Below, one piece after another: positions 1 through 56,406 of a stretch of DNA of 56,406 nt. The translations under genes were made by a program, and so were the position numbers. The notes beneath the pieces are model-generated. The model saw only the letters and a list, made by a program, of their open reading frames with translations. It was not told where the DNA came from and did not search any database. The DNA is from a bacterium GBS-1 (GTDB taxonomy: Bacteria; Synergistota; GBS-1). Every line of letters starts with the position of its first letter. The first letter of the stretch is position 1. The DNA lies in assembly GCA_001443005.1 (NCBI GenBank), contig LEKQ01000003.1:1-56406 (forward strand). The letters run 5' to 3'.

Positions 1-2962
1 GAAGCATCCTGTATCGGTCAAAATCAAACTGCTCAAGTTCCCTTATGGTTGGAAAGTTCCGCTTCAATTCGTCGGCAATTTCCAGAAATCGCCGAAGGCG
101 AGCGTTTGGCTCATCAATTTGGGTGATAGCATTCAGTTGTTCGGCAACTTGTCGGCATACTTGTTCAAGTTGGGTGGGAAGGTTGTTGTCCCTGCACCTT
201 GTCGCTAACTGGTTTGCAGATTGACTCCAACGTCGTGCCTGCTCCTGAAGAATTAAAGCTACTCGCTCAAAAGTGTCACCGCCTTGGACGGCGAAGATTT
301 CGGAGCAAAGTTCACTTGCTTTCCGCCAGTCAACTTCTGGCAAGATTTCAAAAGTTGCCCGCTGAAACTCTCTTGCCTGCGAGAAAACAGTCCGAGCCTG
401 TGGGTCATTTGGGTCAGTTATGATGCGGTTTTGGTATCTCACTGCAACCAATCCTGCCTTCATCAATGTGGCAACGAAAAGCCGAACTAAGCGAGGGTCC
501 CAACCATACGGCGGCTTTTCAAAGTGTTCAACCAATGCTCTACCGCTACAATCTAAGCCCAGTTTCTGTCGTCTCTGAATCTCTGCCCTGACGATGCTCA
601 AGTGTTGGTTGTCGCGCATGATTTGTTGACTTGGTGTGATAAGTTGGAGGTCTGAGTAAATGCTGGGCAAACCGCTACCTGGTTGCCAAGCCAAAATTGA
701 AGCGCACTCTTCGTCCCTTGAAGGTCTCTTATCAATGAACTCGGTGTAAACCTGCTGGGCGATGGCTCTCAATTGTTCCCTCAATACTGCCTCAATTCCG
801 TGTCCAGTTGGCTGAACTTCCTGACCACCGATGAAGAGCTTTCCTCTCATGAAAGCGTTCTTGATTAACTGAGGCAACCGAACGTTCCAAAGTTGATTGT
901 CTTCCCTTTCCAATTGCTCTCTGTAGCTGCGTTGCTCCTCCGAGAGAGTTCTTGTTCGCCATTGCTCTAAGGTCTTCTTGACGGCCACTGCTCGCTTCAG
1001 TGCTTGTTCAAGTTCGCTTTCTCCAGATGCTTTCCAGAAAAGGCTCTTATCGTTGGCGATACTTTGTTCCAAGACGAAATCATCAGACGCATCGGCAAAA
1101 GGAGTGTAAAAGGCTACTTTCAAGCCCTCGCCTTCGCGTATCCCTGTGTCATCCACGGTCATGGCCACTGACAATGGTCTTCGGGTCTCTCCGTGTTCGT
1201 ATCTGAAATCCCTTAGCACTTCTCTCATTAAGTCCACAACAGCCTGCTTTAACTCGGCAATTGTCGGATAGTTTTGGTTGACCTCTTGTTCAAGCATGTG
1301 CTGTGCAGGTGTCAGAAGCCTATATTTGCCCTCTTCCTCTGATACCCACCCTGTTTCTTGCAACTTTTGAAGAGCCTTTCGGACTTTATCTCTAAGGGCA
1401 TAAATGTCTAAGTCAGTGTTGTCAACCAAAGCGGATGCCAAGTTTTCAACGGCGCATGGATAGCGATTTCCAATTTGTTGTAGCAAGAATAATGCTTTCC
1501 CAACCCTGACAACAGGCAAACCGTCAATCTCTCCCAGCCGTTCAATTTCGTCAAATGCTCTTATTTGGTCGGAGCGGATCGCGCTAAGAGTCCCTCTAAG
1601 GCTGTCGAAGAACAAGTCAAAAGGGACAAGCCAGCCGATTTGTTGTTCTGCACCGCAGGTTATCCCACCTTCGCCTCGCAATATGCTGTGAACAAGTTGA
1701 AGGACAGACCTCGCTGCACCGCTAAGCCTTCTCGCATCTTCAACTGAAGTGTGGAATGAACCCATGATGTCCTGAATGAGCCGAACGGCATAAGGTGGAC
1801 AAGGGTAGTGAGCGATAAAGTCAAAATCTTGCCATCGGTCTATTGTCAACGCTGACCTTATTGCTCCACTTCTTTGTTCAAGCAACCTCTTGACTTCTCT
1901 GCTGCCATCGGGTGTCTTTCGCAAAAGCCTTTCGGCGACTACTTGTTGGACCTCGGTTGGTTCAAGGTGAACCCTCGTTCGGAATCTGTCTTGTAGCCAG
2001 TTCAGAATTTGTGTGTCCTTCGTTAATCGTGGAACAAGTTCCCTTATCGCTTCCTGTGCGGAAGCAATGAGTAAGATTTTCCCCTTGCCAGATTGAACGA
2101 CTTGTTCAGCCACGCTGTTCAAATCCGTCAATCTACTTACGCTGTCGCCGATGTAAAGCCCGACTTCATCCAAAAGAACGATAACCCGTCCGTTATTTTC
2201 GTCAAGTTGCTTTGCGAACTCAACTAACTCGTTGAGGGCTCTTGATGGCTCAACTAAACTGTATCTTTGCTTGCTTTCTTGAATTGCTCGTTCGGCTTCC
2301 TCTTCGGAGCGATAGCGTTCGGGCAAAAGGTCAGGTAGCGCTTGCTTTAACACGGTTTCCGCGTTCAGTTTTCGTTCGTCTTCCCAAGAGCGGTTAAACC
2401 TTTGCTTGACCCAGTCTTGGAATTCGCTCCATTTGCCAAGATGCCTCAGTTCTTTCTCCCACTCAGCGACCCAAAAGGTGGTAGATAATCCCTGCGTTTC
2501 CATTAGGCTGCGGAGAATCAAACGGCTAATTGTTGACAGTTCGGGAATATTTGGGTCACAGTCCAAAAGGTTGATGAAAAGCACTTTGGTTTTAAACTCA
2601 CGCTTCAAAATTGGAAGATAGTTGTCAAGACCGAACTTGCGGCACAGAAACTCCTGAGACGAATGAGACTGTCCATCCCCGTCCTTTAACTCCCTGTCCT
2701 CAAGCAAGTATCCCAAGACTTTAAGGAAGTGGCTTTTGCCTGAACCGAAGAAACCACTAACCCAAACACAAAATCGTTCCGTTGCACCTCGTCTCGTTTC
2801 AAGCAAGGTTTCCAGAATGTCCCCTAAAGCCGATCTAACTTTTTCGGTCGGTACATATTCATCCATCTCCCTCCAAACTTTGTTTGGGTCGTGGTCGGTA
2901 ATTTTGATAACGCCTTCAATCTCGCGAAACGGATCTCGTTCAAGAAGTTCTCGGATTTTCAT
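1..2962 (-). CDS. brxC: BREX P-loop ATPase BrxC (partial, runs off the left edge)
   Basis: An open frame of 987 codons runs from the ATG at 2962 to the window edge; I translated the first ~490 codons and the last few without meeting a stop. It carries a Walker A motif GFFGSGKS at residues 70-77 and a Walker B stretch VIVLLDEV near residue 265, followed by a long helical region. This layout and the position after brxA and brxB fit BrxC, the large (about 1,200-residue) ATPase of BREX phage defence; roughly the last fifth lies outside the window. It starts 7 nt after the brxB stop, behind the Shine-Dalgarno GGAGGTGAAGGAAGG. Arginine codons are often CGN, unlike the AGG/AGA of the genes to the right, which suggests the island was acquired by transfer. 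The methylase pglX and phosphatase pglZ are expected further left but are not visible. Confidence 0.88.
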   Translation of the reverse strand, partial: MKIRELLERDPFREIEGVIKITDHDPNKVWREMDEYVPTEKVRSALGDILETLLETRRGATERFCVWVSGFFGSGKSHFLKVLGYLLEDRELKDGDGQSHSSQEFLCRKFGLDNYLPILKREFKTKVLFINLLDCDPNIPELSTISRLILRSLMETQGLSTTFWVAEWEKELRHLGKWSEFQDWVKQRFNRSWEDERKLNAETVLKQALPDLLPERYRSEEEAERAIQESKQRYSLVEPSRALNELVEFAKQLDENNGRVIVLLDEVGLYIGDSVSRLTDLNSVAEQVVQSGKGKILLIASAQEAIRELVPRLTKDTQILNWLQDRFRTRVHLEPTEVQQVVAERLLRKTPDGSREVKRLLEQRSGAIRSALTIDRWQDFDFIAHYPCPPYAVRLIQDIMGSFHTSVEDARRLSGAARSVLQLVHSILRGEGGITCGAEQQIGWLVPFDLFFDSLRGTLSAIRSDQIRAFDEIERLGEIDGLPVVRVGKALFLLQQIGNRYPCAVENLASALVDNTDLDIYALRDKVRKALQKLQETGWVSEEEGKYRLLTPAQHMLEQEVNQNYPTIAELKQAVVDLMREVLRDFRYEHGETRRPLSVAMTVDDTGIREGEGLKVAFYTPFADASDDFVLEQSIANDKSLFWKASGESELEQALKRAVAVKKTLEQWRTRTLSEEQRSYREQLEREDNQLWNVRLPQLIKNAFMRGKLFIGGQEVQPTGHGIEAVLREQLRAIAQQVYTEFIDKRPSRDEECASILAWQPGSGLPSIYSDLQLITPSQQIMRDNQHLSIVRAEIQRRQKLGLDCSGRALVEHFEKPPYGWDPRLVRLFVATLMKAGLVAVRYQNRIITDPNDPQARTVFSQAREFQRATFEILPEVDWRKASELCSEIFAVQGGDTFERVALILQEQARRWSQSANQLATRCRDNNLPTQLEQVCRQVAEQLNAITQIDEPNARLRRFLEIADELKRNFPTIRELEQFDFDRYRML

Positions 2963-2969
2963 CCTTCCT

Positions 2970-3554
2970 TCACCTCCACTGAATGATTTCACCACGATAG
3001 TAGCCACCATACAAACCAGCGGTTTCTGAGTCCAAAAAAGCGCCTACACTTATCCCAGGGTAAGCGATGACAATGACACATTTGACCTTACCTTCAAGGC
3101 GCGCTAACAAATGGGAGGGTCGCATGAAAGGGTAAATTGTTCCAGTTCGAACAAGAAAGGCTATACCTTTTTTGACAAGACCTTTAGACTCAATGTGTTT
3201 GGTGATTATCCTTGCCATTTCAAGCGGCAAGTATTCGGCAAGGCTACTTTTCAGTTCATTTCGGTCCCGAAATCGTTCTTCCTTTTTTAACTTTTCAGGC
3301 AACTCTTCAACTTTGCAGCCGAGCAAAGATACAAGGGCTTCTCGGAACACATGGGTTAGGGAAATGCACTTTACCTGCCATCCTTGCTGCTTCAACCTCT
3401 CGGAAAGCAAGCGAAATTGCCTGAGCGCTTCCCTTTCCTCTCTCGGTGGATACATCACACGGAAGAAGGGAACGCCGTCCATCGGCGTGAAAGTTCCTTT
3501 CAGAGTGCCCACCAGTTTACTCTCCAATTTTTCAATCACTTCAATCCAAGGCAT
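2970..3554 (-). CDS. brxB: BREX protein BrxB (DUF1788)
   Basis: This 194-residue soluble protein has the length and arrangement of BrxB/DUF1788, a small core component of BREX systems whose biochemical role is not settled. Recognisable features are the N-terminal segment with FFRVMYPP (about residues 30-37) and the C-terminal stretch with VRTGTIYPFMRPSHLL and the closing YGGYYRGEIIQWR, which is typical of the family. The start codon lies inside the end of brxA (14-nt overlap) and the stop is 7 nt before brxC, so the three genes are translationally coupled. Codon use matches brxA and brxC rather than the chromosomal genes. The call rests on family pattern plus gene order. Confidence 0.85.
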   Translation of the reverse strand: MPWIEVIEKLESKLVGTLKGTFTPMDGVPFFRVMYPPREEREALRQFRLLSERLKQQGWQVKCISLTHVFREALVSLLGCKVEELPEKLKKEERFRDRNELKSSLAEYLPLEMARIITKHIESKGLVKKGIAFLVRTGTIYPFMRPSHLLARLEGKVKCVIVIAYPGISVGAFLDSETAGLYGGYYRGEIIQWR

Positions 3555-4326
3555 TCTCCAACCACTCCCTCAGCGTCTGAAATCTCGGCTGAAAGTCAAC
3601 GATGGGACCCGAACGCTGATAAGACCACCAACCTTTAAGTTGCCCTTCAACGAGAAGTTCTTCCATTCTCCGCTCATCTACTTGCAAAAGTTCCCAAAGG
3701 GGATGTTCCGCTGCGGACCAGAAAGAGCCACCCTGCTCCCAGAACCAAAGCCAAAAGAGCGCAAACGGCTCAGGTAAAAGCCACAACCTTTTCAGGTTTG
3801 TCTTAGGGTTTCTCTCCATCAAATTAAAGCGCCTAAGCATAGTCAAAAACCCCCTTGACCATCGCTCTTTCAACTTTTCCGACCACTTCGCTAACTCAGG
3901 ATGGTTAAGGCTCAGCGCTTCCAAGTATTCTCGTACTTCCTTGGTTGTCAGTTGCGGATTTTGGGTATTAACCCGTGAAAGCACTAAATCACGGTAACAT
4001 CTCTCGGCCAAAGGATCGGTCACGATGAAGTAAGGGAAAAGCAACTGGTTTTTCGCTACTTCAGGAATTGGCAATTTGAGTAATGTCCCAACAAGTTCCG
4101 CTGGCGGTAAGCCTGAATTTGAGAGGAAGCGACGACGAAAGGCATATAACATGTCTTTAACAATCCACTTGGAGGTTTTGCCTAACAAGTTCTCCTCAAA
4201 CGCTTTTCTTTTGACTTCAAATTCATCGCCGCATTCGGCATACGCTACCAGCAACCTTTTCATCTCCTCTAAACCTAAACCACCGCGCTGCAAATGGGCT
4301 TGAAATTTAACTATCTCTTTTGCCAT
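3541..4326 (-). CDS. brxA: BREX protein BrxA (DUF1819)
   Basis: A 261-residue protein whose opening (a short segment ending in QRGGLGLEEMKRLL) and middle helical region fit BrxA/DUF1819, described as a small DNA-binding component of BREX. It is somewhat longer than the usual ~200 residues; the extra sequence is in the C-terminal part (residues ~195-261, rich in Trp and Leu). It begins 9 nt after the stop of brxL and overlaps brxB by 14 nt, so it belongs to one transcript brxL-brxA-brxB-brxC. The identification rests on family pattern and neighbours. Its base composition is similar to brxB/brxC and clearly richer in GC than brxL. Confidence 0.85.
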   Translation of the reverse strand: MAKEIVKFQAHLQRGGLGLEEMKRLLVAYAECGDEFEVKRKAFEENLLGKTSKWIVKDMLYAFRRRFLSNSGLPPAELVGTLLKLPIPEVAKNQLLFPYFIVTDPLAERCYRDLVLSRVNTQNPQLTTKEVREYLEALSLNHPELAKWSEKLKERWSRGFLTMLRRFNLMERNPKTNLKRLWLLPEPFALFWLWFWEQGGSFWSAAEHPLWELLQVDERRMEELLVEGQLKGWWSYQRSGPIVDFQPRFQTLREWLENALD

Positions 4327-4335
4327 AAGTCTCCT

Positions 4336-6369
4336 CTATTCTTGTAAAGCCTTAAGAAGGCAGTCTTTTGGGTCTGAGTAGAAAGCTAACTCAAGGCCTG
4401 AAAGGATTTCTGGTGGGATTTGGGGAATGTCTTTAGCATTGGCAATGGGAACTAAAATCCTTCGTGCTCCATTTTCCCGCGCCAATTGGATACACTCTGA
4501 AAAATCTCTAACTGGAAGAACACCACCTTGCACTGTAATTTCACCTAAAACTACTGTTGCAGGTCTTACAGGTTTATTAACTAATGCTGAAAATAGGGCA
4601 ATAAAAAAAGCTGAGGCTGTTTGACTCCCTTCTTTTGCTTGCATTAAATTCACAACTTGAAAGTGAACTTGAAGGTCATCTAAAGACTTATCAATAGCAA
4701 ATCGGTGAATATTACTTTTAAGGTGGTCATAAGCGGTTCTTATTGCCTCTCTCATCGCTGTTCCAGCAGCACCAGTAATCACATACCCACTTCCTTTCAT
4801 TAAGGCTACTTCAATACGAAAAAGCGAATAACGTTTACTCTCCATGTCAAATCCCACAGTATAAACGACACCAGCTGGAAAAGGGTCGGAAGGAATAACC
4901 ATTGTTTCACCTTGCTCGGGTAGCGGGACAAACTTCTCTTCACCTGTTGATTTATCTATAAAAGAAAATGAAGTGTTCCAATATTCAACACCTCCCATGC
5001 GTTTTAATTGTTCTTTAACTCGACGGCGTAACTCTAAAGCAAGTGTTAAATATTCTTCAAGTTCCTCTTTTGTCCATTTAGTATCCGGATGTAGTAATTT
5101 AAGTAAACCGGAAACTATTTTTCTAACAGCTTTTTCATCTCTCTTATTTAAACCTTCGCCGAGAGAAAAGTAATTGTCAATAGCATCAGCAAAACTAAAC
5201 TTTCTCAATTCACGGAAAATCTCAGCAAGATAGTCAACAACTAAGCCGTAATGTTTTGTTAGCAATAAACTTGTAAGTTTGGGTATTTCCCAGCCAGGCA
5301 AATAAGCATGAAAACGATCAAGAAAAGCTAAATCTTGCATCTCACTTGGGAAAGGTGTAAATAAGTGACTTGTTCGTAAAGCTGTCTCAATGTCTAAATT
5401 AATATTTCCAATAAAAACTAACGCAGCTAATGCTGTAATTTCTTCTCGACCTCTGCTAAAACTTCCTGATTCCATATAATCTTTAAGTAAATTAATGGCT
5501 TGGGGGTTTGCAAGACGAGTTAAACCAGCAACCTCGTCAAAAGCGACAACATCCCACAACCCGACAAGTCCAATCCGGCCGCGACCAATGAGAGAGAAGA
5601 AAAGTGTAGGAATGGTCACATCACCGCCAGAGACTAAAATAGCGTATGGTGAAATTTCACGATACACATAACTTTTACCTGTTCCTCTGGGACCAAATTC
5701 AACTAGATTGTAGTTATTTTCAACAAGCGGAATTAAACGAATAAGATAAAGCATTTTCAAACGGTGAGAAAGCACTGTTGGTTCCAATCCTATACTTCTT
5801 AAAAGCAAATCAACCCATTCATCACGAGAAAATTCTTTGCGTTTTTCTTTAAATTCGTCTAACAAATTTCCACCAGCAAGCTGAATTGGACGAAGCTCTT
5901 TAATCACGAAGGGACGTATTTCTCCCCTATGAGCTAAAGATGGGTCATAAGCTAAATCAACTACAGCCCAAATTCCGCCACCTAAAAGTCTTTCGTAACG
6001 CATTGTAAGTTCTTCGCTGATATGTACTCTGTCAATCTGTAAATTGGTTAGACTTGCCCAGTATTTATTCTCCGTTTCAAACAATCGAACTTTAACTTTA
6101 TCAATAACCCTGTGAACTCCTCGTTCTCTCACCTTCGCTTTAAATAATTCTGCCTGATCTGGACGGACATAATGTTCACTTAAAATATGTTTAACTTCTT
6201 CTTTTCCAGCTTCTATTATTTGATCGTCTTCAGAAGAGCAGTATTTACCTAACAAATATTCAAGTACATAAGCTGGAACGTTTTTTTGACCTTTTAACAG
6301 ATTAACTAAATCTTTTCTTACCACTCTACCGGGAAAATAAGAAAGCGCTTTTTTGTCTAGATTATCCAT
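4336..6369 (-). CDS. brxL: BREX Lon-like AAA+ protein BrxL
   Basis: A 677-residue protein with Walker A GPRGTGKS at residues 226-233, Walker B VVAFDEV at 274-280, and a C-terminal Lon-protease-like domain from about residue 530 (segments with VVLGEITVQGG and LPVRDF). This is the architecture of BrxL, the DNA-binding AAA+ Lon-like component of type 1 BREX. Where Lon has its catalytic PSAG, this protein reads GSQTAS, so protease activity is doubtful. It is the first gene of the visible operon, whereas brxL is usually last in type 1 loci. It is strikingly AT-rich compared with brxABC, suggesting a separate origin or an exchanged module. The ATG at 6369 follows GGGTAGGGGAAA. Confidence 0.9.
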   Translation of the reverse strand: MDNLDKKALSYFPGRVVRKDLVNLLKGQKNVPAYVLEYLLGKYCSSEDDQIIEAGKEEVKHILSEHYVRPDQAELFKAKVRERGVHRVIDKVKVRLFETENKYWASLTNLQIDRVHISEELTMRYERLLGGGIWAVVDLAYDPSLAHRGEIRPFVIKELRPIQLAGGNLLDEFKEKRKEFSRDEWVDLLLRSIGLEPTVLSHRLKMLYLIRLIPLVENNYNLVEFGPRGTGKSYVYREISPYAILVSGGDVTIPTLFFSLIGRGRIGLVGLWDVVAFDEVAGLTRLANPQAINLLKDYMESGSFSRGREEITALAALVFIGNINLDIETALRTSHLFTPFPSEMQDLAFLDRFHAYLPGWEIPKLTSLLLTKHYGLVVDYLAEIFRELRKFSFADAIDNYFSLGEGLNKRDEKAVRKIVSGLLKLLHPDTKWTKEELEEYLTLALELRRRVKEQLKRMGGVEYWNTSFSFIDKSTGEEKFVPLPEQGETMVIPSDPFPAGVVYTVGFDMESKRYSLFRIEVALMKGSGYVITGAAGTAMREAIRTAYDHLKSNIHRFAIDKSLDDLQVHFQVVNLMQAKEGSQTASAFFIALFSALVNKPVRPATVVLGEITVQGGVLPVRDFSECIQLARENGARRILVPIANAKDIPQIPPEILSGLELAFYSDPKDCLLKALQE

Positions 6370-6683
6370 TTTCCCCTACCCCTTTTCAAATTTTTCTCCA
6401 AAGTCATTTAGTTTTCATACATAGCGCGGTAGTCCTCAATTTAATTATAATATATATAAACTGCCTTATATCCCTCGAATACTTCAAAAAAGTTAATATT
6501 GTATGCGGTCTCTCTTCCCATTTCCTCACTACCTTAGGATAAATTTTAACACTCCCTTCCTCTAGCCTCAGTGTTTCTCCTTAGCTTCTTCCTCTGTCTT
6601 TACTTCAATATATCCTCCTTAAATCTTCTGCAAATAAAACTTTATCTCTTAACCTCACTTGATTTAAACCATTCCCTCACCTT
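6370..6683. other. Intergenic gap upstream of brxL, with possible promoter and a broken short frame
   Basis: This 314-bp AT-rich gap separates the BREX operon from the chromosomal gyaR gene, both on the minus strand. It holds a TATAAT on the minus strand at 6444..6449 that could be the -10 of the brxL promoter, though no good -35 is visible. A minus-strand frame of 26 codons starts at the ATG at 6521 behind GAGGAA, stops at 6441, and then continues open for ten more codons to 6408. It could be a decayed gene remnant or chance. I see no attachment site, tRNA or direct repeat that would mark the island border. Confidence 0.4.
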
Positions 6684-7685
6684 TCACTCCCCCTTTAGCT
6701 TTAAAACTTCCCTGTTAACCAAGGTAGGCGGAACCTCTCCCTTAGCGAAGGAAAGGAGATTTTCAACCACAAGCTCAGCCATAGCCCTTCTCGCCTCATA
6801 AGTGGCGCTTCCTATGTGGGGAAGTAGGACAACGTTCTTTAAAGCGGTTAGCTCATGGTTACCTCTAAGAGGTTCCTCCTCGAAGACGTCAAGACCAGCT
6901 CCCGCTATCCAACCCTCCTTAAGCGCTCTAAGCAAGACCGAGGTATCTACTATGGCACCGCGAGCGGTGTTAACCAGGATAGCAGTCGGCTTCATCATTT
7001 TGAGCTCACGCTCCCCTATCAAGTGATAGGTCTCCTGAGTTAAGGGAACGTGAATAGTGACGAAATCGGACTCCCTAAGAAGCTCATCCAAGGACCTATA
7101 CTCCACCCCTAGCGCCCTCTCGGCCTCTTGATCTCTAAACTTATCGTTATAGATCACCCTCATACCGAAAGCCTTTCCATAACCTGCAACTCTTCTACCG
7201 ATTCTACCGAAACCGATGATCCCCAAGGTCTTGCCGGAAAGCTGATACCCCAAAAGCATCTGAGGATGCCACGCCGTGCCCTTTCTCTCCCACTCGCCGA
7301 ACCTTACGAAGTGATCAGCCAAAATCAGATTTCTTGAGACCGCTAGAAGCAGAGCCCACGTTAGCTCAGCCGTGGCATCGGTCAAGACCCCCGGAGTGTT
7401 AGTTACGTAAATCCCACGCTTAGTAGCGCAATCGATATCTATGTTGTTATAACCTACCGCATATTGAGCTATTATCTTAAGCCCCTTCGCCTCGCTAATG
7501 AGCCTGCAATCTATCCTATCGCTCACCAAAGAGACCAAAGCATCTAAATCCTTAACCTTCTCAAGCAAGACCTCGTAAGGAGGATCCCCATACTTATCCC
7601 AAACCTCAATATCATAATAAGGCTCAAGCCTTTTTAAGATATCGGGGAAAAGCTCCCTCGTCATGAAAAGCTTAAGCTTAGCCAT
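6684..7685 (-). CDS. D-2-hydroxyacid dehydrogenase, glyoxylate/hydroxypyruvate reductase type
   Basis: A 333-residue NAD(P)-dependent dehydrogenase of the D-isomer 2-hydroxyacid family. It has the dinucleotide-binding motif GFGRIG at residues 158-163 and the catalytic triad in its usual places: Arg242 in NTARG, Glu near 271 in DVFEEEP, and His290 in LLPHIGSA. Length and motifs resemble archaeal and bacterial glyoxylate reductases (GyaR type), which reduce glyoxylate or hydroxypyruvate to glycolate or D-glycerate. Substrate specificity within the family cannot be read from sequence alone. It overlaps the upstream copper chaperone gene by 8 nt, so it is probably the last gene of the paaK-copA-copZ transcript, although no metabolic link to copper export is apparent. 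Confidence 0.85.
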
Positions 7686-7890
7686 CCTCTTTCACCTCCT
7701 CAAGAACCGCAGGGTAGCCAACATCCTCGAGCCTTCTTAAGACCTCGTCTATATCCCCTGCGTTAAGCTCGATCCTCTTTTTCTCAACGCTTATCTCGTA
7801 CTCCTTTATCCCAAGATCCTCAAGCGCCTTAGATATCCTCATCCTACAGTGATCACAGGATATGCTTGGAACCCTAAGAATGTACCTCAA
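7678..7890 (-). CDS. copZ: CopZ-like copper chaperone (HMA domain)
   Basis: A 70-residue stand-alone heavy-metal-associated domain. The metal-binding pair is SCDHC near residues 11-15, followed by the beta-alpha-beta-beta-alpha-beta pattern of the fold and a C-terminal GYPA segment. Such proteins bind Cu(I) in the cytoplasm and pass it to a P-type ATPase. The start is a TTG at 7890; the Shine-Dalgarno GGAGGTGA overlaps the stop of the copper ATPase gene, 7 nt upstream, which couples the two. The 3' end overlaps the next gene by 8 nt. The Met usually found two residues before the first Cys is replaced (SISCDHC), a tolerated variation. Confidence 0.82.
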
Positions 7891-7897
7891 GCCACGC

Positions 7898-10042
7898 TCA
7901 CCTCCTCAATCTCATGGAGTTAAGAATCACCGTCATCGAGCTTAAGATCATGGCGAGCTCTGCGATCAAAGGATGAAGGAGTCCCAGCATAGCCATAGGA
8001 ATAGCTGTGATGTTATAGAAAAAGGCCCAGAAAAGGTTTCCCCTTATAACGTTAAAGATCATCCTTGAAAGCTCCATCGCATCCAAAACCTTTGATACCC
8101 CTCCCTTAAGGATCACGATGTCCGCCCCCTCTATGGCCAAGTCTATACCAGAACCCATGGCTATACCCACATCCGCACCTTTAAGCGCAGCGGCATCGTT
8201 CATGCCATCACCCACCATGGCTACCTTATAACCCTCCGCCTGAAAGGACCTAACTAAATCCAGCTTCTCCGATGGTTTAACGTTAGATCTTATCTCCTCT
8301 ATACCCGCCTTCCTTGAAACAGCAAGGGCAGTTTTCTCGTTATCACCGGTTACCATCACCACCCTTATACCCATCCCCTTAAGCTTTAGGATCGCATCCC
8401 TTGAATCCTCCCTAAGGGGATCCTCTACGGCGAGGAAACCTATGACCTCTCCGTTTCTTCGCACTTCAACGACGGTTTTACCATCGTTAAGCAGGCCCTC
8501 ATAGGGAGAATAATCCAAGGCCTTCCCCACGAAATACTCGTCCCCATTAAGGTAGCCGATTACCCCCTCCCCAGGGATCTCTCGAACATCTTTAAAGGCA
8601 ATGCTATCGGAGGATAAAGATGCTACAGCCCGAGCCAAGGGGTGACTTGAAAAACTCTCAAGGCTTGACGCTATCTTAAGGACCTCTTCGCTAAGGTTGT
8701 GATAAGTTACGACAGGAGTTCCTTGGGTTATCGTCCCCGTCTTATCAACCAAAAGAACTCCTATATCCTTAGACGTCTGGATGGCCTCAGCGTTCTTCAC
8801 CAAAAGACCCCTCTTAGCCAATATACCTACCCCAACCGCGAGGGCCATGGGAGTGGCAAGCCCAAGGGCACAGGGACAGGCTATAACTAAAGTAGCCACG
8901 AAGACGAAGATAGAAAAAGCCAAAGGATTTAGGCTTAAATCTATCCAGGGTAAGAACCTGCTGAAGAAAGCTATAATAGGAAGGAGCCTTTCAAAGCTAA
9001 GGAACCATATTATAGCGCTAAGCAGGGCCAAGGAAAAGACGCTCGGAACAAACCACGAGGTAATTCTATCCGCCAAGGCTTGGATCGGTATCTTCGCCCC
9101 TTGCGCTTCCTCAACGAGCTTTATCATCTGGTTGAGAAAGCTCCCCTCTCCAACCTTCGTGACCTTTACCCTCAAGGGGCTTGAAAGGTTTAGGGAGCCA
9201 CCTATAACCTCATCTCCCTCGCGCTTGTAAACGGGTATAGCTTCACCGCTTATAAAGGACTCATCGATTGATGAGGCCCCTTCGACGATAACCCCGTCAG
9301 CAGGTATCCTCTCTCCCGGCTTAACCTCTATAAGGAAGCCCTCCTTAACCGCGCTAAGAGGAACCATCACCTCCCTACCGTTGAGCAAAACCCTCGCTTC
9401 CTCTAACCTGAGCTTCAAAAGCCCCCTTATCTCCCTAACCGCTTTATCCCTGAGGTGAGACTCTATAAACCTACCCGTCAAGTGAAAGGCAACTATCATG
9501 GAGCCTATGGTACCAAAGGATGCCACGGGGAAATCCAACCAATTTAAAAGCGAGGTCAACCAAGCTGATAGGGCACCGATAGATATGAGGGTATCCATGT
9601 TAGAGTGCCTATGTCTTAAGGCTATAAGGGCACTCCTCAAGGTTCCCCTTCCAGGGAAAGATAGGACGAGAAGACCCAAAACCGCCTCAATGAAGCTAAA
9701 GCCCATAACCTCTTTGAGAAACATGTGATGCATCATCAGAAGCATCAGGGGAGTGGTAAAAACCCATACCGCAATGAGATTCCCCTTAGCTTCTCTATAG
9801 CGTCTTCTTTCAACCTCCTCGGGCATTTCCTCGGAGGCCTCATAACCTACACTTTCTACCGCTCTCCTGATCTCTTCAAAGGGGATTTCCCTCTCAGCCA
9901 CTAAGAAGGCAGTGGAAGTAGCTAAATTACAAGCGGCGAACTTAACCCCATCGATGCGGTTTAAGGCCCTCTCCACCAGCCTCGCACAGTTAACGCATGT
10001 CATACCCTTTATGGTGAAGCTCTTCTTGAACTCAGCACTCAC
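7898..10042 (-). CDS. copA: Copper-exporting P1B-type ATPase
   Basis: A 714-residue heavy-metal ATPase that exports Cu(I) across the cytoplasmic membrane. In order it has one N-terminal HMA domain (GMTCVNC, Cys16 and Cys19), two first membrane helices (about 88-130), further helix pairs, the actuator motif SGEA near 265, the CPC ion-binding site at 389-391, the phosphorylated Asp433 in DKTGT, the hinge motif MVGDGMNDAAAL near 620 and two final helices. The CPC motif and HMA Cys pair point to Cu(I)/Ag(I) rather than Zn/Cd. The GTG start overlaps the paaK stop (GTGA), and copZ follows after 7 nt, forming a tight copper-handling unit. Confidence 0.93.
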   Translation of the reverse strand: MSAEFKKSFTIKGMTCVNCARLVERALNRIDGVKFAACNLATSTAFLVAEREIPFEEIRRAVESVGYEASEEMPEEVERRRYREAKGNLIAVWVFTTPLMLLMMHHMFLKEVMGFSFIEAVLGLLVLSFPGRGTLRSALIALRHRHSNMDTLISIGALSAWLTSLLNWLDFPVASFGTIGSMIVAFHLTGRFIESHLRDKAVREIRGLLKLRLEEARVLLNGREVMVPLSAVKEGFLIEVKPGERIPADGVIVEGASSIDESFISGEAIPVYKREGDEVIGGSLNLSSPLRVKVTKVGEGSFLNQMIKLVEEAQGAKIPIQALADRITSWFVPSVFSLALLSAIIWFLSFERLLPIIAFFSRFLPWIDLSLNPLAFSIFVFVATLVIACPCALGLATPMALAVGVGILAKRGLLVKNAEAIQTSKDIGVLLVDKTGTITQGTPVVTYHNLSEEVLKIASSLESFSSHPLARAVASLSSDSIAFKDVREIPGEGVIGYLNGDEYFVGKALDYSPYEGLLNDGKTVVEVRRNGEVIGFLAVEDPLREDSRDAILKLKGMGIRVVMVTGDNEKTALAVSRKAGIEEIRSNVKPSEKLDLVRSFQAEGYKVAMVGDGMNDAAALKGADVGIAMGSGIDLAIEGADIVILKGGVSKVLDAMELSRMIFNVIRGNLFWAFFYNITAIPMAMLGLLHPLIAELAMILSSMTVILNSMRLRR

Positions 10043-11256
10043 TGCTCTCTGTTATCTATTATCCTCTTAGCCTTCTTCTCGTATCTTGGAAGGGTACCAG
10101 AGGGAAGTAGCTCGAAGTTCGCCTTCACCCCCGCCTTTCTCTTGAAGAGCTCCTCGAGCTCCATCTCAACCAGCTTGGGATCCCTTCCATCCTTCATCTC
10201 AACTTTAACGAGCATCCTATCCATCCCGCTTTCGGTATAGAGGTGAACCTCGTATTCGCTATCCACCCCTTCGACCATGGATATCACTTCCTCAAATAGC
10301 GATGGCAGTATCTTTACCCCCTTAAAGGTTATGACGTCATCCGTCCTCCCCTTTATCCTCGAGATCCTCGGGAACGGAGATCCACAGGAACAGGGCTCAG
10401 GCAAAAGGCTTCCTATATCCCTCGTTCTAAACCTTATAAGTGGCATGGCCTCCTTCTTGAGTGTCGTTATCACTATCTCCCCTTCCTCTCCCGGCGGAAG
10501 AACCTCTCCGCTTGTGGGGTCTATAACCTCAAAGATCAGGTAATCGGACCAGTAGTGTATACCCTCATGAACGTGGCAGTCTATACCTATGCCTGGGCCA
10601 TATATCTCCGTCATCCCGTATATATCAAAGCTTTCTATACCTAAAAGTTCCTCTATCTTCCTTCTCCTCTTTTCACCCCATATCTCAGCACCAAATATAC
10701 CTCTCCTTAAGAATATCTTTTCCCTCAAGCCCCTCCTTGATATCTCCTCAGCCAAGAAAAGCCCGTAGGAAGCCGTACCTGTTATAACCGTCGTCTTCAT
10801 GGTTATCATGAATTCGATCTGCCTCTCGGTGTTCCCAGGCCCCATGGGGATGACTAGGGCTCCCAGCGCCTCAGCTCCGCTCTGAAACCCTATTCCCGCA
10901 GTCCAAAGACCATACCCAGGGGTTATCTGAATCCTATCTTTCGAGGTGACACCCGCTAAAGCTAAAGAGCGAGCCATCATCTTCGTCCAATCCTCAACGT
11001 CTTTCTTCGTATAAGCCATTATGACGGGTTTACCCGTGGTCCCAGAGGTAGAGTGAATCCTGATGATCTCCTCTTCGGGAACGGCTAAGAACTCCTCGAA
11101 AGACCTCTCCCTAAGGTCCTCCTTGGTGGTGAAGGGAATATACTTGAGGTCAGAGAGGGTTTTAATCTTAGAGGGCTCGATCCCCTTCAAGCGCTCTTTA
11201 TAGAAGGGGACCCTCTCCTTGGCTCTCTCTAAGAGCCTCTGAAGCTCCTCGATCAT
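10039..11256 (-). CDS. Phenylacetate-CoA ligase-like adenylate-forming enzyme
   Basis: A 405-residue ANL-superfamily enzyme of the PaaK type. The P-loop HSTSGTTGKP is near residues 88-97, the FDIYGMTEIYGPG motif near 210-222, and IRFRTRDIG near 290. A CSCGSPFPRI segment and the C-terminal subdomain (KGRTDDVITFKGVKILP) complete the family pattern. PaaK enzymes activate aryl- or indole-acetates to CoA thioesters with ATP, and in anaerobes they serve aromatic amino acid fermentation. At 405 residues it is slightly shorter than the usual 430. It is the first gene of a coupled run paaK-copA-copZ-gyaR; linkage to copper genes is unusual. The start ATG lies behind GGGGAGGATGAG. Confidence 0.85.
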   Translation of the reverse strand: MIEELQRLLERAKERVPFYKERLKGIEPSKIKTLSDLKYIPFTTKEDLRERSFEEFLAVPEEEIIRIHSTSGTTGKPVIMAYTKKDVEDWTKMMARSLALAGVTSKDRIQITPGYGLWTAGIGFQSGAEALGALVIPMGPGNTERQIEFMITMKTTVITGTASYGLFLAEEISRRGLREKIFLRRGIFGAEIWGEKRRRKIEELLGIESFDIYGMTEIYGPGIGIDCHVHEGIHYWSDYLIFEVIDPTSGEVLPPGEEGEIVITTLKKEAMPLIRFRTRDIGSLLPEPCSCGSPFPRISRIKGRTDDVITFKGVKILPSLFEEVISMVEGVDSEYEVHLYTESGMDRMLVKVEMKDGRDPKLVEMELEELFKRKAGVKANFELLPSGTLPRYEKKAKRIIDNREQ

Positions 11257-11354
11257 CTCATCTCATCCTCCCCTTTAGATAGTTATCAATATTATGATTT
11301 TAAATTCGCATTTTGCGCTTTTTACAATCTATTATATCACGATGTAGGCCCTTA

Positions 11355-13811
11355 CTACCTACGCTTGTACCAATAGATGGTTTCCTTTTCACCGAAAGGA
11401 CGCCTAACTATGTAAAACTCGACCAGGGCACCCACCACTTTTATACCTATCTCATGCACGTCGTCTATGCTAAAGTTGCGCCTGGCCCTAATCCTATCCC
11501 AATCGGTTATATCGAAGATCCCCTCCAAGACCACCGTGTTGGAGTTTTTGTCAACGCCATAGGGGCCACGTACCGTCAGTACATGTCCATCCTTGTCTAT
11601 ATAATACACGGAGACGATCCCCTCAGCGTAGATGTCTTTATTAGGCCTATCCAACCTCGTGAAGATTATCTCCACCTTCTGCCCTTTCCTCAACACCTTC
11701 GGTGGAGCATTCCAATAAGCCGCAATAGGAACCCAATTCTTGTAATACTTTCTGATTGCAGATAGGCCATTTTCCGAGGCCCGAGCGTCCCTGAGGTAAC
11801 CTTCCTCAACCCCGGAAAACCAAGCCTCCTTACTCTCTACCTTAACCAGCATGAAGTCGCCTGTCTGAACGTCAGTCTGAACTTCCTTCTTACCGCTCAC
11901 CACCGGGATCTCCACAAAGGCCTTCCTCTTTATGTCCCTCGAGAGATTGTAACCTCCACTTGCCTTCACCCCTATAAGCTGCTCCACCTCAACCCTGTAA
12001 ACGCCGGGCTTGCTGAAGGAGTAAATCTGCGATGGATATACGCCGCCTTCCCTACCACCCTTTGACCAAAAGTAGTTCGCATCCGCAAAGGCTTTACCCT
12101 GAGGTCCAACTAAAACCTTAAGGTTCCCCTTCACCTTCCTCAATATCTCGCTAAAGCCCTTAACCGTATGAACGAGGGTAACGGTCACATCCACAGGCTC
12201 GCCCTTCTCAGACACGTTTACCTCATAGGGAGAGTAGATCAAAAGAAGCGTTTCGCTCTCCAAAAGATCCAGAAGATCGTTCACCTCCATCGCCAGCATC
12301 TCACGCTTAGCCTGCCAAGCCCTCAAGATCACAGGATAACATCGATCAAAGATCGCCTCAGCCGTGCTAAGATCGTGCAAGGCACCGGCAGGACCCCAAT
12401 CCCTACTGGCCGCTTCTCTCGCCCTGGCCATCACAAAGGCCTTAAGCCCCTCCTCCGTGGTGATGTTGCTGACTAGCTGATCTAGCGTATACCTCCTATC
12501 GCTAACTCCAGCACGCCCTAAACCTGTAAATACCCCTTCGATCAGGTCAAAGGCGCTCTGACTAGCCGCAGCGAAACTGTAACCGTTCTCCCTAGCGCTA
12601 TCCAAAATCGCCTGAGCTATCTGAACCGTCACACCGGTTGTAAGACCAGTAAAGGAGGTCATGATGTCGCTTAAGGCCCTGCCCATATTCCCCTCACCAG
12701 CCGCCCTCGACGTAGAGTAAGCGAGGTAAACAGTAAGCAATCCATTAACTATCTTCTCAGCAGGTAAGTCCGGAAACCTGCCCTTCACATCCTCTAGAAC
12801 CTTACCGAGACCACCCCTGCCGCTTTCCAAGGAGTCCATAGCCTCCCCAAGCACCATCCTGCCAAAGCTACCAGCGCTCTCATAACGCTTCAAAATGCTC
12901 ACCTCTAAGCTAGCGCGCCTCGAGATATCCCTGATGGCACCCTCCACCGCGTGGAGATCGCGAGGGTTGGCATTAAGCCTACCTATCACATCCCTTATCC
13001 TCTCCCTTAAGGCAAAATCGGTCTTGAACCTCGCCATATCCCTCGCCTTAACGAGATCCCTCTCAAGGCGCTCAAGGTACTTCACAAGTGAAGCAGCATC
13101 TCGATTCCCCTTAAGGATTTCATCCAGATGAGATAACCATTGAGAGGCTGTGTTGGCAGCTCCAGACACGCTATACTTGGCTACCCCCTCACTCCAGTGC
13201 GCTAGATCCGTAAGCCCCACGTAAACCTTATCACCATAACGATAGAAAAGCTTGCCAGCAGCGCGCTCATAAGACTGGATGTAGGCCCCAGCCCCCCTAC
13301 CATATATCCCCTCCGCGAACTTTCTAAGCTTATCAGGAGAAACCGAACCGCTAACCCCCAAGTTCGGCACACGCTTACACCTAGCGAAGAGATCCATCGC
13401 ATCCTCTACGCTTTCCAAGCCCCTAACCAGCTGAGATGGAGGATAAAGGTTAGTACGTTCAAGCACTTTCTTAGCGTTACTTCCGAACTCCTTCTCTATC
13501 ATCTCCCTCAAGCGATCCTGCGCCTTAATCCATATCTTCTGGGCGTCTTGCGCGCTCACATCCTTGGGCAAAAGAAGGCGCATGTCATGATCAGAGACCC
13601 CAAGACGATAGCGAGACCCCTTTATCCAAGAGCCAACGCCTATAACCTCGTACCCCGTCTCTTTGACGAAGCGCTTCACCACCTCCTGCATCCTGGCCGC
13701 CGTAGACACCTCATCCCCATAGGAGATAAAGGCGAAGCTTAAGGAAAAGAGCGTAAATAAAAGGATTAAAGCCCGCTTTCTCCAAACCCCTCCCCTTAAC
13801 CAGCTGAGCAT
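11355..13811 (-). CDS. Large exported protein of unknown function with nucleotidyltransferase-like motif
   Basis: I do not recognise this ~818-residue protein. It opens with a basic stretch and one hydrophobic helix (about residues 15-33) that looks like a signal peptide, so it is probably exported. Just after, at residues ~58-80, is VIGVGSWIKGSRYRLGVSDHD. The GS, then a DxD-type pair (Asp76, Asp78, counted from the upstream ATG at 13817), is spaced as in the DNA polymerase beta-like nucleotidyltransferase fold. The centre is helical with small-residue-rich segments. The part from about 555 to 660 (ending in SKPGVYRVEVEQL) looks like an Ig/PKD-type beta domain, and a further beta-rich domain closes the protein. 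ATG 13811 is preferred over 13817 because GGAGG sits 8 nt before it. Codon use is that of the host. The function is open. Confidence 0.75.
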   Translation of the reverse strand: MLSWLRGGVWRKRALILLFTLFSLSFAFISYGDEVSTAARMQEVVKRFVKETGYEVIGVGSWIKGSRYRLGVSDHDMRLLLPKDVSAQDAQKIWIKAQDRLREMIEKEFGSNAKKVLERTNLYPPSQLVRGLESVEDAMDLFARCKRVPNLGVSGSVSPDKLRKFAEGIYGRGAGAYIQSYERAAGKLFYRYGDKVYVGLTDLAHWSEGVAKYSVSGAANTASQWLSHLDEILKGNRDAASLVKYLERLERDLVKARDMARFKTDFALRERIRDVIGRLNANPRDLHAVEGAIRDISRRASLEVSILKRYESAGSFGRMVLGEAMDSLESGRGGLGKVLEDVKGRFPDLPAEKIVNGLLTVYLAYSTSRAAGEGNMGRALSDIMTSFTGLTTGVTVQIAQAILDSARENGYSFAAASQSAFDLIEGVFTGLGRAGVSDRRYTLDQLVSNITTEEGLKAFVMARAREAASRDWGPAGALHDLSTAEAIFDRCYPVILRAWQAKREMLAMEVNDLLDLLESETLLLIYSPYEVNVSEKGEPVDVTVTLVHTVKGFSEILRKVKGNLKVLVGPQGKAFADANYFWSKGGREGGVYPSQIYSFSKPGVYRVEVEQLIGVKASGGYNLSRDIKRKAFVEIPVVSGKKEVQTDVQTGDFMLVKVESKEAWFSGVEEGYLRDARASENGLSAIRKYYKNWVPIAAYWNAPPKVLRKGQKVEIIFTRLDRPNKDIYAEGIVSVYYIDKDGHVLTVRGPYGVDKNSNTVVLEGIFDITDWDRIRARRNFSIDDVHEIGIKVVGALVEFYIVRRPFGEKETIYWYKRR

Positions 13812-13892
13812 CTTCATCCCCTCCTTAGAGACTTTGCTTAAATTTCAAAACAAACCTACTTAAAAGGCAAGCACCTCAACCGCATTTGCCAC

Positions 13893-13907
13893 TGACAAAA
13901 ATTGTCA
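13893..13907. promoter_or_regulatory. Perfect inverted repeat, possible operator
   Basis: The 15-bp sequence TGACA-AAAAT-TGTCA (TGACAA and TTGTCA arms around three bases) lies about 80 bp upstream of the large exported-protein gene, in the gap after the UbiB-family gene. Its symmetry and size fit a binding site for a dimeric repressor. I cannot name a regulator and see no consensus promoter overlapping it. Confidence 0.3.
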
Positions 13908-13972
13908 CAGAAGCTTGACAGAGCTTAAGCGGTTATCTCCAAAAACACCTTCAAGGTCAGGAGCAAGAACAC

Positions 13973-15583
13973 TCACCTTTTAACTATTAACCCCAGGAGA
14001 AACCCTGCGAGGGAAAAGAGAAGAAGAATACCTATATCTTTAAAATTAGCGCCGGGGACCTTTGAGAGGATGTAAACTAAGCCCAAGAAGGTGAAGCCCA
14101 ACAATATGCTCCTTGAAAGAGCCCTTAAGCCCTCCGCTATCTCATCCCTGCCTGAGGGTTCAAGCTTAAGGACTATCTTACCGCTTTCAAGCATCTTCAA
14201 AGCAGAGCTTAGAGCGTAGGGAAGCCTTAAGGCTAGCTTGTCAAGCTCCCTTAAGCCCTGCTTCCAGAGAGAGGAAAGCCTCTTAGAGGAGTATCTCCTG
14301 CTATAAAGCTCGAGGACCTCTCCCCTAACGGCATCAAGAAAGTTGAAGCCCGGCGATATGTTGGCTCCCAACCCCTCAAGCGTGGTTAAGGCCTTGGAGA
14401 GCAAAACGAGCTCCTTAGGAAGCCTCAGGCCATACTTAAGGGATATATCGTTTAAATCGTCTATCAACCTGCCAAGCTTTATCTCCCCCAAAGGGATATC
14501 ATAATAATCCTCTATGAAGTCCTTCAAAGCTGTTTTAAGGCCGTTTGGAGGAGCGAACCTCATAACACCTATCTCCGTCAAGGTATCTATCATCGACTCA
14601 GTATCCTTCCTGAGGAACGCGCTCAAGAGATCTAAGAGTCTATCGACGAGTTCTTCATGAATTCTACCCATCTGACCGAAGTCAAGAAAGGCTATTCTAC
14701 CATCATCAAGTATCAGTATATTGCCGGGATGAGGGTCAGCGTGGAAAAACCCGACTATGAATATCTGCTTAAAGATGAGGATGGCTCCCCTTCTTATGAC
14801 CTCATCAGGGTCCAAGCCTCGCTCAATCAACGCCTCCCTACTTTCCGGTTTAACCCCCTCGATATAGTCCATGACAAGCAACCTATCCGAGGAGAGCTCC
14901 TCATAGGCCCTGGGAACCACAAGATATGGGTCAGATGAGTAAAGGCGAGCGAACCTTCTTATATTGCGAAGCTCATTTTCGAAATCCAGCTCTCTTCTTA
15001 TGGCCTTAGCGAACTCATCTACGATCTCCTCAGGGTCAAAGGTCAGTTCATCGGATAAATGCCTTTTAATCAGCCCAGCAAGATGATACATTATATCAAG
15101 GTCCGACTCTATGACCCTGCTTATACCAGGCCTTTGAACCTTTATGGCAACTAGCGTCTTGCTCTCCTTCAACCTACCCTTATGAACCTGGGCTATGGAC
15201 GCTGAAGCTATGGGAGTGGGATCTATGTAATCGAATAGCTCCTCCACCGGTCTACCAAGCTCCCTCTCCATCTCCGCCTTCACCAGGTCAAAGGGCAGAG
15301 GAGAAACCGCATCTTGAAGCTTCCTCAGCTCAAGGGTGTAATCCAAGGGTATGAGGTCGGGCCTCACGCTTAAGACCTGACCAAGCTTAACAAAGGTTGG
15401 TCCAAGCTCCTCAAGCATCTTTCTCACTCGCTCGGGCCCGGAAAGCCGAGGATAGGCTATAAACTCCCTCTTCCCCCTAAAGATGCGGGATAACCCTATC
15501 CTCTCGACCACATAACCGAAACCATATTTAAACAAAACCTGAGCTATCTCCCTGTATCTCTTAAGGTTTCTATACCTTATCAT
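13973..15583 (-). CDS. ABC1/UbiB-family protein kinase-like protein
   Basis: A 536-residue member of the atypical ABC1/UbiB kinase-like family. Visible motifs are the KxGQ signature FVKLGQVLSVRPD near residue 68, the alanine-rich loop ASASIAQVH replacing a glycine-rich loop, the catalytic-loop equivalent FHADPHPGNI, and the metal-binding LDFGQMGRI. Two C-terminal hydrophobic helices (last ~45 residues) anchor it in the membrane. Relatives support quinone or other isoprenoid lipid metabolism as ATPases; no quinone gene lies nearby. A longer frame to 15637 exists, but its first 18 codons read through the upstream terminator, so I place the start at the ATG at 15583, in MIRYRNLKRYREI. Confidence 0.88.
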   Translation of the reverse strand: MIRYRNLKRYREIAQVLFKYGFGYVVERIGLSRIFRGKREFIAYPRLSGPERVRKMLEELGPTFVKLGQVLSVRPDLIPLDYTLELRKLQDAVSPLPFDLVKAEMERELGRPVEELFDYIDPTPIASASIAQVHKGRLKESKTLVAIKVQRPGISRVIESDLDIMYHLAGLIKRHLSDELTFDPEEIVDEFAKAIRRELDFENELRNIRRFARLYSSDPYLVVPRAYEELSSDRLLVMDYIEGVKPESREALIERGLDPDEVIRRGAILIFKQIFIVGFFHADPHPGNILILDDGRIAFLDFGQMGRIHEELVDRLLDLLSAFLRKDTESMIDTLTEIGVMRFAPPNGLKTALKDFIEDYYDIPLGEIKLGRLIDDLNDISLKYGLRLPKELVLLSKALTTLEGLGANISPGFNFLDAVRGEVLELYSRRYSSKRLSSLWKQGLRELDKLALRLPYALSSALKMLESGKIVLKLEPSGRDEIAEGLRALSRSILLGFTFLGLVYILSKVPGANFKDIGILLLFSLAGFLLGLIVKR

Positions 15584-15599
15584 GATACAAAAGTATATC

Positions 15600-15642
15600 A
15601 CAAAAATAAAACAGGGGGATGCCTCGAGTAAAGGCATCCCCC
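15600..15642 (-). terminator. Rho-independent terminator of the argG-argH-yjfB operon
   Basis: A perfect 11-bp stem GGGGGATGCCT/AGGCATCCCCC (15614-15624 with 15632-15642) is followed on the minus strand by TGTTTTATTTTT. It lies 24 nt after the stop of the yjfB-like gene and just before the start of the UbiB-family gene, so it ends the arginine operon. Confidence 0.85.
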
Positions 15643-15665
15643 GGGAAGACCCCTCCTCTCCAAGG

Positions 15666-15836
15666 TTAGGCTACGACGTCAATCCTCCTTCCAATACCCA
15701 TCGATTGAAGGAGCGTCTTTAAGATCTCCTCTTGAATCTCCATGCTTTTCTTCAACAGATTAGCTTCAACGCTCACCTTAAGCTTCGTCTCCTCCAAAGC
15801 CAGCTTAGATGCTATAATACCCTCAAGCCCGTCCAT
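15666..15836 (-). CDS. Small YjfB-like protein (putative motility protein family)
   Basis: A 56-residue protein with predicted amphipathic helices: a short N-terminal helix, a central segment VSVEANLLKKSMEIQEEILK and a C-terminal MGIGRRIDVVA. The pattern of a helix with LLKKSM, then LLQ, then a GxxIDV ending matches the YjfB/'putative motility protein' family of ~60-residue proteins, whose role is unknown although it often occurs in flagellated bacteria. It starts 11 nt after the argH stop and ends 24 nt before a strong terminator, so it is the last gene of the arginine operon. No flagellar gene is in view. Family assignment is by eye on a short sequence. Confidence 0.65.
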   Translation of the reverse strand: MDGLEGIIASKLALEETKLKVSVEANLLKKSMEIQEEILKTLLQSMGIGRRIDVVA

Positions 15837-15847
15837 CCTTAGATCAC

Positions 15848-17269
15848 CTACCCTTCCCTGCAGGGTCCCTCCAAGTATATATCGGAGAAGGGCTTCAATT
15901 TAATTAGCTCTTCTAGAAGTTTTTTACCGTCCTCTATCTGATTCCTAACGCTAGACTCCGATGTACCCCCCTTGAGGTTCCTTCTGTTCAAGCTAAACTT
16001 ATAGTCTAAGAACTTATAGAGCTCCTCGTCGAATAGCTCACAAAACCTCCTATACTCCTCAAGGGAGATACTCGAAAGATCCTTTCCCTCCTTAATTGCA
16101 TACTTAACTATAGACCCAACTATCTCGTGAGCCTTCCTAAAAGGAAGACCTTTTAATACGAGATAATCCGCCAAATCGGTCGATAAGGTGAACTCACTTA
16201 AAAGCTCAAGCATCCCTCCTTCGTTAACTTTCATCTCAAGGAGCATTCTTGGAAAGACCTGAAGTGTCAGCTTGGTTAGTCTTAGAGCCTCGAAAAATAT
16301 GGGCTTATCCTCCTGAAGGTCCCTGTTGTATCCCGAAGGAAGAGCCTTAAGAAGGGCGAACATCGAGCTTAGCGCACCTAACACCCTCGCGCTTCTCCCG
16401 CGAGCGAGCTCCGCAACATCTGGGTTCTTCTTCTGGGGCATCATGCTGCTTCCCGTAGTGAAGGCATCGGAAAGCTCTATGAAGGAAAAGGCTGGATTTG
16501 AAAAGCATATTAGCTCCTCAGAGAGCCTGCTAAATCTCGTCATCATCGAGGAAAAGATGTATAAAAGGTCAAGCAAGAAGTCGCGAGAGCTCACCTCATA
16601 TAAGCTATTCTCCGAAAGGCGAGAAAACCCAAGCTCCCTTGCGAGAAAATTCCTATCTAAGGGGAAAGCCGTGCCAGCCAAAGCGCCAGATCCTAAGGGA
16701 AGAGTATCAACGTCGTCGTATAAAAGAGCGAGCTTCTTCGCATCTCGAGCGAAGCCCCAGAAGTAGGACATCAACCACTGTGAAAAGAGGATAGGTTGAG
16801 CAGGTTGAAAGTGGGTAAACCCCGGCATGATGATCCCAAGATGCTTTTCCGAAAGATCCAAAAGAACCTCAAGGAGAAAGAGCATACCACAGGAAACGAG
16901 CTTAAGCTCATCCTTAAGAAGGAGCTTTAGATCCGTTAAAACCTGCTCATTTCTACTCCTTCCCGTATGTATCTTATAACCTACTTCTCCGATTTTTTCG
17001 GCCAGCCTCTTTTCCACGTTCATGTGGACATCCTCAAGCTCTCTCCTCCAGGGGAAGCTCCCCGATAAGAGCTCCCCCTCTATCTCCTTAAGTCCCTTGA
17101 GAATAAGGTCAAGCTCATCCTTTTGGAGAAGGCCAGCCTTAAAGAGGGCCTTAACATAAGCGATATTGGTCCTCACGTCGTAAAGGGCCAACCTCTTCTC
17201 TATCTCCAGATCTACGGTGTAGTCTAAAAGGAGGTTTGAGACCTCCTCGCTAAACCTTCCCCTTAGCAT
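15848..17269 (-). CDS. argH: Argininosuccinate lyase
   Basis: A 473-residue fumarase/aspartase-superfamily enzyme that splits argininosuccinate into arginine and fumarate, the last step of arginine synthesis. The signature [12 protein letters not shown] is present at about residue 270, the [10 protein letters not shown] segment near residue 100, and the N-terminal GRFSEEV typical of ArgH near residue 4. Length fits the family (about 460). The ATG at 17269 overlaps the end of argG by 20 nt, so the two are coupled and both depend on the T-box leader upstream of argG. A small YjfB-like gene follows after 11 nt. Confidence 0.96.
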
Positions 17270-18458
17270 GCTTCTCCACCATGGAAAAGACCTTCAAGGG
17301 CAACCCCCAGAGCTCGATGAAGCCCTTGGCTGCCTTGTGGTCAAACCTGTCAGCCTTATCATAGGTCGCAAGCTCATACCTATACATGGCGTAGTCAGAC
17401 TTCCTACCAACAACCACCGCATTCCCCTTCCAGAGCTTAACCCTAACCGTTCCAGAGACCCTCTCCTGAAGGCTATCGATGAAGGCGTCGAAGGCCTTCC
17501 TCAGTGGAGAGTACCAGAGGCCGTAGTAAACCAGCTCAGCGTATCTCTTATCCACTATGGGTTTAAACTCCATAACCTCCCTAGGAAGGGTTAGCATCTC
17601 AAGATCCTTATGAGCCTCTATCAGAACCGTGGCGGCAGGCGTCTCATAGACCTCGCGAGACTTTATCCCCACGAGCCTATCCTCGATCATATCTATCCTT
17701 CCGACGCCATGACGGCCCGCTATCTTGTTCAAATCCATTATCAGCTCATGTAGCTTCTCATACCTTTTTCCATTTATGGCAACCGGTGCACCTCTCTCGA
17801 AGGTTATCTCGATATACTCCGGCTCATCGGGAGCCTTATCGATGGATACGGTCATCTCGAAGGCATCCTCCGGTGGCTCAACCCATGGGTCCTCAAGCAC
17901 CCCACACTCTATGCTCCTCCCCCAAAGGTTCTCATCGATGCTATAAGGCTTCTTCTTGGTAACGGGAACAGGTATTCCAAGCTTCTCAGCGTATTCGATC
18001 TCCTCCTCGCGAGACGAGAAGCTCCACTCCCTAACCGGCGCTATAACCTTGACCGAAGGTTTCAAGAACATAGCGCTTACCTCAAACCTCACCTGATCGT
18101 TTCCCTTACCTGTGCAACCATGGGCTACCGCCTCCGCTCCTTCCCTCTCCGCGACCTCTATGAGATGCTTGGTTATAAGAGGCCTCGAAAGGGAGGAAAG
18201 AAGAGGATATTTACCCTCGTAAAGCCCGTTAGCCTTAAGGGTTGGAAGGACGAAGTCGCAAGCGAACTCCTCCTTCGCATCAACCACATAAGCCTTAGAG
18301 GCACCAGCCTTTAGGGCCCTATCCTTTATCGCATCGAAGTCGCTACCCTGCCCCACGTCAACGGTTAAAGCTATAACCTCAGCTCTGTACTCCTCCTGAA
18401 TCCACCTTATCGCAACCGATGTGTCAAGACCGCCTGAATAGGCCAAAACGACCTTCAA
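17250..18458 (-). CDS. argG: Argininosuccinate synthase
   Basis: A 402-residue enzyme that joins citrulline and aspartate with ATP. It has the N-terminal PP-loop ATP site [10 protein letters not shown] (residues ~5-14), the [14 protein letters not shown] segment near 115, and the [11 protein letters not shown] region near 180. I choose the TTG at 18458 because it gives [10 protein letters not shown] and follows the Shine-Dalgarno GGAGGTGG (18464-18471) by 5 nt. A longer frame from the GTG at 18473 would translate that Shine-Dalgarno. Transcription starts at a consensus promoter about 320 bp upstream and passes through an arginine T-box leader. argH follows with a 20-nt overlap. Confidence 0.96.
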
Positions 18459-18484
18459 ATCTACCACCTCCACAATAAGTTTTT

Positions 18485-18775
18485 AAGCCCCGTCCCTAAA
18501 ACCAAAGGGACGGGGCTTATGATCATGAAGCCTCGCGGTGCCACCCTTTTTGATAGGGAAAGATCTCTTTCCCTATCCGCTCCTTTCGGCCTTTAACGGG
18601 ACCAACCGGAGGCTCTACTTGGCTTTAAAGAAGCCTTTCTTCGAGCCTCGGCTCCAGGGCCCGTTTCAGCTTCCCTCAACTCCGAGAGGCGCTCTCAGCC
18701 CAGTGGCGCCCCCTCTCTGTCGGCAAGGCGAAGCCTACTTCACCCCTTCACAGCCTTTACCTCTGTTAAATTCTT
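18485..18775 (-). promoter_or_regulatory. T-box riboswitch (arginine-type) leader of argGH
   Basis: On the minus strand the T-box core AAGGGTGGCACCGCG ends near 18531, followed by a 13-bp terminator stem AAGCCCCGTCCCT/AGGGACGGGGCTT (18485-18518). The alternative antiterminator pairs the T-box and its GGCTT with AAGCC and CCC of the terminator 5' arm. Upstream, Stem I shows AGTA on the 5' side, AGAGAG distally, and GAAA-CGG-GCCCTGGAGC on the 3' side. Aligned with the glyQS T-box as I recall it, the specifier codon is CGG (18661-18663), an arginine codon. Uncharged tRNA-Arg should therefore switch on argGH. The bases after the stem are AAAAACTT rather than a U-run, so the terminator looks weak. 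The 438-bp gap between argG and lysA is otherwise the two promoters. Confidence 0.9.
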
Positions 18776-18780
18776 CATGA

Positions 18781-18809
18781 ATTATAAATCACCTAAGAAC
18801 AAAAGTCAA
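18781..18809 (-). promoter_or_regulatory. Promoter of the argG T-box leader
   Basis: On the minus strand, -35 TTGACT (18804-18809) and -10 TATAAT (18781-18786) are separated by 17 bp, close to the sigma-70 consensus. Transcription should begin near 18774, immediately before the first T-box helix. Confidence 0.85.
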
Positions 18810-18826
18810 TGATGTTCTGAAGCACG

Positions 18827-18855
18827 TTGACTTTAAACAATGAGAATGATATATT
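18827..18855 (+). promoter_or_regulatory. Promoter of lysA
   Basis: -35 TTGACT (18827-18832) and -10 TATATT (18850-18855) are separated by 17 bp. The -35 box faces that of the argG promoter across 17 bp, forming the inverted repeat AAAGTCAA-N17-TTGACTTT. Start of transcription should be near 18862, giving a leader of about 35 nt. Confidence 0.8.
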
Positions 18856-18896
18856 GTGCTTAAAAAGCAAAACCTTATAGAATGGGGGAAAATAGC

Positions 18897-20156
18897 ATGG
18901 CCTTTTCAAGCAGGGAAGGAACCCTTTACATTGAGGAAGTATCGGCGGTAGAACTCGCCCGTGAGCTCGGTACCCCCCTTTATGTAACCTCCAAGAGGAA
19001 GCTTGATGAAAACCTCAAATCTTACAGGGAAGCCTTTCCCGATGCCCTTGTATTTTACTCCGTTAAGGCAAACGATAACTTAGCCATAATGAAGATAGTC
19101 TCATCCTACGGATTTGGAGCGGAGATATTTAGCAACGGTGAGCTATACTTAGCTCTGCTAGCGGGCTTCGAAAGATCCAAGATACTCTTTAATGGTAACT
19201 CAAAGAGCCCAGAGGAGATAAGGATGGCGCTAAGAACAGGGGTAGTTTTCAGCGTCGATAGCATCGAGGAGCTTGATAATCTATTTGAGATAGCTAATGA
19301 GGAGGGTAAAACACCTCAGATAGCCTTCAGGATAAATCCCGGCGTTGACCCCAAGACTCACCCCAAGGTGGCGACGGGGCTTAGGGAGTCGAAGTTCGGT
19401 ATCCCCATTGAGCGAGCCCAAGAAGCCTATGAGAAAGCTTTGAAGCTAAGGATGAAGCCCATAGGAATACACTTTCACGTGGGAAGCCAGATACTTGACC
19501 TCTCGGTCTATGAGGCAGCGCTAACCGGTATATATGACCTGCCAGCGAGGCTTGAAAAAATGGGAATAGATCTGGAGTTTATAAATATAGGTGGAGGGCT
19601 TGGGATAGACTACACCGGTAGCGGAGCACCAACCCCCAAGGAGTTAGCGAACAGGGTGAAACCAATCTTCGATGAGATAACTTCGGGCCTCAAAAGCAAG
19701 CCGAAGCTTTACCTTGAGCCAGGAAGAAGCATAGTTGGAAACACCACCGTACTCCTCACGCGCGTGAACCTAGTGAAAAACGCTTACAAGAAGTTCATAG
19801 CAGTAGATGCGGGTTTCAACCTTCTGATTCGCCCAACCCTATACGGCTCCTATCACAGGGTCGCGGTCGCTAATAAGATGGATAAATTCGAAGAGGAAAC
19901 TTACACCATTGTGGGTCCCATATGCGAGAGCGGAGACATATTAGCCCAAGATAGGAAATTACCCAAAGTAGAGAGAGGAGATCTGATAGCCATATTTGAT
20001 ACGGGAGCCTATGGATTTGCGATGAGCAGCCAGTACAACGGGCGCCCAAGATGCGCAGAGGTCCTGGTTAACGGAAAAAGATGGGATATCATAAGAGAGA
20101 GGGAGAGCATTTTAGACCTATTAGCTAGGCAAAGGATACCCGAGTGGCTGTTTTAA
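18897..20156 (+). CDS. lysA: Diaminopimelate decarboxylase
   Basis: A 419-residue PLP-dependent fold-III decarboxylase that makes L-lysine from meso-diaminopimelate. Visible are the PLP lysine in FYSVKAND (about residue 57), the HFHVGSQ motif near 195, the glycine-rich phosphate loop NIGGGLGIDY near 230, the EPGRSIVGN motif near 275, and the CESGDILAQDR segment with the Cys from the partner subunit near 343. The ATG at 18897 is preferred because GGGGGA lies 8 nt before it. An in-frame ATG at 18882 would place that Shine-Dalgarno inside the gene. lysA stands alone, divergent from argG, and is followed by a hairpin before converging dehydrogenase genes. Confidence 0.95.
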   Translation: MAFSSREGTLYIEEVSAVELARELGTPLYVTSKRKLDENLKSYREAFPDALVFYSVKANDNLAIMKIVSSYGFGAEIFSNGELYLALLAGFERSKILFNGNSKSPEEIRMALRTGVVFSVDSIEELDNLFEIANEEGKTPQIAFRINPGVDPKTHPKVATGLRESKFGIPIERAQEAYEKALKLRMKPIGIHFHVGSQILDLSVYEAALTGIYDLPARLEKMGIDLEFINIGGGLGIDYTGSGAPTPKELANRVKPIFDEITSGLKSKPKLYLEPGRSIVGNTTVLLTRVNLVKNAYKKFIAVDAGFNLLIRPTLYGSYHRVAVANKMDKFEEETYTIVGPICESGDILAQDRKLPKVERGDLIAIFDTGAYGFAMSSQYNGRPRCAEVLVNGKRWDIIRERESILDLLARQRIPEWLF

Positions 20157-20164
20157 AAGCTTTT

Positions 20165-20186
20165 GGGGTGAGCTTAAGCCCACCCC
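20165..20186. terminator. Hairpin between converging lysA and dehydrogenase operon
   Basis: GGGGTG (20165-20170) pairs with CACCCC (20181-20186) around a loop that can itself fold (GCTTAAGC). It sits in the 41-bp gap between two converging stops and could act in both directions, but the U-tract is poor on both strands. Confidence 0.5.
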
Positions 20187-20197
20187 TAACATCCCCT

Positions 20198-21181
20198 TTA
20201 GGGCTTAAGTAAGACCTTTATCCCTACCCCTTCAGTGAGCATTTTTAACCCCTTAGGGCCATCCTCAAGGGGAAGAATGTGGGTTATTAAGGCATCTTTA
20301 TTTATCTTGCCTTCGCGCAGAAGCTCTATGGAGGCGAGATAGTCCCAGCGGTTATAAACGCGACAACCCACCCATGTGATCTCCTTGAAGGCAAGTTTTA
20401 CCAGGTTGGAAGGAACGGGAGCCTTGGGTAAGCCGACCTGAACCATCGTCCCCCTAACGCGGGTTGAGGCCAAGGCCTGATCCACCGTATCGGGAACACC
20501 TGCGGCCTCAAAGGTAACATCAACCATATTTTCTCTGAAGGGCTCCTCCTCAGGACTAACCACCTCAACGGGAAGCCTCTTAAGGTAGCCCCTCCTATAG
20601 GAGCTGACCTCAGATATTATAACTTTAGAAGCACCAGCTATGACAAGAACCTGCGCTAAAAGCCCACCTATGGCACCTCCACCGAAAACGATAGCCGTCT
20701 CACCGACCTTGATCCCTGAGCGCCTTACGGCGTGAACCGCAACAGCCAAGGGCTCCACTATAGCGGCATCCTCAAAAGAGAGGTCACCAACATCATAAAG
20801 CCTCTCTACGGGAACAGCAACGTACTCAGCCATCCCTCCAGGAGCATCTATCCCAAGAAAGCCGAGCTTCTCACAGACGTGATAGTTACCCTCAAGGCAA
20901 GGCCTACACTTACCACAGGTAAGCAGAGGCTCCACCGCAACCCTCTTACCTATCCAACCCTTATTCCCCTCATCGAAGACGTCTACCACCTCTCCACAGA
21001 ACTCATGCCCCAGCACCAAGGGAGGGCGAGCTCTAGGATGCTTACCCGCAGAGATCATAAGGTCGCTCCCACATATACCAGCGTAGGCCACTTTAACCAA
21101 GGCCTCTCCCTTTTTAATCTGAGGCAAAGGGATATCTTCAACCCTAACGTCATGGGGAGCTTCATAAACTAAGGCCTTCAT
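20198..21181 (-). CDS. Zinc-dependent medium-chain alcohol/polyol dehydrogenase
   Basis: A 327-residue MDR-family dehydrogenase. The catalytic zinc Cys is in AGICGSD (about residue 37) with GHEFCGEV near 60. The structural zinc is held by the four cysteines of CGKCRPCLEGNYHVC near 89-103, and the nucleotide-binding site is VFGGGAIGGLLAQ near 167. It belongs to the threonine/sorbitol dehydrogenase branch and oxidises a secondary alcohol of a polyol or sugar acid with NAD(P). It is the last gene of the sugar-acid operon, 6 nt after the SDR gene. The exact substrate is unknown; context suggests an aldonate or uronate derivative. Confidence 0.82.
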   Translation of the reverse strand: MKALVYEAPHDVRVEDIPLPQIKKGEALVKVAYAGICGSDLMISAGKHPRARPPLVLGHEFCGEVVDVFDEGNKGWIGKRVAVEPLLTCGKCRPCLEGNYHVCEKLGFLGIDAPGGMAEYVAVPVERLYDVGDLSFEDAAIVEPLAVAVHAVRRSGIKVGETAIVFGGGAIGGLLAQVLVIAGASKVIISEVSSYRRGYLKRLPVEVVSPEEEPFRENMVDVTFEAAGVPDTVDQALASTRVRGTMVQVGLPKAPVPSNLVKLAFKEITWVGCRVYNRWDYLASIELLREGKINKDALITHILPLEDGPKGLKMLTEGVGIKVLLKP

Positions 21182-21187
21182 TGATGT

Positions 21188-21952
21188 TTATCCCCTTGCT
21201 AAGTAGCCACCATCAACCACAAGTATATGCCCATTGACGTAATCCGAAGCCCGCGATGCAAGGAATATGGCCGCCCCTACGAGATCCTCAGGTTCACCCC
21301 ATCTCCCAGCAGGTATCCTCGAGAGAATCGTGTTATAGCGATTAGGATCAGCCTGAAGCGCAGAGGTAAGCTTGGTCTTTATCCAGCCAGGAGCTATGGC
21401 GTTAACGTTAATACCCCTTCCACCCCACTCATTAGCCAAAGTCCTAACAAGCCCAGCTATCCCAGACTTAGAAGCGGCGTAAGAAACTACGTTCATACCA
21501 CCCATGAAGGTAAGCATTGAAGCGATGTGAATAATCTTTCCATAGCCTCTAGATAGCATATCCTGCCCCACAAGCTGGCTCATCAAGAAGGCGCTCCTTA
21601 AGTTCAAAGCCATCACCGCATCCCAATCCTCAAGGGAGTGTTTCTCCGCAGGTGTGCGACGTATAGTTCCAGCGACGTAAGCCAATACGTCAACTCTACC
21701 CATGGTCTTCAATGCGAAGTCCACAATCGACCTAACACCCTCCTCCTTGCTTAGATCAGCGGTGATAGTAACGATATCTAATCCCTTGGCATTCGCCTTT
21801 TCCTTAGTCTCCTCTATACTGCTATGCCCAACAGCGAGGACCTTAGCCCCAGCTTGAGCGAAGCCCAAGGCTATCGCCTGTCCTATACCGCTACCAGCAC
21901 CGGTCACAAGCGCCATGCGATCCTTCAAGCTGAACAAAGAAGAAACATCCAT
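21188..21952 (-). CDS. SDR-family dehydrogenase, KduD/gluconate 5-dehydrogenase-like
   Basis: A 254-residue short-chain dehydrogenase. It has TGAGSGIG for nucleotide binding (about residues 18-25), the catalytic Ser in IIHIASML (near 144), and YAASK with Tyr and Lys (near 158-162). The C-terminal run RIPAGRWGEPEDLVGAAIFL and SDYVNGHILVVDGGYLARG is characteristic of KduD, 2-dehydro-3-deoxy-D-gluconate 5-dehydrogenase, and of closely related gluconate dehydrogenases. It likely interconverts keto and hydroxy groups of sugar acids. It lies 142 bp downstream of the IclR-family gene and just before a zinc dehydrogenase. The gap before it contains an inverted repeat, so it may have its own control point. 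Confidence 0.82.
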   Translation of the reverse strand: MDVSSLFSLKDRMALVTGAGSGIGQAIALGFAQAGAKVLAVGHSSIEETKEKANAKGLDIVTITADLSKEEGVRSIVDFALKTMGRVDVLAYVAGTIRRTPAEKHSLEDWDAVMALNLRSAFLMSQLVGQDMLSRGYGKIIHIASMLTFMGGMNVVSYAASKSGIAGLVRTLANEWGGRGINVNAIAPGWIKTKLTSALQADPNRYNTILSRIPAGRWGEPEDLVGAAIFLASRASDYVNGHILVVDGGYLARG

Positions 21953-21987
21953 CCTTAACCACCCCCCTTAAAGGTGAAGGGCATTTC

Positions 21988-22002
21988 CTCCGCAATGCGG
22001 AG
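21988..22002. promoter_or_regulatory. Inverted repeat upstream of the SDR gene
   Basis: CTCCGCAATGCGGAG is a 15-bp palindrome with 7-bp arms, 35 bp before the SDR start and inside the 142-bp gap after the IclR-family gene. It may be a protein-binding site or an mRNA hairpin. A longer alternative pairing, GCATT with AATGC, overlaps it. It does not resemble the operator candidate at 26800-26825. Confidence 0.4.
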
Positions 22003-22094
22003 ACCACCTCTTCTTAAGAGACGGTCTACCTTCTCCACCCCTACACCCCTTTGTTGCACACTATAAAGCATTGTCTTGTTTTAAAAGAGGTCTC

Positions 22095-22862
22095 TTAGAA
22101 TCCCCTCCACCCCATTCTCTTAGATATGACCGAGGCGTACTCCATAACTTTCTTAGCCAGGTAAGGTATCCTCTCCTGAGTGATGGTCAACACGGAACCG
22201 GAGATGCTTAAAGCGGCTATAACCTTATTTCTGTAATCGAATATGGGAGCCGCAACGCACCTCACGCCTGGCTCGTTCTCCTCGTCATCCACGGCATATC
22301 CGCGCAGTCGAACCTCCTCAAGATGCCTTAAAAGCACTTCAGGATTGGTTATGGTATTCTCGGTACAACTTTTAAGCCCCTTTCTTATCACCCTATCGAC
22401 GTAGCTTCTAGGAGAGAAGGCCAATATGGCTTTACCAACCGCAGTTGCGTGAAGCGGAACATACCAACCTATCTGGGATCGCATCCTGAAGGTCTGATTG
22501 CTGTCTATCTTATCTATATAAAGTCCCATATCATTATCAGGAATCACAAGGTGAACCGTTTCATTGACCTCATTAGCAAGCTTCTTCAACAGATCGTGGG
22601 CCTCTCTCCTTAAGTCCAGCCTATCCAGTATGATTCCGCCCAAATAAAGGGGCTTCATCCCCAAGCGATATCTCTTAGTATCGGGATCCTTATCTACATA
22701 CTTGTACTTCAGCAAGACGCTTAATATCCTGTGAACTGTGCTCTTATGAAGACCGACCCTTCGAGAGAGCTCTGTAACCCCCATCCCATCCTTTTCCTTG
22801 GCCAACTCCTCTAATATATTTAAGGCTCTCTCTATAGACTGAACTACCTTTTCTCTCTCCAA
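22095..22862 (-). CDS. IclR-family transcription regulator
   Basis: A 255-residue regulator with an N-terminal winged helix-turn-helix (residues ~8-65, with GVTELSRRVGLHKSTVHRIL) and the C-terminal IclR ligand-binding domain (HATAVGKAILAFSP near 138, and DDEENEPGVRCVAAPIFD near 200). Proteins of the KdgR branch control sugar-acid catabolism and release DNA when bound to a 2-keto-3-deoxy-sugar acid. It is cotranscribed with the TRAP transporter and dehydrogenases, so it probably represses its own operon at the site at 26800-26825. The start is a TTG, with the Shine-Dalgarno GGAGGTAGGATC covering the dctM stop. Confidence 0.9.
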   Translation of the reverse strand: MEREKVVQSIERALNILEELAKEKDGMGVTELSRRVGLHKSTVHRILSVLLKYKYVDKDPDTKRYRLGMKPLYLGGIILDRLDLRREAHDLLKKLANEVNETVHLVIPDNDMGLYIDKIDSNQTFRMRSQIGWYVPLHATAVGKAILAFSPRSYVDRVIRKGLKSCTENTITNPEVLLRHLEEVRLRGYAVDDEENEPGVRCVAAPIFDYRNKVIAALSISGSVLTITQERIPYLAKKVMEYASVISKRMGWRGF

Positions 22863-22869
22863 TTAGATC

Positions 22870-24162
22870 CTACCTCCATAATAGATTAACGATACCGGTA
22901 GTGAAGGCTGGAAAAAAGGTAATTAAGAAAAGTTCAAAAAGCAGAAGCCCATAAAAGGGGATAGCTTCTATTATAAAATCCTTGGTCTTACACTTCGTCA
23001 CCCCACAGGAAACGAACATCAGCGTCCCAACGGGAGGAGTTAAACATCCTATGGCTAAGTTGAATATGAATATCATGCCAAAGTGAATGTCGTCTATACC
23101 ATACTTAGCCGCAATAGGGGCCAAAAGGGGAGCGAGTATAACTATCGCAGCGTTACCTTCCATTATCATACCGACTATCAGAAGAAAAATATTCACTGCC
23201 AAAAGAAAGAGATATTTGCTTGGGATATTCGTCAAGATCCAACTGGCTATCTCCTGAGGCACCCTTTCCCTCGTTAAGATCCAAGCGAAGGTAGAAGCGG
23301 ATGCAATTATGAGCATTATAGAAGAGGTTGTCACTACGGTCTCCCTAATTGACTGAAAGAACTGGTTTAGCCCCATCTCTCTATACATCAGTGCGAGAAA
23401 GAGGGCGTAAACTATGGCTATGGCACCCGCTTCCGTGGGAGTGAACACCCCTATGCGAATCCCCCCTATTATAACCACCGGCAGAATAAGGGCCCAAAAG
23501 GCTTTCTTAAAGGCCCTTAGGAACTCCTGAGGCGTCCTCTTTCTATCATAAAGAGGCATATACCCCCTTCTCTTAGATATAAACCACACCATTATCATCA
23601 TCAAGAAGCAGAGCAGTAATCCCGGTCCTATCCCAGCTATGAAGAGCTTACCTATAGATGTGTTTGTAACGGAACCGTATATGATCATGGCTATACCGGG
23701 AGGAATTAGGGGGGTGATTATGGCAGATGTGGCAACTATGACGGTCCCGAAGGCCTTAGGTATACCCCTCCTTTCCATCTCCGGTACGAGCATCTTAGCC
23801 TCCATAGCCGCATCGGCGAGATTCGACCCACAAAGTCCCCCCATAACAGTTGAAAGAAGTATCGAAACCTGAGCTAAGCCTCCCGGCATCCTTCCAACCA
23901 TGACCTCACAGAAGTCCATTATGCGCCTTGTAACTCCGGAGTAGTTGAAGATGATCCCAGCGAAGATGAAGAAAGCGATGGCAAGAAGGGGGATGCTCTC
24001 CACGCCTGAGATAACCCTCTGAGCCACTATATAAGGTGGAATGGCAGGGTTTAAAGCGAAATACAAGGCAGACCCACCCAGTATAGACGCAAAAACAGGA
24101 ACCCTAAGGAACATGAGCGCGAAAGTCACAACCGCTGCCAGTAGAGCGAGGTCCGTATGCAT
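22870..24162 (-). CDS. dctM: TRAP transporter large permease subunit
   Basis: A 430-residue, almost wholly hydrophobic protein with about 12 membrane helices, matching the DctM/SiaM large subunit of TRAP transporters. The conserved segments PLLAIAFFIFAG (near 53), STVMGGLCGSNLADAAM (near 104) and ITPLIPPGIAMIIYG (near 149) are present, as is the second-repeat NLAIGCLTPPVGT near 370. It uses the sodium gradient to import an organic acid delivered by the binding protein. It starts 3 nt after the dctQ stop. Its neighbours (dehydrogenases and an IclR regulator) point to a uronate, aldonate or similar sugar acid as cargo. Confidence 0.94.
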   Translation of the reverse strand: MHTDLALLAAVVTFALMFLRVPVFASILGGSALYFALNPAIPPYIVAQRVISGVESIPLLAIAFFIFAGIIFNYSGVTRRIMDFCEVMVGRMPGGLAQVSILLSTVMGGLCGSNLADAAMEAKMLVPEMERRGIPKAFGTVIVATSAIITPLIPPGIAMIIYGSVTNTSIGKLFIAGIGPGLLLCFLMMIMVWFISKRRGYMPLYDRKRTPQEFLRAFKKAFWALILPVVIIGGIRIGVFTPTEAGAIAIVYALFLALMYREMGLNQFFQSIRETVVTTSSIMLIIASASTFAWILTRERVPQEIASWILTNIPSKYLFLLAVNIFLLIVGMIMEGNAAIVILAPLLAPIAAKYGIDDIHFGMIFIFNLAIGCLTPPVGTLMFVSCGVTKCKTKDFIIEAIPFYGLLLFELFLITFFPAFTTGIVNLLWR

Positions 24163-24165
24163 AGG

Positions 24166-24636
24166 CTAAGAATCACCACCCTTTAAGTTATACAAGGTCC
24201 AGCTTATGAGCATCGACAGGCAGCCCAAGGGAAGAGCTATGCAGACTATGTAATAGGGAACGTGCAAGACGTTGGTGGTCCTCCCTATCTCCCACTGAAG
24301 CATAACGAATCTAAATCCGTTCAAGATTAGGTAAATTAAAAGAAGGGAGACCACAAGATAAACGAAGACACCAATCACCCTTTGCAAGGGTTTGGGAAAG
24401 ATCTCTACTAAGACCTCTATAGCTACATGCCCTCCATGTTTGAAAGCTAGGCTCCCTCCAAAGAAGCTTAGCCAGACATAGCACCAGAGCTGGACCTCCT
24501 CTTGCCAAGAAAAGGGGCGATTTAAGACATACCTCATCAATACCCCCACGGCAGTAACTGCAACCAAGATTATCAAGGATAAACCTGATATAAATAACTC
24601 TAAGTTTCCCAAAAGCTTAAAGACCCACCTAATCAA
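24166..24636 (-). CDS. dctQ: TRAP transporter small permease subunit
   Basis: A ~156-residue protein with four membrane helices, the DctQ partner of DctM. The motif NRPFSWQEEVQLWCYVWLSFFGG is characteristic of the family. I place the start at the TTG at 24636, 8 nt after AAAGGAG, giving MIRWVFKLLG. A frame to 24702 would translate the hairpin that separates dctP from dctQ. The gene lies between dctP and dctM. The weak start and the intercistronic hairpin fit the usual excess of binding protein over membrane subunits. Confidence 0.88.
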   Translation of the reverse strand: MIRWVFKLLGNLELFISGLSLIILVAVTAVGVLMRYVLNRPFSWQEEVQLWCYVWLSFFGGSLAFKHGGHVAIEVLVEIFPKPLQRVIGVFVYLVVSLLLIYLILNGFRFVMLQWEIGRTTNVLHVPYYIVCIALPLGCLSMLISWTLYNLKGGDS

Positions 24637-24664
24637 GATCTTAACTCCTTTCCTAAAGATATAG

Positions 24665-24689
24665 GGGCAGGAAGCTTTCCTTCCTGCCC
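24665..24689 (-). terminator. Intercistronic hairpin between dctP and dctQ
   Basis: GGGCAGGAAG and CTTCCTGCCC form a perfect 10-bp stem with a 5-nt loop, 17 nt after the dctP stop. Only CTATATCTTT follows, so it is probably a leaky terminator or a 3' stabiliser that raises binding-protein mRNA over the permease genes. Confidence 0.6.
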
Positions 24690-24706
24690 ACCCCATGTCC
24701 AAAGGA

Positions 24707-25705
24707 CTACTTCATAGCGTTCTTCACGGTCTGATAGAGATTGGGAGACCACTTGGAGGTGAACTCAGGAAGTTCGTAAAACTTCTTCGCTGCCTCCTTA
24801 AACTCGCTTAAATCCACCTCTATAACCTCAACACCACTAGCCCTCATCTTCTCCAAGCAGTCCTTCTCAAGATCCGCATATACGGAGTTATTGTAAGCTC
24901 CAGCCGCGTCTCCAGCTTCCATCAATATCTTCTGCTGCTCAGGCGTAAGGGAGTTAAAAACTTTCGTCCCGCAAATCCAGGTGGTGAAGTTCTTAACGTG
25001 ACCGGTTAAAACCAGATACTTAGCGACTTCAGCAAACTTACCCTTATAGAGAACGGGTATGGGGTTCTCCAAGCCATCAACAACACCTTGCTGTAAGGCG
25101 GTGTAAACCTCACCCAACGGCATGGGCGTGGGAACAGCTCCTAAGACCTCAAACCCCTTTATCTGAATCGTGTTATTGGGAACGCGAACCTTCATACCCT
25201 TGAGGTCCGCAAGCTTCCTAACCGGCTTCTTAACGAGAAGGTGCCTATCCCCATATACCCAGTTAGCGGTTAATATCTTCAACCCCTTCTCCTCAAGCTT
25301 TTTGCACTGCTCCTTCCACCAGTCGCTTTTAGTTAGCTTCCAGCAGTCATCCCAGCTATCGAAAAGATAGGGACCAAAGACTATACCGAAATCGGGAACG
25401 CCACGATCCGCATAAAAAGCCCCATCAGCCAAGGTGATTACAGGGATACCAGCCAACATCTGATCGATGAGCTCATTCTTGGAACCCAGCTGACTCGATG
25501 GGTAAAGCTGAACCTTAATCGTGCCATTACTTCTTTCCTCAACGAGCTTCTTCCAATGATTGCAACCAAGGTCCACAGGCTCACCCGGGTGATTCTCGTA
25601 GCCTATCATGATGGTTAGGGGCTTGGTCTCAGCTGATAGGGCCGAGCTCCCAGAGAGCGAAGCTACAAGACAAAGGACAAGCAAAGCCACTAAAAGCTTC
25701 TTCAT
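24707..25705 (-). CDS. dctP: TRAP transporter substrate-binding protein
   Basis: A 332-residue periplasmic binding protein of the DctP family. It has a signal peptide of about 24 residues ending SALSAETKP. Conserved DctP elements are YPSSQLGSKNELIDQM (near 67), the region KVRVPNNTIQIKGFEVLGAVPTPMPLGEVYTALQQGVVDG (near 172-212) with the substrate-carboxylate Arg, and the C-terminal KFYELP segment. It captures an organic or sugar acid for the DctQM permease. A perfect hairpin follows the gene. The Shine-Dalgarno AAGGGAGG is 8 nt before the ATG. The ligand cannot be told from sequence; operon partners suggest an aldonate or uronate. Confidence 0.93.
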   Translation of the reverse strand: MKKLLVALLVLCLVASLSGSSALSAETKPLTIMIGYENHPGEPVDLGCNHWKKLVEERSNGTIKVQLYPSSQLGSKNELIDQMLAGIPVITLADGAFYADRGVPDFGIVFGPYLFDSWDDCWKLTKSDWWKEQCKKLEEKGLKILTANWVYGDRHLLVKKPVRKLADLKGMKVRVPNNTIQIKGFEVLGAVPTPMPLGEVYTALQQGVVDGLENPIPVLYKGKFAEVAKYLVLTGHVKNFTTWICGTKVFNSLTPEQQKILMEAGDAAGAYNNSVYADLEKDCLEKMRASGVEVIEVDLSEFKEAAKKFYELPEFTSKWSPNLYQTVKNAMK

Positions 25706-25764
25706 GAAAATACCTCCCTTCGATTTTTATTTATCACGTGCCAACGGCACCTCAACAACAGAGT

Positions 25765-26781
25765 TCAGTCTAAGAGAGCTACAACCTTAAGATAACTTGC
25801 CGGATTAAAGGCAAGCTCTTTTATATACTTAGGAAGCTCATCGAACTTAACCACAGCCGAGATTAGGAGCCCCACATCTATTAACCCCTCGCTCACGAGC
25901 CTAATCGATTCACTAAATAATCCCACGCTGTTTCTAGAACCCTTAACGTCAAGCTCCTTCTTGGTTATGAGATAAGTGGGAAGCGGAACCTCATTATAGG
26001 GGTAGCCCACCAGCGAGATCCTTCCGGCGTAGGAAACGTAATCTATAGAGTCCCTAACAGCCCTCTCAGAACCAGAGGCTTCTATAACCACTTCGGCCAT
26101 CCTACCTTTAGTTATCTCTTTTACAGCCTCAAGAGCGTTGACCTTCGCAGGGTTTATCGTGTACTCTATACCGCCCCTCTTCGCCATCTCAAGCCTCGAG
26201 TCGACCGGATCGATCAATATAGGTATGGCTCCTAAATGTTTAGCGTATAAAGCAGCTAAAATCCCTATTGTTCCAGCCCCAGTTATGACAACATGCTCCC
26301 CCTCTTTAATGCCAACCCTCTTAACCGCCTGCATGGAGATGGTTAGAGGCTCAACCATAACAAGCCTCTCAAAGCTCACCGAAGTTGGAACCTTATGAAG
26401 GAGGTGAAGATCGTGAGCGATATACTCCGCGAAGGCCCCATCCTGATGAACGCCAATCACGCTCATGTTCTCACAGCAGTTAGTCCTACCTATAGAACAG
26501 GGATAGCACCTTCCACAATAGCGATAGGGTTCTATCACAACCAGGTCTCCCACCCTCAAATTGGTCTCGAATTGGGGAAGCTCCTCGATGATGCCAACCG
26601 CCTCATGCCCCAGTATCCTGGGGAAAACTCCCAAACGCGAGGTCCCCTTATAGGCAGAAACATCGGAACCACATATGCCAACGGAAACAACCTTCACCAA
26701 AGCCTCACCACCGCACCTAAAGGGCATAGCCAGGTTCCCAACCGCAATCTCTCCCGGACTCCTAAGAACAATAGCCTTCAT
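25765..26781 (-). CDS. Zinc-dependent dehydrogenase, L-galactonate/L-gulonate 5-dehydrogenase-like
   Basis: A 338-residue MDR-family dehydrogenase, first gene of the sugar-acid operon. It has the catalytic zinc Cys in GICGSDVSAYKG (near 36), GHEAVGII near 60, the structural zinc cluster CGRCYPCSIGRTNCC near 88-103, and TGAGTIGILAALYAK for NAD(P) near 167. The overall look is closest to sorbitol/L-galactonate/L-gulonate dehydrogenases, which oxidise C5 of an aldonate to a keto acid; specificity is inferred. It is only distantly like the other MDR enzyme at 20198-21181. Transcription starts from a consensus promoter about 60 bp upstream, with an operator-like repeat between. Confidence 0.82.
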   Translation of the reverse strand: MKAIVLRSPGEIAVGNLAMPFRCGGEALVKVVSVGICGSDVSAYKGTSRLGVFPRILGHEAVGIIEELPQFETNLRVGDLVVIEPYRYCGRCYPCSIGRTNCCENMSVIGVHQDGAFAEYIAHDLHLLHKVPTSVSFERLVMVEPLTISMQAVKRVGIKEGEHVVITGAGTIGILAALYAKHLGAIPILIDPVDSRLEMAKRGGIEYTINPAKVNALEAVKEITKGRMAEVVIEASGSERAVRDSIDYVSYAGRISLVGYPYNEVPLPTYLITKKELDVKGSRNSVGLFSESIRLVSEGLIDVGLLISAVVKFDELPKYIKELAFNPASYLKVVALLD

Positions 26782-26799
26782 AAGAAGAGGCCTCCTTTA

Positions 26800-26825
26800 G
26801 TTTCACATAGCAAAACTATGTTTCA
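26800..26825. promoter_or_regulatory. Candidate operator of the sugar-acid operon
   Basis: A perfect inverted repeat ACATAG-CAAAA-CTATGT (26805-26821) is framed by two direct GTTTCA copies (26800-26805 and 26820-26825) spaced 20 bp apart. It lies just downstream of the expected transcription start and upstream of the ribosome binding site of the first gene. GTTTCA half-sites and this position fit a repressor of the IclR/KdgR type, and the operon encodes one. Confidence 0.55.
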
Positions 26826-26839
26826 TAAGCTTCAGCTCT

Positions 26840-26868
26840 ATTATAACCCCTTTCAGTGAATGCGTCAA
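26840..26868 (-). promoter_or_regulatory. Promoter of the sugar-acid/TRAP operon
   Basis: On the minus strand, -35 TTGACG (26863-26868) and -10 TATAAT (26840-26845) are 17 bp apart. Transcription should begin near 26833, directly above the operator candidate. Confidence 0.8.
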
Positions 26869-26994
26869 TATATGCAAAAGTGAAAAAGGTCGTTAAGTAT
26901 ACACGAAGGGGAAAGTAGCATACCATCAAACTCGTACAACACATTTAATAGGTAAGAGCTTAATCAAGAGTTCGTTTTTCTTACCATTACATGT

Positions 26995-27000
26995 TATAAT
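26995..27000 (+). promoter_or_regulatory. Possible -10 box of the TSUP gene pair
   Basis: A TATAAT lies 48 bp before the TTG start of the first TSUP gene. No convincing -35 box is seen 16-18 bp upstream. The 266-bp gap to the divergent dehydrogenase gene otherwise holds only that operon's promoter and operator candidate. Confidence 0.4.
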
Positions 27001-27047
27001 ACATTGGGGTATTTTTAAAGATATTTAAAGATAAAGGGGTGAGTTCT

Positions 27048-27809
27048 TTGCTTACATTCGCGTTGCTCCTCGTAGGGGTTTCGCTTTTATCCTTTCTTTC
27101 TGGGATGTTGGGTTTGGGAGCGGCCTTCGCAACCATACCTTACCTTTCCTTCTTCTTCACCGACATAGTTAGGGAGGTACAGATCCTTGGTCTACTTATA
27201 AATGGCTTCACTGCTATATCTTCCGCTTTGGGTTTTCTAAAATCGGGATATTTAAGCAAAAAAGACGCCCTAGCCCTCGTAATTATCACCTCCGCATTCG
27301 CTCCTATAGGATCTTACCTCGCTTACTTAACCCCCGTCGTATACATATGGACCATCTACATACTAGCGGTCATATACTTATCCTATAAGATGTGGAAGGG
27401 AAGTGGAGACCAAAGGGAAGAAAAGCTTAGTCGAGGGAATCTAAGCATAGCTATACTGTTTGCTATCCCGATCTCCATCTTAGCCGGGCTCTTGGGAGTT
27501 GGACCAGGATTCTTACTTTTACCGACGCTTATTATGTCCGGTTATAGCGTAAAGCTCGCCGCAGGAATTAACGCGGTAGCCGTATCTTTACCTTCATTCA
27601 CTGCTTTAATACCAAGAAGTAAAGACTTCTCTCTTCTTTTTTCGAGCATGCCTATTAAGTTAACTTTACTCGTTTTAGCGGTAACGATCACCTCATACTT
27701 TGGCGCAAGGGTAACAGCTAGATTTATAAAGCCCGTGACTTTCAAGCGGGTATTCGTAATCACCATTTTAGCCATGACTTTGATAAAGCTAGTACAGATG
27801 ATAAGTTAA
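27048..27809 (+). CDS. TSUP-family (TauE/SafE) membrane transporter
   Basis: A ~253-residue integral membrane protein with seven to eight predicted helices in two similar halves. GMLGLGAAFATIPYL (near 20) and the second-half GLLGVGPGFLLLPTLIMSGYS (near 155) are the duplicated signatures of the TSUP/TauE-SafE family, which moves sulfite, sulfoacetate or other small organic anions. I prefer the TTG at 27048, 5 nt after AAAGGGGTGA, over the in-frame GTG at 27039 that lies inside this Shine-Dalgarno. A second family member follows after 17 nt. Substrate is unknown. Confidence 0.78.
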   Translation: MLTFALLLVGVSLLSFLSGMLGLGAAFATIPYLSFFFTDIVREVQILGLLINGFTAISSALGFLKSGYLSKKDALALVIITSAFAPIGSYLAYLTPVVYIWTIYILAVIYLSYKMWKGSGDQREEKLSRGNLSIAILFAIPISILAGLLGVGPGFLLLPTLIMSGYSVKLAAGINAVAVSLPSFTALIPRSKDFSLLFSSMPIKLTLLVLAVTITSYFGARVTARFIKPVTFKRVFVITILAMTLIKLVQMIS

Positions 27810-27826
27810 AGAGGAAGGTTTTCCAA

Positions 27827-28579
27827 ATGGAACTTCTCTTAAGCTTTGCCTTGGTTTTCCTAACGGGGGTTTTCGCGGGCTTCGTAAACGTGCTTGCAGG
27901 AGGGGGCTCTTTCATCACCATCCCCGCTCTCTACTTAACGGGACTTCCCGTGGATGTAGCTAACGCTACAAACAGGGTCGCAGTTTTGTTTCAATGCTTG
28001 ACATCGGTGGTGGAGTTCAAGAGAAAAGGCGTTCTTAAAGTGAGAGATATGATCCCATTCTTAGTTCCAGCGCTGGTTGGATCTCTTATAGGCTCATTCA
28101 TAATGATAAGCATAGATAAAAGAACTCTACAGATAGTGATAGCCCTCATGATATTCGCTATCGGTGGACTACTGGCTCTTAAACCAGATCTGGGAAGCAA
28201 AACCAGACAGACGAACCTTCCAAGATGGGTGGGATGGCTATCCCTTTTCCTTATAGGCATTTACGGGGGATTTTTGCAAGCAGGCGTTGGGTTCTTTCTG
28301 ATATTCGCCTTGGTTACCATCGGAGGGTTTGACCTTTTAACCACCAACGCTATAAAGATGGGCATAGTCCTATCCTACACGGTAATAAGCGTTCTACTGT
28401 TTTGGGCTCACGGAATAATAGATATAAAGGCGGCGCTCATTCTATCCTTAGGAAACGTTATAGGAGCTTACTTGGGAACGCATACCGCCATAAGCAAGGG
28501 GAATAGATTCATTAGGATGGCTTTGCTTACCATGATAGTTTTAAGCGCCCTTAAGATGCTATGGGATGTCCTAAGCTGA
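27827..28579 (+). CDS. TSUP-family (TauE/SafE) membrane transporter, second copy
   Basis: A 250-residue membrane protein of the same family as its upstream neighbour, with GFVNVLAGGGSFITIPALYLTGLP (near 20) and QAGVGFFLIFALVTIGGFD (near 148) as the two family signatures. The sequences differ throughout, so the pair are distant paralogues rather than a recent duplication. They may form a heteromeric carrier or handle different anions. It starts 17 nt after the first copy, with AGAGGAAGG as ribosome binding site, and is followed by the promoter of the next operon. Confidence 0.82.
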   Translation: MELLLSFALVFLTGVFAGFVNVLAGGGSFITIPALYLTGLPVDVANATNRVAVLFQCLTSVVEFKRKGVLKVRDMIPFLVPALVGSLIGSFIMISIDKRTLQIVIALMIFAIGGLLALKPDLGSKTRQTNLPRWVGWLSLFLIGIYGGFLQAGVGFFLIFALVTIGGFDLLTTNAIKMGIVLSYTVISVLLFWAHGIIDIKAALILSLGNVIGAYLGTHTAISKGNRFIRMALLTMIVLSALKMLWDVLS

Positions 28580-28586
28580 AGGTTTC

Positions 28587-28616
28587 TTGTTATTTTCAAT
28601 TGCCTAGTGCTATACT
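28587..28616 (+). promoter_or_regulatory. Promoter of the CBS-antiporter-feoB operon
   Basis: -35 TTGTTA (28587-28592) and -10 TATACT (28611-28616) are 18 bp apart, 22 bp before the ATG of the CBS-domain gene. The genes that follow are closely spaced up to feoB. Confidence 0.5.
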
Positions 28617-28637
28617 TTTTAGTAGGGAGGTAATGTC

Positions 28638-29168
28638 ATGAGCGACATAGAGACCCTCTTGAAAAGGAGGCATTCGCTAAAGCTCCAAAGAATCCTCTCA
28701 AGAAAAAGAGAGGAGCTTTTAAGCTACACCCAAAAGCGCCTGCTTAACGTTCCAGTTAGGCTCGTGATGGATCGCGATTTCCTTAAGCTCTCTCCTGAAG
28801 ACACCATAGATAGCCTTATTCACGGCTTCTCAGGAGAGGAAACCGCCGGCGTGATAGTAGATGAAGAAGATAAGCTCCTCGGAATCTTGACAATGAAGGA
28901 TCTCTTAAGGTTTTTCATCCCACCAACAAAATACCCCATAGTGGGCTTGGATCTGCTAAAGAGCTCAAGGCTGACGAAAAGATGCAAGGTAAAAGATTTC
29001 ATGGTTAAAAACCCAATAACGATAAACGTAAACGATAACCTTGGACAAGCTATAAGGGTTATAGTGGAAACAGGAAAGCATCATCTACCGGTCATAGATA
29101 AGGAGAGAAAAGTTCGCGGTCTACTTGAGGTCAAGGATATAATAAGGTTCATCAGACTAACATGGTAA
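28638..29168 (+). CDS. CBS-domain pair protein
   Basis: A 176-residue soluble protein with two CBS motifs (about residues 40-95 and 115-175), preceded by a basic, probably helical N-terminus (residues 1-35). CBS pairs bind adenine nucleotides such as AMP or ATP and report energy state to a partner. The gene ends 7 nt before the cation antiporter, so it probably regulates that transporter; this is inference from position. The second motif is well kept (VKDFMVKNPITINVNDNLGQAIRVI and HHLPVIDKERKVRGLLEVKDIIRFI). Start is the ATG behind GGGAGG. Confidence 0.82.
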   Translation: MSDIETLLKRRHSLKLQRILSRKREELLSYTQKRLLNVPVRLVMDRDFLKLSPEDTIDSLIHGFSGEETAGVIVDEEDKLLGILTMKDLLRFFIPPTKYPIVGLDLLKSSRLTKRCKVKDFMVKNPITINVNDNLGQAIRVIVETGKHHLPVIDKERKVRGLLEVKDIIRFIRLTW

Positions 29169-29175
29169 GATCAAA

Positions 29176-30315
29176 ATGACTTACCTTATTAACTTAGCTA
29201 TTATCTTAATTACTGCAAAGATCTGCGGTCACCTGGCAACGAGATTTGCGCTACCGGAAGCCTTAGGCCAGATCCTCGGCGGGATAGCTATTGGTCCTCT
29301 TCTCAATATAGTTACTTCCTCCAGTGATATAGAAATTCTAAGCAACTTGGGGGTTATATTTCTTCTCTTTTTAGCGGGTTTAGATACCAATCCCGAGGAG
29401 TTAAGAAGGATTGGAAAATCCTCATTTGTAGTGGCATTAAGCGGGGTTATTGTCCCTCTATTTTCAGGATACTTCCTCGGCCTACTCTATGGCTATCCAA
29501 AGATAACTGCCCTCTTCCTGGGAGGAGTCCTAACGGCCACAAGCGTAGGTTTAACCACAAGCATACTCATAGAGATGAATAAGCTTCATACGAAGGAGGG
29601 AACAACCATCTTGGCGGCAGCCGTTATAGATGACGTCTTAGGGATAATAGTATTAGCCATCTTAATAGCGATAAAGAGAAGCGGACATATAAGCTTAAAG
29701 GAGCTCTCCCTATTGGGAGGAGAGATAGCGCTTTACTTCACGCTAAGCTGGTTTATAGGCTCTTCCCTCGTCAAGAGGATAATAGCCCTATCGGAGAAGA
29801 TAGCGCTCCCTGAAACGATCACATCGGTAGCCATAGCAATAACGCTGATACTTGCCTACTTTGCGGAAGAGATCGGGATAGCTGCGATAACCGGAGCCTA
29901 CTTAGCTGGACTCCTATTGAACAAGACCCCTCAAGCCCATAGAATAGGGAATAAGGTTAACGCCATAGCATATGCCCTCTTCGTACCCGTCTTCCTCGTA
30001 TCGATAGGCATAAACACGAAGTTAGAAACCCTATCTCAAACCGGCTTATTCACCCTAATGTATTCCCTGGTCGCGATATTGACGAAGATGGTGGGCTGCG
30101 GCGGAGGAGCTTTATTAACCAGGTTTAAATTAATGGAAGCCCTTAAGGTGGGAATAGGTATGATACCCCGCATGGAGGTAGGATTGATTATAGCCAACAT
30201 GGCGCTCGCAGAGAGGATATTCGACGACTCAACCTTCACAACTACAGTAGGCATGACCATGATAACTACGCTTATAACCCCTCCTCTACTTAAATGGGCT
30301 TTTTCTAAAGACTAA
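29176..30315 (+). CDS. CPA2-family cation:proton antiporter (Kef/NapA type)
   Basis: A 379-residue membrane protein with about 12-13 helices. The segments GQILGGIAIGPL (near 30), FLLFLAGLDTNPEEL (near 65), AAVIDDVLGIIVLA (near 148, with the paired aspartates of the ion site) and GMIPRMEVGLIIA (near 326) are diagnostic of the CPA2 family. It exchanges Na+ or K+ for H+. No Rossmann RCK domain is attached, unlike KefB/C, so the CBS protein immediately upstream may provide ligand control instead. The DD pair suggests an electrogenic Na+/H+ type. Confidence 0.88.
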   Translation: MTYLINLAIILITAKICGHLATRFALPEALGQILGGIAIGPLLNIVTSSSDIEILSNLGVIFLLFLAGLDTNPEELRRIGKSSFVVALSGVIVPLFSGYFLGLLYGYPKITALFLGGVLTATSVGLTTSILIEMNKLHTKEGTTILAAAVIDDVLGIIVLAILIAIKRSGHISLKELSLLGGEIALYFTLSWFIGSSLVKRIIALSEKIALPETITSVAIAITLILAYFAEEIGIAAITGAYLAGLLLNKTPQAHRIGNKVNAIAYALFVPVFLVSIGINTKLETLSQTGLFTLMYSLVAILTKMVGCGGGALLTRFKLMEALKVGIGMIPRMEVGLIIANMALAERIFDDSTFTTTVGMTMITTLITPPLLKWAFSKD

Positions 30316-30333
30316 ATAAGGAGGTGTAAAGAT

Positions 30334-30561
30334 TTGATAACCGCCTTCGTTTTAATCCTTGCCACAGCAGGCAAGGAAAGGGATGCTCTAGAAAAGCTCA
30401 AAAATATGCCTGAGGTTAAGGAAGCTTATATGGTCTATGGAGAGTATGACCTCCTAATAAGGGTTGAGACGGATTCGCTTAAAGGGTTAGATGATGTTAT
30501 AATGGGAAAGATAAGGAAGATGCCAGAGATACAACTAACTTCAACTCTCATAGCGGTCTGA
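30334..30561 (+). CDS. Stand-alone Lrp/AsnC ligand-binding (RAM) domain protein
   Basis: A 75-residue protein equal to the C-terminal effector domain of Lrp/AsnC regulators, without the DNA-binding half. It reads MITAFVLILATAGKE, then the GEYDLLIRVET and final TLIAV strands of the alpha-beta sandwich. Such domains oligomerise and bind amino acids, and may modulate full-length partners. The start is the TTG at 30334 behind AGGAGGTGTAAAGAT. The DtxR-like gene starts 1 nt after its stop, so the two are coupled, which hints at a joint regulatory role. No ligand can be named. Confidence 0.82.
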   Translation: MITAFVLILATAGKERDALEKLKNMPEVKEAYMVYGEYDLLIRVETDSLKGLDDVIMGKIRKMPEIQLTSTLIAV

Positions 30562-30562
30562 A

Positions 30563-31105
30563 ATGGATTGGATAAAAATCTTAATAGAAGACATACTGAG
30601 GCTATATAAGGAAAAAGGAAGACCCCTGAAGTTAAAGGAGATAGAGGAGGATACCAAGCTTGAAACCGATGACCTAAGTGAGGGATTAAAGGAGCTCAGA
30701 AAAAGGAAGTTAGCTGAACTTAGAGGAGATACCCTTTACCTAACACCCGAAGGCGAAGCGATCGCTCAAAGCATCTATGACTATCATAAAGCGATGGAAG
30801 CTCTGTTCCCGCATGAGATCGCTCACTCTATGGAGCACCTAAGCGAAGGGGAAAGGGAAAGGGCAAAAAGCCTAAGCCGTGACTCCAAACCCATAGATGA
30901 GATCGATGGAGAGGGGATCATATCCTCCATAGAGATTGAAAACCCAAAGCTGTTGGCCCGAGTGATAGGAATAGGCTTAACGCCTGGTAGTAAGTTCAAG
31001 GTCATCAAGGTGAGGGATGACGTGGTCATCGTCAATTTAGGAGGAAGATTGGTCGCCATAGATAGGAGCTTAAGCAGAAGGGTGAGGGGACAAAAGCAGC
31101 CATGA
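30563..31105 (+). CDS. DtxR/MntR-family metal-dependent regulator with FeoA-like domain
   Basis: A 180-residue protein. The N-terminal ~65 residues form a winged helix (LKLKEIEEDTKLETDDLSEGLKEL). The middle has the metal-ligand pattern of DtxR/MntR dimerisation domains (FPHEIAHSMEHLSEGE, near 87-102). The C-terminal ~65 residues are an SH3-like FeoA domain (VIGIGLTPGSKFKVI ... VIVNLGGRLVAIDRSLSRRV). It would sense Fe(II) or Mn(II) and control metal uptake. It overlaps feoB by 4 nt (ATGA), and no separate feoA is visible, so its FeoA part may also act on FeoB directly; that is speculative. Confidence 0.85.
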   Translation: MDWIKILIEDILRLYKEKGRPLKLKEIEEDTKLETDDLSEGLKELRKRKLAELRGDTLYLTPEGEAIAQSIYDYHKAMEALFPHEIAHSMEHLSEGERERAKSLSRDSKPIDEIDGEGIISSIEIENPKLLARVIGIGLTPGSKFKVIKVRDDVVIVNLGGRLVAIDRSLSRRVRGQKQP

Positions 31106-32988
31106 AGAAGGTCCTATTAGTAGGTCAACCTAACGTGGGGAAATCGTCCCTGCTTAACGCCATAACCGGAGCGAAGGTAGAGATATCCAACTACCCTGGC
31201 ACAACCGTCGATATAACTGAAGCCAGAGCGAACATAGAAAACGAAAGCTATCTCTTCATCGATACGCCGGGGGTATACAGCCTTACCCCATCGAGCGAGG
31301 AGGAAAAGGTAACGGAAAGACTCGTTCTTTCTGGAGACTATGACTTCCTCATCCAGGTGGTTGACTCAACCGCAATAGAAAGAAGCCTAATAACCAGCAT
31401 ACAGCTGGCAGAGTTAGGGGTCCCATTCATAATAGCGCTTAACTTTTACGAAGAAGCGAAAAGAAAGGGAGTAGACATAGATGTAAACCTCTTAGAAAAG
31501 TTTTTGGGAATTCCGGTAGTCAAGATAAACCCACCAAAGGGGGAAATAGATGAGCTTATAAAGAGGATAAAAGAGGCAAGGAAAGCAAACCTTAAGCTGA
31601 GATATGATGACCATATAGAGGAGGCCATAAAGGCGTTAGAAGAGCTCTTACCCTATGAGGGTAAGCTCTCGAAAAGAGGGCTTGCCATAAAGTTCCTCGA
31701 GGGAAGCCCTTTGCTTGAGGAGCTATTTCATGAGGGTGAGCTTAAGAAAATACTGGCTCGCTATGAGGAGTTTCACCCAGACATCCAAAGCGACATAACC
31801 ATAACGAGATCAGGATACGCTATCCAGATAGCCAGTAAGGTCCTGAGGATAAGGTCCCTATCGAGGGAGAAGATATCCTTCCTCGACAATTTCATCATAA
31901 ACAACCCCATGGGGAGCTTTTTATTCACGATAGCGGTCTTCTCCCTGATATTCCTCTCCCTATCCTATATAGGTGGCTTCCTTCAGGAGAACTTAAGCCA
32001 ATATTTCACTGCTCTAATAGAGGCGATAACGCCATGGTTAAAGAGTAAAGGAGCCTTGCTTGATCTACTCGTGAGAAATGCCCTCATAGGCGTCTCAGCC
32101 GGCATAAGCATAGCCATTCCCTACGTGGGGATATTCTACTTCATACTGGCCTTACTGGAAGATAGCGGGCTCCTTTCAAGATTCATCATAGCCCTAAATA
32201 GCGTCATGAGATACCTAAGGCTACCGGGAAAGGCCATAATACCAGCCATGCTTGGATTAGGATGCGCCGTACCGGCCATAAGATCCACAAGAATTTTACC
32301 GACCTTCACCGACCGCTTGAAGGTCTGCATACTTTACATGACAATCCCCTGCTCCTCGAGGAGCGCCATAATATTCGGAGTTGTGGGATACTACGCTGGC
32401 CCCTTCTATGCCCTGAGCATATATCTAATAGCGCTGGTTCTGTTCCTGATAACGGCCAAGATGCTGGGACACATCGTAAGAGGAGAGCCCCTTCCCCTCA
32501 TAGAGGAACTGCCCCAGTATCGCCTTCCAAGGCTCAAAAACCTCTTACTAAAAGCCTGGCTTAAGGCTGAGGACTTCGTATATGTAGCGATACCGCTTCT
32601 TGCCCTCGGTGGTTTAATATATGGGGGCCTAGAACATTTCGGGCTCGTGGAGCTTATAGTAAAGCCCTCACGATTCTTAACCACAGCCTGGCTGAACCTT
32701 CCGGAAAGAACCATAATCCCGATTATCTACGGATTCATTCAGAAGGACTTAGTCCCAGCCATGCTTGTAAACGCCATGGGAACCGTAGACCTAAGCTCGG
32801 TTATGAACAAGGTTCAGATATTCACCTTCGGCTTAGCTACAACCTTTCAGATACCCTGCGTCATAGCCTTCATCATGCTCCTTAAAGAGCTCGGCTTAAG
32901 GAGAGCTCTGGCTATAGAGATATTAACCTTTCTTTACGGCATGCTCATAGCCGGTTTGATAACGAGGCTTCTCTCCCTCCTTTCTTAA
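31102..32988 (+). CDS. feoB: Ferrous iron transporter FeoB
   Basis: A 628-residue Fe(II) transporter with a cytoplasmic G domain (1-165), a helical spacer and a membrane part with two gate regions. G1 is GQPNVGKSS (8-15), G2 NYPGTTVD and G3 DTPGVY (54-59). The gate motifs GLGCAVPAIRSTRIL (near 392) and the segment with PCSSRSAI hold the conserved Cys residues. The G4 motif, normally NxxD, reads NFYE at 114-117, and G5 is also not canonical (KINPPKGE), so nucleotide preference may differ from GTP-specific homologues. It is slightly shorter than the usual ~670. It follows the DtxR/FeoA gene with an ATGA overlap. Confidence 0.93.
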   Translation: MKKVLLVGQPNVGKSSLLNAITGAKVEISNYPGTTVDITEARANIENESYLFIDTPGVYSLTPSSEEEKVTERLVLSGDYDFLIQVVDSTAIERSLITSIQLAELGVPFIIALNFYEEAKRKGVDIDVNLLEKFLGIPVVKINPPKGEIDELIKRIKEARKANLKLRYDDHIEEAIKALEELLPYEGKLSKRGLAIKFLEGSPLLEELFHEGELKKILARYEEFHPDIQSDITITRSGYAIQIASKVLRIRSLSREKISFLDNFIINNPMGSFLFTIAVFSLIFLSLSYIGGFLQENLSQYFTALIEAITPWLKSKGALLDLLVRNALIGVSAGISIAIPYVGIFYFILALLEDSGLLSRFIIALNSVMRYLRLPGKAIIPAMLGLGCAVPAIRSTRILPTFTDRLKVCILYMTIPCSSRSAIIFGVVGYYAGPFYALSIYLIALVLFLITAKMLGHIVRGEPLPLIEELPQYRLPRLKNLLLKAWLKAEDFVYVAIPLLALGGLIYGGLEHFGLVELIVKPSRFLTTAWLNLPERTIIPIIYGFIQKDLVPAMLVNAMGTVDLSSVMNKVQIFTFGLATTFQIPCVIAFIMLLKELGLRRALAIEILTFLYGMLIAGLITRLLSLLS

Positions 32989-33073
32989 ATAGATCTTTAA
33001 GGAAAGTTTATCTTTTATTAACAATCTTAATCCAAAATAAACCTGAAATCAGATATACAAGGAGGGATGAGAA

Positions 33074-34675
33074 GTGAGCTCATTAAGGAAAGGCCTCCAA
33101 AGTAAGGGGTTAAGAGCCTTAATGCTCCTAGCGATGATCCTCACGCTCATATCAACGCTATCGCCCGCTTTAGCCTCAGCATCCACCCCAAAGTACGTCT
33201 TCCTATTCATTGGTGACGGTGTAAGCGTCCCTCAGGTGACGGCGACCCAGATATACCTAGGATCCCTGAAGAGTAAAAATCCCCACGTCGAAAGCCTCTG
33301 CTTCACCAAGTTTCCCGCCCTAGGAATGATGACCACCCACGCGGCCGATAGCTTCATAACCGACTCCGCCTCGGCGATAACGGCCATGGCCGCGGGGCAC
33401 AAGACCAACGACGGTGTTATAAACATGGATCCCTCTAAGAAGGTGAAGTATAAGACGATAGCCGAGTTTGCGCGCGATAAGGGGATGAAGATAGGGATAA
33501 TATCGAGCGTATCCATCGATCATGCTACACCCGCCGGATTCTACGCCCGCAATCCAAGCAGGAACAACTACTATGAGATAGCCCTAGATCTGGCGGAAAG
33601 CAACTTCGACTTCTTCGGAGGCGGAGGGTTTAGGGAGCCTAAGGGGAAGGACGGCAAGCAGAAAGATGTAAGGGAGATACTTAAGGAGAAGGGGTATAAG
33701 GTAGTCGAGAGAGCGGAGGAAATAAGGGCCCTAAAGCCCTCAGATGGAAAGGTCGTGGCGATAAACCCAGTGCTCGATAAGGAAGCTGCTTTGCCTTACG
33801 CCATAAACAGGAAAAAGGGCATGGATATAGGGCTATCATTGGCTGAGTTCACTAGGAAGGCTATAGAGATGCTCGACGGACCTCAGGGTTTCTTCATAAT
33901 GGTAGAGGGGGGCAAGGTTGACTGGGCCTGCCACGCGAACGATGCTGCGTCAGCAATTCATGACATGTTGGACTTCAATGAAGCAGTAGAGGTAGCGCTT
34001 AAGTTCTACGAAAAGCACCCCAATGAGACACTGATAATAGTAACCGGCGACCACGAGTGCGGAGGAATGTCGATGGGGTTCGCGGGCACGAGGTACCAAA
34101 CCTACTTCAAGATACTTGAAAGGCAAAAAATCTCCTACGACGAGTTCTCAAAGATAGTGAGTAAGTACCGCGAGGAAACCCCAAGGGACAAGGCTAAGCT
34201 GGAGGACCTCCTACCGAAGATAGAGGAGCTCTTCGGGCTTAAGCTGCTTGACGCTGAAAGACGCAAGGCCCTTGAGGAAAAAGTCAAGACCGGCGACATA
34301 GAGGCAGCCTTAGAATTACACTTGTCTTTAAACGAAGATGAATTGATCGAACTTAAGAAGGCCTTTGAAATGAGCATGCTGCCCAAGGATAAGAGGCCTA
34401 AGGATGAGCTCACCTACAAGCTCTACGGTAGATATGAGCCCTTAACCGTGAAGATAACCCATATACTCAATCAGAAGGCTGGGATAGGTTGGACGAGCTA
34501 CTCTCACACAGGCCTACCAGTGCCAGTATACGCCATAGGCGTCGGATCAGAGGTCTTTAAGGGGTATTACGATAACACCGATCTCTTCTACAAGCTCTGC
34601 AATATACTGAACATAGATATCTCAAAGGGCAACATAATATCCGTGATAAGCTATGCTTACCGCTTAGCTGCTTAA
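33074..34675 (+). CDS. phoA: Exported alkaline phosphatase
   Basis: A 533-residue member of the alkaline phosphatase superfamily. A signal peptide of about 36 residues ends in ALASAST. The metal site FIGDGVS is near 45, the nucleophile segment ITDSASAITAMAAGHKT near 95, DHATPAGFYARNP (metal and phosphate) near 150, GDHECGGMS near 325 and the final metal-binding SHTGLPVPV near 480. It releases phosphate from organic esters outside the cytoplasm. The start is a GTG at 33074, 7 nt after AAGGAGG; an ATG at 33067 is out of frame. No clear promoter is seen in the 85-bp gap after feoB. A symbol is given for family only. Confidence 0.9.
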   Translation: MSSLRKGLQSKGLRALMLLAMILTLISTLSPALASASTPKYVFLFIGDGVSVPQVTATQIYLGSLKSKNPHVESLCFTKFPALGMMTTHAADSFITDSASAITAMAAGHKTNDGVINMDPSKKVKYKTIAEFARDKGMKIGIISSVSIDHATPAGFYARNPSRNNYYEIALDLAESNFDFFGGGGFREPKGKDGKQKDVREILKEKGYKVVERAEEIRALKPSDGKVVAINPVLDKEAALPYAINRKKGMDIGLSLAEFTRKAIEMLDGPQGFFIMVEGGKVDWACHANDAASAIHDMLDFNEAVEVALKFYEKHPNETLIIVTGDHECGGMSMGFAGTRYQTYFKILERQKISYDEFSKIVSKYREETPRDKAKLEDLLPKIEELFGLKLLDAERRKALEEKVKTGDIEAALELHLSLNEDELIELKKAFEMSMLPKDKRPKDELTYKLYGRYEPLTVKITHILNQKAGIGWTSYSHTGLPVPVYAIGVGSEVFKGYYDNTDLFYKLCNILNIDISKGNIISVISYAYRLAA

Positions 34676-34695
34676 GGTATAGGAAGGAGATTCAC

Positions 34696-34732
34696 GGAGC
34701 GCGCGTGAGTCCCAAACCCTCGCGCACGCTCC
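34696..34732 (+). terminator. GC-rich hairpin after the alkaline phosphatase gene
   Basis: GGAGCGCGCGTGAG (34696-34709) pairs with CTCGCGCACGCTCC (34719-34732) at 13 of 14 positions, one as G-U. It lies 20 bp after the stop. AGTTTAACC follows instead of a U-run, so it is a weak or attenuating terminator, or a 3' stabiliser, before yibF. Confidence 0.5.
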
Positions 34733-34758
34733 AGTTTAACCTTAAGGAGGCAAGAACC

Positions 34759-35919
34759 TTGATAAGAAAACATCTTCTTGAGCTTTGGAAGATAGAAACC
34801 CCTAAAAAGGATATTGGGCTAGTCCTTACAACCCTCATAATCTCGGCTATCCTAATAATGCTTCCTACCACGAGGGACAACCCAAGCCTAAAGGATACCG
34901 TAAGATCGAGGGCTGAGGTGCTTGAGGTAGACAACTCCAACTTTCAACAGGTAGGCTTGGTAAAGATAGGTAGTCAAAGGCTTAAGGTAAGGATAAAGGA
35001 TGGGCCCTTCAAGGGAACGCTAATTGAGGCGATAAACCACTTCAAGGGGATCATGGAGATAGACAAGGTCTTTGAGCCCGGTGATGAAGCGCTTGTTGTG
35101 ATAAACCACGCTGGTCCTAAGATAATCCACGTCAACGCCGTGGACCATTACAGGATGCCCTATGAGCTCGCCCTTTTCGTCATCTTCTGCAGCGTTATGC
35201 TCATCTTTGCGGGCTGGACGGGCCTTAAAGCCCTCGTATCCTTCATCTTCGTCGTCCTACTTATATGGAAGGTCCTATTGCCAACACTTTTAGCTGGATA
35301 TAACCCTATACCTTTAGCTCTACTGACGACCTTTCTTGTAGCATCCTCCGCTAGTCTTTCAGCTGGAGGGGTATCACGCAGGGGGGTAACCGCGCTTCTA
35401 GGCTGCGGAGCGGGTATAGGAGCAACTTGTTTTCTTGCCCTATCCTTCGGTAAGCGCATGAAGCTCCACGGCTCCGTAATGCCCTTCACCGAGAGCCTAC
35501 TTTACGCGGGCTTCTCTCACCTCGATCTAACATCTCTTTTCCTTGCCAGCACCTTCATAGCCTCAAGCGGCGCGATAGTAGATGTGGCGATAGATATAGC
35601 ATCTTCTCAGGATGAGATAGCGAAGATACATCCTACCGTCTCCTTAGGTGAGCTTTTGTCATCTGGCCTATCCGTGGGTAAATCGGTCATAGGAACCATG
35701 TCCAATACCCTGCTTTTAGCTTACTCTGGAAGCTACTTAGGACTTCTTTTAACTTTAAACGCCCTCGGCGTCCCAACCATAAACATGATAAACTTAAGAT
35801 ACGTTGCAGCTGAAATACTTCACATATTGGTTGGAAGCATAGGTATGATCCTAACGGCACCATTAACCGCGCTAATAGGAAGCATGATCTTTACAAGGAA
35901 AGGGTCTTCTATGCTATAA
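34759..35919 (+). CDS. YibE/F-family membrane protein
   Basis: A ~386-residue membrane protein of the YibE/F family. One helix lies near the N-terminus (residues ~18-36). A beta-rich extracytoplasmic domain follows (about 50-130, with QRLKVRIKDGPFKG), then seven or so helices with the family segments FIFVVLLIWKVLLPTLLAGYNP and GAIVDVAIDIASSQDEI. The family role is unsettled. I choose the TTG at 34759, 8 nt after AAGGAGG; the longer frame from GTG 34705 would translate the hairpin upstream. It lies between an exported phosphatase and an ABC importer. Confidence 0.82.
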   Translation: MIRKHLLELWKIETPKKDIGLVLTTLIISAILIMLPTTRDNPSLKDTVRSRAEVLEVDNSNFQQVGLVKIGSQRLKVRIKDGPFKGTLIEAINHFKGIMEIDKVFEPGDEALVVINHAGPKIIHVNAVDHYRMPYELALFVIFCSVMLIFAGWTGLKALVSFIFVVLLIWKVLLPTLLAGYNPIPLALLTTFLVASSASLSAGGVSRRGVTALLGCGAGIGATCFLALSFGKRMKLHGSVMPFTESLLYAGFSHLDLTSLFLASTFIASSGAIVDVAIDIASSQDEIAKIHPTVSLGELLSSGLSVGKSVIGTMSNTLLLAYSGSYLGLLLTLNALGVPTINMINLRYVAAEILHILVGSIGMILTAPLTALIGSMIFTRKGSSML

Positions 35920-35920
35920 T
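35890..35920 (+). promoter_or_regulatory. Internal promoter at the end of the YibE/F gene
   Basis: An extended -10 TGCTATAAT (TATAAT at 35915-35920) overlaps the YibE/F stop codon. TTACAA at 35891-35896 is a fair -35 with an 18-bp spacer (TTTACA would give 19). It would start the ABC-importer operon near 35927, 10 nt before its first ATG. Confidence 0.5.
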
Positions 35921-35935
35921 GCTAAAGGGATAATC

Positions 35936-36757
35936 ATGTTGAAAAAGGGGCTTTCCTTCGCTTCCTTAACCTTATATATTTCCTTCATCTTCCTGCCTAT
36001 TGTCCTAATCTCCATAGGGGCCTTTGGACAGAAGTGGTTTGGAACCCTTCTCCCAGAGGGGTTCACGCTCCGATGGTATGGTGAGCTTTTCACCCAGAGG
36101 ATGTATTACGAAGCCCTCCTAAGGAGCATGATAGTAGCCATCTCAGTCATAGCCATAAACTTAGCGGTGAGCATACCAGCAGCTTACGCTATCGTGGTCT
36201 TGGAAAGCAAGCTTCTAAGGAGCCTTTATAGCTTCATCATCCTTCTCCCAATAGCTATCCCTCCCGTAGTACTGGGCTTAGGCTTCATAGACGCTTACAA
36301 CCTTCCAGGACTGAAGATCATAGGCTATCTTAAGGGTCTGATACTTGCCCAATGCATATACACCCTCCCTTTCACGCTTAAGCCTCTAATAGCCAACCTG
36401 GAAATGCTTTCCTGGAAGAGCATCGAGGAAGCCGCATACTCGTTAGGAGCAAACGTCCTTTACATAATAAGAAGGCTACTTATACCAAACCTTACACCGG
36501 GAGTTGTGGCCGGCTCAATAATGACCTTCGCCATGTCCGTTGGAGAGTTTCAGCTTGCCGTTATATTGACTAGCTCCAAGAGCCAGACCTATCCCGTGGT
36601 TCTATATCAAGCTTTTTATGTCAACACTGGCTTCGCCTGCGCCGCAACCAGTCTACTTGTATGGATGAGCATATTCTCCCTTCTTGGTATAGTCTACATG
36701 AGCAAGCTAATTAAGACCGCACCGGAGAGAACATATATAGGAGCCGGAGGTGCTTAA
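35936..36757 (+). CDS. ABC importer permease (PotC/FbpB type), first
   Basis: A 273-residue permease with six predicted membrane helices and the cytoplasmic EAA loop SIEEAAYSLGANVLYIIRRLLIPNL at about 165-190. It belongs to the permease class of polyamine, iron(III), thiamine or 2-aminoethylphosphonate importers. It begins 16 nt after the YibE/F stop and is followed after 6 nt by the ATPase. The second permease of the system lies at the other end of the operon (38929-39765), an unusual split order permease-ATPase-binding protein-permease. Cargo is not identifiable from sequence. Confidence 0.88.
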   Translation: MLKKGLSFASLTLYISFIFLPIVLISIGAFGQKWFGTLLPEGFTLRWYGELFTQRMYYEALLRSMIVAISVIAINLAVSIPAAYAIVVLESKLLRSLYSFIILLPIAIPPVVLGLGFIDAYNLPGLKIIGYLKGLILAQCIYTLPFTLKPLIANLEMLSWKSIEEAAYSLGANVLYIIRRLLIPNLTPGVVAGSIMTFAMSVGEFQLAVILTSSKSQTYPVVLYQAFYVNTGFACAATSLLVWMSIFSLLGIVYMSKLIKTAPERTYIGAGGA

Positions 36758-36763
36758 AGACAA

Positions 36764-37828
36764 ATGGGGTATATCGAGCTTAGAAACGTATCTAAGAGGT
36801 TTGGAAAAGTCGTCGCGCTAGATAACTTAAACCTATCCGTGGAAAAGGGGGAGCTACTTACCCTCCTTGGCCCTTCAGGATGCGGTAAGACCACAACCTT
36901 AAGGCTAATAGCAGGCTTCATGAAACCCGATTCTGGAGAGATATACATAGATGGGAAAAACGCACTTAGCATGAGCATAAAAGAAAGAAAGATAGGCATA
37001 GTCTTTCAAAACTACGCCCTATTTCCCAACCTTAGCGTTTTTGAAAACGTGGCTTTCGGGCTTAGAGCGAGGGGTGAAAGCGAAAGGAAGATAAGGGATA
37101 AGGTTCAACAGCTTCTCGAGATGATAGGCATAGCTGATAAGGCGTCCTCCTTACCCTCAGAGCTATCTGGAGGGCAACAGCAGAGGGTCGCTTTAGCAAG
37201 AGCCTTAGCCATCGAACCCAAGGTCCTGCTCTTAGATGAACCTCTCTCAGCTTTAGACGCAAAGGTCAGAAACATGCTTAGGTTCGAAATAAAGAGGATC
37301 CAGAGGGAAAGCGGCGTGACAACGATTTACGTGACCCATGATCAGGAAGAAGCTCTATCCATATCCGACAGGGTAGCCGTGATGAATAAAGGTAGGATAG
37401 AGCAGCTCGGAGCGCCAGCCGAGATATACCTAAACCCCTCAACCAAGTTCGTTGCCGACTTCGTAGGAGTCAACAACTTCCTAGAAGCAGTAACTTGGAA
37501 CGGAGAAACGCTATTATGGGAGGGATACCAGCTTAAGCTTAAGACGCCAGTTGGCCTAACGCCTAATAGCAAGGTAACCGTGGTCATCAGGCCAGAAGAT
37601 GTCTTACTATTTAAGCTCGGTGAGATTCCCGAGGAGGGAGAGGAAAACCTCTTTAGGGGAAGGGTTTCGGGGAAGATATTCTTGGGTCCAATAACGCGTG
37701 TAGCGGTGAAGGTTAAAGAGAAGGTGATACTCTCCGATAGCATAAGCTCGGAAAAGATCTTCTCCCTCGCGGAGGGAGAAGAGGTCATGGTCAAGATAGA
37801 TACAAGCAAGGCAAAAGTGATAACCTAA
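36764..37828 (+). CDS. ABC importer ATP-binding protein (PotA/FbpC type)
   Basis: A 354-residue ATPase. Walker A GPSGCGKTT is at about 32-40, the Q-loop at VFQNYALFPN near 81, the signature LSGGQQQRVALARAL near 133, Walker B VLLLDEPLSALD near 157 and the switch His in VTHDQEEAL near 190. A C-terminal TOBE domain (about 280-350) is present, as in PotA, FbpC and UgpC. It powers import through the two permeases encoded on either side. The start ATG overlaps no other gene; the ribosome binding site GGAGGTG lies at the end of the upstream permease gene. Confidence 0.92.
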   Translation: MGYIELRNVSKRFGKVVALDNLNLSVEKGELLTLLGPSGCGKTTTLRLIAGFMKPDSGEIYIDGKNALSMSIKERKIGIVFQNYALFPNLSVFENVAFGLRARGESERKIRDKVQQLLEMIGIADKASSLPSELSGGQQQRVALARALAIEPKVLLLDEPLSALDAKVRNMLRFEIKRIQRESGVTTIYVTHDQEEALSISDRVAVMNKGRIEQLGAPAEIYLNPSTKFVADFVGVNNFLEAVTWNGETLLWEGYQLKLKTPVGLTPNSKVTVVIRPEDVLLFKLGEIPEEGEENLFRGRVSGKIFLGPITRVAVKVKEKVILSDSISSEKIFSLAEGEEVMVKIDTSKAKVIT

Positions 37829-37843
37829 AGAGGAGGGAGAAAG

Positions 37844-38926
37844 ATGGGTAAGTGGGTAGCGCTAGCGGCTTGCGTAGCTTTGGTCGTGGGAGTAGTAAGC
37901 TTGGCTTTTGCAGTTGAAATCAAAGAAGAGCTTTATCCCGGAGAGAAGGAACTTTACGAGGCAGCGAAGAAGGAAGGTCGGGTCTTCAGCTACGATACTG
38001 GTCCCACCTGGGCGAATTGGCAAGGGCTCTTCGATGCCTTCAAGGAGAGATACGGTTTAGAGCTTGAATACAACGACCTTGGAAGTGGGGCTACCGTAGC
38101 TAGGCTCGAGAAGGAGAAAAATAACCCACAAGCTGACACCGCTTACTACTTCATGCCCTTCGGAGCTATGGCTAAGGAGAAGGGCTTAACCGAAGGGTTC
38201 AAACCTGTGAACTTTGATAAGATACCTGATGTCCTAAAAGATCCCGAGGGACACTGGTTCTCGATACATAAGGGAACAGTGGTGTTCGTGGTGAACAAGA
38301 AGCTGGTTAAGGATGTTCCAAGATCTTGGGCAGATCTGCTTGATAGCAAATACAGTAAGTGTGTAGTTTACCTTGACCCCAGGACCACCGGAATAGGTTA
38401 TGCGATCGTGATAGCTACGGCCTATGCCCACGGAGGCAACATAGATAATCTAAAGCCTGGCATCCAATACCTTGCTAAGCTTCAAAAGGTTGGTAACGTT
38501 AGGATGATAGAAAAGACCACAGAGTATGACAAGTTCATAAAGGGAGAGATACCCGTCTGGATAACCTACGATTGGAACGGATACAGGGCCAAATATATAG
38601 CTGGTCTCGGCGATGATGTGGAGATAGTTATACCTAAGGAGGGAACTATAACCGCTCCTTACGCCATAAGCTTGGTTAAGGGAGCCCCTCACCCCAACGC
38701 CGCAAGGCTCTGGCTTAACTTCATCATGTCTGAGATGGGACAGCGCATCTTCGCTAAGGGCTTCGTAAGGCCTATACTACCCGACATAGAGCTCCCAGAG
38801 GATGTCAAGGAGAAGTTCCTACCGAAAGAGGAATATGCGAGAGCTATAGATGTCGATTGGGTCAAGGCTCAAAAGGTCCAGAAGGAAGCCGCCGAGATGT
38901 GGGCAAGCGAGGTCTTAGGCCAGTAA
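37844..38926 (+). CDS. ABC importer substrate-binding protein (AfuA/FbpA-like)
   Basis: A 360-residue extracytoplasmic binding protein with a signal peptide of about 23 residues (ending SLAFAVE). Fold and length fit the cluster that includes iron(III), 2-aminoethylphosphonate, phosphoglycerate and hexose-phosphate (AfuA) binding proteins. Segments ELYEAAKKEGRVFSYDTG near 31 and GTVVFVVNKKLVKDVPRSWADLLD near 144 are typical. Paired tyrosines for iron binding, as in FbpA, are not obvious. With an exported alkaline phosphatase upstream, a phosphorylated or phosphonate ligand is a reasonable guess, but it is only inferred. Shine-Dalgarno AGAGGAGGGAG. Confidence 0.85.
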   Translation: MGKWVALAACVALVVGVVSLAFAVEIKEELYPGEKELYEAAKKEGRVFSYDTGPTWANWQGLFDAFKERYGLELEYNDLGSGATVARLEKEKNNPQADTAYYFMPFGAMAKEKGLTEGFKPVNFDKIPDVLKDPEGHWFSIHKGTVVFVVNKKLVKDVPRSWADLLDSKYSKCVVYLDPRTTGIGYAIVIATAYAHGGNIDNLKPGIQYLAKLQKVGNVRMIEKTTEYDKFIKGEIPVWITYDWNGYRAKYIAGLGDDVEIVIPKEGTITAPYAISLVKGAPHPNAARLWLNFIMSEMGQRIFAKGFVRPILPDIELPEDVKEKFLPKEEYARAIDVDWVKAQKVQKEAAEMWASEVLGQ

Positions 38927-38928
38927 AG

Positions 38929-39765
38929 ATGGGGGAGAGAAGATACCTCTATCTCTTTCTTATACCCTTAATCATGATCATAACGCTGTTTCTGCTGGTA
39001 CCGCTCATCTTCGTGCTGAGAGATAGCCTGCTTTCCCAAGGCAGGCTATCTCTCGCAAACTATTACGCCATCTTCACGAAGAGACTTTACTTAAGCTCCT
39101 TTAAAACCAGCCTACTTTTATCTCTAACCACGACAGCTATAGGAACCCTCATAGGTATCCCCCTATCCTACGTGATATATAGGCGCGGCCCTCGTGCCCA
39201 GGACCTTCTGCTTTCCCTCACCTCCATACCCCTTGTATTTAGCGGCCTCGTTGTGGGTTTCTCTTTCATCGTAATCTTAGGAAGCAGCGGATTTATAACC
39301 TTAATCCTAAAGAAGCTCTTTAACATAAACCCCGTGGAGTTCTCCGCCTTCCTGTTTACGTGGAAGGGATTGGTGATAGCCTATCTTTACTTCCTCATAC
39401 CTAGGATGATCCTGACCATGACCGCTGCTTGGGCTAGCTTCGATTGGAACTTACTTGACGCAGCTTTGAGCTTGGGAGCCTCCTACACCCTCACCTTCAG
39501 AAAGGTTATCTTACCCGCAATAGCTCCCTCGGTAATAGCAGGCTCTTCCCTGCTTTTCGCCGTGAGCATGGGAGCCTTCGGAACTGCCTTCGCGCTGACA
39601 GGGACAGGGGTAAACATCGTTCCCCTATTAATCTACACTCACATATCCGAGGTTGGGATAGAGCTTGGGAGAGCCGACGCTTTAGCCATACTCCTAACCC
39701 TACTTACCACATCTATAGTTATGATCTATGAGCGCCTATTTGTAAGGAGATCCACCAGAGTCTGA
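38929..39765 (+). CDS. ABC importer permease (PotB/FbpB type), second
   Basis: A ~278-residue permease with six helices and the EAA-like loop LDAALSLGASYTLTFRKVILPAI at about 175-197. It pairs with the permease at 35936-36757. I start it at the ATG at 38929 (MGERRYLYLFLIP), 2 nt after the binding-protein stop. A longer frame beginning at 38857 has a hydrophilic N-terminus wholly inside the previous gene and is unlikely. Its 3' end overlaps the converging DJ-1/PfpI gene by 30 bp, so the two stops lie inside each other's coding sequence. Confidence 0.87.
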   Translation: MGERRYLYLFLIPLIMIITLFLLVPLIFVLRDSLLSQGRLSLANYYAIFTKRLYLSSFKTSLLLSLTTTAIGTLIGIPLSYVIYRRGPRAQDLLLSLTSIPLVFSGLVVGFSFIVILGSSGFITLILKKLFNINPVEFSAFLFTWKGLVIAYLYFLIPRMILTMTAAWASFDWNLLDAALSLGASYTLTFRKVILPAIAPSVIAGSSLLFAVSMGAFGTAFALTGTGVNIVPLLIYTHISEVGIELGRADALAILLTLLTTSIVMIYERLFVRRSTRV

Positions 39766-40281
39766 CGCAAGGCTCTCTATTATGGCCTTACAGAAGGCAG
39801 GTAAATCCTTAGGTGTCCTCGAGGTTATTATGTTTCCGTCAACCACGACTTCAGCATCAACAAACTCAGCTCCCGCGTTGACCACATCATCCTTTATGGC
39901 GAAGAAGGATGTGACCTTTTTCCCCTTTATGAGACCGGCGGATATGAGCATCCAGGGACCATGGCATATGGCAGCTACGACCTTGCCCCTTCTACCCACT
40001 TCCCTAACGAAATCAACCAGCTTCGGGTCTCTCCTCATCCTGTCAGGTGAATAACCACCAGGTATTATTACGGCGTCAAAATCCTCCGGTTTAGCCTGCG
40101 CGCTAGTTATATCAGCCTCCGCGGGAACACCATACTTCCCCTTATAAACCTTCTTTTCGGGCCCCACAAGGATAACTTCCGCCCCTTCTTCCCTCATCCT
40201 TATAGCAGGATACCAAAGCTCAAGGTCCTCAAAGAGGTCCTCAACTAAAATGGCTATCCTCTTACCTTTAAGCTTTTCCAT
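39736..40281 (-). CDS. DJ-1/PfpI-family protein
   Basis: A 181-residue protein of the PfpI/DJ-1/YajL class. The nucleophile elbow AAICHGPWML (Cys near residue 104, His next to it) and the Glu in the LVEDLFEDLE segment near 15 are present, with DAVIIPGGYSPDRMR near 70. Members act as cysteine-type hydrolases or as glyoxalases/deglycases that deal with methylglyoxal damage; which activity this one has cannot be told. It converges on the ABC permease with a 30-bp overlap and shares its upstream region with the moaD-like gene, where two -10 boxes overlap. Confidence 0.88.
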   Translation of the reverse strand: MEKLKGKRIAILVEDLFEDLELWYPAIRMREEGAEVILVGPEKKVYKGKYGVPAEADITSAQAKPEDFDAVIIPGGYSPDRMRRDPKLVDFVREVGRRGKVVAAICHGPWMLISAGLIKGKKVTSFFAIKDDVVNAGAEFVDAEVVVDGNIITSRTPKDLPAFCKAIIESLASDSGGSPYK

Positions 40282-40302
40282 CTTTCATCACCTCTCACTT
40301 CT

Positions 40303-40312
40303 ATTATATAAT
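40303..40312. promoter_or_regulatory. Overlapping divergent -10 boxes between pfpI-like and moaD-like genes
   Basis: The palindrome ATTATATAAT contains TATAAT on both strands (plus 40307-40312, minus 40303-40308). Candidate -35 boxes are TTTCAT at 40283-40288 for the plus strand (18 bp) and TGTTAA at 40326-40331 for the minus strand (17 bp). Only one polymerase could occupy the site at a time. Confidence 0.45.
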
Positions 40313-40330
40313 AGCAATTGGGTGATTAAC

Positions 40331-40612
40331 ATGAAAAGGGTGAAGGTTAAGTTTTTCGCGGACCTAAGGTCCCTTGCGAAAAGGGAATTCTTGGAGCTCG
40401 AGATAGAAGGAGCCATTACCTTAAGGGAGCTCTTAAAAAGGGTGTCCTCAGAGATAGGGATTAACCTTGAGGAGAAGCTCCTAGAGAATAATAGAATAAA
40501 AAGCGGTTTCATGATACTCATAAACGGAAGGAATGCCGTTTATCTTGATGGGGTTTCAACCTTAATCGAGGAAGGGGAGATAGCCCTCTTCCCACCAGCG
40601 GGTGGTGGATGA
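40331..40612 (+). CDS. MoaD/ThiS-family sulfur carrier protein
   Basis: A 93-residue ubiquitin-fold protein ending in the diglycine tail PPAGGG, the hallmark of a sulfur carrier activated by an E1-like enzyme. The family strands (VKVKFFADLRSLAK; ILINGRNAVYLDGVSTLIEEGEIALFPP) match MoaD, the small subunit of molybdopterin synthase, more than ThiS. I place the start at the ATG at 40331 behind GGGTGATTA; a frame from 40250 reads antisense through the neighbouring gene. The E1-like gene starts within its stop codon (ATGA). Confidence 0.88.
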   Translation: MKRVKVKFFADLRSLAKREFLELEIEGAITLRELLKRVSSEIGINLEEKLLENNRIKSGFMILINGRNAVYLDGVSTLIEEGEIALFPPAGGG

Positions 40613-41307
40613 GAATGAGCTTATGGCTTAGACATGAGAAACTAGTAGAGATGAAGGTACTAAGAAGCTCGGCCCTATTTGTCGCAGGGCTCGGAGGGCT
40701 AGGCTCAACTGTATCAGAGCTACTCGTCAGACTCGGCATAGGAAAGCTATATATCGCTGATAACGGCCTCGTTGACGAACCAGATTTAAACAGGCAGATA
40801 CTATACTCTAAGGGAGACATAGGAAAGAGAAAGGTCGATGCAGCAATGGAAAGACTCTCACGCCTGACCTCGGAAACCTCGCTTCAAGGGATATTCACAG
40901 ACATAAACGATGAGAGATTCTCCCTTCCTGAGGACATCCTTGGAGTTGTGGACTGCCTCGATAACTGGAGAACTCGCTTCCGCCTTGAGGCCTTAGCAAG
41001 AGAAAGAGGGATATTCCTCGTTCATGGAGGGGTTAAGGAGATGTACGGCCAAGTGACGACTATCCTACCGCCTGAAACCCCCTCCCTTAAGGAGATATTG
41101 GGAGAAGTAAAGGAGGAGGGAACTCTCCAGGTATTCCCTCCCTTGGTAACCGCTATCGCATCGCTCCAAGCATGGGAAGCGACTAACGCCATTCTTGGAA
41201 GACCTCGCCTTCTGGGTAAGCTACTGATATTAGACCTCTGGGCTCCTTCCTTAGAGGTAGTTCAGCTAAATAGGAGGAAAGCTGAGATAGATCCATCGGA
41301 GCTATAA
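40609..41307 (+). CDS. MoeB/ThiF/HesA-family adenylyltransferase (E1-like)
   Basis: A 232-residue E1-like enzyme that adenylates the C-terminal glycine of a ubiquitin-like sulfur carrier. The nucleotide motif GLGGLGST is near residue 28, the ATP-binding DNGLVDEPDLNRQIL near 51, and VDCLDNWRTRF near 115. The CxxC pairs that bind structural zinc in many MoeB/ThiF proteins are absent, as in some shorter HesA types. It is coupled to the MoaD-like gene by an ATGA overlap. The pair probably works in molybdenum or tungsten cofactor synthesis. Its last 125 bp overlap the converging aroKB gene. Confidence 0.88.
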   Translation: MRMSLWLRHEKLVEMKVLRSSALFVAGLGGLGSTVSELLVRLGIGKLYIADNGLVDEPDLNRQILYSKGDIGKRKVDAAMERLSRLTSETSLQGIFTDINDERFSLPEDILGVVDCLDNWRTRFRLEALARERGIFLVHGGVKEMYGQVTTILPPETPSLKEILGEVKEEGTLQVFPPLVTAIASLQAWEATNAILGRPRLLGKLLILDLWAPSLEVVQLNRRKAEIDPSEL

Positions 41308-42769
41308 TGGGCTCACCTATATCCTTAACTAGGACGAAGTTAACCTTTCCTCCTCTGATTTTCTTATCCTGAGCCATCTTCACCCCTATCTCACCTAGGT
41401 CTATGCTCCTTAACTCCGTAGGCATAGATAGGGATTCAAGCATCTTAACCACCCTCTCGGATACCCCCTTTCTTGAGATGCCAAGCCTCTCCCCAAGCTT
41501 AAGAGCGAAGACCATCCCAAGGCTAACCGCCTCACCATGCTTAAGGCCGTAAGCGGACTCAATTGCGTGCCCGAGGGTGTGCCCAAAGTTAAGGATATGC
41601 CTTATCCCCTTATCGAAGAGATCTTTACTGGCTATGGAAAGCTTAAGCTCAATGGCCATCCTTATGACCTCAATCAAGGTCTTTAAGTTTCTCCTCCTTA
41701 TCTGATCCAGCTTCTCCTCTATAAAGCTAAACAAGGGTGGGGAAGCGACAAGAGCTATCTTTATCGCTTCAACCAACCCTTCGTTATAATCTCTGGGCTC
41801 TTGAGAAAGCGTAAAAACTGGGTCAATTAGGACGATCTTTGGTACCTTAAAGGCCCCTATGACGTTCTTTATCTCACCAAGGTTAATGGCGGTCTTTCCA
41901 CCGATTGAAGCATCTACTTGGGCAAGCAAGGTCGTGGGAACGGAGACGAAATCGCAACCCCTCTTAAAGGTAGCAGATACAAAGCCAACAGCATCGCTTA
42001 AAGCCCCCCCTCCGAAGGAGACTATACAATCTTTCCTTTCCACTCCCCAATCTATGAGCCTTCTATAAAGCCTTTCAACCACCTTTATATCTTTGGCCTC
42101 CTCCCCATCAGGAAGGACCTCCACCCTCTCATTCTCGATTAGGACACCATATATATCGCGAACCTTACGAGTTGTTATAAGGGGAAAATCCCTAATGCCT
42201 TCCCACTTAACTTTACCTATCTGGGCAGAGTGTAAAGAGGAGTGAACTTCTATCTCTTCAAAAGCTCCGTTAAGTCTCATGGCCATAAGCGCGCAGATCT
42301 CCCTAGGAGAAAGGCCATCCCCATCTATAATATGATGAGCCATCTCATAAAGCTCCTTCCTCGCTTCATAAAGGTTCATGAGCCTCTCCCTAAGGTTACC
42401 CCTTAGAAGGGGCCTATCCTGAGCACAGACGCGAAGCCTTCTTTCAAGCTCATCTATGGACACCCTTATATAGAAGGATAGACTTTTACTAAGTATGGCC
42501 TCCCTGCTTTCGGGATCGAGGATGGCTCCTCCACCTAAGGATATAACCCCTCCCCTATCGATGGAGCGAAGGACGACCTTCCTCTCTATCTCCCTGAAGG
42601 TCCTCTCACCAAGCTTATCGAATATCTCGGGAACAGACATCCCCGTTTCCCTTTCTATCTCCTTATCCGTATCGGTGAAAGGCCAACCCAACGCTTCAGC
42701 CAATAGCTCACCTATCGTGCTCTTCCCAGACCCCGATAAACCGATTATCGTGATAGCCTTCCTCTCCAT
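41183..42769 (-). CDS. aroKB: Bifunctional shikimate kinase / 3-dehydroquinate synthase
   Basis: A 528-residue fusion of two shikimate-pathway enzymes. Residues ~1-165 are shikimate kinase, with Walker A GLSGSGKST (13-21), DTDKEIE and GGGAILD motifs. Residues ~175-490 are 3-dehydroquinate synthase, with DGEEAKD, SFGGGALSDAVGFVSATFKRG, PTTLLAQVDASIGGKTAIN, and the zinc-site regions LNFGHTLGHAIES and KHGEAVSLGM. The same fusion order is known in Thermotoga. The normal end would be near the IIAPMDLSQL segment; about 35-40 further residues come from reading antisense through the MoaD-E1 gene (125-bp overlap). It overlaps aroC by 25 nt and is the last gene of the aro operon. Confidence 0.94.
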   Translation of the reverse strand: MERKAITIIGLSGSGKSTIGELLAEALGWPFTDTDKEIERETGMSVPEIFDKLGERTFREIERKVVLRSIDRGGVISLGGGAILDPESREAILSKSLSFYIRVSIDELERRLRVCAQDRPLLRGNLRERLMNLYEARKELYEMAHHIIDGDGLSPREICALMAMRLNGAFEEIEVHSSLHSAQIGKVKWEGIRDFPLITTRKVRDIYGVLIENERVEVLPDGEEAKDIKVVERLYRRLIDWGVERKDCIVSFGGGALSDAVGFVSATFKRGCDFVSVPTTLLAQVDASIGGKTAINLGEIKNVIGAFKVPKIVLIDPVFTLSQEPRDYNEGLVEAIKIALVASPPLFSFIEEKLDQIRRRNLKTLIEVIRMAIELKLSIASKDLFDKGIRHILNFGHTLGHAIESAYGLKHGEAVSLGMVFALKLGERLGISRKGVSERVVKMLESLSMPTELRSIDLGEIGVKMAQDKKIRGGKVNFVLVKDIGEPIIAPMDLSQLSSYLAELPLRKEPRGLISVAYPEGEVFQEWR

Positions 42770-43878
42770 TCCTCAACCCTCCTCTTAAGCTCAGACATAC
42801 TATCCCCTCCAAACTTCTCCAAAAGGAAGCTAAGCAAGGTAAAGGAAACCATAGCCTCCCCAACGACGGATGCAGCTGGGACCACAACCGTATCAGACCT
42901 TATGTAAGCTAATGGACTCTCCTCCATCGTCTTTAAATCTACGGACCTATCTATCGCTGGAGCGGTGGGGATGGGCTTAAGATAGGCCGTTATAACTATG
43001 TCCTCACCGTTGGAAACTCCCCCCTCTATTCCTCCCGCCCTGTTGGAAACCCTCCTTACTACCCCATTCTTAACGATAAAGCCATCCTGAAACTCGCTGC
43101 CGTACATCTTGGAGCCATCAATGGCCTCTCCTATCTCAACCGCCTTAACCGAAGGTATGGAAAGAAGGGAGAAGCCTAAAGCCGCGTCAAGCCTTCTATC
43201 CCATTGGACATAACTACCGAGACCCAAGGGGACGTTCCTCGCAACAACTGTAAAGCTTCCCCCAAGACTTTCTCCCTTACTTTTAGCCAGATCTATCTCC
43301 TCAACCATGAGCTCACTCACCCTTTCATCGGGGCAGTAAACCGGTGAGCTGTCCCTCTTAGATAGGAGATCCTCTATTTCGTGATACTTCCTTTCAAGGG
43401 AAACCTTACCTATGCTCCTTGTGAAGGCAAAAACCTCTATATCAAGCTCTCTCAGGGCAAGATAGCATATAGCTCCAAGGAGGGTCCTTATGGCCGTCTC
43501 TCGCGCGCTGGCTCTTTCAGCGGGAATATTCAGGTCCTCAAGGCCATACTTAAGGTAACCCACATAATCGGCATGTCCCGGCCTGGGAACGCTCCTAACC
43601 CCAAAGGAAGGATTATCGCCTCTATTTTCAAGCTCAACAAGTATAGGTGCCCCTGTTGTAACGCCATCGTGAACCCCGCCAACAACCTTAGGCTCATCCA
43701 TCTCTATCTCCATCCTCTTCCCCCTGCCATATCCTCCCCGCCTCCTTTCCATGAACCACCTTAAGCAGCTCATATCCAGCTTCAACCCCGAGGGCATGCC
43801 ATCGAGAACCCCAACTATCTTGTTTCCATGAGACTCACCAGCGGTCATCATCCTAAGCATGATATACTCACCTCGCAA
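42745..43878 (-). CDS. aroC: Chorismate synthase
   Basis: A 377-residue enzyme that converts EPSP to chorismate with reduced flavin, the last common step of aromatic synthesis. Visible motifs are GESHG at residues ~14-18, RRRGGYGRGKRM near 45, RPGHADYVGYLKYG near 100, RASARETA near 125, and the C-terminal segments SNRAGGIEGGVSNGEDI and DSTVV-like RSDTVVVPAASVVGEAM. Length fits the family. It starts inside the end of aroA (11-nt overlap) and overlaps aroKB by 25 nt, so the operon is translationally coupled. Expression should be governed by the aromatic leader upstream of aroF. Confidence 0.96.
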   Translation of the reverse strand: MRGEYIMLRMMTAGESHGNKIVGVLDGMPSGLKLDMSCLRWFMERRRGGYGRGKRMEIEMDEPKVVGGVHDGVTTGAPILVELENRGDNPSFGVRSVPRPGHADYVGYLKYGLEDLNIPAERASARETAIRTLLGAICYLALRELDIEVFAFTRSIGKVSLERKYHEIEDLLSKRDSSPVYCPDERVSELMVEEIDLAKSKGESLGGSFTVVARNVPLGLGSYVQWDRRLDAALGFSLLSIPSVKAVEIGEAIDGSKMYGSEFQDGFIVKNGVVRRVSNRAGGIEGGVSNGEDIVITAYLKPIPTAPAIDRSVDLKTMEESPLAYIRSDTVVVPAASVVGEAMVSFTLLSFLLEKFGGDSMSELKRRVEEWRGRLSR

Positions 43879-45142
43879 GCTCTCCTAATATATCGAAGAA
43901 GCTCGGGAAGGATATCTTAACCCAATTTGCACCCTTTATCCTCGAAGCTCCTTCATCCTCGACACACAAAGAGGCGATGCTTAAAAGCATGGCTATCCTA
44001 TGATCCCCATGGGAGTTAAGGTCCTTAGCGGAGTGAAGACCCTTCCCACCACGCACCAAGAAGCCATCCTCAAGTTCCTCTATATCCACGCCCATTTTCC
44101 TAAGCTCCAAGACCAAGGAGGCTATCCTGTCACTCTCCTTCACCCTAAGCTCTCCCGCACCCCTAACGACCGTCTCGCCTTCAGCGAAGGCACCAAGCAG
44201 AGCCACAAGAGGTATCTCATCTATCATCTGCGGAGCCTCCTCCGGAGAAACAACCGTACCGACGAGTTTGGAAGAAGAGACCCTTATCGATCCTATAGGC
44301 TCAAGCTCCTCACCCTTAAGATTGACCTCCACATTCGCACCCATCCTCTCAAGAACCCTTAATAGTCCTGTTCTCGTAGGATTAAGGTTAACATTCTCTA
44401 TAACTATGTCCCCCTTACCATGGATAACGCCCAGCGTGATAAAGAAGGCAGCAGAGGAAAAGTCCCCGGGAACCTCAAGCTTCAATGGGGAAAGCTCGTC
44501 AGTAGGCTCTATCTCAATGCTCCCGTTTTTCTCCGTCAAGCGAGCCCCCATAGCCTTAAGCATCCTCTCGGTGTGATCCCTGCTTTTCCAAGGCTCCCTA
44601 TAAACGCTCTTACCAGAGGCGAAAAGCGAAGCCAATATAAAGGCACTTTTAACTTGAGCGCTTGCAACTGGTGACTCATACTCTATACCTTTAAGATCCC
44701 CACCCCTTATGGCTATGGGAAGAAGCGCCCCTCCTTCACGCCCCAAAACCGTGGCCCCCATCTCCCTTAACGGCTTGACCACCCTGAGCATCGGCCTTCT
44801 GCTTAAACTCTTATCTCCGTAAAGGGTGAAGCAACCATCCCTTGAAGCCAAAAGGCCCATGCCGATTCTCGCCGTTGTTCCAGAGTTGCCGCAATATATA
44901 GGCTTTGAGGGCTCCCTAAAGGGGCGAGGCTTAACAACCAACTTCTTAAGGTCTCCTTCGAACTCGGTCCCGCATAGCTTAAGCAGATTTAGTGTCCTTT
45001 TAACGTCATCGGCATCAAGTACATTTCTTATCTCCGAAGGAGCCGAAGCTATGGATGAGAAAAACAAAGCCCTATGACTTATCGACTTATCAGGTGGCAC
45101 GACGACTACGCCCTTAACTCTTTGAGCTCTTCGAAGCTCCAT
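43868..45142 (-). CDS. aroA: 3-phosphoshikimate 1-carboxyvinyltransferase (EPSP synthase)
   Basis: A 424-residue enzyme that adds enolpyruvate to shikimate 3-phosphate. Signatures are PPDKSISHRAL at about 17-27, CGNSGTTARIGMGLLA near 83, the RPM segment near 116, KSAFILASL near 163, and LRVKESDRIASLV near 337. A Gly-rich GNSGT with Ala following fits glyphosate-binding type enzymes only loosely, so I draw no conclusion on class. The ATG at 45142 lies behind GGGGGGAAGAAG and 37 nt inside aroF; aroC overlaps by 11 nt at the other end. Confidence 0.95.
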   Translation of the reverse strand: MELRRAQRVKGVVVVPPDKSISHRALFFSSIASAPSEIRNVLDADDVKRTLNLLKLCGTEFEGDLKKLVVKPRPFREPSKPIYCGNSGTTARIGMGLLASRDGCFTLYGDKSLSRRPMLRVVKPLREMGATVLGREGGALLPIAIRGGDLKGIEYESPVASAQVKSAFILASLFASGKSVYREPWKSRDHTERMLKAMGARLTEKNGSIEIEPTDELSPLKLEVPGDFSSAAFFITLGVIHGKGDIVIENVNLNPTRTGLLRVLERMGANVEVNLKGEELEPIGSIRVSSSKLVGTVVSPEEAPQMIDEIPLVALLGAFAEGETVVRGAGELRVKESDRIASLVLELRKMGVDIEELEDGFLVRGGKGLHSAKDLNSHGDHRIAMLLSIASLCVEDEGASRIKGANWVKISFPSFFDILGELAR

Positions 45143-45972
45143 CTTCTTCCCCCCAGAACTAAATTTATTCCTTCCATCTCACAAAGCCTTACTATCGAGG
45201 ACAAAACCTCCTTAAACTCTTCGAAGTTCAGGCTCTGATAACCATCGGATAGAGCATCCTCAGGCCTCGGATGGACCTCAACCATCAAGGCATGAGCACC
45301 AGCGGCTAAAACAGCCTTAGAAAGCGGGGCTATTATATCCCTTCTTCCCGTAGCATGACTTAGGTCAACACATATGGGAAGGTGAGAGATGCTCCTAACT
45401 ATGGGAACAGCGGATATATCCAGCGTGTTTCGCGTGTACCTCTCAAAGGTCCTTATACCCCTTTCGCATAGTATTATCCGCTCATTACCGTGGCAGGCTA
45501 TATACTCGGCTGCAAGCAACCATTCCTCTATTGTCGCCATAAAGCCCCTTTTAAGCAAAACTGGTTTATCGACCTTGCCCAGTGCTTTCAAAAGGGTATA
45601 GTTATACATGTTCCTCGTACCCACCTGAAGCACATCGGCATACTCATAAATAAGGTCAACCATAGTCGTATCCATTACCTCGGTAACGACCTTCATGCCA
45701 TACCTATCGGCAGCTTCTCTAAGAAGCTTCAAGCCACGCTCCTCCAAACCTTGAAAGGAGTAAGGAGATGTTCTGGGCTTAAATGCTCCTCCTCTTAAGA
45801 GCCTCACACCAAGGCTTGACAAAAAGCTCGCTATCTCGTCTATCTGCTCTGCTGATTCAACCGAGCACGGCCCAGCTATGATATTGAAGTAGCTTCCTCC
45901 TATGGGAAGATCCCCTACCCATACCACGCTATCCTCTCTCTGCCTATCCCTTGAGACTAGCTTCAACCCCAA
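45106..45972 (-). CDS. aroF: 3-deoxy-7-phosphoheptulonate (DAHP) synthase, type I-beta
   Basis: A 288-residue entry enzyme of the shikimate pathway (PEP plus erythrose 4-phosphate). Core motifs are IIAGPCSVES near 32, RGGAFKPRTSPYSFQG near 58, QVGTRNMYNYTLL near 115, LLKRGFMATIEEW near 137, and DLSHATGRRD near 208. Only ~28 residues precede the catalytic core, so the N-terminal ACT/ferredoxin-like regulatory domain of the Thermotoga enzyme is missing, and no chorismate mutase is fused. Feedback control by the enzyme is therefore unlikely. The start is a TTG at 45972 behind AAGGAGG (10-nt spacing). It is the first gene after the aromatic attenuator. Confidence 0.93.
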   Translation of the reverse strand: MGLKLVSRDRQREDSVVWVGDLPIGGSYFNIIAGPCSVESAEQIDEIASFLSSLGVRLLRGGAFKPRTSPYSFQGLEERGLKLLREAADRYGMKVVTEVMDTTMVDLIYEYADVLQVGTRNMYNYTLLKALGKVDKPVLLKRGFMATIEEWLLAAEYIACHGNERIILCERGIRTFERYTRNTLDISAVPIVRSISHLPICVDLSHATGRRDIIAPLSKAVLAAGAHALMVEVHPRPEDALSDGYQSLNFEEFKEVLSSIVRLCEMEGINLVLGGRRWSFEELKELRA

Positions 45973-45998
45973 GCTCTCAACACCTCCTTAGAGGTAAT

Positions 45999-46052
45999 AA
46001 AAAAAGGGGCCTCCAGGCAAATACCGAATAGGGGTATTTACCTGGAGGCCCC
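45999..46052 (-). terminator. Attenuator terminator upstream of aroF
   Basis: On the minus strand a 20-bp stem (46033-46052 with 46006-46025, one G-U pair) beginning GGGGCCTCCAGG is followed by seven Us (45999-46005). It ends 26 nt before the aroF start and would stop transcription before the operon. Its 5' half overlaps the antiterminator arm, so only one of the two can form. Confidence 0.92.
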
Positions 46053-46082
46053 TTAAGCCCCCGTAGGTAAATACCCCTATTC
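46026..46082 (-). promoter_or_regulatory. Antiterminator of the aromatic attenuator
   Basis: A perfect 18-bp inverted repeat: GAATAGGGGTATTTACCT (46065-46082, transcribed first) pairs with AGGTAAATACCCCTATTC (46026-46043). The first arm begins at the codon after the last Phe of the leader peptide and includes its stop codon. A ribosome that finishes the peptide covers this arm and lets the terminator form. One stalled earlier at Trp or Tyr leaves it free, and the operon is read. Confidence 0.9.
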
Positions 46083-46136
46083 AAAGAAGAAGTAATAATA
46101 CCAGCAGGCCCCTACTTTGCTTACCACTATATTCAT
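46077..46136 (-). CDS. Aromatic leader peptide of the aro operon
   Basis: A 19-codon frame, MNIVVSKVGACWYYYFFFE, ends at TAG 46077-46079. Codons 12-18 are Trp, three Tyr and three Phe without interruption, which is very unlikely by chance. The ATG at 46136 lies about 10 nt after the predicted transcription start, with a modest AAAGAG as ribosome binding site. The run is followed directly by the antiterminator arm and then the terminator, the arrangement of trp, phe and his leader peptides in enteric bacteria. It is read as a cis-acting sensor of charged Trp-, Tyr- and Phe-tRNA; the peptide itself needs no function. Confidence 0.92.
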   Translation of the reverse strand: MNIVVSKVGACWYYYFFFE

Positions 46137-46152
46137 GGCTCTTTAGCTAAGA

Positions 46153-46180
46153 ATTATATCATATACCGGTTAAAATGCAA
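46153..46180 (-). promoter_or_regulatory. Promoter of the aro leader and operon
   Basis: On the minus strand, -35 TTGCAT (46175-46180) and -10 TATAAT (46153-46158) are 16 bp apart. Transcription should start near 46146, giving a very short 5' end before the leader peptide. Confidence 0.8.
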
Positions 46181-46183
46181 TAC

Positions 46184-46212
46184 TTCTTAACGAAAAATTT
46201 TTATGCTATAAT
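46184..46212 (+). promoter_or_regulatory. Promoter of the V/A-ATPase operon
   Basis: An extended -10, TGCTATAAT (TATAAT at 46207-46212), has a weak -35 TTCTTA at 46184-46189 with 17-bp spacing. The expected start of transcription (about 46219) falls on the first ATG of the subunit I gene. It lies back to back with the aro promoter. Confidence 0.6.
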
Positions 46213-46218
46213 ATTTCC

Positions 46219-48111
46219 ATGCCAGTGGCGAAGATGTATCTTCTAAACTGCATAACCCATAAAAATTACGCAAGAAAGCTCCTTGCAAGGCTATCCTCTA
46301 TTGAAGCAATAGAACTTTGCGATATTCGAAAGACTCCCCTTTATAAGAAGGGCTATCTTCTGAGTATGACGGTTAACGAGAAGGAAGAAGAGGAAGTAGC
46401 CAGCATAAAGAGCAGGCTTCTAAGGATCTTCGAAAACCTCGATGCCCAACCCCCTCCCATCAAAGAGACCCCACAAAGCGTAGAGGGCGATATTCTCTCT
46501 CCCGAAGAACTCAAGAAGTTAACTGAGATAGAGAAAGAAGCGGAGCGCTTTGGAACAACAAGAGATGTCTTGCTAAGAAGCAGGGAAAGAATAAAAACTT
46601 ACCTCTCTAAGGTTCAAAACCTGCTGGGAATAGATATAAGGATAGAGGATTTAAGAAGCTTGAAGTACCTTTATTACTCCTTCGGAGTGGTCCCACAAGC
46701 GCAGATGCCTCGACTGATAAGAAGCTTGGAAAACGTTCCCCATGTTATAGTCCCCGTCAGAGAGGAACACCTCTTCATCTTCGGGCTAAAGAAAGACAAA
46801 GACAAGATAGAGGAGATACTAAAGAGCGTATTCTTCGAGAGGCTTGAGCTTCCCACAAGATATCGTGGCGAACCGGAAAATGCCGCGAAGCTGATAGAGC
46901 TCGAGATAAAAAGGTTAGATTTGGCACTTGAAAACTTGAAGATAAGGGTTAAGAGGTTCTTCTTCGAAAGAGAGGCTTTCTTAAAGGAGCTCTGGCAGAG
47001 GGTGATGTGGAGGGACCTCTCGATAAGAGTCAGAAAGTTTTGTGGAAGGACCAACTACTTTATAGCTCTATCAGGTTGGGTTCCTGAAAGCAAAAGAAAG
47101 ATAGTGGAGCAAGCGATAGACGAGGCCTGCGAAGGCAAAGCCCTGTACGAGTGGATCGAGGCTAAGCACGCCCCCAAGGAGCTGATCCCCCCAACCCTAA
47201 TGACCAATAACCCGATCCTCAAGCCCTTCGAGGCTCTCGTTAAGCTCTATGGGATACCGAACCACGATGATATAGATCCAACCCCCTTGATAGCCATAAG
47301 CTATCCCTTGTTTTTCGGCTTCATGTTTGGAGATATAGGACAAGGAGCGGTGCTCTACCTTCTAAGCAGATTAGGAGAGCTGAAGATCCCATCCCTTAAG
47401 GGGATCTTCTCGCTCATTAAGTGGTGCTCCCTCTCGTCCATCCTGTTTGGCTTCCTTTACGGTCATATCTTTGGCTTCGGCGATATCCTAAAGCCTATAA
47501 TCTTCTCCCCGATGCACGATATCCACACAGCGATATGGAGCTCCATAGCCATGGGAGTCCTCTTTCTTATAGTGGGTTATGCTATGTCTCTTTTAAGCCA
47601 CTACAGAGCTCATGGCCTCGGAAGGGAGTTCATCTTTGGCAAGCATGGCCTCGCGGGTTTCCTGTTCTTCCTATCCCTAATCTCCATCTTTTTCCTCTGG
47701 AAAAAAGCAGGAGCCATTTCCTTACTCCTTCCCATACCTCCGGCATTGATGATATACATAGGGCTAAGAGACAAAAACCCAATAGAGGGGATATTCTCCC
47801 CATTAATCTCGCTCATAGAGAGCTTCAGCAATATAGTTTCCTTCATAAGGCTTGGAGCCTTCGCCTTAAACCACTCCCTTCTCTTCATGGCATTCTTCAC
47901 GCTGGGTGAGATGCTTGAAGGCTCCTTCATGGGAAGCTTTGGAAGCTTAACAATGGTAATTTTGGGTAACGTTGTGATAATATTACTTGAGGGGCTTATA
48001 GTTGGAATTCAGGCGCTCAGGTTAAACCTATACGAGTTCTTCTCCAAGTTCTACAAGGGAGAGGGAAGGCCCTTTAAACCTCTAAGCCCAAGGACGAAGG
48101 AGACAGAATGA
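46219..48111 (+). CDS. ntpI: V/A-type ATPase subunit I (a)
   Basis: A 630-residue subunit with an N-terminal soluble half (about 1-340, with long helices that contact the peripheral stalks) and a C-terminal half of about eight membrane helices. The family segments YGIPNHDDIDPTPLIAISYPLFFGFMFGDIGQGAVL (near 355) and NIVSFIRLGAFALNHSLLFMAFF (near 538, containing the essential Arg of the ion half-channels) are present. The first ATG coincides with the predicted transcription start and lacks a Shine-Dalgarno. Either the mRNA is leaderless or the second ATG at 46234 is used. It opens the operon I-K-F-E-A-B-D. Confidence 0.93.
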   Translation: MPVAKMYLLNCITHKNYARKLLARLSSIEAIELCDIRKTPLYKKGYLLSMTVNEKEEEEVASIKSRLLRIFENLDAQPPPIKETPQSVEGDILSPEELKKLTEIEKEAERFGTTRDVLLRSRERIKTYLSKVQNLLGIDIRIEDLRSLKYLYYSFGVVPQAQMPRLIRSLENVPHVIVPVREEHLFIFGLKKDKDKIEEILKSVFFERLELPTRYRGEPENAAKLIELEIKRLDLALENLKIRVKRFFFEREAFLKELWQRVMWRDLSIRVRKFCGRTNYFIALSGWVPESKRKIVEQAIDEACEGKALYEWIEAKHAPKELIPPTLMTNNPILKPFEALVKLYGIPNHDDIDPTPLIAISYPLFFGFMFGDIGQGAVLYLLSRLGELKIPSLKGIFSLIKWCSLSSILFGFLYGHIFGFGDILKPIIFSPMHDIHTAIWSSIAMGVLFLIVGYAMSLLSHYRAHGLGREFIFGKHGLAGFLFFLSLISIFFLWKKAGAISLLLPIPPALMIYIGLRDKNPIEGIFSPLISLIESFSNIVSFIRLGAFALNHSLLFMAFFTLGEMLEGSFMGSFGSLTMVILGNVVIILLEGLIVGIQALRLNLYEFFSKFYKGEGRPFKPLSPRTKETE

Positions 48112-48129
48112 AAGGAGGGAAAGGCTCCA

Positions 48130-48573
48130 ATGATCATAATCCCCTTACTTATAACCACCTTAGCGGTCATCTTCACCATTTATGCGGGCTTAACTATAAA
48201 GAAAAGAAGGGATTATAAGAGCTTCGCCAAGAAGGTGATATTACTCTCATCGATGGCTATCCTAGCTTCCTTGCTTCTTTTGTTCCTGATCCCACCGCCA
48301 GGAGCGTCTGCGGACCAGGCGGAAGAAAGGCCTAAGCTAACGTCATCATCTCGAGGCATGGATGCTGCTGCAGGCTACATAGGAGCTGCAATAGCTGTAG
48401 GCGCAGCGACCTTAGGGGCGGGCTTCGCGGTAGCTTCCACTGGAAGCGCTATGATAGGAGCGATGGCAGAAAAACCTGAGATAATAGGAAGGGCATTGAT
48501 AGTCGTGGCTCTAGCCGAAGGAATAGCCATATACGGCATGGTGGTAGCGATAATGATAATCGCAACGCTATAA
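48130..48573 (+). CDS. ntpK: V/A-type ATPase proteolipid subunit K (c) with N-terminal extension
   Basis: A 147-residue membrane subunit. The C-terminal ~70 residues form one classic c-subunit hairpin: GYIGAAIAVGAATLGAGFAVASTGSAMIGAMAEKPE, then ALIVVALAEGIAIYGMVVAIMI, with the ion-carrying Glu in ALAEGIAIYG. The N-terminal ~65 residues hold two hydrophobic segments (1-22 and 35-54) and a polar linker. They do not look like a second c-hairpin, so there is one ion site per chain. The helix-3 Gln of known Na+-binding K subunits is not evident, leaving H+ or Na+ open. The gene starts 18 nt after subunit I, behind AAAGGAGGGAAAGG. Confidence 0.9.
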   Translation: MIIIPLLITTLAVIFTIYAGLTIKKRRDYKSFAKKVILLSSMAILASLLLLFLIPPPGASADQAEERPKLTSSSRGMDAAAGYIGAAIAVGAATLGAGFAVASTGSAMIGAMAEKPEIIGRALIVVALAEGIAIYGMVVAIMIIATL

Positions 48574-48890
48574 TGGGAAGCGTCTTCGTAATAGGAAGCA
48601 AAGAGGTCGTCATAGGGTTTAGGCTCGCAGGGGTAAAGGGAGAGGTGGCTGAGGATAGGGAGTCGGCCCTAAAGGCGCTAAATAGGGCTCTTTCGGCTGG
48701 AAGCTATAAGCTCATATTAATAAGCGAAGGAATAGGTGAGCTTTTAAGGAATGAGATAGAGGAGATAAGGGCCAAGGAGCTTTATCCCATAGTGCTTGAG
48801 GTCCCCGAGATGGGCGGCTGGAGGAAGAAACCCCACAACTATCTTGAAAGGGCCATAAGGGAGGCTTTAGGCCTGAACATCAAGGAGTGA
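48573..48890 (+). CDS. ntpF: V/A-type ATPase subunit F
   Basis: A 105-residue soluble subunit of the central stalk. The opening VFVIGSKEVVIGFRLAGVKG and later YKLILISEGIGELLRNEIEEI and YPIVLEVPEMGG match the Rossmann-like fold of V/A-ATPase subunit F (called NtpG in Enterococcus). Its ATG overlaps the last base of the subunit K stop. In most bacterial V/A clusters a subunit C gene precedes or follows it; none is present here. It is followed directly by subunit E. Confidence 0.9.
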   Translation: MGSVFVIGSKEVVIGFRLAGVKGEVAEDRESALKALNRALSAGSYKLILISEGIGELLRNEIEEIRAKELYPIVLEVPEMGGWRKKPHNYLERAIREALGLNIKE

Positions 48891-49477
48891 TGAATTTGGA
48901 GGAGAGGGTTAAACTCCTTCGCGAGGAGATACTAAAAGAGGCCGAGCTTGAAAGAAGGAAGCTCTGGGACGAGTTTGAGAAGAGAAAGGAAGATGATTGG
49001 GAAAAATCTAGGCTTAAGGCGGAAAAGGAAGCGATAAAGATGCTTGAGGAGGTCCAGATAAAAGCGAAGGACCTTGTCTCAAAAGAGGTAGCTAACGCCA
49101 TGTTCAACGCAAGGCGAATAATACTCGAGGAGAGGGATGCCATACTTCAGGAAGCACTTGAAAGAGCGAAGGAAGAAATATTTAAGATAGTTGAGAAAAG
49201 AAGCGAGTACAGGGAAAGACTTAAGAGACTGCTTGAGGAGTGTGTGGAATACTTAGGAGGAAGCTTCCACGTAGCTGTAAACCCGAACGATATGGAATTG
49301 ATAAGAGACCTCATTTCTGAGATGAAGTTAAATTTAACAGTTCAGCCCGATTATAAGATAATAGGCGGGTTAAAGGCCTGGGAGGGCAAAAGGGCTATAG
49401 ATAATACCCTTGAGGGAAGATGGGAGAGAAAAAAGAGAGAGATCCAGATGGAGGTGCTTAAGGAGCTCTTCGAATAG
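48890..49477 (+). CDS. ntpE: V/A-type ATPase subunit E
   Basis: A ~195-residue peripheral-stalk subunit. The N-terminal ~105 residues form a long, highly charged helix suited to a coiled coil (KLLREEILKEAELERRKLWDEF and onward). The C-terminal part (about 125-195) is the globular domain with HVAVNPNDMELIRDLI and GGLKAWEGKRAIDNTLEGRW. In other V/A-ATPases E pairs with subunit G/H, for which no gene is visible here. The ATG at 48890 overlaps the subunit F stop (TGATG); an in-frame TTG at 48896 has better spacing from AAGGAG and is possible. Confidence 0.9.
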   Translation: MNLEERVKLLREEILKEAELERRKLWDEFEKRKEDDWEKSRLKAEKEAIKMLEEVQIKAKDLVSKEVANAMFNARRIILEERDAILQEALERAKEEIFKIVEKRSEYRERLKRLLEECVEYLGGSFHVAVNPNDMELIRDLISEMKLNLTVQPDYKIIGGLKAWEGKRAIDNTLEGRWERKKREIQMEVLKELFE

Positions 49478-49479
49478 CT

Positions 49480-51288
49480 ATGGAAAGGCTAATAGGCTAC
49501 GTAAAGTGGATAAGCGGACCTGTCGTTAAGATCAAGGCTACAGAAGATATAAGGATGCTCGAAATGGTTAAGGTAGGGAGACTTGGGCTCATAGGAGAGG
49601 TTATCTCAACGAGTGAAAGCGAAGCCGTGATTCAGGTATATGAGGAAACCGAAGGGCTAAGGCTTCAGGAGGAAGTAATAGGAATGGGAAGACCCCTTTC
49701 GGTGGCCCTCGGTCCGGGCCTTTTAGGAAACATCTTCGATGGAATAGGAAGACCCCTGATGGATATAAAGAACGAGCTAGGAGACTTCATTCTCAGGGGA
49801 GCCAACCCCTTCCCCCTCCCTTTGACCAAGGTTTGGCGCGTCAAGATGGAGATCAAAAAGGGGGATATCGTGAAACCGGGCGATATATTGGCTCGAATAA
49901 GGGAAACTCCCCTGGTCGAGCATAGGATAATGTGCCCACCCGATGTCAGCGGAACGGTGATTGAAGCTAAGGAGAGCGGAGATTACACCGTAGACACGGT
50001 TATAGCCAAAGTGAAGGATGACGATGGAAAGATGCATGAGATAAAGCTCTTTCACTACTGGCCGGTTAGAAAGCCAAGACCCATACTAGAGAGAACCCCC
50101 TTAGAAGAGCCCCTTTTAACCGGGCAGAGGGTCTTGGATCTGCTTTTTCCCATGGCTAAGGGAGGAACCGCCGCTATCCCCGGAGGCTTTGGAACGGGAA
50201 AGACCGTTACACAGCATCAGCTTGCAAAATGGGCGGATGCAGATGTGATAATTTACATAGGATGCGGTGAAAGGGGAAATGAGATGGCCGAAGTCCTCGA
50301 GGATTTCCCAAGGCTCAGAGACCCAAAAACCGGAGAATCCTTGATGGAGAGACTCATACTCATAGCGAACATATCAAACATGCCGGTTGCAGCAAGGGAA
50401 GCTTCCATATTCACGGGGATAACTATCGGGGAGTACTTTAGAGATATGGGCTACGATGTGGCCATAATGGCCGACTCAACATCAAGGTGGGCAGAGGCCT
50501 TAAGAGAGATAGCTGGAAGGCTTGAGGAAATGCCAGCTGAGGAAGGCTTTCCAGCGTACCTTCCCACACGACTAGCAGAATTCTACGAGAGAGCGGGAAG
50601 GGTTAAGACCCTAGGGGGGAGAAAGGGATCCATAAGCATAATTGGAGCGGTATCCCCGCCCGGTGGCGATTTCTCAGAACCTGTCACACAGCATACGCGA
50701 AGGTTTATAAGATGCTTCTGGGCGCTTGATAAGGAGCTGGCAAGCGCTCGCCACTTCCCATCCGTTAACTGGCTCAACAGCTACACCGAGTACTTCGAGG
50801 ACCTCAAACTATGGTTTAAACAAAACGTGGCAGAGGATTTTCAGAGCTTAAGGAACTGGACCATTAACCTCCTGCAAGAGGAAAGCAACCTTCAAAGAAT
50901 AGCTCAGCTTGTGGGGGTGGGAGTTCTGCCCGAACCTCAGAAGCTGATCCTACTTGTAGCGAAGATGATAAAGGAGGGGTTCTTAAGGCAAAACGCCTAC
51001 GACCCGATAGACACCTACTGCTCCTTAAGGAAAGGTTATCTCATACTTAAGCTGATGAGGATGTACTACGAAAGGGCCTTAAGTCTGATAAGAGAGGGCA
51101 TGCTAACTCAGAAAATAGAGGAGCTACCAATAACGTCTAAGATAATAAGGCTCTCTTTCAGCGTACCGGAGACCAAGATAGAGGATGAATTTGCCTTCTT
51201 AGCGGAGGAGCTTGACAGGGAATTCCGCGAGCTTGAAGCAAACTACAGGAAGGTCCTATCTTATAGGAGGAGGGAGCAATTTGCTTGA
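49480..51288 (+). CDS. ntpA: V/A-type ATPase catalytic subunit A
   Basis: A 602-residue catalytic subunit. The Walker A loop is GGFGTGKT at residues 235-242 followed by VTQHQLAKW, then CGERGNEM near 267, [14 protein letters not shown] near 331 and the [15 protein letters not shown] segment near 392. The non-homologous insert typical of A subunits (about 115-200) is present. It hydrolyses or makes ATP in the soluble V1/A1 head with subunit B. It begins 2 nt after subunit E stops and overlaps subunit B by 8 nt. The usual Pro in GPFGSGKT is Gly here, a small variation. Confidence 0.96.
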
Positions 51289-52654
51289 GTACGCTGGAGT
51301 AAAGAAGATAAGCGGCCCGCTTATCTTTATAGAATCCCTGCCCGAGCTCCTTTACGGTGAGGTCGTTGAAATATTCTCCCCTGACGGAGAGGAAAAGCTG
51401 GGCAAGGTCATAGAGCTGGGAGACGAGCTCGCCGTAATACAGGTCTTCGGGGAGACTGGAGGGTTAAGCCCCTCACGAACGCGAATAAGGCTCTCCAACG
51501 ATACCTTTAAAATAGGCGTATCTAGGGACGTCATAGGAAGGATCTTCAACGGTATGGGGAGGCCTATAGATGGAGGGCCTGAGATAGTCGCAGAGGAGTT
51601 CTTAGACGTGAATGGGTTCGCCATAAACCCTGTCTCAAGAAGCTACCCGCGAGACTTCATCCAGACGGGCATATCAGCTATAGATGTAACCATGACGGTG
51701 GTAAGGGGTCAGAAGTTACCAATATTTTCGGGAAGCGGCTTACCCCATAACGAGCTTGCCGTTCAGATAGCGCGTCAGGCCAAGATATACGACAGAGACT
51801 TCGCTATAGTATTTGCTGCAATGGGAGTAAAACACGACATAGCAAGGTACTTTATAGAAAGCTTTGAGAAAAGCGGTGCCCTAAGGAAGTCTGTGGTCTT
51901 CCTTAACTTGGCAAACGATCCAGTTATAGAAAGGCTAATAACTCCGAGGTGCGCTCTAACTATTGCCGAGTATCTTGCCTTCGGTATGGGAATGCATGTG
52001 CTTGTGATCTTAACTGATATGACCAACTACTGTGAGGCCCTAAGAGAGTTATCCTCTCGAAGGGGGGAGATACCAGGAAGGAAGGGATACCCCGGATATA
52101 TGTACAGTGACTTAGCATCGATATACGAAAGGGCCGGCAAGATAAGGGATAGAGATGGCTCAATAACCCAGATACCGATCCTCTCCATGCCAGAGGATGA
52201 TATAGCCCACCCTATACCTGACCTAACCGGCTATATAACCGAGGGGCAGATAGTTTTAAGTAGGGAGCTTTACAGAAAGGGTATATATCCGCCGATAAAC
52301 ATACTTCCGTCTCTTTCAAGGCTCATGAAAAGTGGGATAGGAGAAGGAAAAACGAGAAAGGATCACCCTCACCTATCTGATCAACTTTATGCGGCCTATT
52401 CCCACGCCGTATGGGTTAGAAACCTAGCCGCCATAGTTGGAGAAGAGGAGCTCTCTCAAAAGGAGAGGCTATACTTAAAGTTCGCAGATAGTTTCGAAAC
52501 GCGCTTTATGAGACAGGGGTTCGAGGAGGAAAGAAGCATAGAGGAAAGCCTCGATATCGGCTGGGAGGTCCTAACCACCTTACCGGAAGAGGAGCTGCAC
52601 AGGGTAACGATGGAGGAGATAGAGGAGTTCTATAGGAGGTTTAGGAGAGCTTGA
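51281..52654 (+). CDS. ntpB: V/A-type ATPase regulatory subunit B
   Basis: A ~457-residue non-catalytic head subunit. It has [15 protein letters not shown] at the N-terminus, [14 protein letters not shown] near 95, the degenerate P-loop [22 protein letters not shown] near 150 (no functional Walker A), and the [42 protein letters not shown] stretch near 245-290. I start it at the TTG at 51281, 4-8 nt after AGGAGGAGGGAG, which overlaps the subunit A stop by 8 nt; the longer frame from 51212 reads through the end of subunit A. Subunit D follows with a TTGA overlap. Confidence 0.95.
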
Positions 52655-53271
52655 AAGTGGAGCTAACGAAAAGCGGCTTGCTAAGAGTGAAAGAACTCCT
52701 CTCCTTAGCAAGACAAGGATATAAGCTCATGGATCAGAAAAGAAGCATCCTGATATCCGAGCTGGTGAAATATATAGAACCTGCTAAGGAGTTTCAAGCG
52801 AGAATCCTTGAGGAGTTTGAGAGAGCTTATCGCGTCCTCACCTTAGCCTCGATTCTCCTCGGAATGGAAACGATAGAGGAGATAGCCTTAGGGGCTCCAG
52901 AGGAGATAGATATAGAATCGGCTGAAAGAAGCGTACTAGGGGTCTCCCTACCCATATTGGCCTTAAAGGAAAAGGACTTAGATAGCGAAAAGTTCTCCCC
53001 CTTTTACAGCGTTTACAGAACTAACATGGCCTTAGACAGAGCAGTTTTCGAGTTCAGGAAGCTCCTTAAGACAACGATCGCCCTGGCTGAGCTTGAAACC
53101 ACCATCTACAGGCTGGCGAGGGAGATAAAGGTGACGCAGAAAAGGGCAAACGCTTTAGAGCAAGTTATAATCCCTGAGCTTGAGAGGTCAAAGAAGGAAA
53201 TAGAAAGCCACCTTGAGGAAAGAGAGAGGGATGAGTTCTTCAAGCTAAAGAGGATAAGGAAAGCTCGCTAA
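52651..53271 (+). CDS. ntpD: V/A-type ATPase subunit D
   Basis: A 206-residue rotor-axle subunit built of two long helices. The N-terminal [29 protein letters not shown] and the C-terminal [55 protein letters not shown] are characteristic. Its TTG start overlaps the subunit B stop (TTGA), behind AGGAGGTTTAGGAGAG. It is the last gene of the ATPase operon and overlaps the converging pcm gene by 4 bp. No further ATPase gene follows. Confidence 0.94.
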
Positions 53272-53927
53272 TCCCAGCCCTCCTTCCCTTTTAGGGGAAC
53301 GAAAACGCAACCCCCGAAATCCTGACCTTCGAGGCTACCATCTTCCTTCTTAACGTATCTATGCAGACTCTGAAAGAACCTATCGCCGATGGGGATAACT
53401 ATCCTTCCCCCAACCTTAAGCTGATCTATAAGTGGTTTAGGGAGCTTAGGAGCGGCGGCGGTGACTATTATAGCATCGTAGGGAGCGTGCTCCTCCCAAC
53501 CTAAGCTGCCATCTCCGACCTTTATGTGTACGTTCTTATAACCCAAATCCTCGAGCCTCTTTTTAGCTTTCTTCGCTAAAGACTCGATCCTCTCAACGGA
53601 GAAGACCTCCTTCGCGAGCTCAGCTAAAATGGCTGTCTGATAACCTGAACCCGTCCCTATTTCCAGCACCTTCTCATCTCCCTTTAACTCAAGCAAGCTC
53701 GTCATCAAGGCAACTATATAAGGCTGGGAGATGGTTTGTCCCTCTCCTATGGATACAGGGTGGTCATCGTAGGCCTCATCAAGGTAAGCCTCTGGAACAA
53801 AAAGATGGCGAGGAACCTTACGTATCACCTCGAGGACCCTCTTATCCCTGACCCCCCGCGACTCTATCTGCTCTTTTACCATCCTCTCTCTTAAGATATC
53901 CCAGGTAGAAGCCCTCTCTTCTCCCAT
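53268..53927 (-). CDS. pcm: Protein-L-isoaspartate O-methyltransferase
   Basis: A 219-residue SAM-dependent repair enzyme that methylates isoaspartyl residues formed as proteins age, useful in thermophiles. Motifs are [38 protein letters not shown] near 38-75, the SAM site [18 protein letters not shown] near 85, and [32 protein letters not shown] near 152. It lies just downstream of tRNA-Arg on the same strand and may be cotranscribed with it. Its last codon overlaps subunit D of the ATPase by 4 bp in convergent orientation. Confidence 0.94.
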
Positions 53928-53952
53928 AGCTTGAAGCCCCCAAAATTAAAAA

Positions 53953-54029
53953 TGGCGCGGTTGGCGGGACTCGAACCCGCAGCCTCCGGCTTAGGAGGCC
54001 AGCGCTCTGTCCTCTTGAGCTACAACCGC
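53953..54029 (-). tRNA. tRNA-Arg (anticodon CCT)
   Basis: A complete cloverleaf of 77 nt: acceptor GCGGTTG/CAACCGC, discriminator G, and an encoded CCA. The anticodon stem is CTGGC/GCCGG with loop CTCCTAA, giving anticodon CCT (53993-53995). The T arm is GCGGG-TTCGAGT-CCCGC. It reads AGG, by eye the favoured arginine codon of the chromosomal genes here. Confidence 0.96.
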
Positions 54030-54045
54030 ACCACCATCCAAGCTA

Positions 54046-54074
54046 ATATTATCAAAAAAGGCTTCCAAATGCAA
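54046..54074 (-). promoter_or_regulatory. Promoter of tRNA-Arg
   Basis: On the minus strand, -35 TTGCAT (54069-54074) and -10 TAATAT (54046-54051) are 17 bp apart. Transcription would start near 54039, about 10 nt before the mature tRNA. Confidence 0.7.
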
Positions 54075-54083
54075 TAGGCCGAC

Positions 54084-54593
54084 TCAAGTTAGTTCAAGAA
54101 GGAACCCCCTCTCTTTAAGCCTACTCTTAACCCTCTCTATCCTATCTTTACTAACAGCCTTTATCGTATGAAGGTGTATACCCTCTGAGAGGGTAAGAAG
54201 AGGCCTGGCTCCAAAGCTTTTCATCCTCATTAGGAACTTTGTTAAATCCGCCTTGTTTCTTATGTCAAGGTTTCCCCTTATCTCACCGTATATAGGATGC
54301 TCAACTATAACATCGGCAACTATACACCCCTCATCTACTATTAAGGATATCTCTTCCTCTATCTCATCCTCGCCATGCTTAACCGCTATCATCTCCTCAA
54401 CCATCTCACCCTTATCAAGAACATAACCTTTTGGAGTCGCCAATATCTTCTCCCCCTTAGACCTCAAGATAGCTATAACCTTAACTACGGTCTGCCTGCT
54501 TACCTCCAACTTAAGCGCGATATCACTACCCTTTATCGGGTCCGGATAAACCTCCTCGAGTATATCCAAGACCTTCCTCTCTAAGGGCCCCAT
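54084..54593 (-). CDS. niaR: NiaR-type niacin-responsive repressor (HTH + 3H domain)
   Basis: A 169-residue regulator. Residues ~4-55 form a BirA-like winged helix (LEVSRQTVVKVIAILRSKG). The rest is a 3H domain named for its three conserved His segments: His73 in VKHGEDEIEE, His99 in VEHPIYGE, and His140/His142 in EGIHLHT. His73, Glu81, His140 and His142 match the metal ligands of the Thermotoga NiaR structure as I recall it. NiaR represses NAD synthesis and niacin transport genes when nicotinic acid is plentiful. It overlaps the symporter gene by 68 nt, the longest same-strand overlap in the window, tying the two together. Confidence 0.88.
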   Translation of the reverse strand: MGPLERKVLDILEEVYPDPIKGSDIALKLEVSRQTVVKVIAILRSKGEKILATPKGYVLDKGEMVEEMIAVKHGEDEIEEEISLIVDEGCIVADVIVEHPIYGEIRGNLDIRNKADLTKFLMRMKSFGARPLLTLSEGIHLHTIKAVSKDRIERVKSRLKERGFLLELT

Positions 54594-56013
54594 CCTTTAA
54601 TCTCTCCCTTCTTTTTAGGGGGAATATCAAGCTAAAGAGCACGAATATACCACTTGATATTATAATGCTCCATATGCCCGGCATCAAACCCATCGGATTA
54701 ATCTTGAACGCGAAAAGCACACCCGTTATAAAAGCTCCCAAAACAATGCTCCAAAAGGCACCTCGCTCGCTTGACCTCTTCCAGTAGAAGGCACCTATTA
54801 TTGCGGGTACCAAGCTTAGGAGCCCTGCCGATGAGGAAACTGAAAGCAAAACTATCATAGAAGGCCTCATATAGGCGAAAATCAAAACGGCGCCTGTCAA
54901 CAGAAATAGCGATAGCTTACCTATGAGAATTTGCTTATCTTCGGGAAGCTTCCCAAAGAGGTCTTTGCTAACCATGGACGACAGGGTCAAAAGCACAGAA
55001 TCGATGGTGGATATGGCGGCGGAAACAACCCCTATCATCACGAGTATAGCGATGAAGGGGGGAACGATGGGAAGGGAAAGAAGCGTAGGTGTAGCCAAAT
55101 CTGGCCTATCCAAAGATGGGATAAGGGCCCTTGCAGCGAACCCCCAGAGGATAACGATGATGGTATAGAAAAAACCGAAGATAAGAAAACCCCAAAGCAT
55201 GTTCCTCAAACTTTTTAAGCTACGCGGCACAAAGAGCCTTTGGCTAACCTGAGGGTTAGATATGGAGAAGAAAAACCATGGAACGGTGAGCCCTAAGAAG
55301 GTTGAAAGCTTAAAGAAGCCCGGCCCGGGAACGCAAAGATACTGCGAATAGTTACTTTCAAGAATCCCGAAGAACTCACCAAAACCACCAAACCCTTTAT
55401 AGACGATGAAAAGCAAAGCAACTAACGACGAGATGAACATCAGCCCCGCCTGAAAGGCATCCGTCCAAGCCACGGAGCGCATACCACCCGTGAAGGACCA
55501 AACTATGGCCACAGTAGCAGCTATGACTATCCCTAGACTAAAGGGGATAACCCCCTTGCTCATCACATCGAGGGAATAACCTATACCCATAAGCTGAACC
55601 GCTGAGTACGGAACGAGAAATATGATGCAAACCAAGGCAAAGGCAAAGGCGACTCTCTCGCTTCCGTAAATCCTTCCCAGCATCTCAGCGGGAGATATAA
55701 CGCCATACCTTTTCCCGAATTCCCAGAACTTAGGGCCAAACCAAACTATAAGAACAAGCCCAGCGAGATAGGTTAGCTCAAAACCAAGGCTTCCAACCCC
55801 ACCAGTGTAGGTTAACCCCGCAAGCCCTATCATCATGAAGGCACTATAGGTGGTGGCGCTGTAGGTTAAAGCTGATAGAACCCCCCCTAGCGTCCTTCTC
55901 GCTAAGAAAAACTCCTCAAGGTCGCTCATACTCTTTCCCCTCTTAGCTACGAAGGCAAGAATGGTTCCAACGAAAAGATAAAGGAAAATGGCAAAGATCA
56001 CCCAAAACCTCAT
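54526..56013 (-). CDS. Sodium:solute symporter (SSS family, PanF-like)
   Basis: A 495-residue symporter with about 13 membrane helices. The family segments EEFFLARRTLGGVLSALTYSATTYSAFMMIGLAG (near 33-66), YGVISPAEMLGRIYGSERV (near 103), and the signature SFTGGMRSVAWTDAFQAGLMF (near 172) are present. It resembles the pantothenate-permease branch. It starts with an ATGA overlap after a small membrane protein, as PanF-type carriers often do, and its tail overlaps niaR by 68 nt. This linkage suggests it imports niacin or a related vitamin rather than pantothenate; that is inference. Confidence 0.88.
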   Translation of the reverse strand: MRFWVIFAIFLYLFVGTILAFVAKRGKSMSDLEEFFLARRTLGGVLSALTYSATTYSAFMMIGLAGLTYTGGVGSLGFELTYLAGLVLIVWFGPKFWEFGKRYGVISPAEMLGRIYGSERVAFAFALVCIIFLVPYSAVQLMGIGYSLDVMSKGVIPFSLGIVIAATVAIVWSFTGGMRSVAWTDAFQAGLMFISSLVALLFIVYKGFGGFGEFFGILESNYSQYLCVPGPGFFKLSTFLGLTVPWFFFSISNPQVSQRLFVPRSLKSLRNMLWGFLIFGFFYTIIVILWGFAARALIPSLDRPDLATPTLLSLPIVPPFIAILVMIGVVSAAISTIDSVLLTLSSMVSKDLFGKLPEDKQILIGKLSLFLLTGAVLIFAYMRPSMIVLLSVSSSAGLLSLVPAIIGAFYWKRSSERGAFWSIVLGAFITGVLFAFKINPMGLMPGIWSIIISSGIFVLFSLIFPLKRRERLKDGALREEGLGYTRGGLSGPDKG

Positions 56014-56183
56014 CTTTCCTCACCCCACCTGCGCGTCATGAAGAATATTGAAGCCACCGCTATAGCTCCCCAAACCGTCCAAAAGATGAAGGCCCCCGTT
56101 ATTCTGCCATAGTCGGATAAGACCCCATAGGGGATAGCTACATCAAGAAAAAGAAGAAAGAGAAACCAAAGCAACCCCTTCAT
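56010..56183 (-). CDS. Small two-helix membrane protein, symporter partner
   Basis: A ~57-residue protein with two hydrophobic helices (about residues 3-20 and 28-50) and a basic C-terminus MTRRWGEER. Small proteins of this shape (for example DUF997/YhdT or DUF3311 types) are commonly encoded just before sodium:solute symporters, and here the stop overlaps the symporter start (ATGA). I choose the ATG at 56183, 8 nt after AAGGGG; ATG 56186 and GTG 56189/56192 are alternatives. Which small family it belongs to is not certain. Confidence 0.75.
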   Translation of the reverse strand: MKGLLWFLFLLFLDVAIPYGVLSDYGRITGAFIFWTVWGAIAVASIFFMTRRWGEER

Positions 56184-56207
56184 CATCACCACCCCTTTTT
56201 GAGGCCT

Positions 56208-56236
56208 ATTTTACAGTAATTAACAGCAAATGTCAA
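56208..56236 (-). promoter_or_regulatory. Promoter of the symporter-niaR operon, with overlapping palindrome
   Basis: On the minus strand, a perfect -35 TTGACA (56231-56236) and -10 TAAAAT (56208-56213) are 17 bp apart. The spacer contains an imperfect palindrome, TTTGCTGTTAATTACTG running into TAAA, which is well placed for a repressor; NiaR itself is the obvious candidate. Confidence 0.8.
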
Positions 56237-56254
56237 GCTATGTAAAAGGAGTGG

Positions 56255-56300
56255 TCAGAAAAGAAGGGGTGTCTCCCCTAGTTCTAGGGGGACACCCCTT
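56255..56300 (-). terminator. Terminator after the glutamate dehydrogenase gene
   Basis: AAGGGGTGTC-CCCCTA and TAGGGG-GACACCCCTT pair over 16 bp with one bulge and a 4-nt loop (56264-56300). On the minus strand TTCTTTTCTG follows. It lies 25 nt after the gene's stop; a smaller AGAGG/CCTCT hairpin lies between. Confidence 0.8.
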
Positions 56301-56325
56301 AAGAGGTCAAGCTCCTCTTTTTCGC

Positions 56326-56406
56326 CTATGGCCATATACCCCTAAGCTTCATAGCCTCAGCTACTCTGCTTATCGCAAGAACAAAGGCAGCGGTCCTCAA
56401 ATCTCC
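56326..56406 (-). CDS. C-terminal end of a Glu/Leu/Phe/Val dehydrogenase (partial)
   Basis: The last 26 codons of a gene that enters from the right edge and stops at TAG 56326-56328. It reads GDLRTAAFVLAISRVAEAMK and ends RGIWP. This matches the closing helix of NAD(P)-dependent glutamate dehydrogenases, where DxRTAAYxxAIxRVAxAMxxRG is a conserved ending. Glutamate dehydrogenase fits an amino-acid-fermenting lifestyle. Only the tail is visible, so the exact family member and cofactor cannot be given. A strong terminator follows. Confidence 0.8.
   Translation of the reverse strand, partial: GDLRTAAFVLAISRVAEAMKLRGIWP

Follow-up and report, generated by a model that had tools for sequence, protein, structure and literature searches.

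Leader-peptide attenuators are usually taught as devices in which one amino acid controls one terminal branch of a pathway. Multivalent attenuators, in which one leader carries control codons for several end products, are known from the ilvGMEDA, ilvBN and thrABC operons of Escherichia coli. For the aromatic pathway, the AroR leader (Phe-Tyr-Phe) of Corynebacterium glutamicum is described as controlling aroF by attenuation and as responding to Phe, not to Tyr (PMC11802643, citing Neshat et al. 2014). In a survey of five genomes, Thermovirga lienii of the Synergistetes among them, Stav and co-workers (Stav et al. 2019; PMC6429828, Fig. 6b) described two Phe- and Tyr-containing uORFs on shikimate genes, and a Phe uORF (uORFC-13-1) has been predicted for aroF of Acholeplasma (PMC8632094).

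We analysed a stretch of 56,406 nucleotides, referred to as the window, from a genome of the Synergistota lineage GBS-1 (G000). The region ahead of aroF-aroA-aroC-aroKB at positions 46180-45999 on the minus strand was read directly, which confirmed every element described in the initial annotation, namely the promoter, a 19-codon frame, an 18-bp antiterminator holding the stop codon, a 20-bp terminator with U7 and the order of the aro operon. The operon is very probably under the control of a ribosome-mediated transcription attenuator. All four genes lie on the minus strand and overlap: aroF (45106-45972) encodes DAHP synthase, aroA (43868-45142; TIGR01356, 408 bits) EPSP synthase, aroC (42745-43878; TIGR00033, 350 bits) chorismate synthase and aroKB (41183-42769) a fusion of shikimate kinase and 3-dehydroquinate synthase. 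The best match of the fusion was PRK13951, whose 371 bits are below its cut-off, while the aroB domain scored above its own cut-off.

The promoter of the leader consists of a -35 element TTGCAT (46175-46180) and a -10 element TATAAT (46153-46158), both on the minus strand. The hexamers and the 16-nt length of the spacer are identical in a sister genome, G002. Only three of six bases of the -35 element agree with the consensus, and because of this weak element a default promoter scan did not list the promoter. AroF and the gene for V-ATPase subunit I, which begins at 46219, are divergently oriented in both genomes, and a terminator placed downstream of the aroF promoter and ahead of the gene can thus act only on aroF. 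The ATG of aroF is located 26 bases past the T-run of the terminator and is preceded by AGGAGG. At 46207-46221, a TATAAT ends 6 nt before the ATG of the V-ATPase subunit I gene, in G000 as well as in G002, and the mRNA of this gene is probably leaderless. From this spacing in two genera, it seems that short 5′ UTRs, or none at all, are tolerated here.

The leader frame, MNIVVSKVGACWYYYFFFE, extends from 46136 to 46077 on the minus strand, TAG stop codon included, and has 19 codons; an in-frame TAA is found nine bases 5′ of its ATG at 46136. Its ortholog in G002 is MNIWADRIRDFGYYYFFFE*. Codons 12-18 form an uninterrupted aromatic run, TGG TAT TAT TAC TTC TTC TTT (W12, Y13-15, F16-18; 46083-46103). 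No strong Shine-Dalgarno sequence was seen for the leader in G000 or G002; the leader ATG is conserved, and the 5′ UTR before it would measure about 10 nt. To place the aromatic run against its background, 322 kb of G000 were scanned in stretches on both strands. Short ORFs with at least five aromatic residues out of seven occurred at 0.04 per kb, and this leader was the sole case with an intrinsic terminator no more than 220 nt away. A search of the four family genomes with the degenerate codon pattern for Y3F3E*, allowing three mismatches, gave exact matches only here and at the orthologous site of G002.

Three hairpins can form in the leader RNA. Folding predicts a 1:2 (protector) hairpin (46066-46102) in which the Tyr and Phe codons pair with the first arm of the antiterminator; the predicted structure is weak in G000 (-9.0 kcal/mol) and reaches -13.5 kcal/mol in G002, with a similar shape. 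The antiterminator comprises 18 perfect pairs between its 5′ arm (46082-46065), which holds Glu19 and the stop codon, and its 3′ arm (46043-46026), which is common to the 5′ arm and the loop of the terminator. The terminator has 22-nt arms at 46054-46033 and 46025-46004, with a core of 20 pairs (46052-46033 with 46025-46006) that flanking A-U pairs extend to 22, and ends in a U7 tract (46005-45999). Antiterminator and terminator are mutually exclusive because of the common arm. Compared with dinucleotide shuffles, the terminator folds with z = -8.1 and the terminator-antiterminator region with z = -5.6. The antiterminator fold is predicted to be favoured in the unbound full-length RNA, so termination by default in the absence of a ribosome would hinge on kinetics.

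The family of the window comprises four sequenced species, and the comparison of the leader rests on two genomes, G000 and G002. G002 represents another genus, in which AroF is 78% identical. It has kept the promoter, the start codon, the ATGAATATA start, the 19 codons, the Y3F3E* end, both hairpins and the U-tract. Base differences in the leader are distributed unevenly, with 12 in the 36 bases of codons 1-12 and none in the 24 bases of codons 13-20: codons 4-12 diverged, and Tyr3-Phe3-Glu-stop is identical at the nucleotide level. Five differences fall within the paired regions, all without breaking a pair, an outcome that was reached with p ~3 × 10−4 when equally many substitutions were placed at random. 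At leader nucleotide 94 (46043), located in the shared arm, A is replaced by G in G002, accompanied by U to C exchanges at nucleotide 72, its partner in the antiterminator, and at nucleotide 122, its partner in the terminator. This triple change from U-A-U to C-G-C shows directly that selection acts on both alternative structures. The terminator of G002 is one G-C pair shorter, both partners having been lost together, and the two remaining changes preserve pairing. In G003, the contig ends inside the 3′ arm of the terminator, and this arm is equal to that of G002; the leader lies beyond the contig end. Neither a matching leader nor an aroF ortholog was found in the 77% complete assembly of G001. 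A leader-like DNA match in a further genome, G176, covered only 22 nt with no leader ORF nearby and looks like a chance match.

The initial annotation had proposed to search relatives for the W/Y/F run, the repeat and the U-tract, and regarded loss of the aromatic run or of the exclusive hairpins as evidence against ribosome-mediated attenuation of the shikimate operon. Y3F3, both hairpins and the U-tract persist in G002; codon 12 is Gly instead of Trp. Conservation and covariation in the second genus thus support its mechanism, and attenuation by the supply of Tyr and Phe can be considered well supported at the sequence level.

From the arrangement of the leader we infer its translation, the positions of ribosome stalling and the response to amino acids. 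Transcription would start about 10 nt 5′ of the leader ATG, with a ribosome trailing the polymerase through the leader. With ample charged tRNA-Tyr and tRNA-Phe, the ribosome would reach the stop codon and cover the first arm of the antiterminator, which would let the terminator form and end transcription at U7. If Tyr or Phe is scarce, the ribosome would wait within Y3F3 and break the 1:2 hairpin; the first arm would then be available to the shared arm, allowing read-through into the operon. A shortage of Trp may work likewise in this species via codon 12, which is not conserved. We modelled the stalls assuming a ribosome footprint of 13 nt counted from the A-site codon. Stalling at Trp12, Tyr13 or Tyr14 left the whole antiterminator (-40.0 kcal/mol), stalling at Tyr15, Phe16, Phe17 and Phe18 left -37.2, -34.5, -26.4 and -19.0 kcal/mol, respectively, and a ribosome on the stop codon abolished the main antiterminator stem. 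Hence the geometry of a graded read-through, as suggested in the initial annotation, is arithmetically right within this model and its assumed footprint.

The DAHP synthase is of type I-beta and consists of the catalytic domain only: its match to NCBIfam PRK08673 (429 bits) covers profile positions 70-333 of 338, the alignment with PDB entry 1rzm begins at residue 69 and that with the 272-residue 3pg8 at residue 4. The profile and the PDB alignments agree that the N-terminal regulatory domain is absent. In Thermotoga maritima, the N-terminal domain of DAHP synthase confers feedback inhibition by Tyr and Phe. As the domain is lacking in the enzyme of this family, most of the feedback may fall to attenuation. 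In the majority of the other phylum members, the aroF reading frame is longer and could hold an N-terminal domain. In the 98.5% complete assembly of G000, Pfam searches detected neither prephenate dehydratase (PF00800) nor prephenate dehydrogenase (PF02153). The relatives G001-G003 possess prephenate dehydratase, in G001 and G002 with an adjoining dehydrogenase-like gene. A single gap may hide both genes in G000, or the species may lack them; if PheA and TyrA were truly absent, sensing of Tyr and Phe would be hard to explain here.

We extended the analysis to aroF upstream regions of other genomes. Among the Synergistota, about 52 of about 58 regions with enough sequence carry an aromatic-rich short ORF, most of them with an intrinsic terminator before aroF. 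Approximately 32 of these leaders, from many families, share a core, GQWR[YF]YASG or GLWLY[YC]ATG, with an invariant Trp codon and form one type. Among the loci L077-L103 and L118-L136, leaders of this type read GQWR[YF]YASG...RGNP or, as a variant, GLWLYYATG...RRDPSS, and a terminator usually stands before aroF. In this type, the Trp and Tyr codons are placed inside a nearly perfect hairpin, GGCCAGUGGCG...CGCCAGUGGCC, with the Tyr codons in the loop. In an alignment of 26 sequences, most of its pairs are present in almost every one; since the pairs vary little, this is a matter of conservation and not of covariation. The hairpin is absent from the leaders of G000 and G002. The GQWR-type leader and that of the window are different designs that work alike. 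About 18 leaders of the phylum contain Tyr/Phe runs such as YYYFYFF.

Comparable leaders were found in other phyla. Four Chloroflexi loci (L032, L064, L041 and L060) have aromatic ORFs followed by terminators, approximately 435-270 bases before the aroF match; their runs include FGYYYF and FFFYYYYF, and one terminator reads GCACCGAGCATCGGCTCGGTGC-T6. In two loci of the Peribacteria/Peregrinibacteria (L005 and L006), a leader approximately 390-290 bases ahead of the aroF match contains ...NSFNWAFFYF...; one arm of an antiterminator is located at its stop codon, and the terminator, which has a long T-run, overlaps this antiterminator. This is the same architecture as in the window, probably of independent origin. 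Short aromatic ORFs upstream of aroF in Paenibacillus were set aside, as no clear terminator was present. We tentatively propose that in the Synergistota several unrelated leader designs wire the first shikimate gene to mixed aromatic codons, that the same has arisen independently in part of the Chloroflexi and Peribacteria/Peregrinibacteria, and that the commonest design, whose hairpin holds an invariant Trp codon together with Tyr codons, would read all three aromatic tRNAs at once; on present evidence this proposal is somewhat less likely than not.

Among the alternative readings of the window's leader, the one that fares best is a true three-way sensor, as claimed in the initial annotation, in which shortage of Trp, Tyr or Phe would each give read-through, full for Trp and Tyr and partial for Phe. 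Trp12 adjoins the Tyr run, and its modelled stall frees the whole antiterminator; the invariant Trp codon of the GQWR/GLWL-type leaders in most of the phylum and the Trp codon of the Peribacteria leaders point in the same direction. However, the leader has just one Trp codon, which is codon 12 in G000 and codon 4 in G002. Stalling at the latter, early codon should leave the 1:2 hairpin intact and cause no antitermination. Codon 12 of G002 (GGG) extends the 1:2 hairpin, and pairing of the RNA alone may therefore set the sequence of this codon. Furthermore, the trp operon of G000 has a separate leader, MFKKKEKTLSLSNHIMNWWWQAYKPAAA, with Trp-Trp-Trp and its own terminators (contig C1, position 72413; L165). 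The organism thus appears to use attenuation. In view of this leader and of the moved Trp codon, sensing of Trp is considered possible; sensing of Tyr and Phe is well supported. A three-way response is conceivable, with the balance somewhat against it; of the original claim, the part concerning the perfectly conserved Tyr and Phe codons stands.

Arrest by the nascent peptide is very unlikely. Here, the aromatic peptide would sense a free metabolite within the ribosome, in the way TnaC senses tryptophan, and the clustering of aromatic residues at the C-terminus near the stop codon would suit such a peptide. Unlike in known arrest peptides, residues 4-12 diverged almost wholly between the two genera, the run matches the end products of the operon, and the classic geometry of codon stalling fits. 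Still less credible is a T-box, a riboswitch or a protein-binding leader in place of sensing by the ribosome. Such elements control aromatic genes in other bacteria, but the best scores of Rfam covariance models at the locus were far below gathering, no Rfam family matched the aroF leaders of the phylum, the Chloroflexi or the Peribacteria/Peregrinibacteria, and what has been conserved is a run of codons for the products of the pathway itself. Equally improbable is an ordinary intergenic terminator or chance inverted repeat without leader function: strong intergenic terminators are frequent and no good Shine-Dalgarno sequence precedes the leader, but no transcript arrives from upstream of the divergent genes, the antiterminator adds a third overlapping element with a compensatory change, and the combination of aromatic ORF and terminator is unique in 322 kb.

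Ribosome-mediated attenuation of aroF belongs to a kind of regulation that is already known; the locus of the window is a solid addition to it, which the phylum-wide pattern of aromatic aroF leaders extends. No description of this member or of the family-specific Y3F3 design was found in the literature searched, which included the main text of the 2019 survey. Nor does the window hold the sole aromatic leader of the common pathway: AroR of C. glutamicum is in the literature, and such leaders occur in most of the phylum. For the combination of all three amino acids, support is partial. As far as the published description goes, the locus resembles aroR-aroF of C. glutamicum in having aromatic leader codons before a DAHP synthase gene and ribosome-mediated attenuation; it differs in that no Trp codon is mentioned there, the response is reported to be to Phe and not to Tyr, and the organism is unrelated. 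It shares with the uORFs of the 2019 survey and of Acholeplasma short Phe/Tyr ORFs, predicted to be regulatory, upstream of shikimate genes, whereas the design specific to the window's family is unmentioned in the text of these papers, figures and supplements apart.

The E. coli trp, pheA and his attenuators show the same order of leader codons, 1:2 hairpin, 2:3 antiterminator and 3:4 terminator with a U-tract. They sense one amino acid at one end of a pathway, whereas the window's leader stands before the common pathway and has mixed codons. In the window, a single leader seems to read several tRNAs at the entry to the entire aromatic pathway, and the survey of the phylum provides dozens of naturally varied leaders, some with Trp and some lacking it, in which to test how several amino acids are weighed by one leader. 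In serving several products of a shared pathway, it is comparable to the leaders of ilvGMEDA, ilvBN and thrABC, which differ in that their products are the branched-chain amino acids or Thr and Ile and not the aromatic ones.
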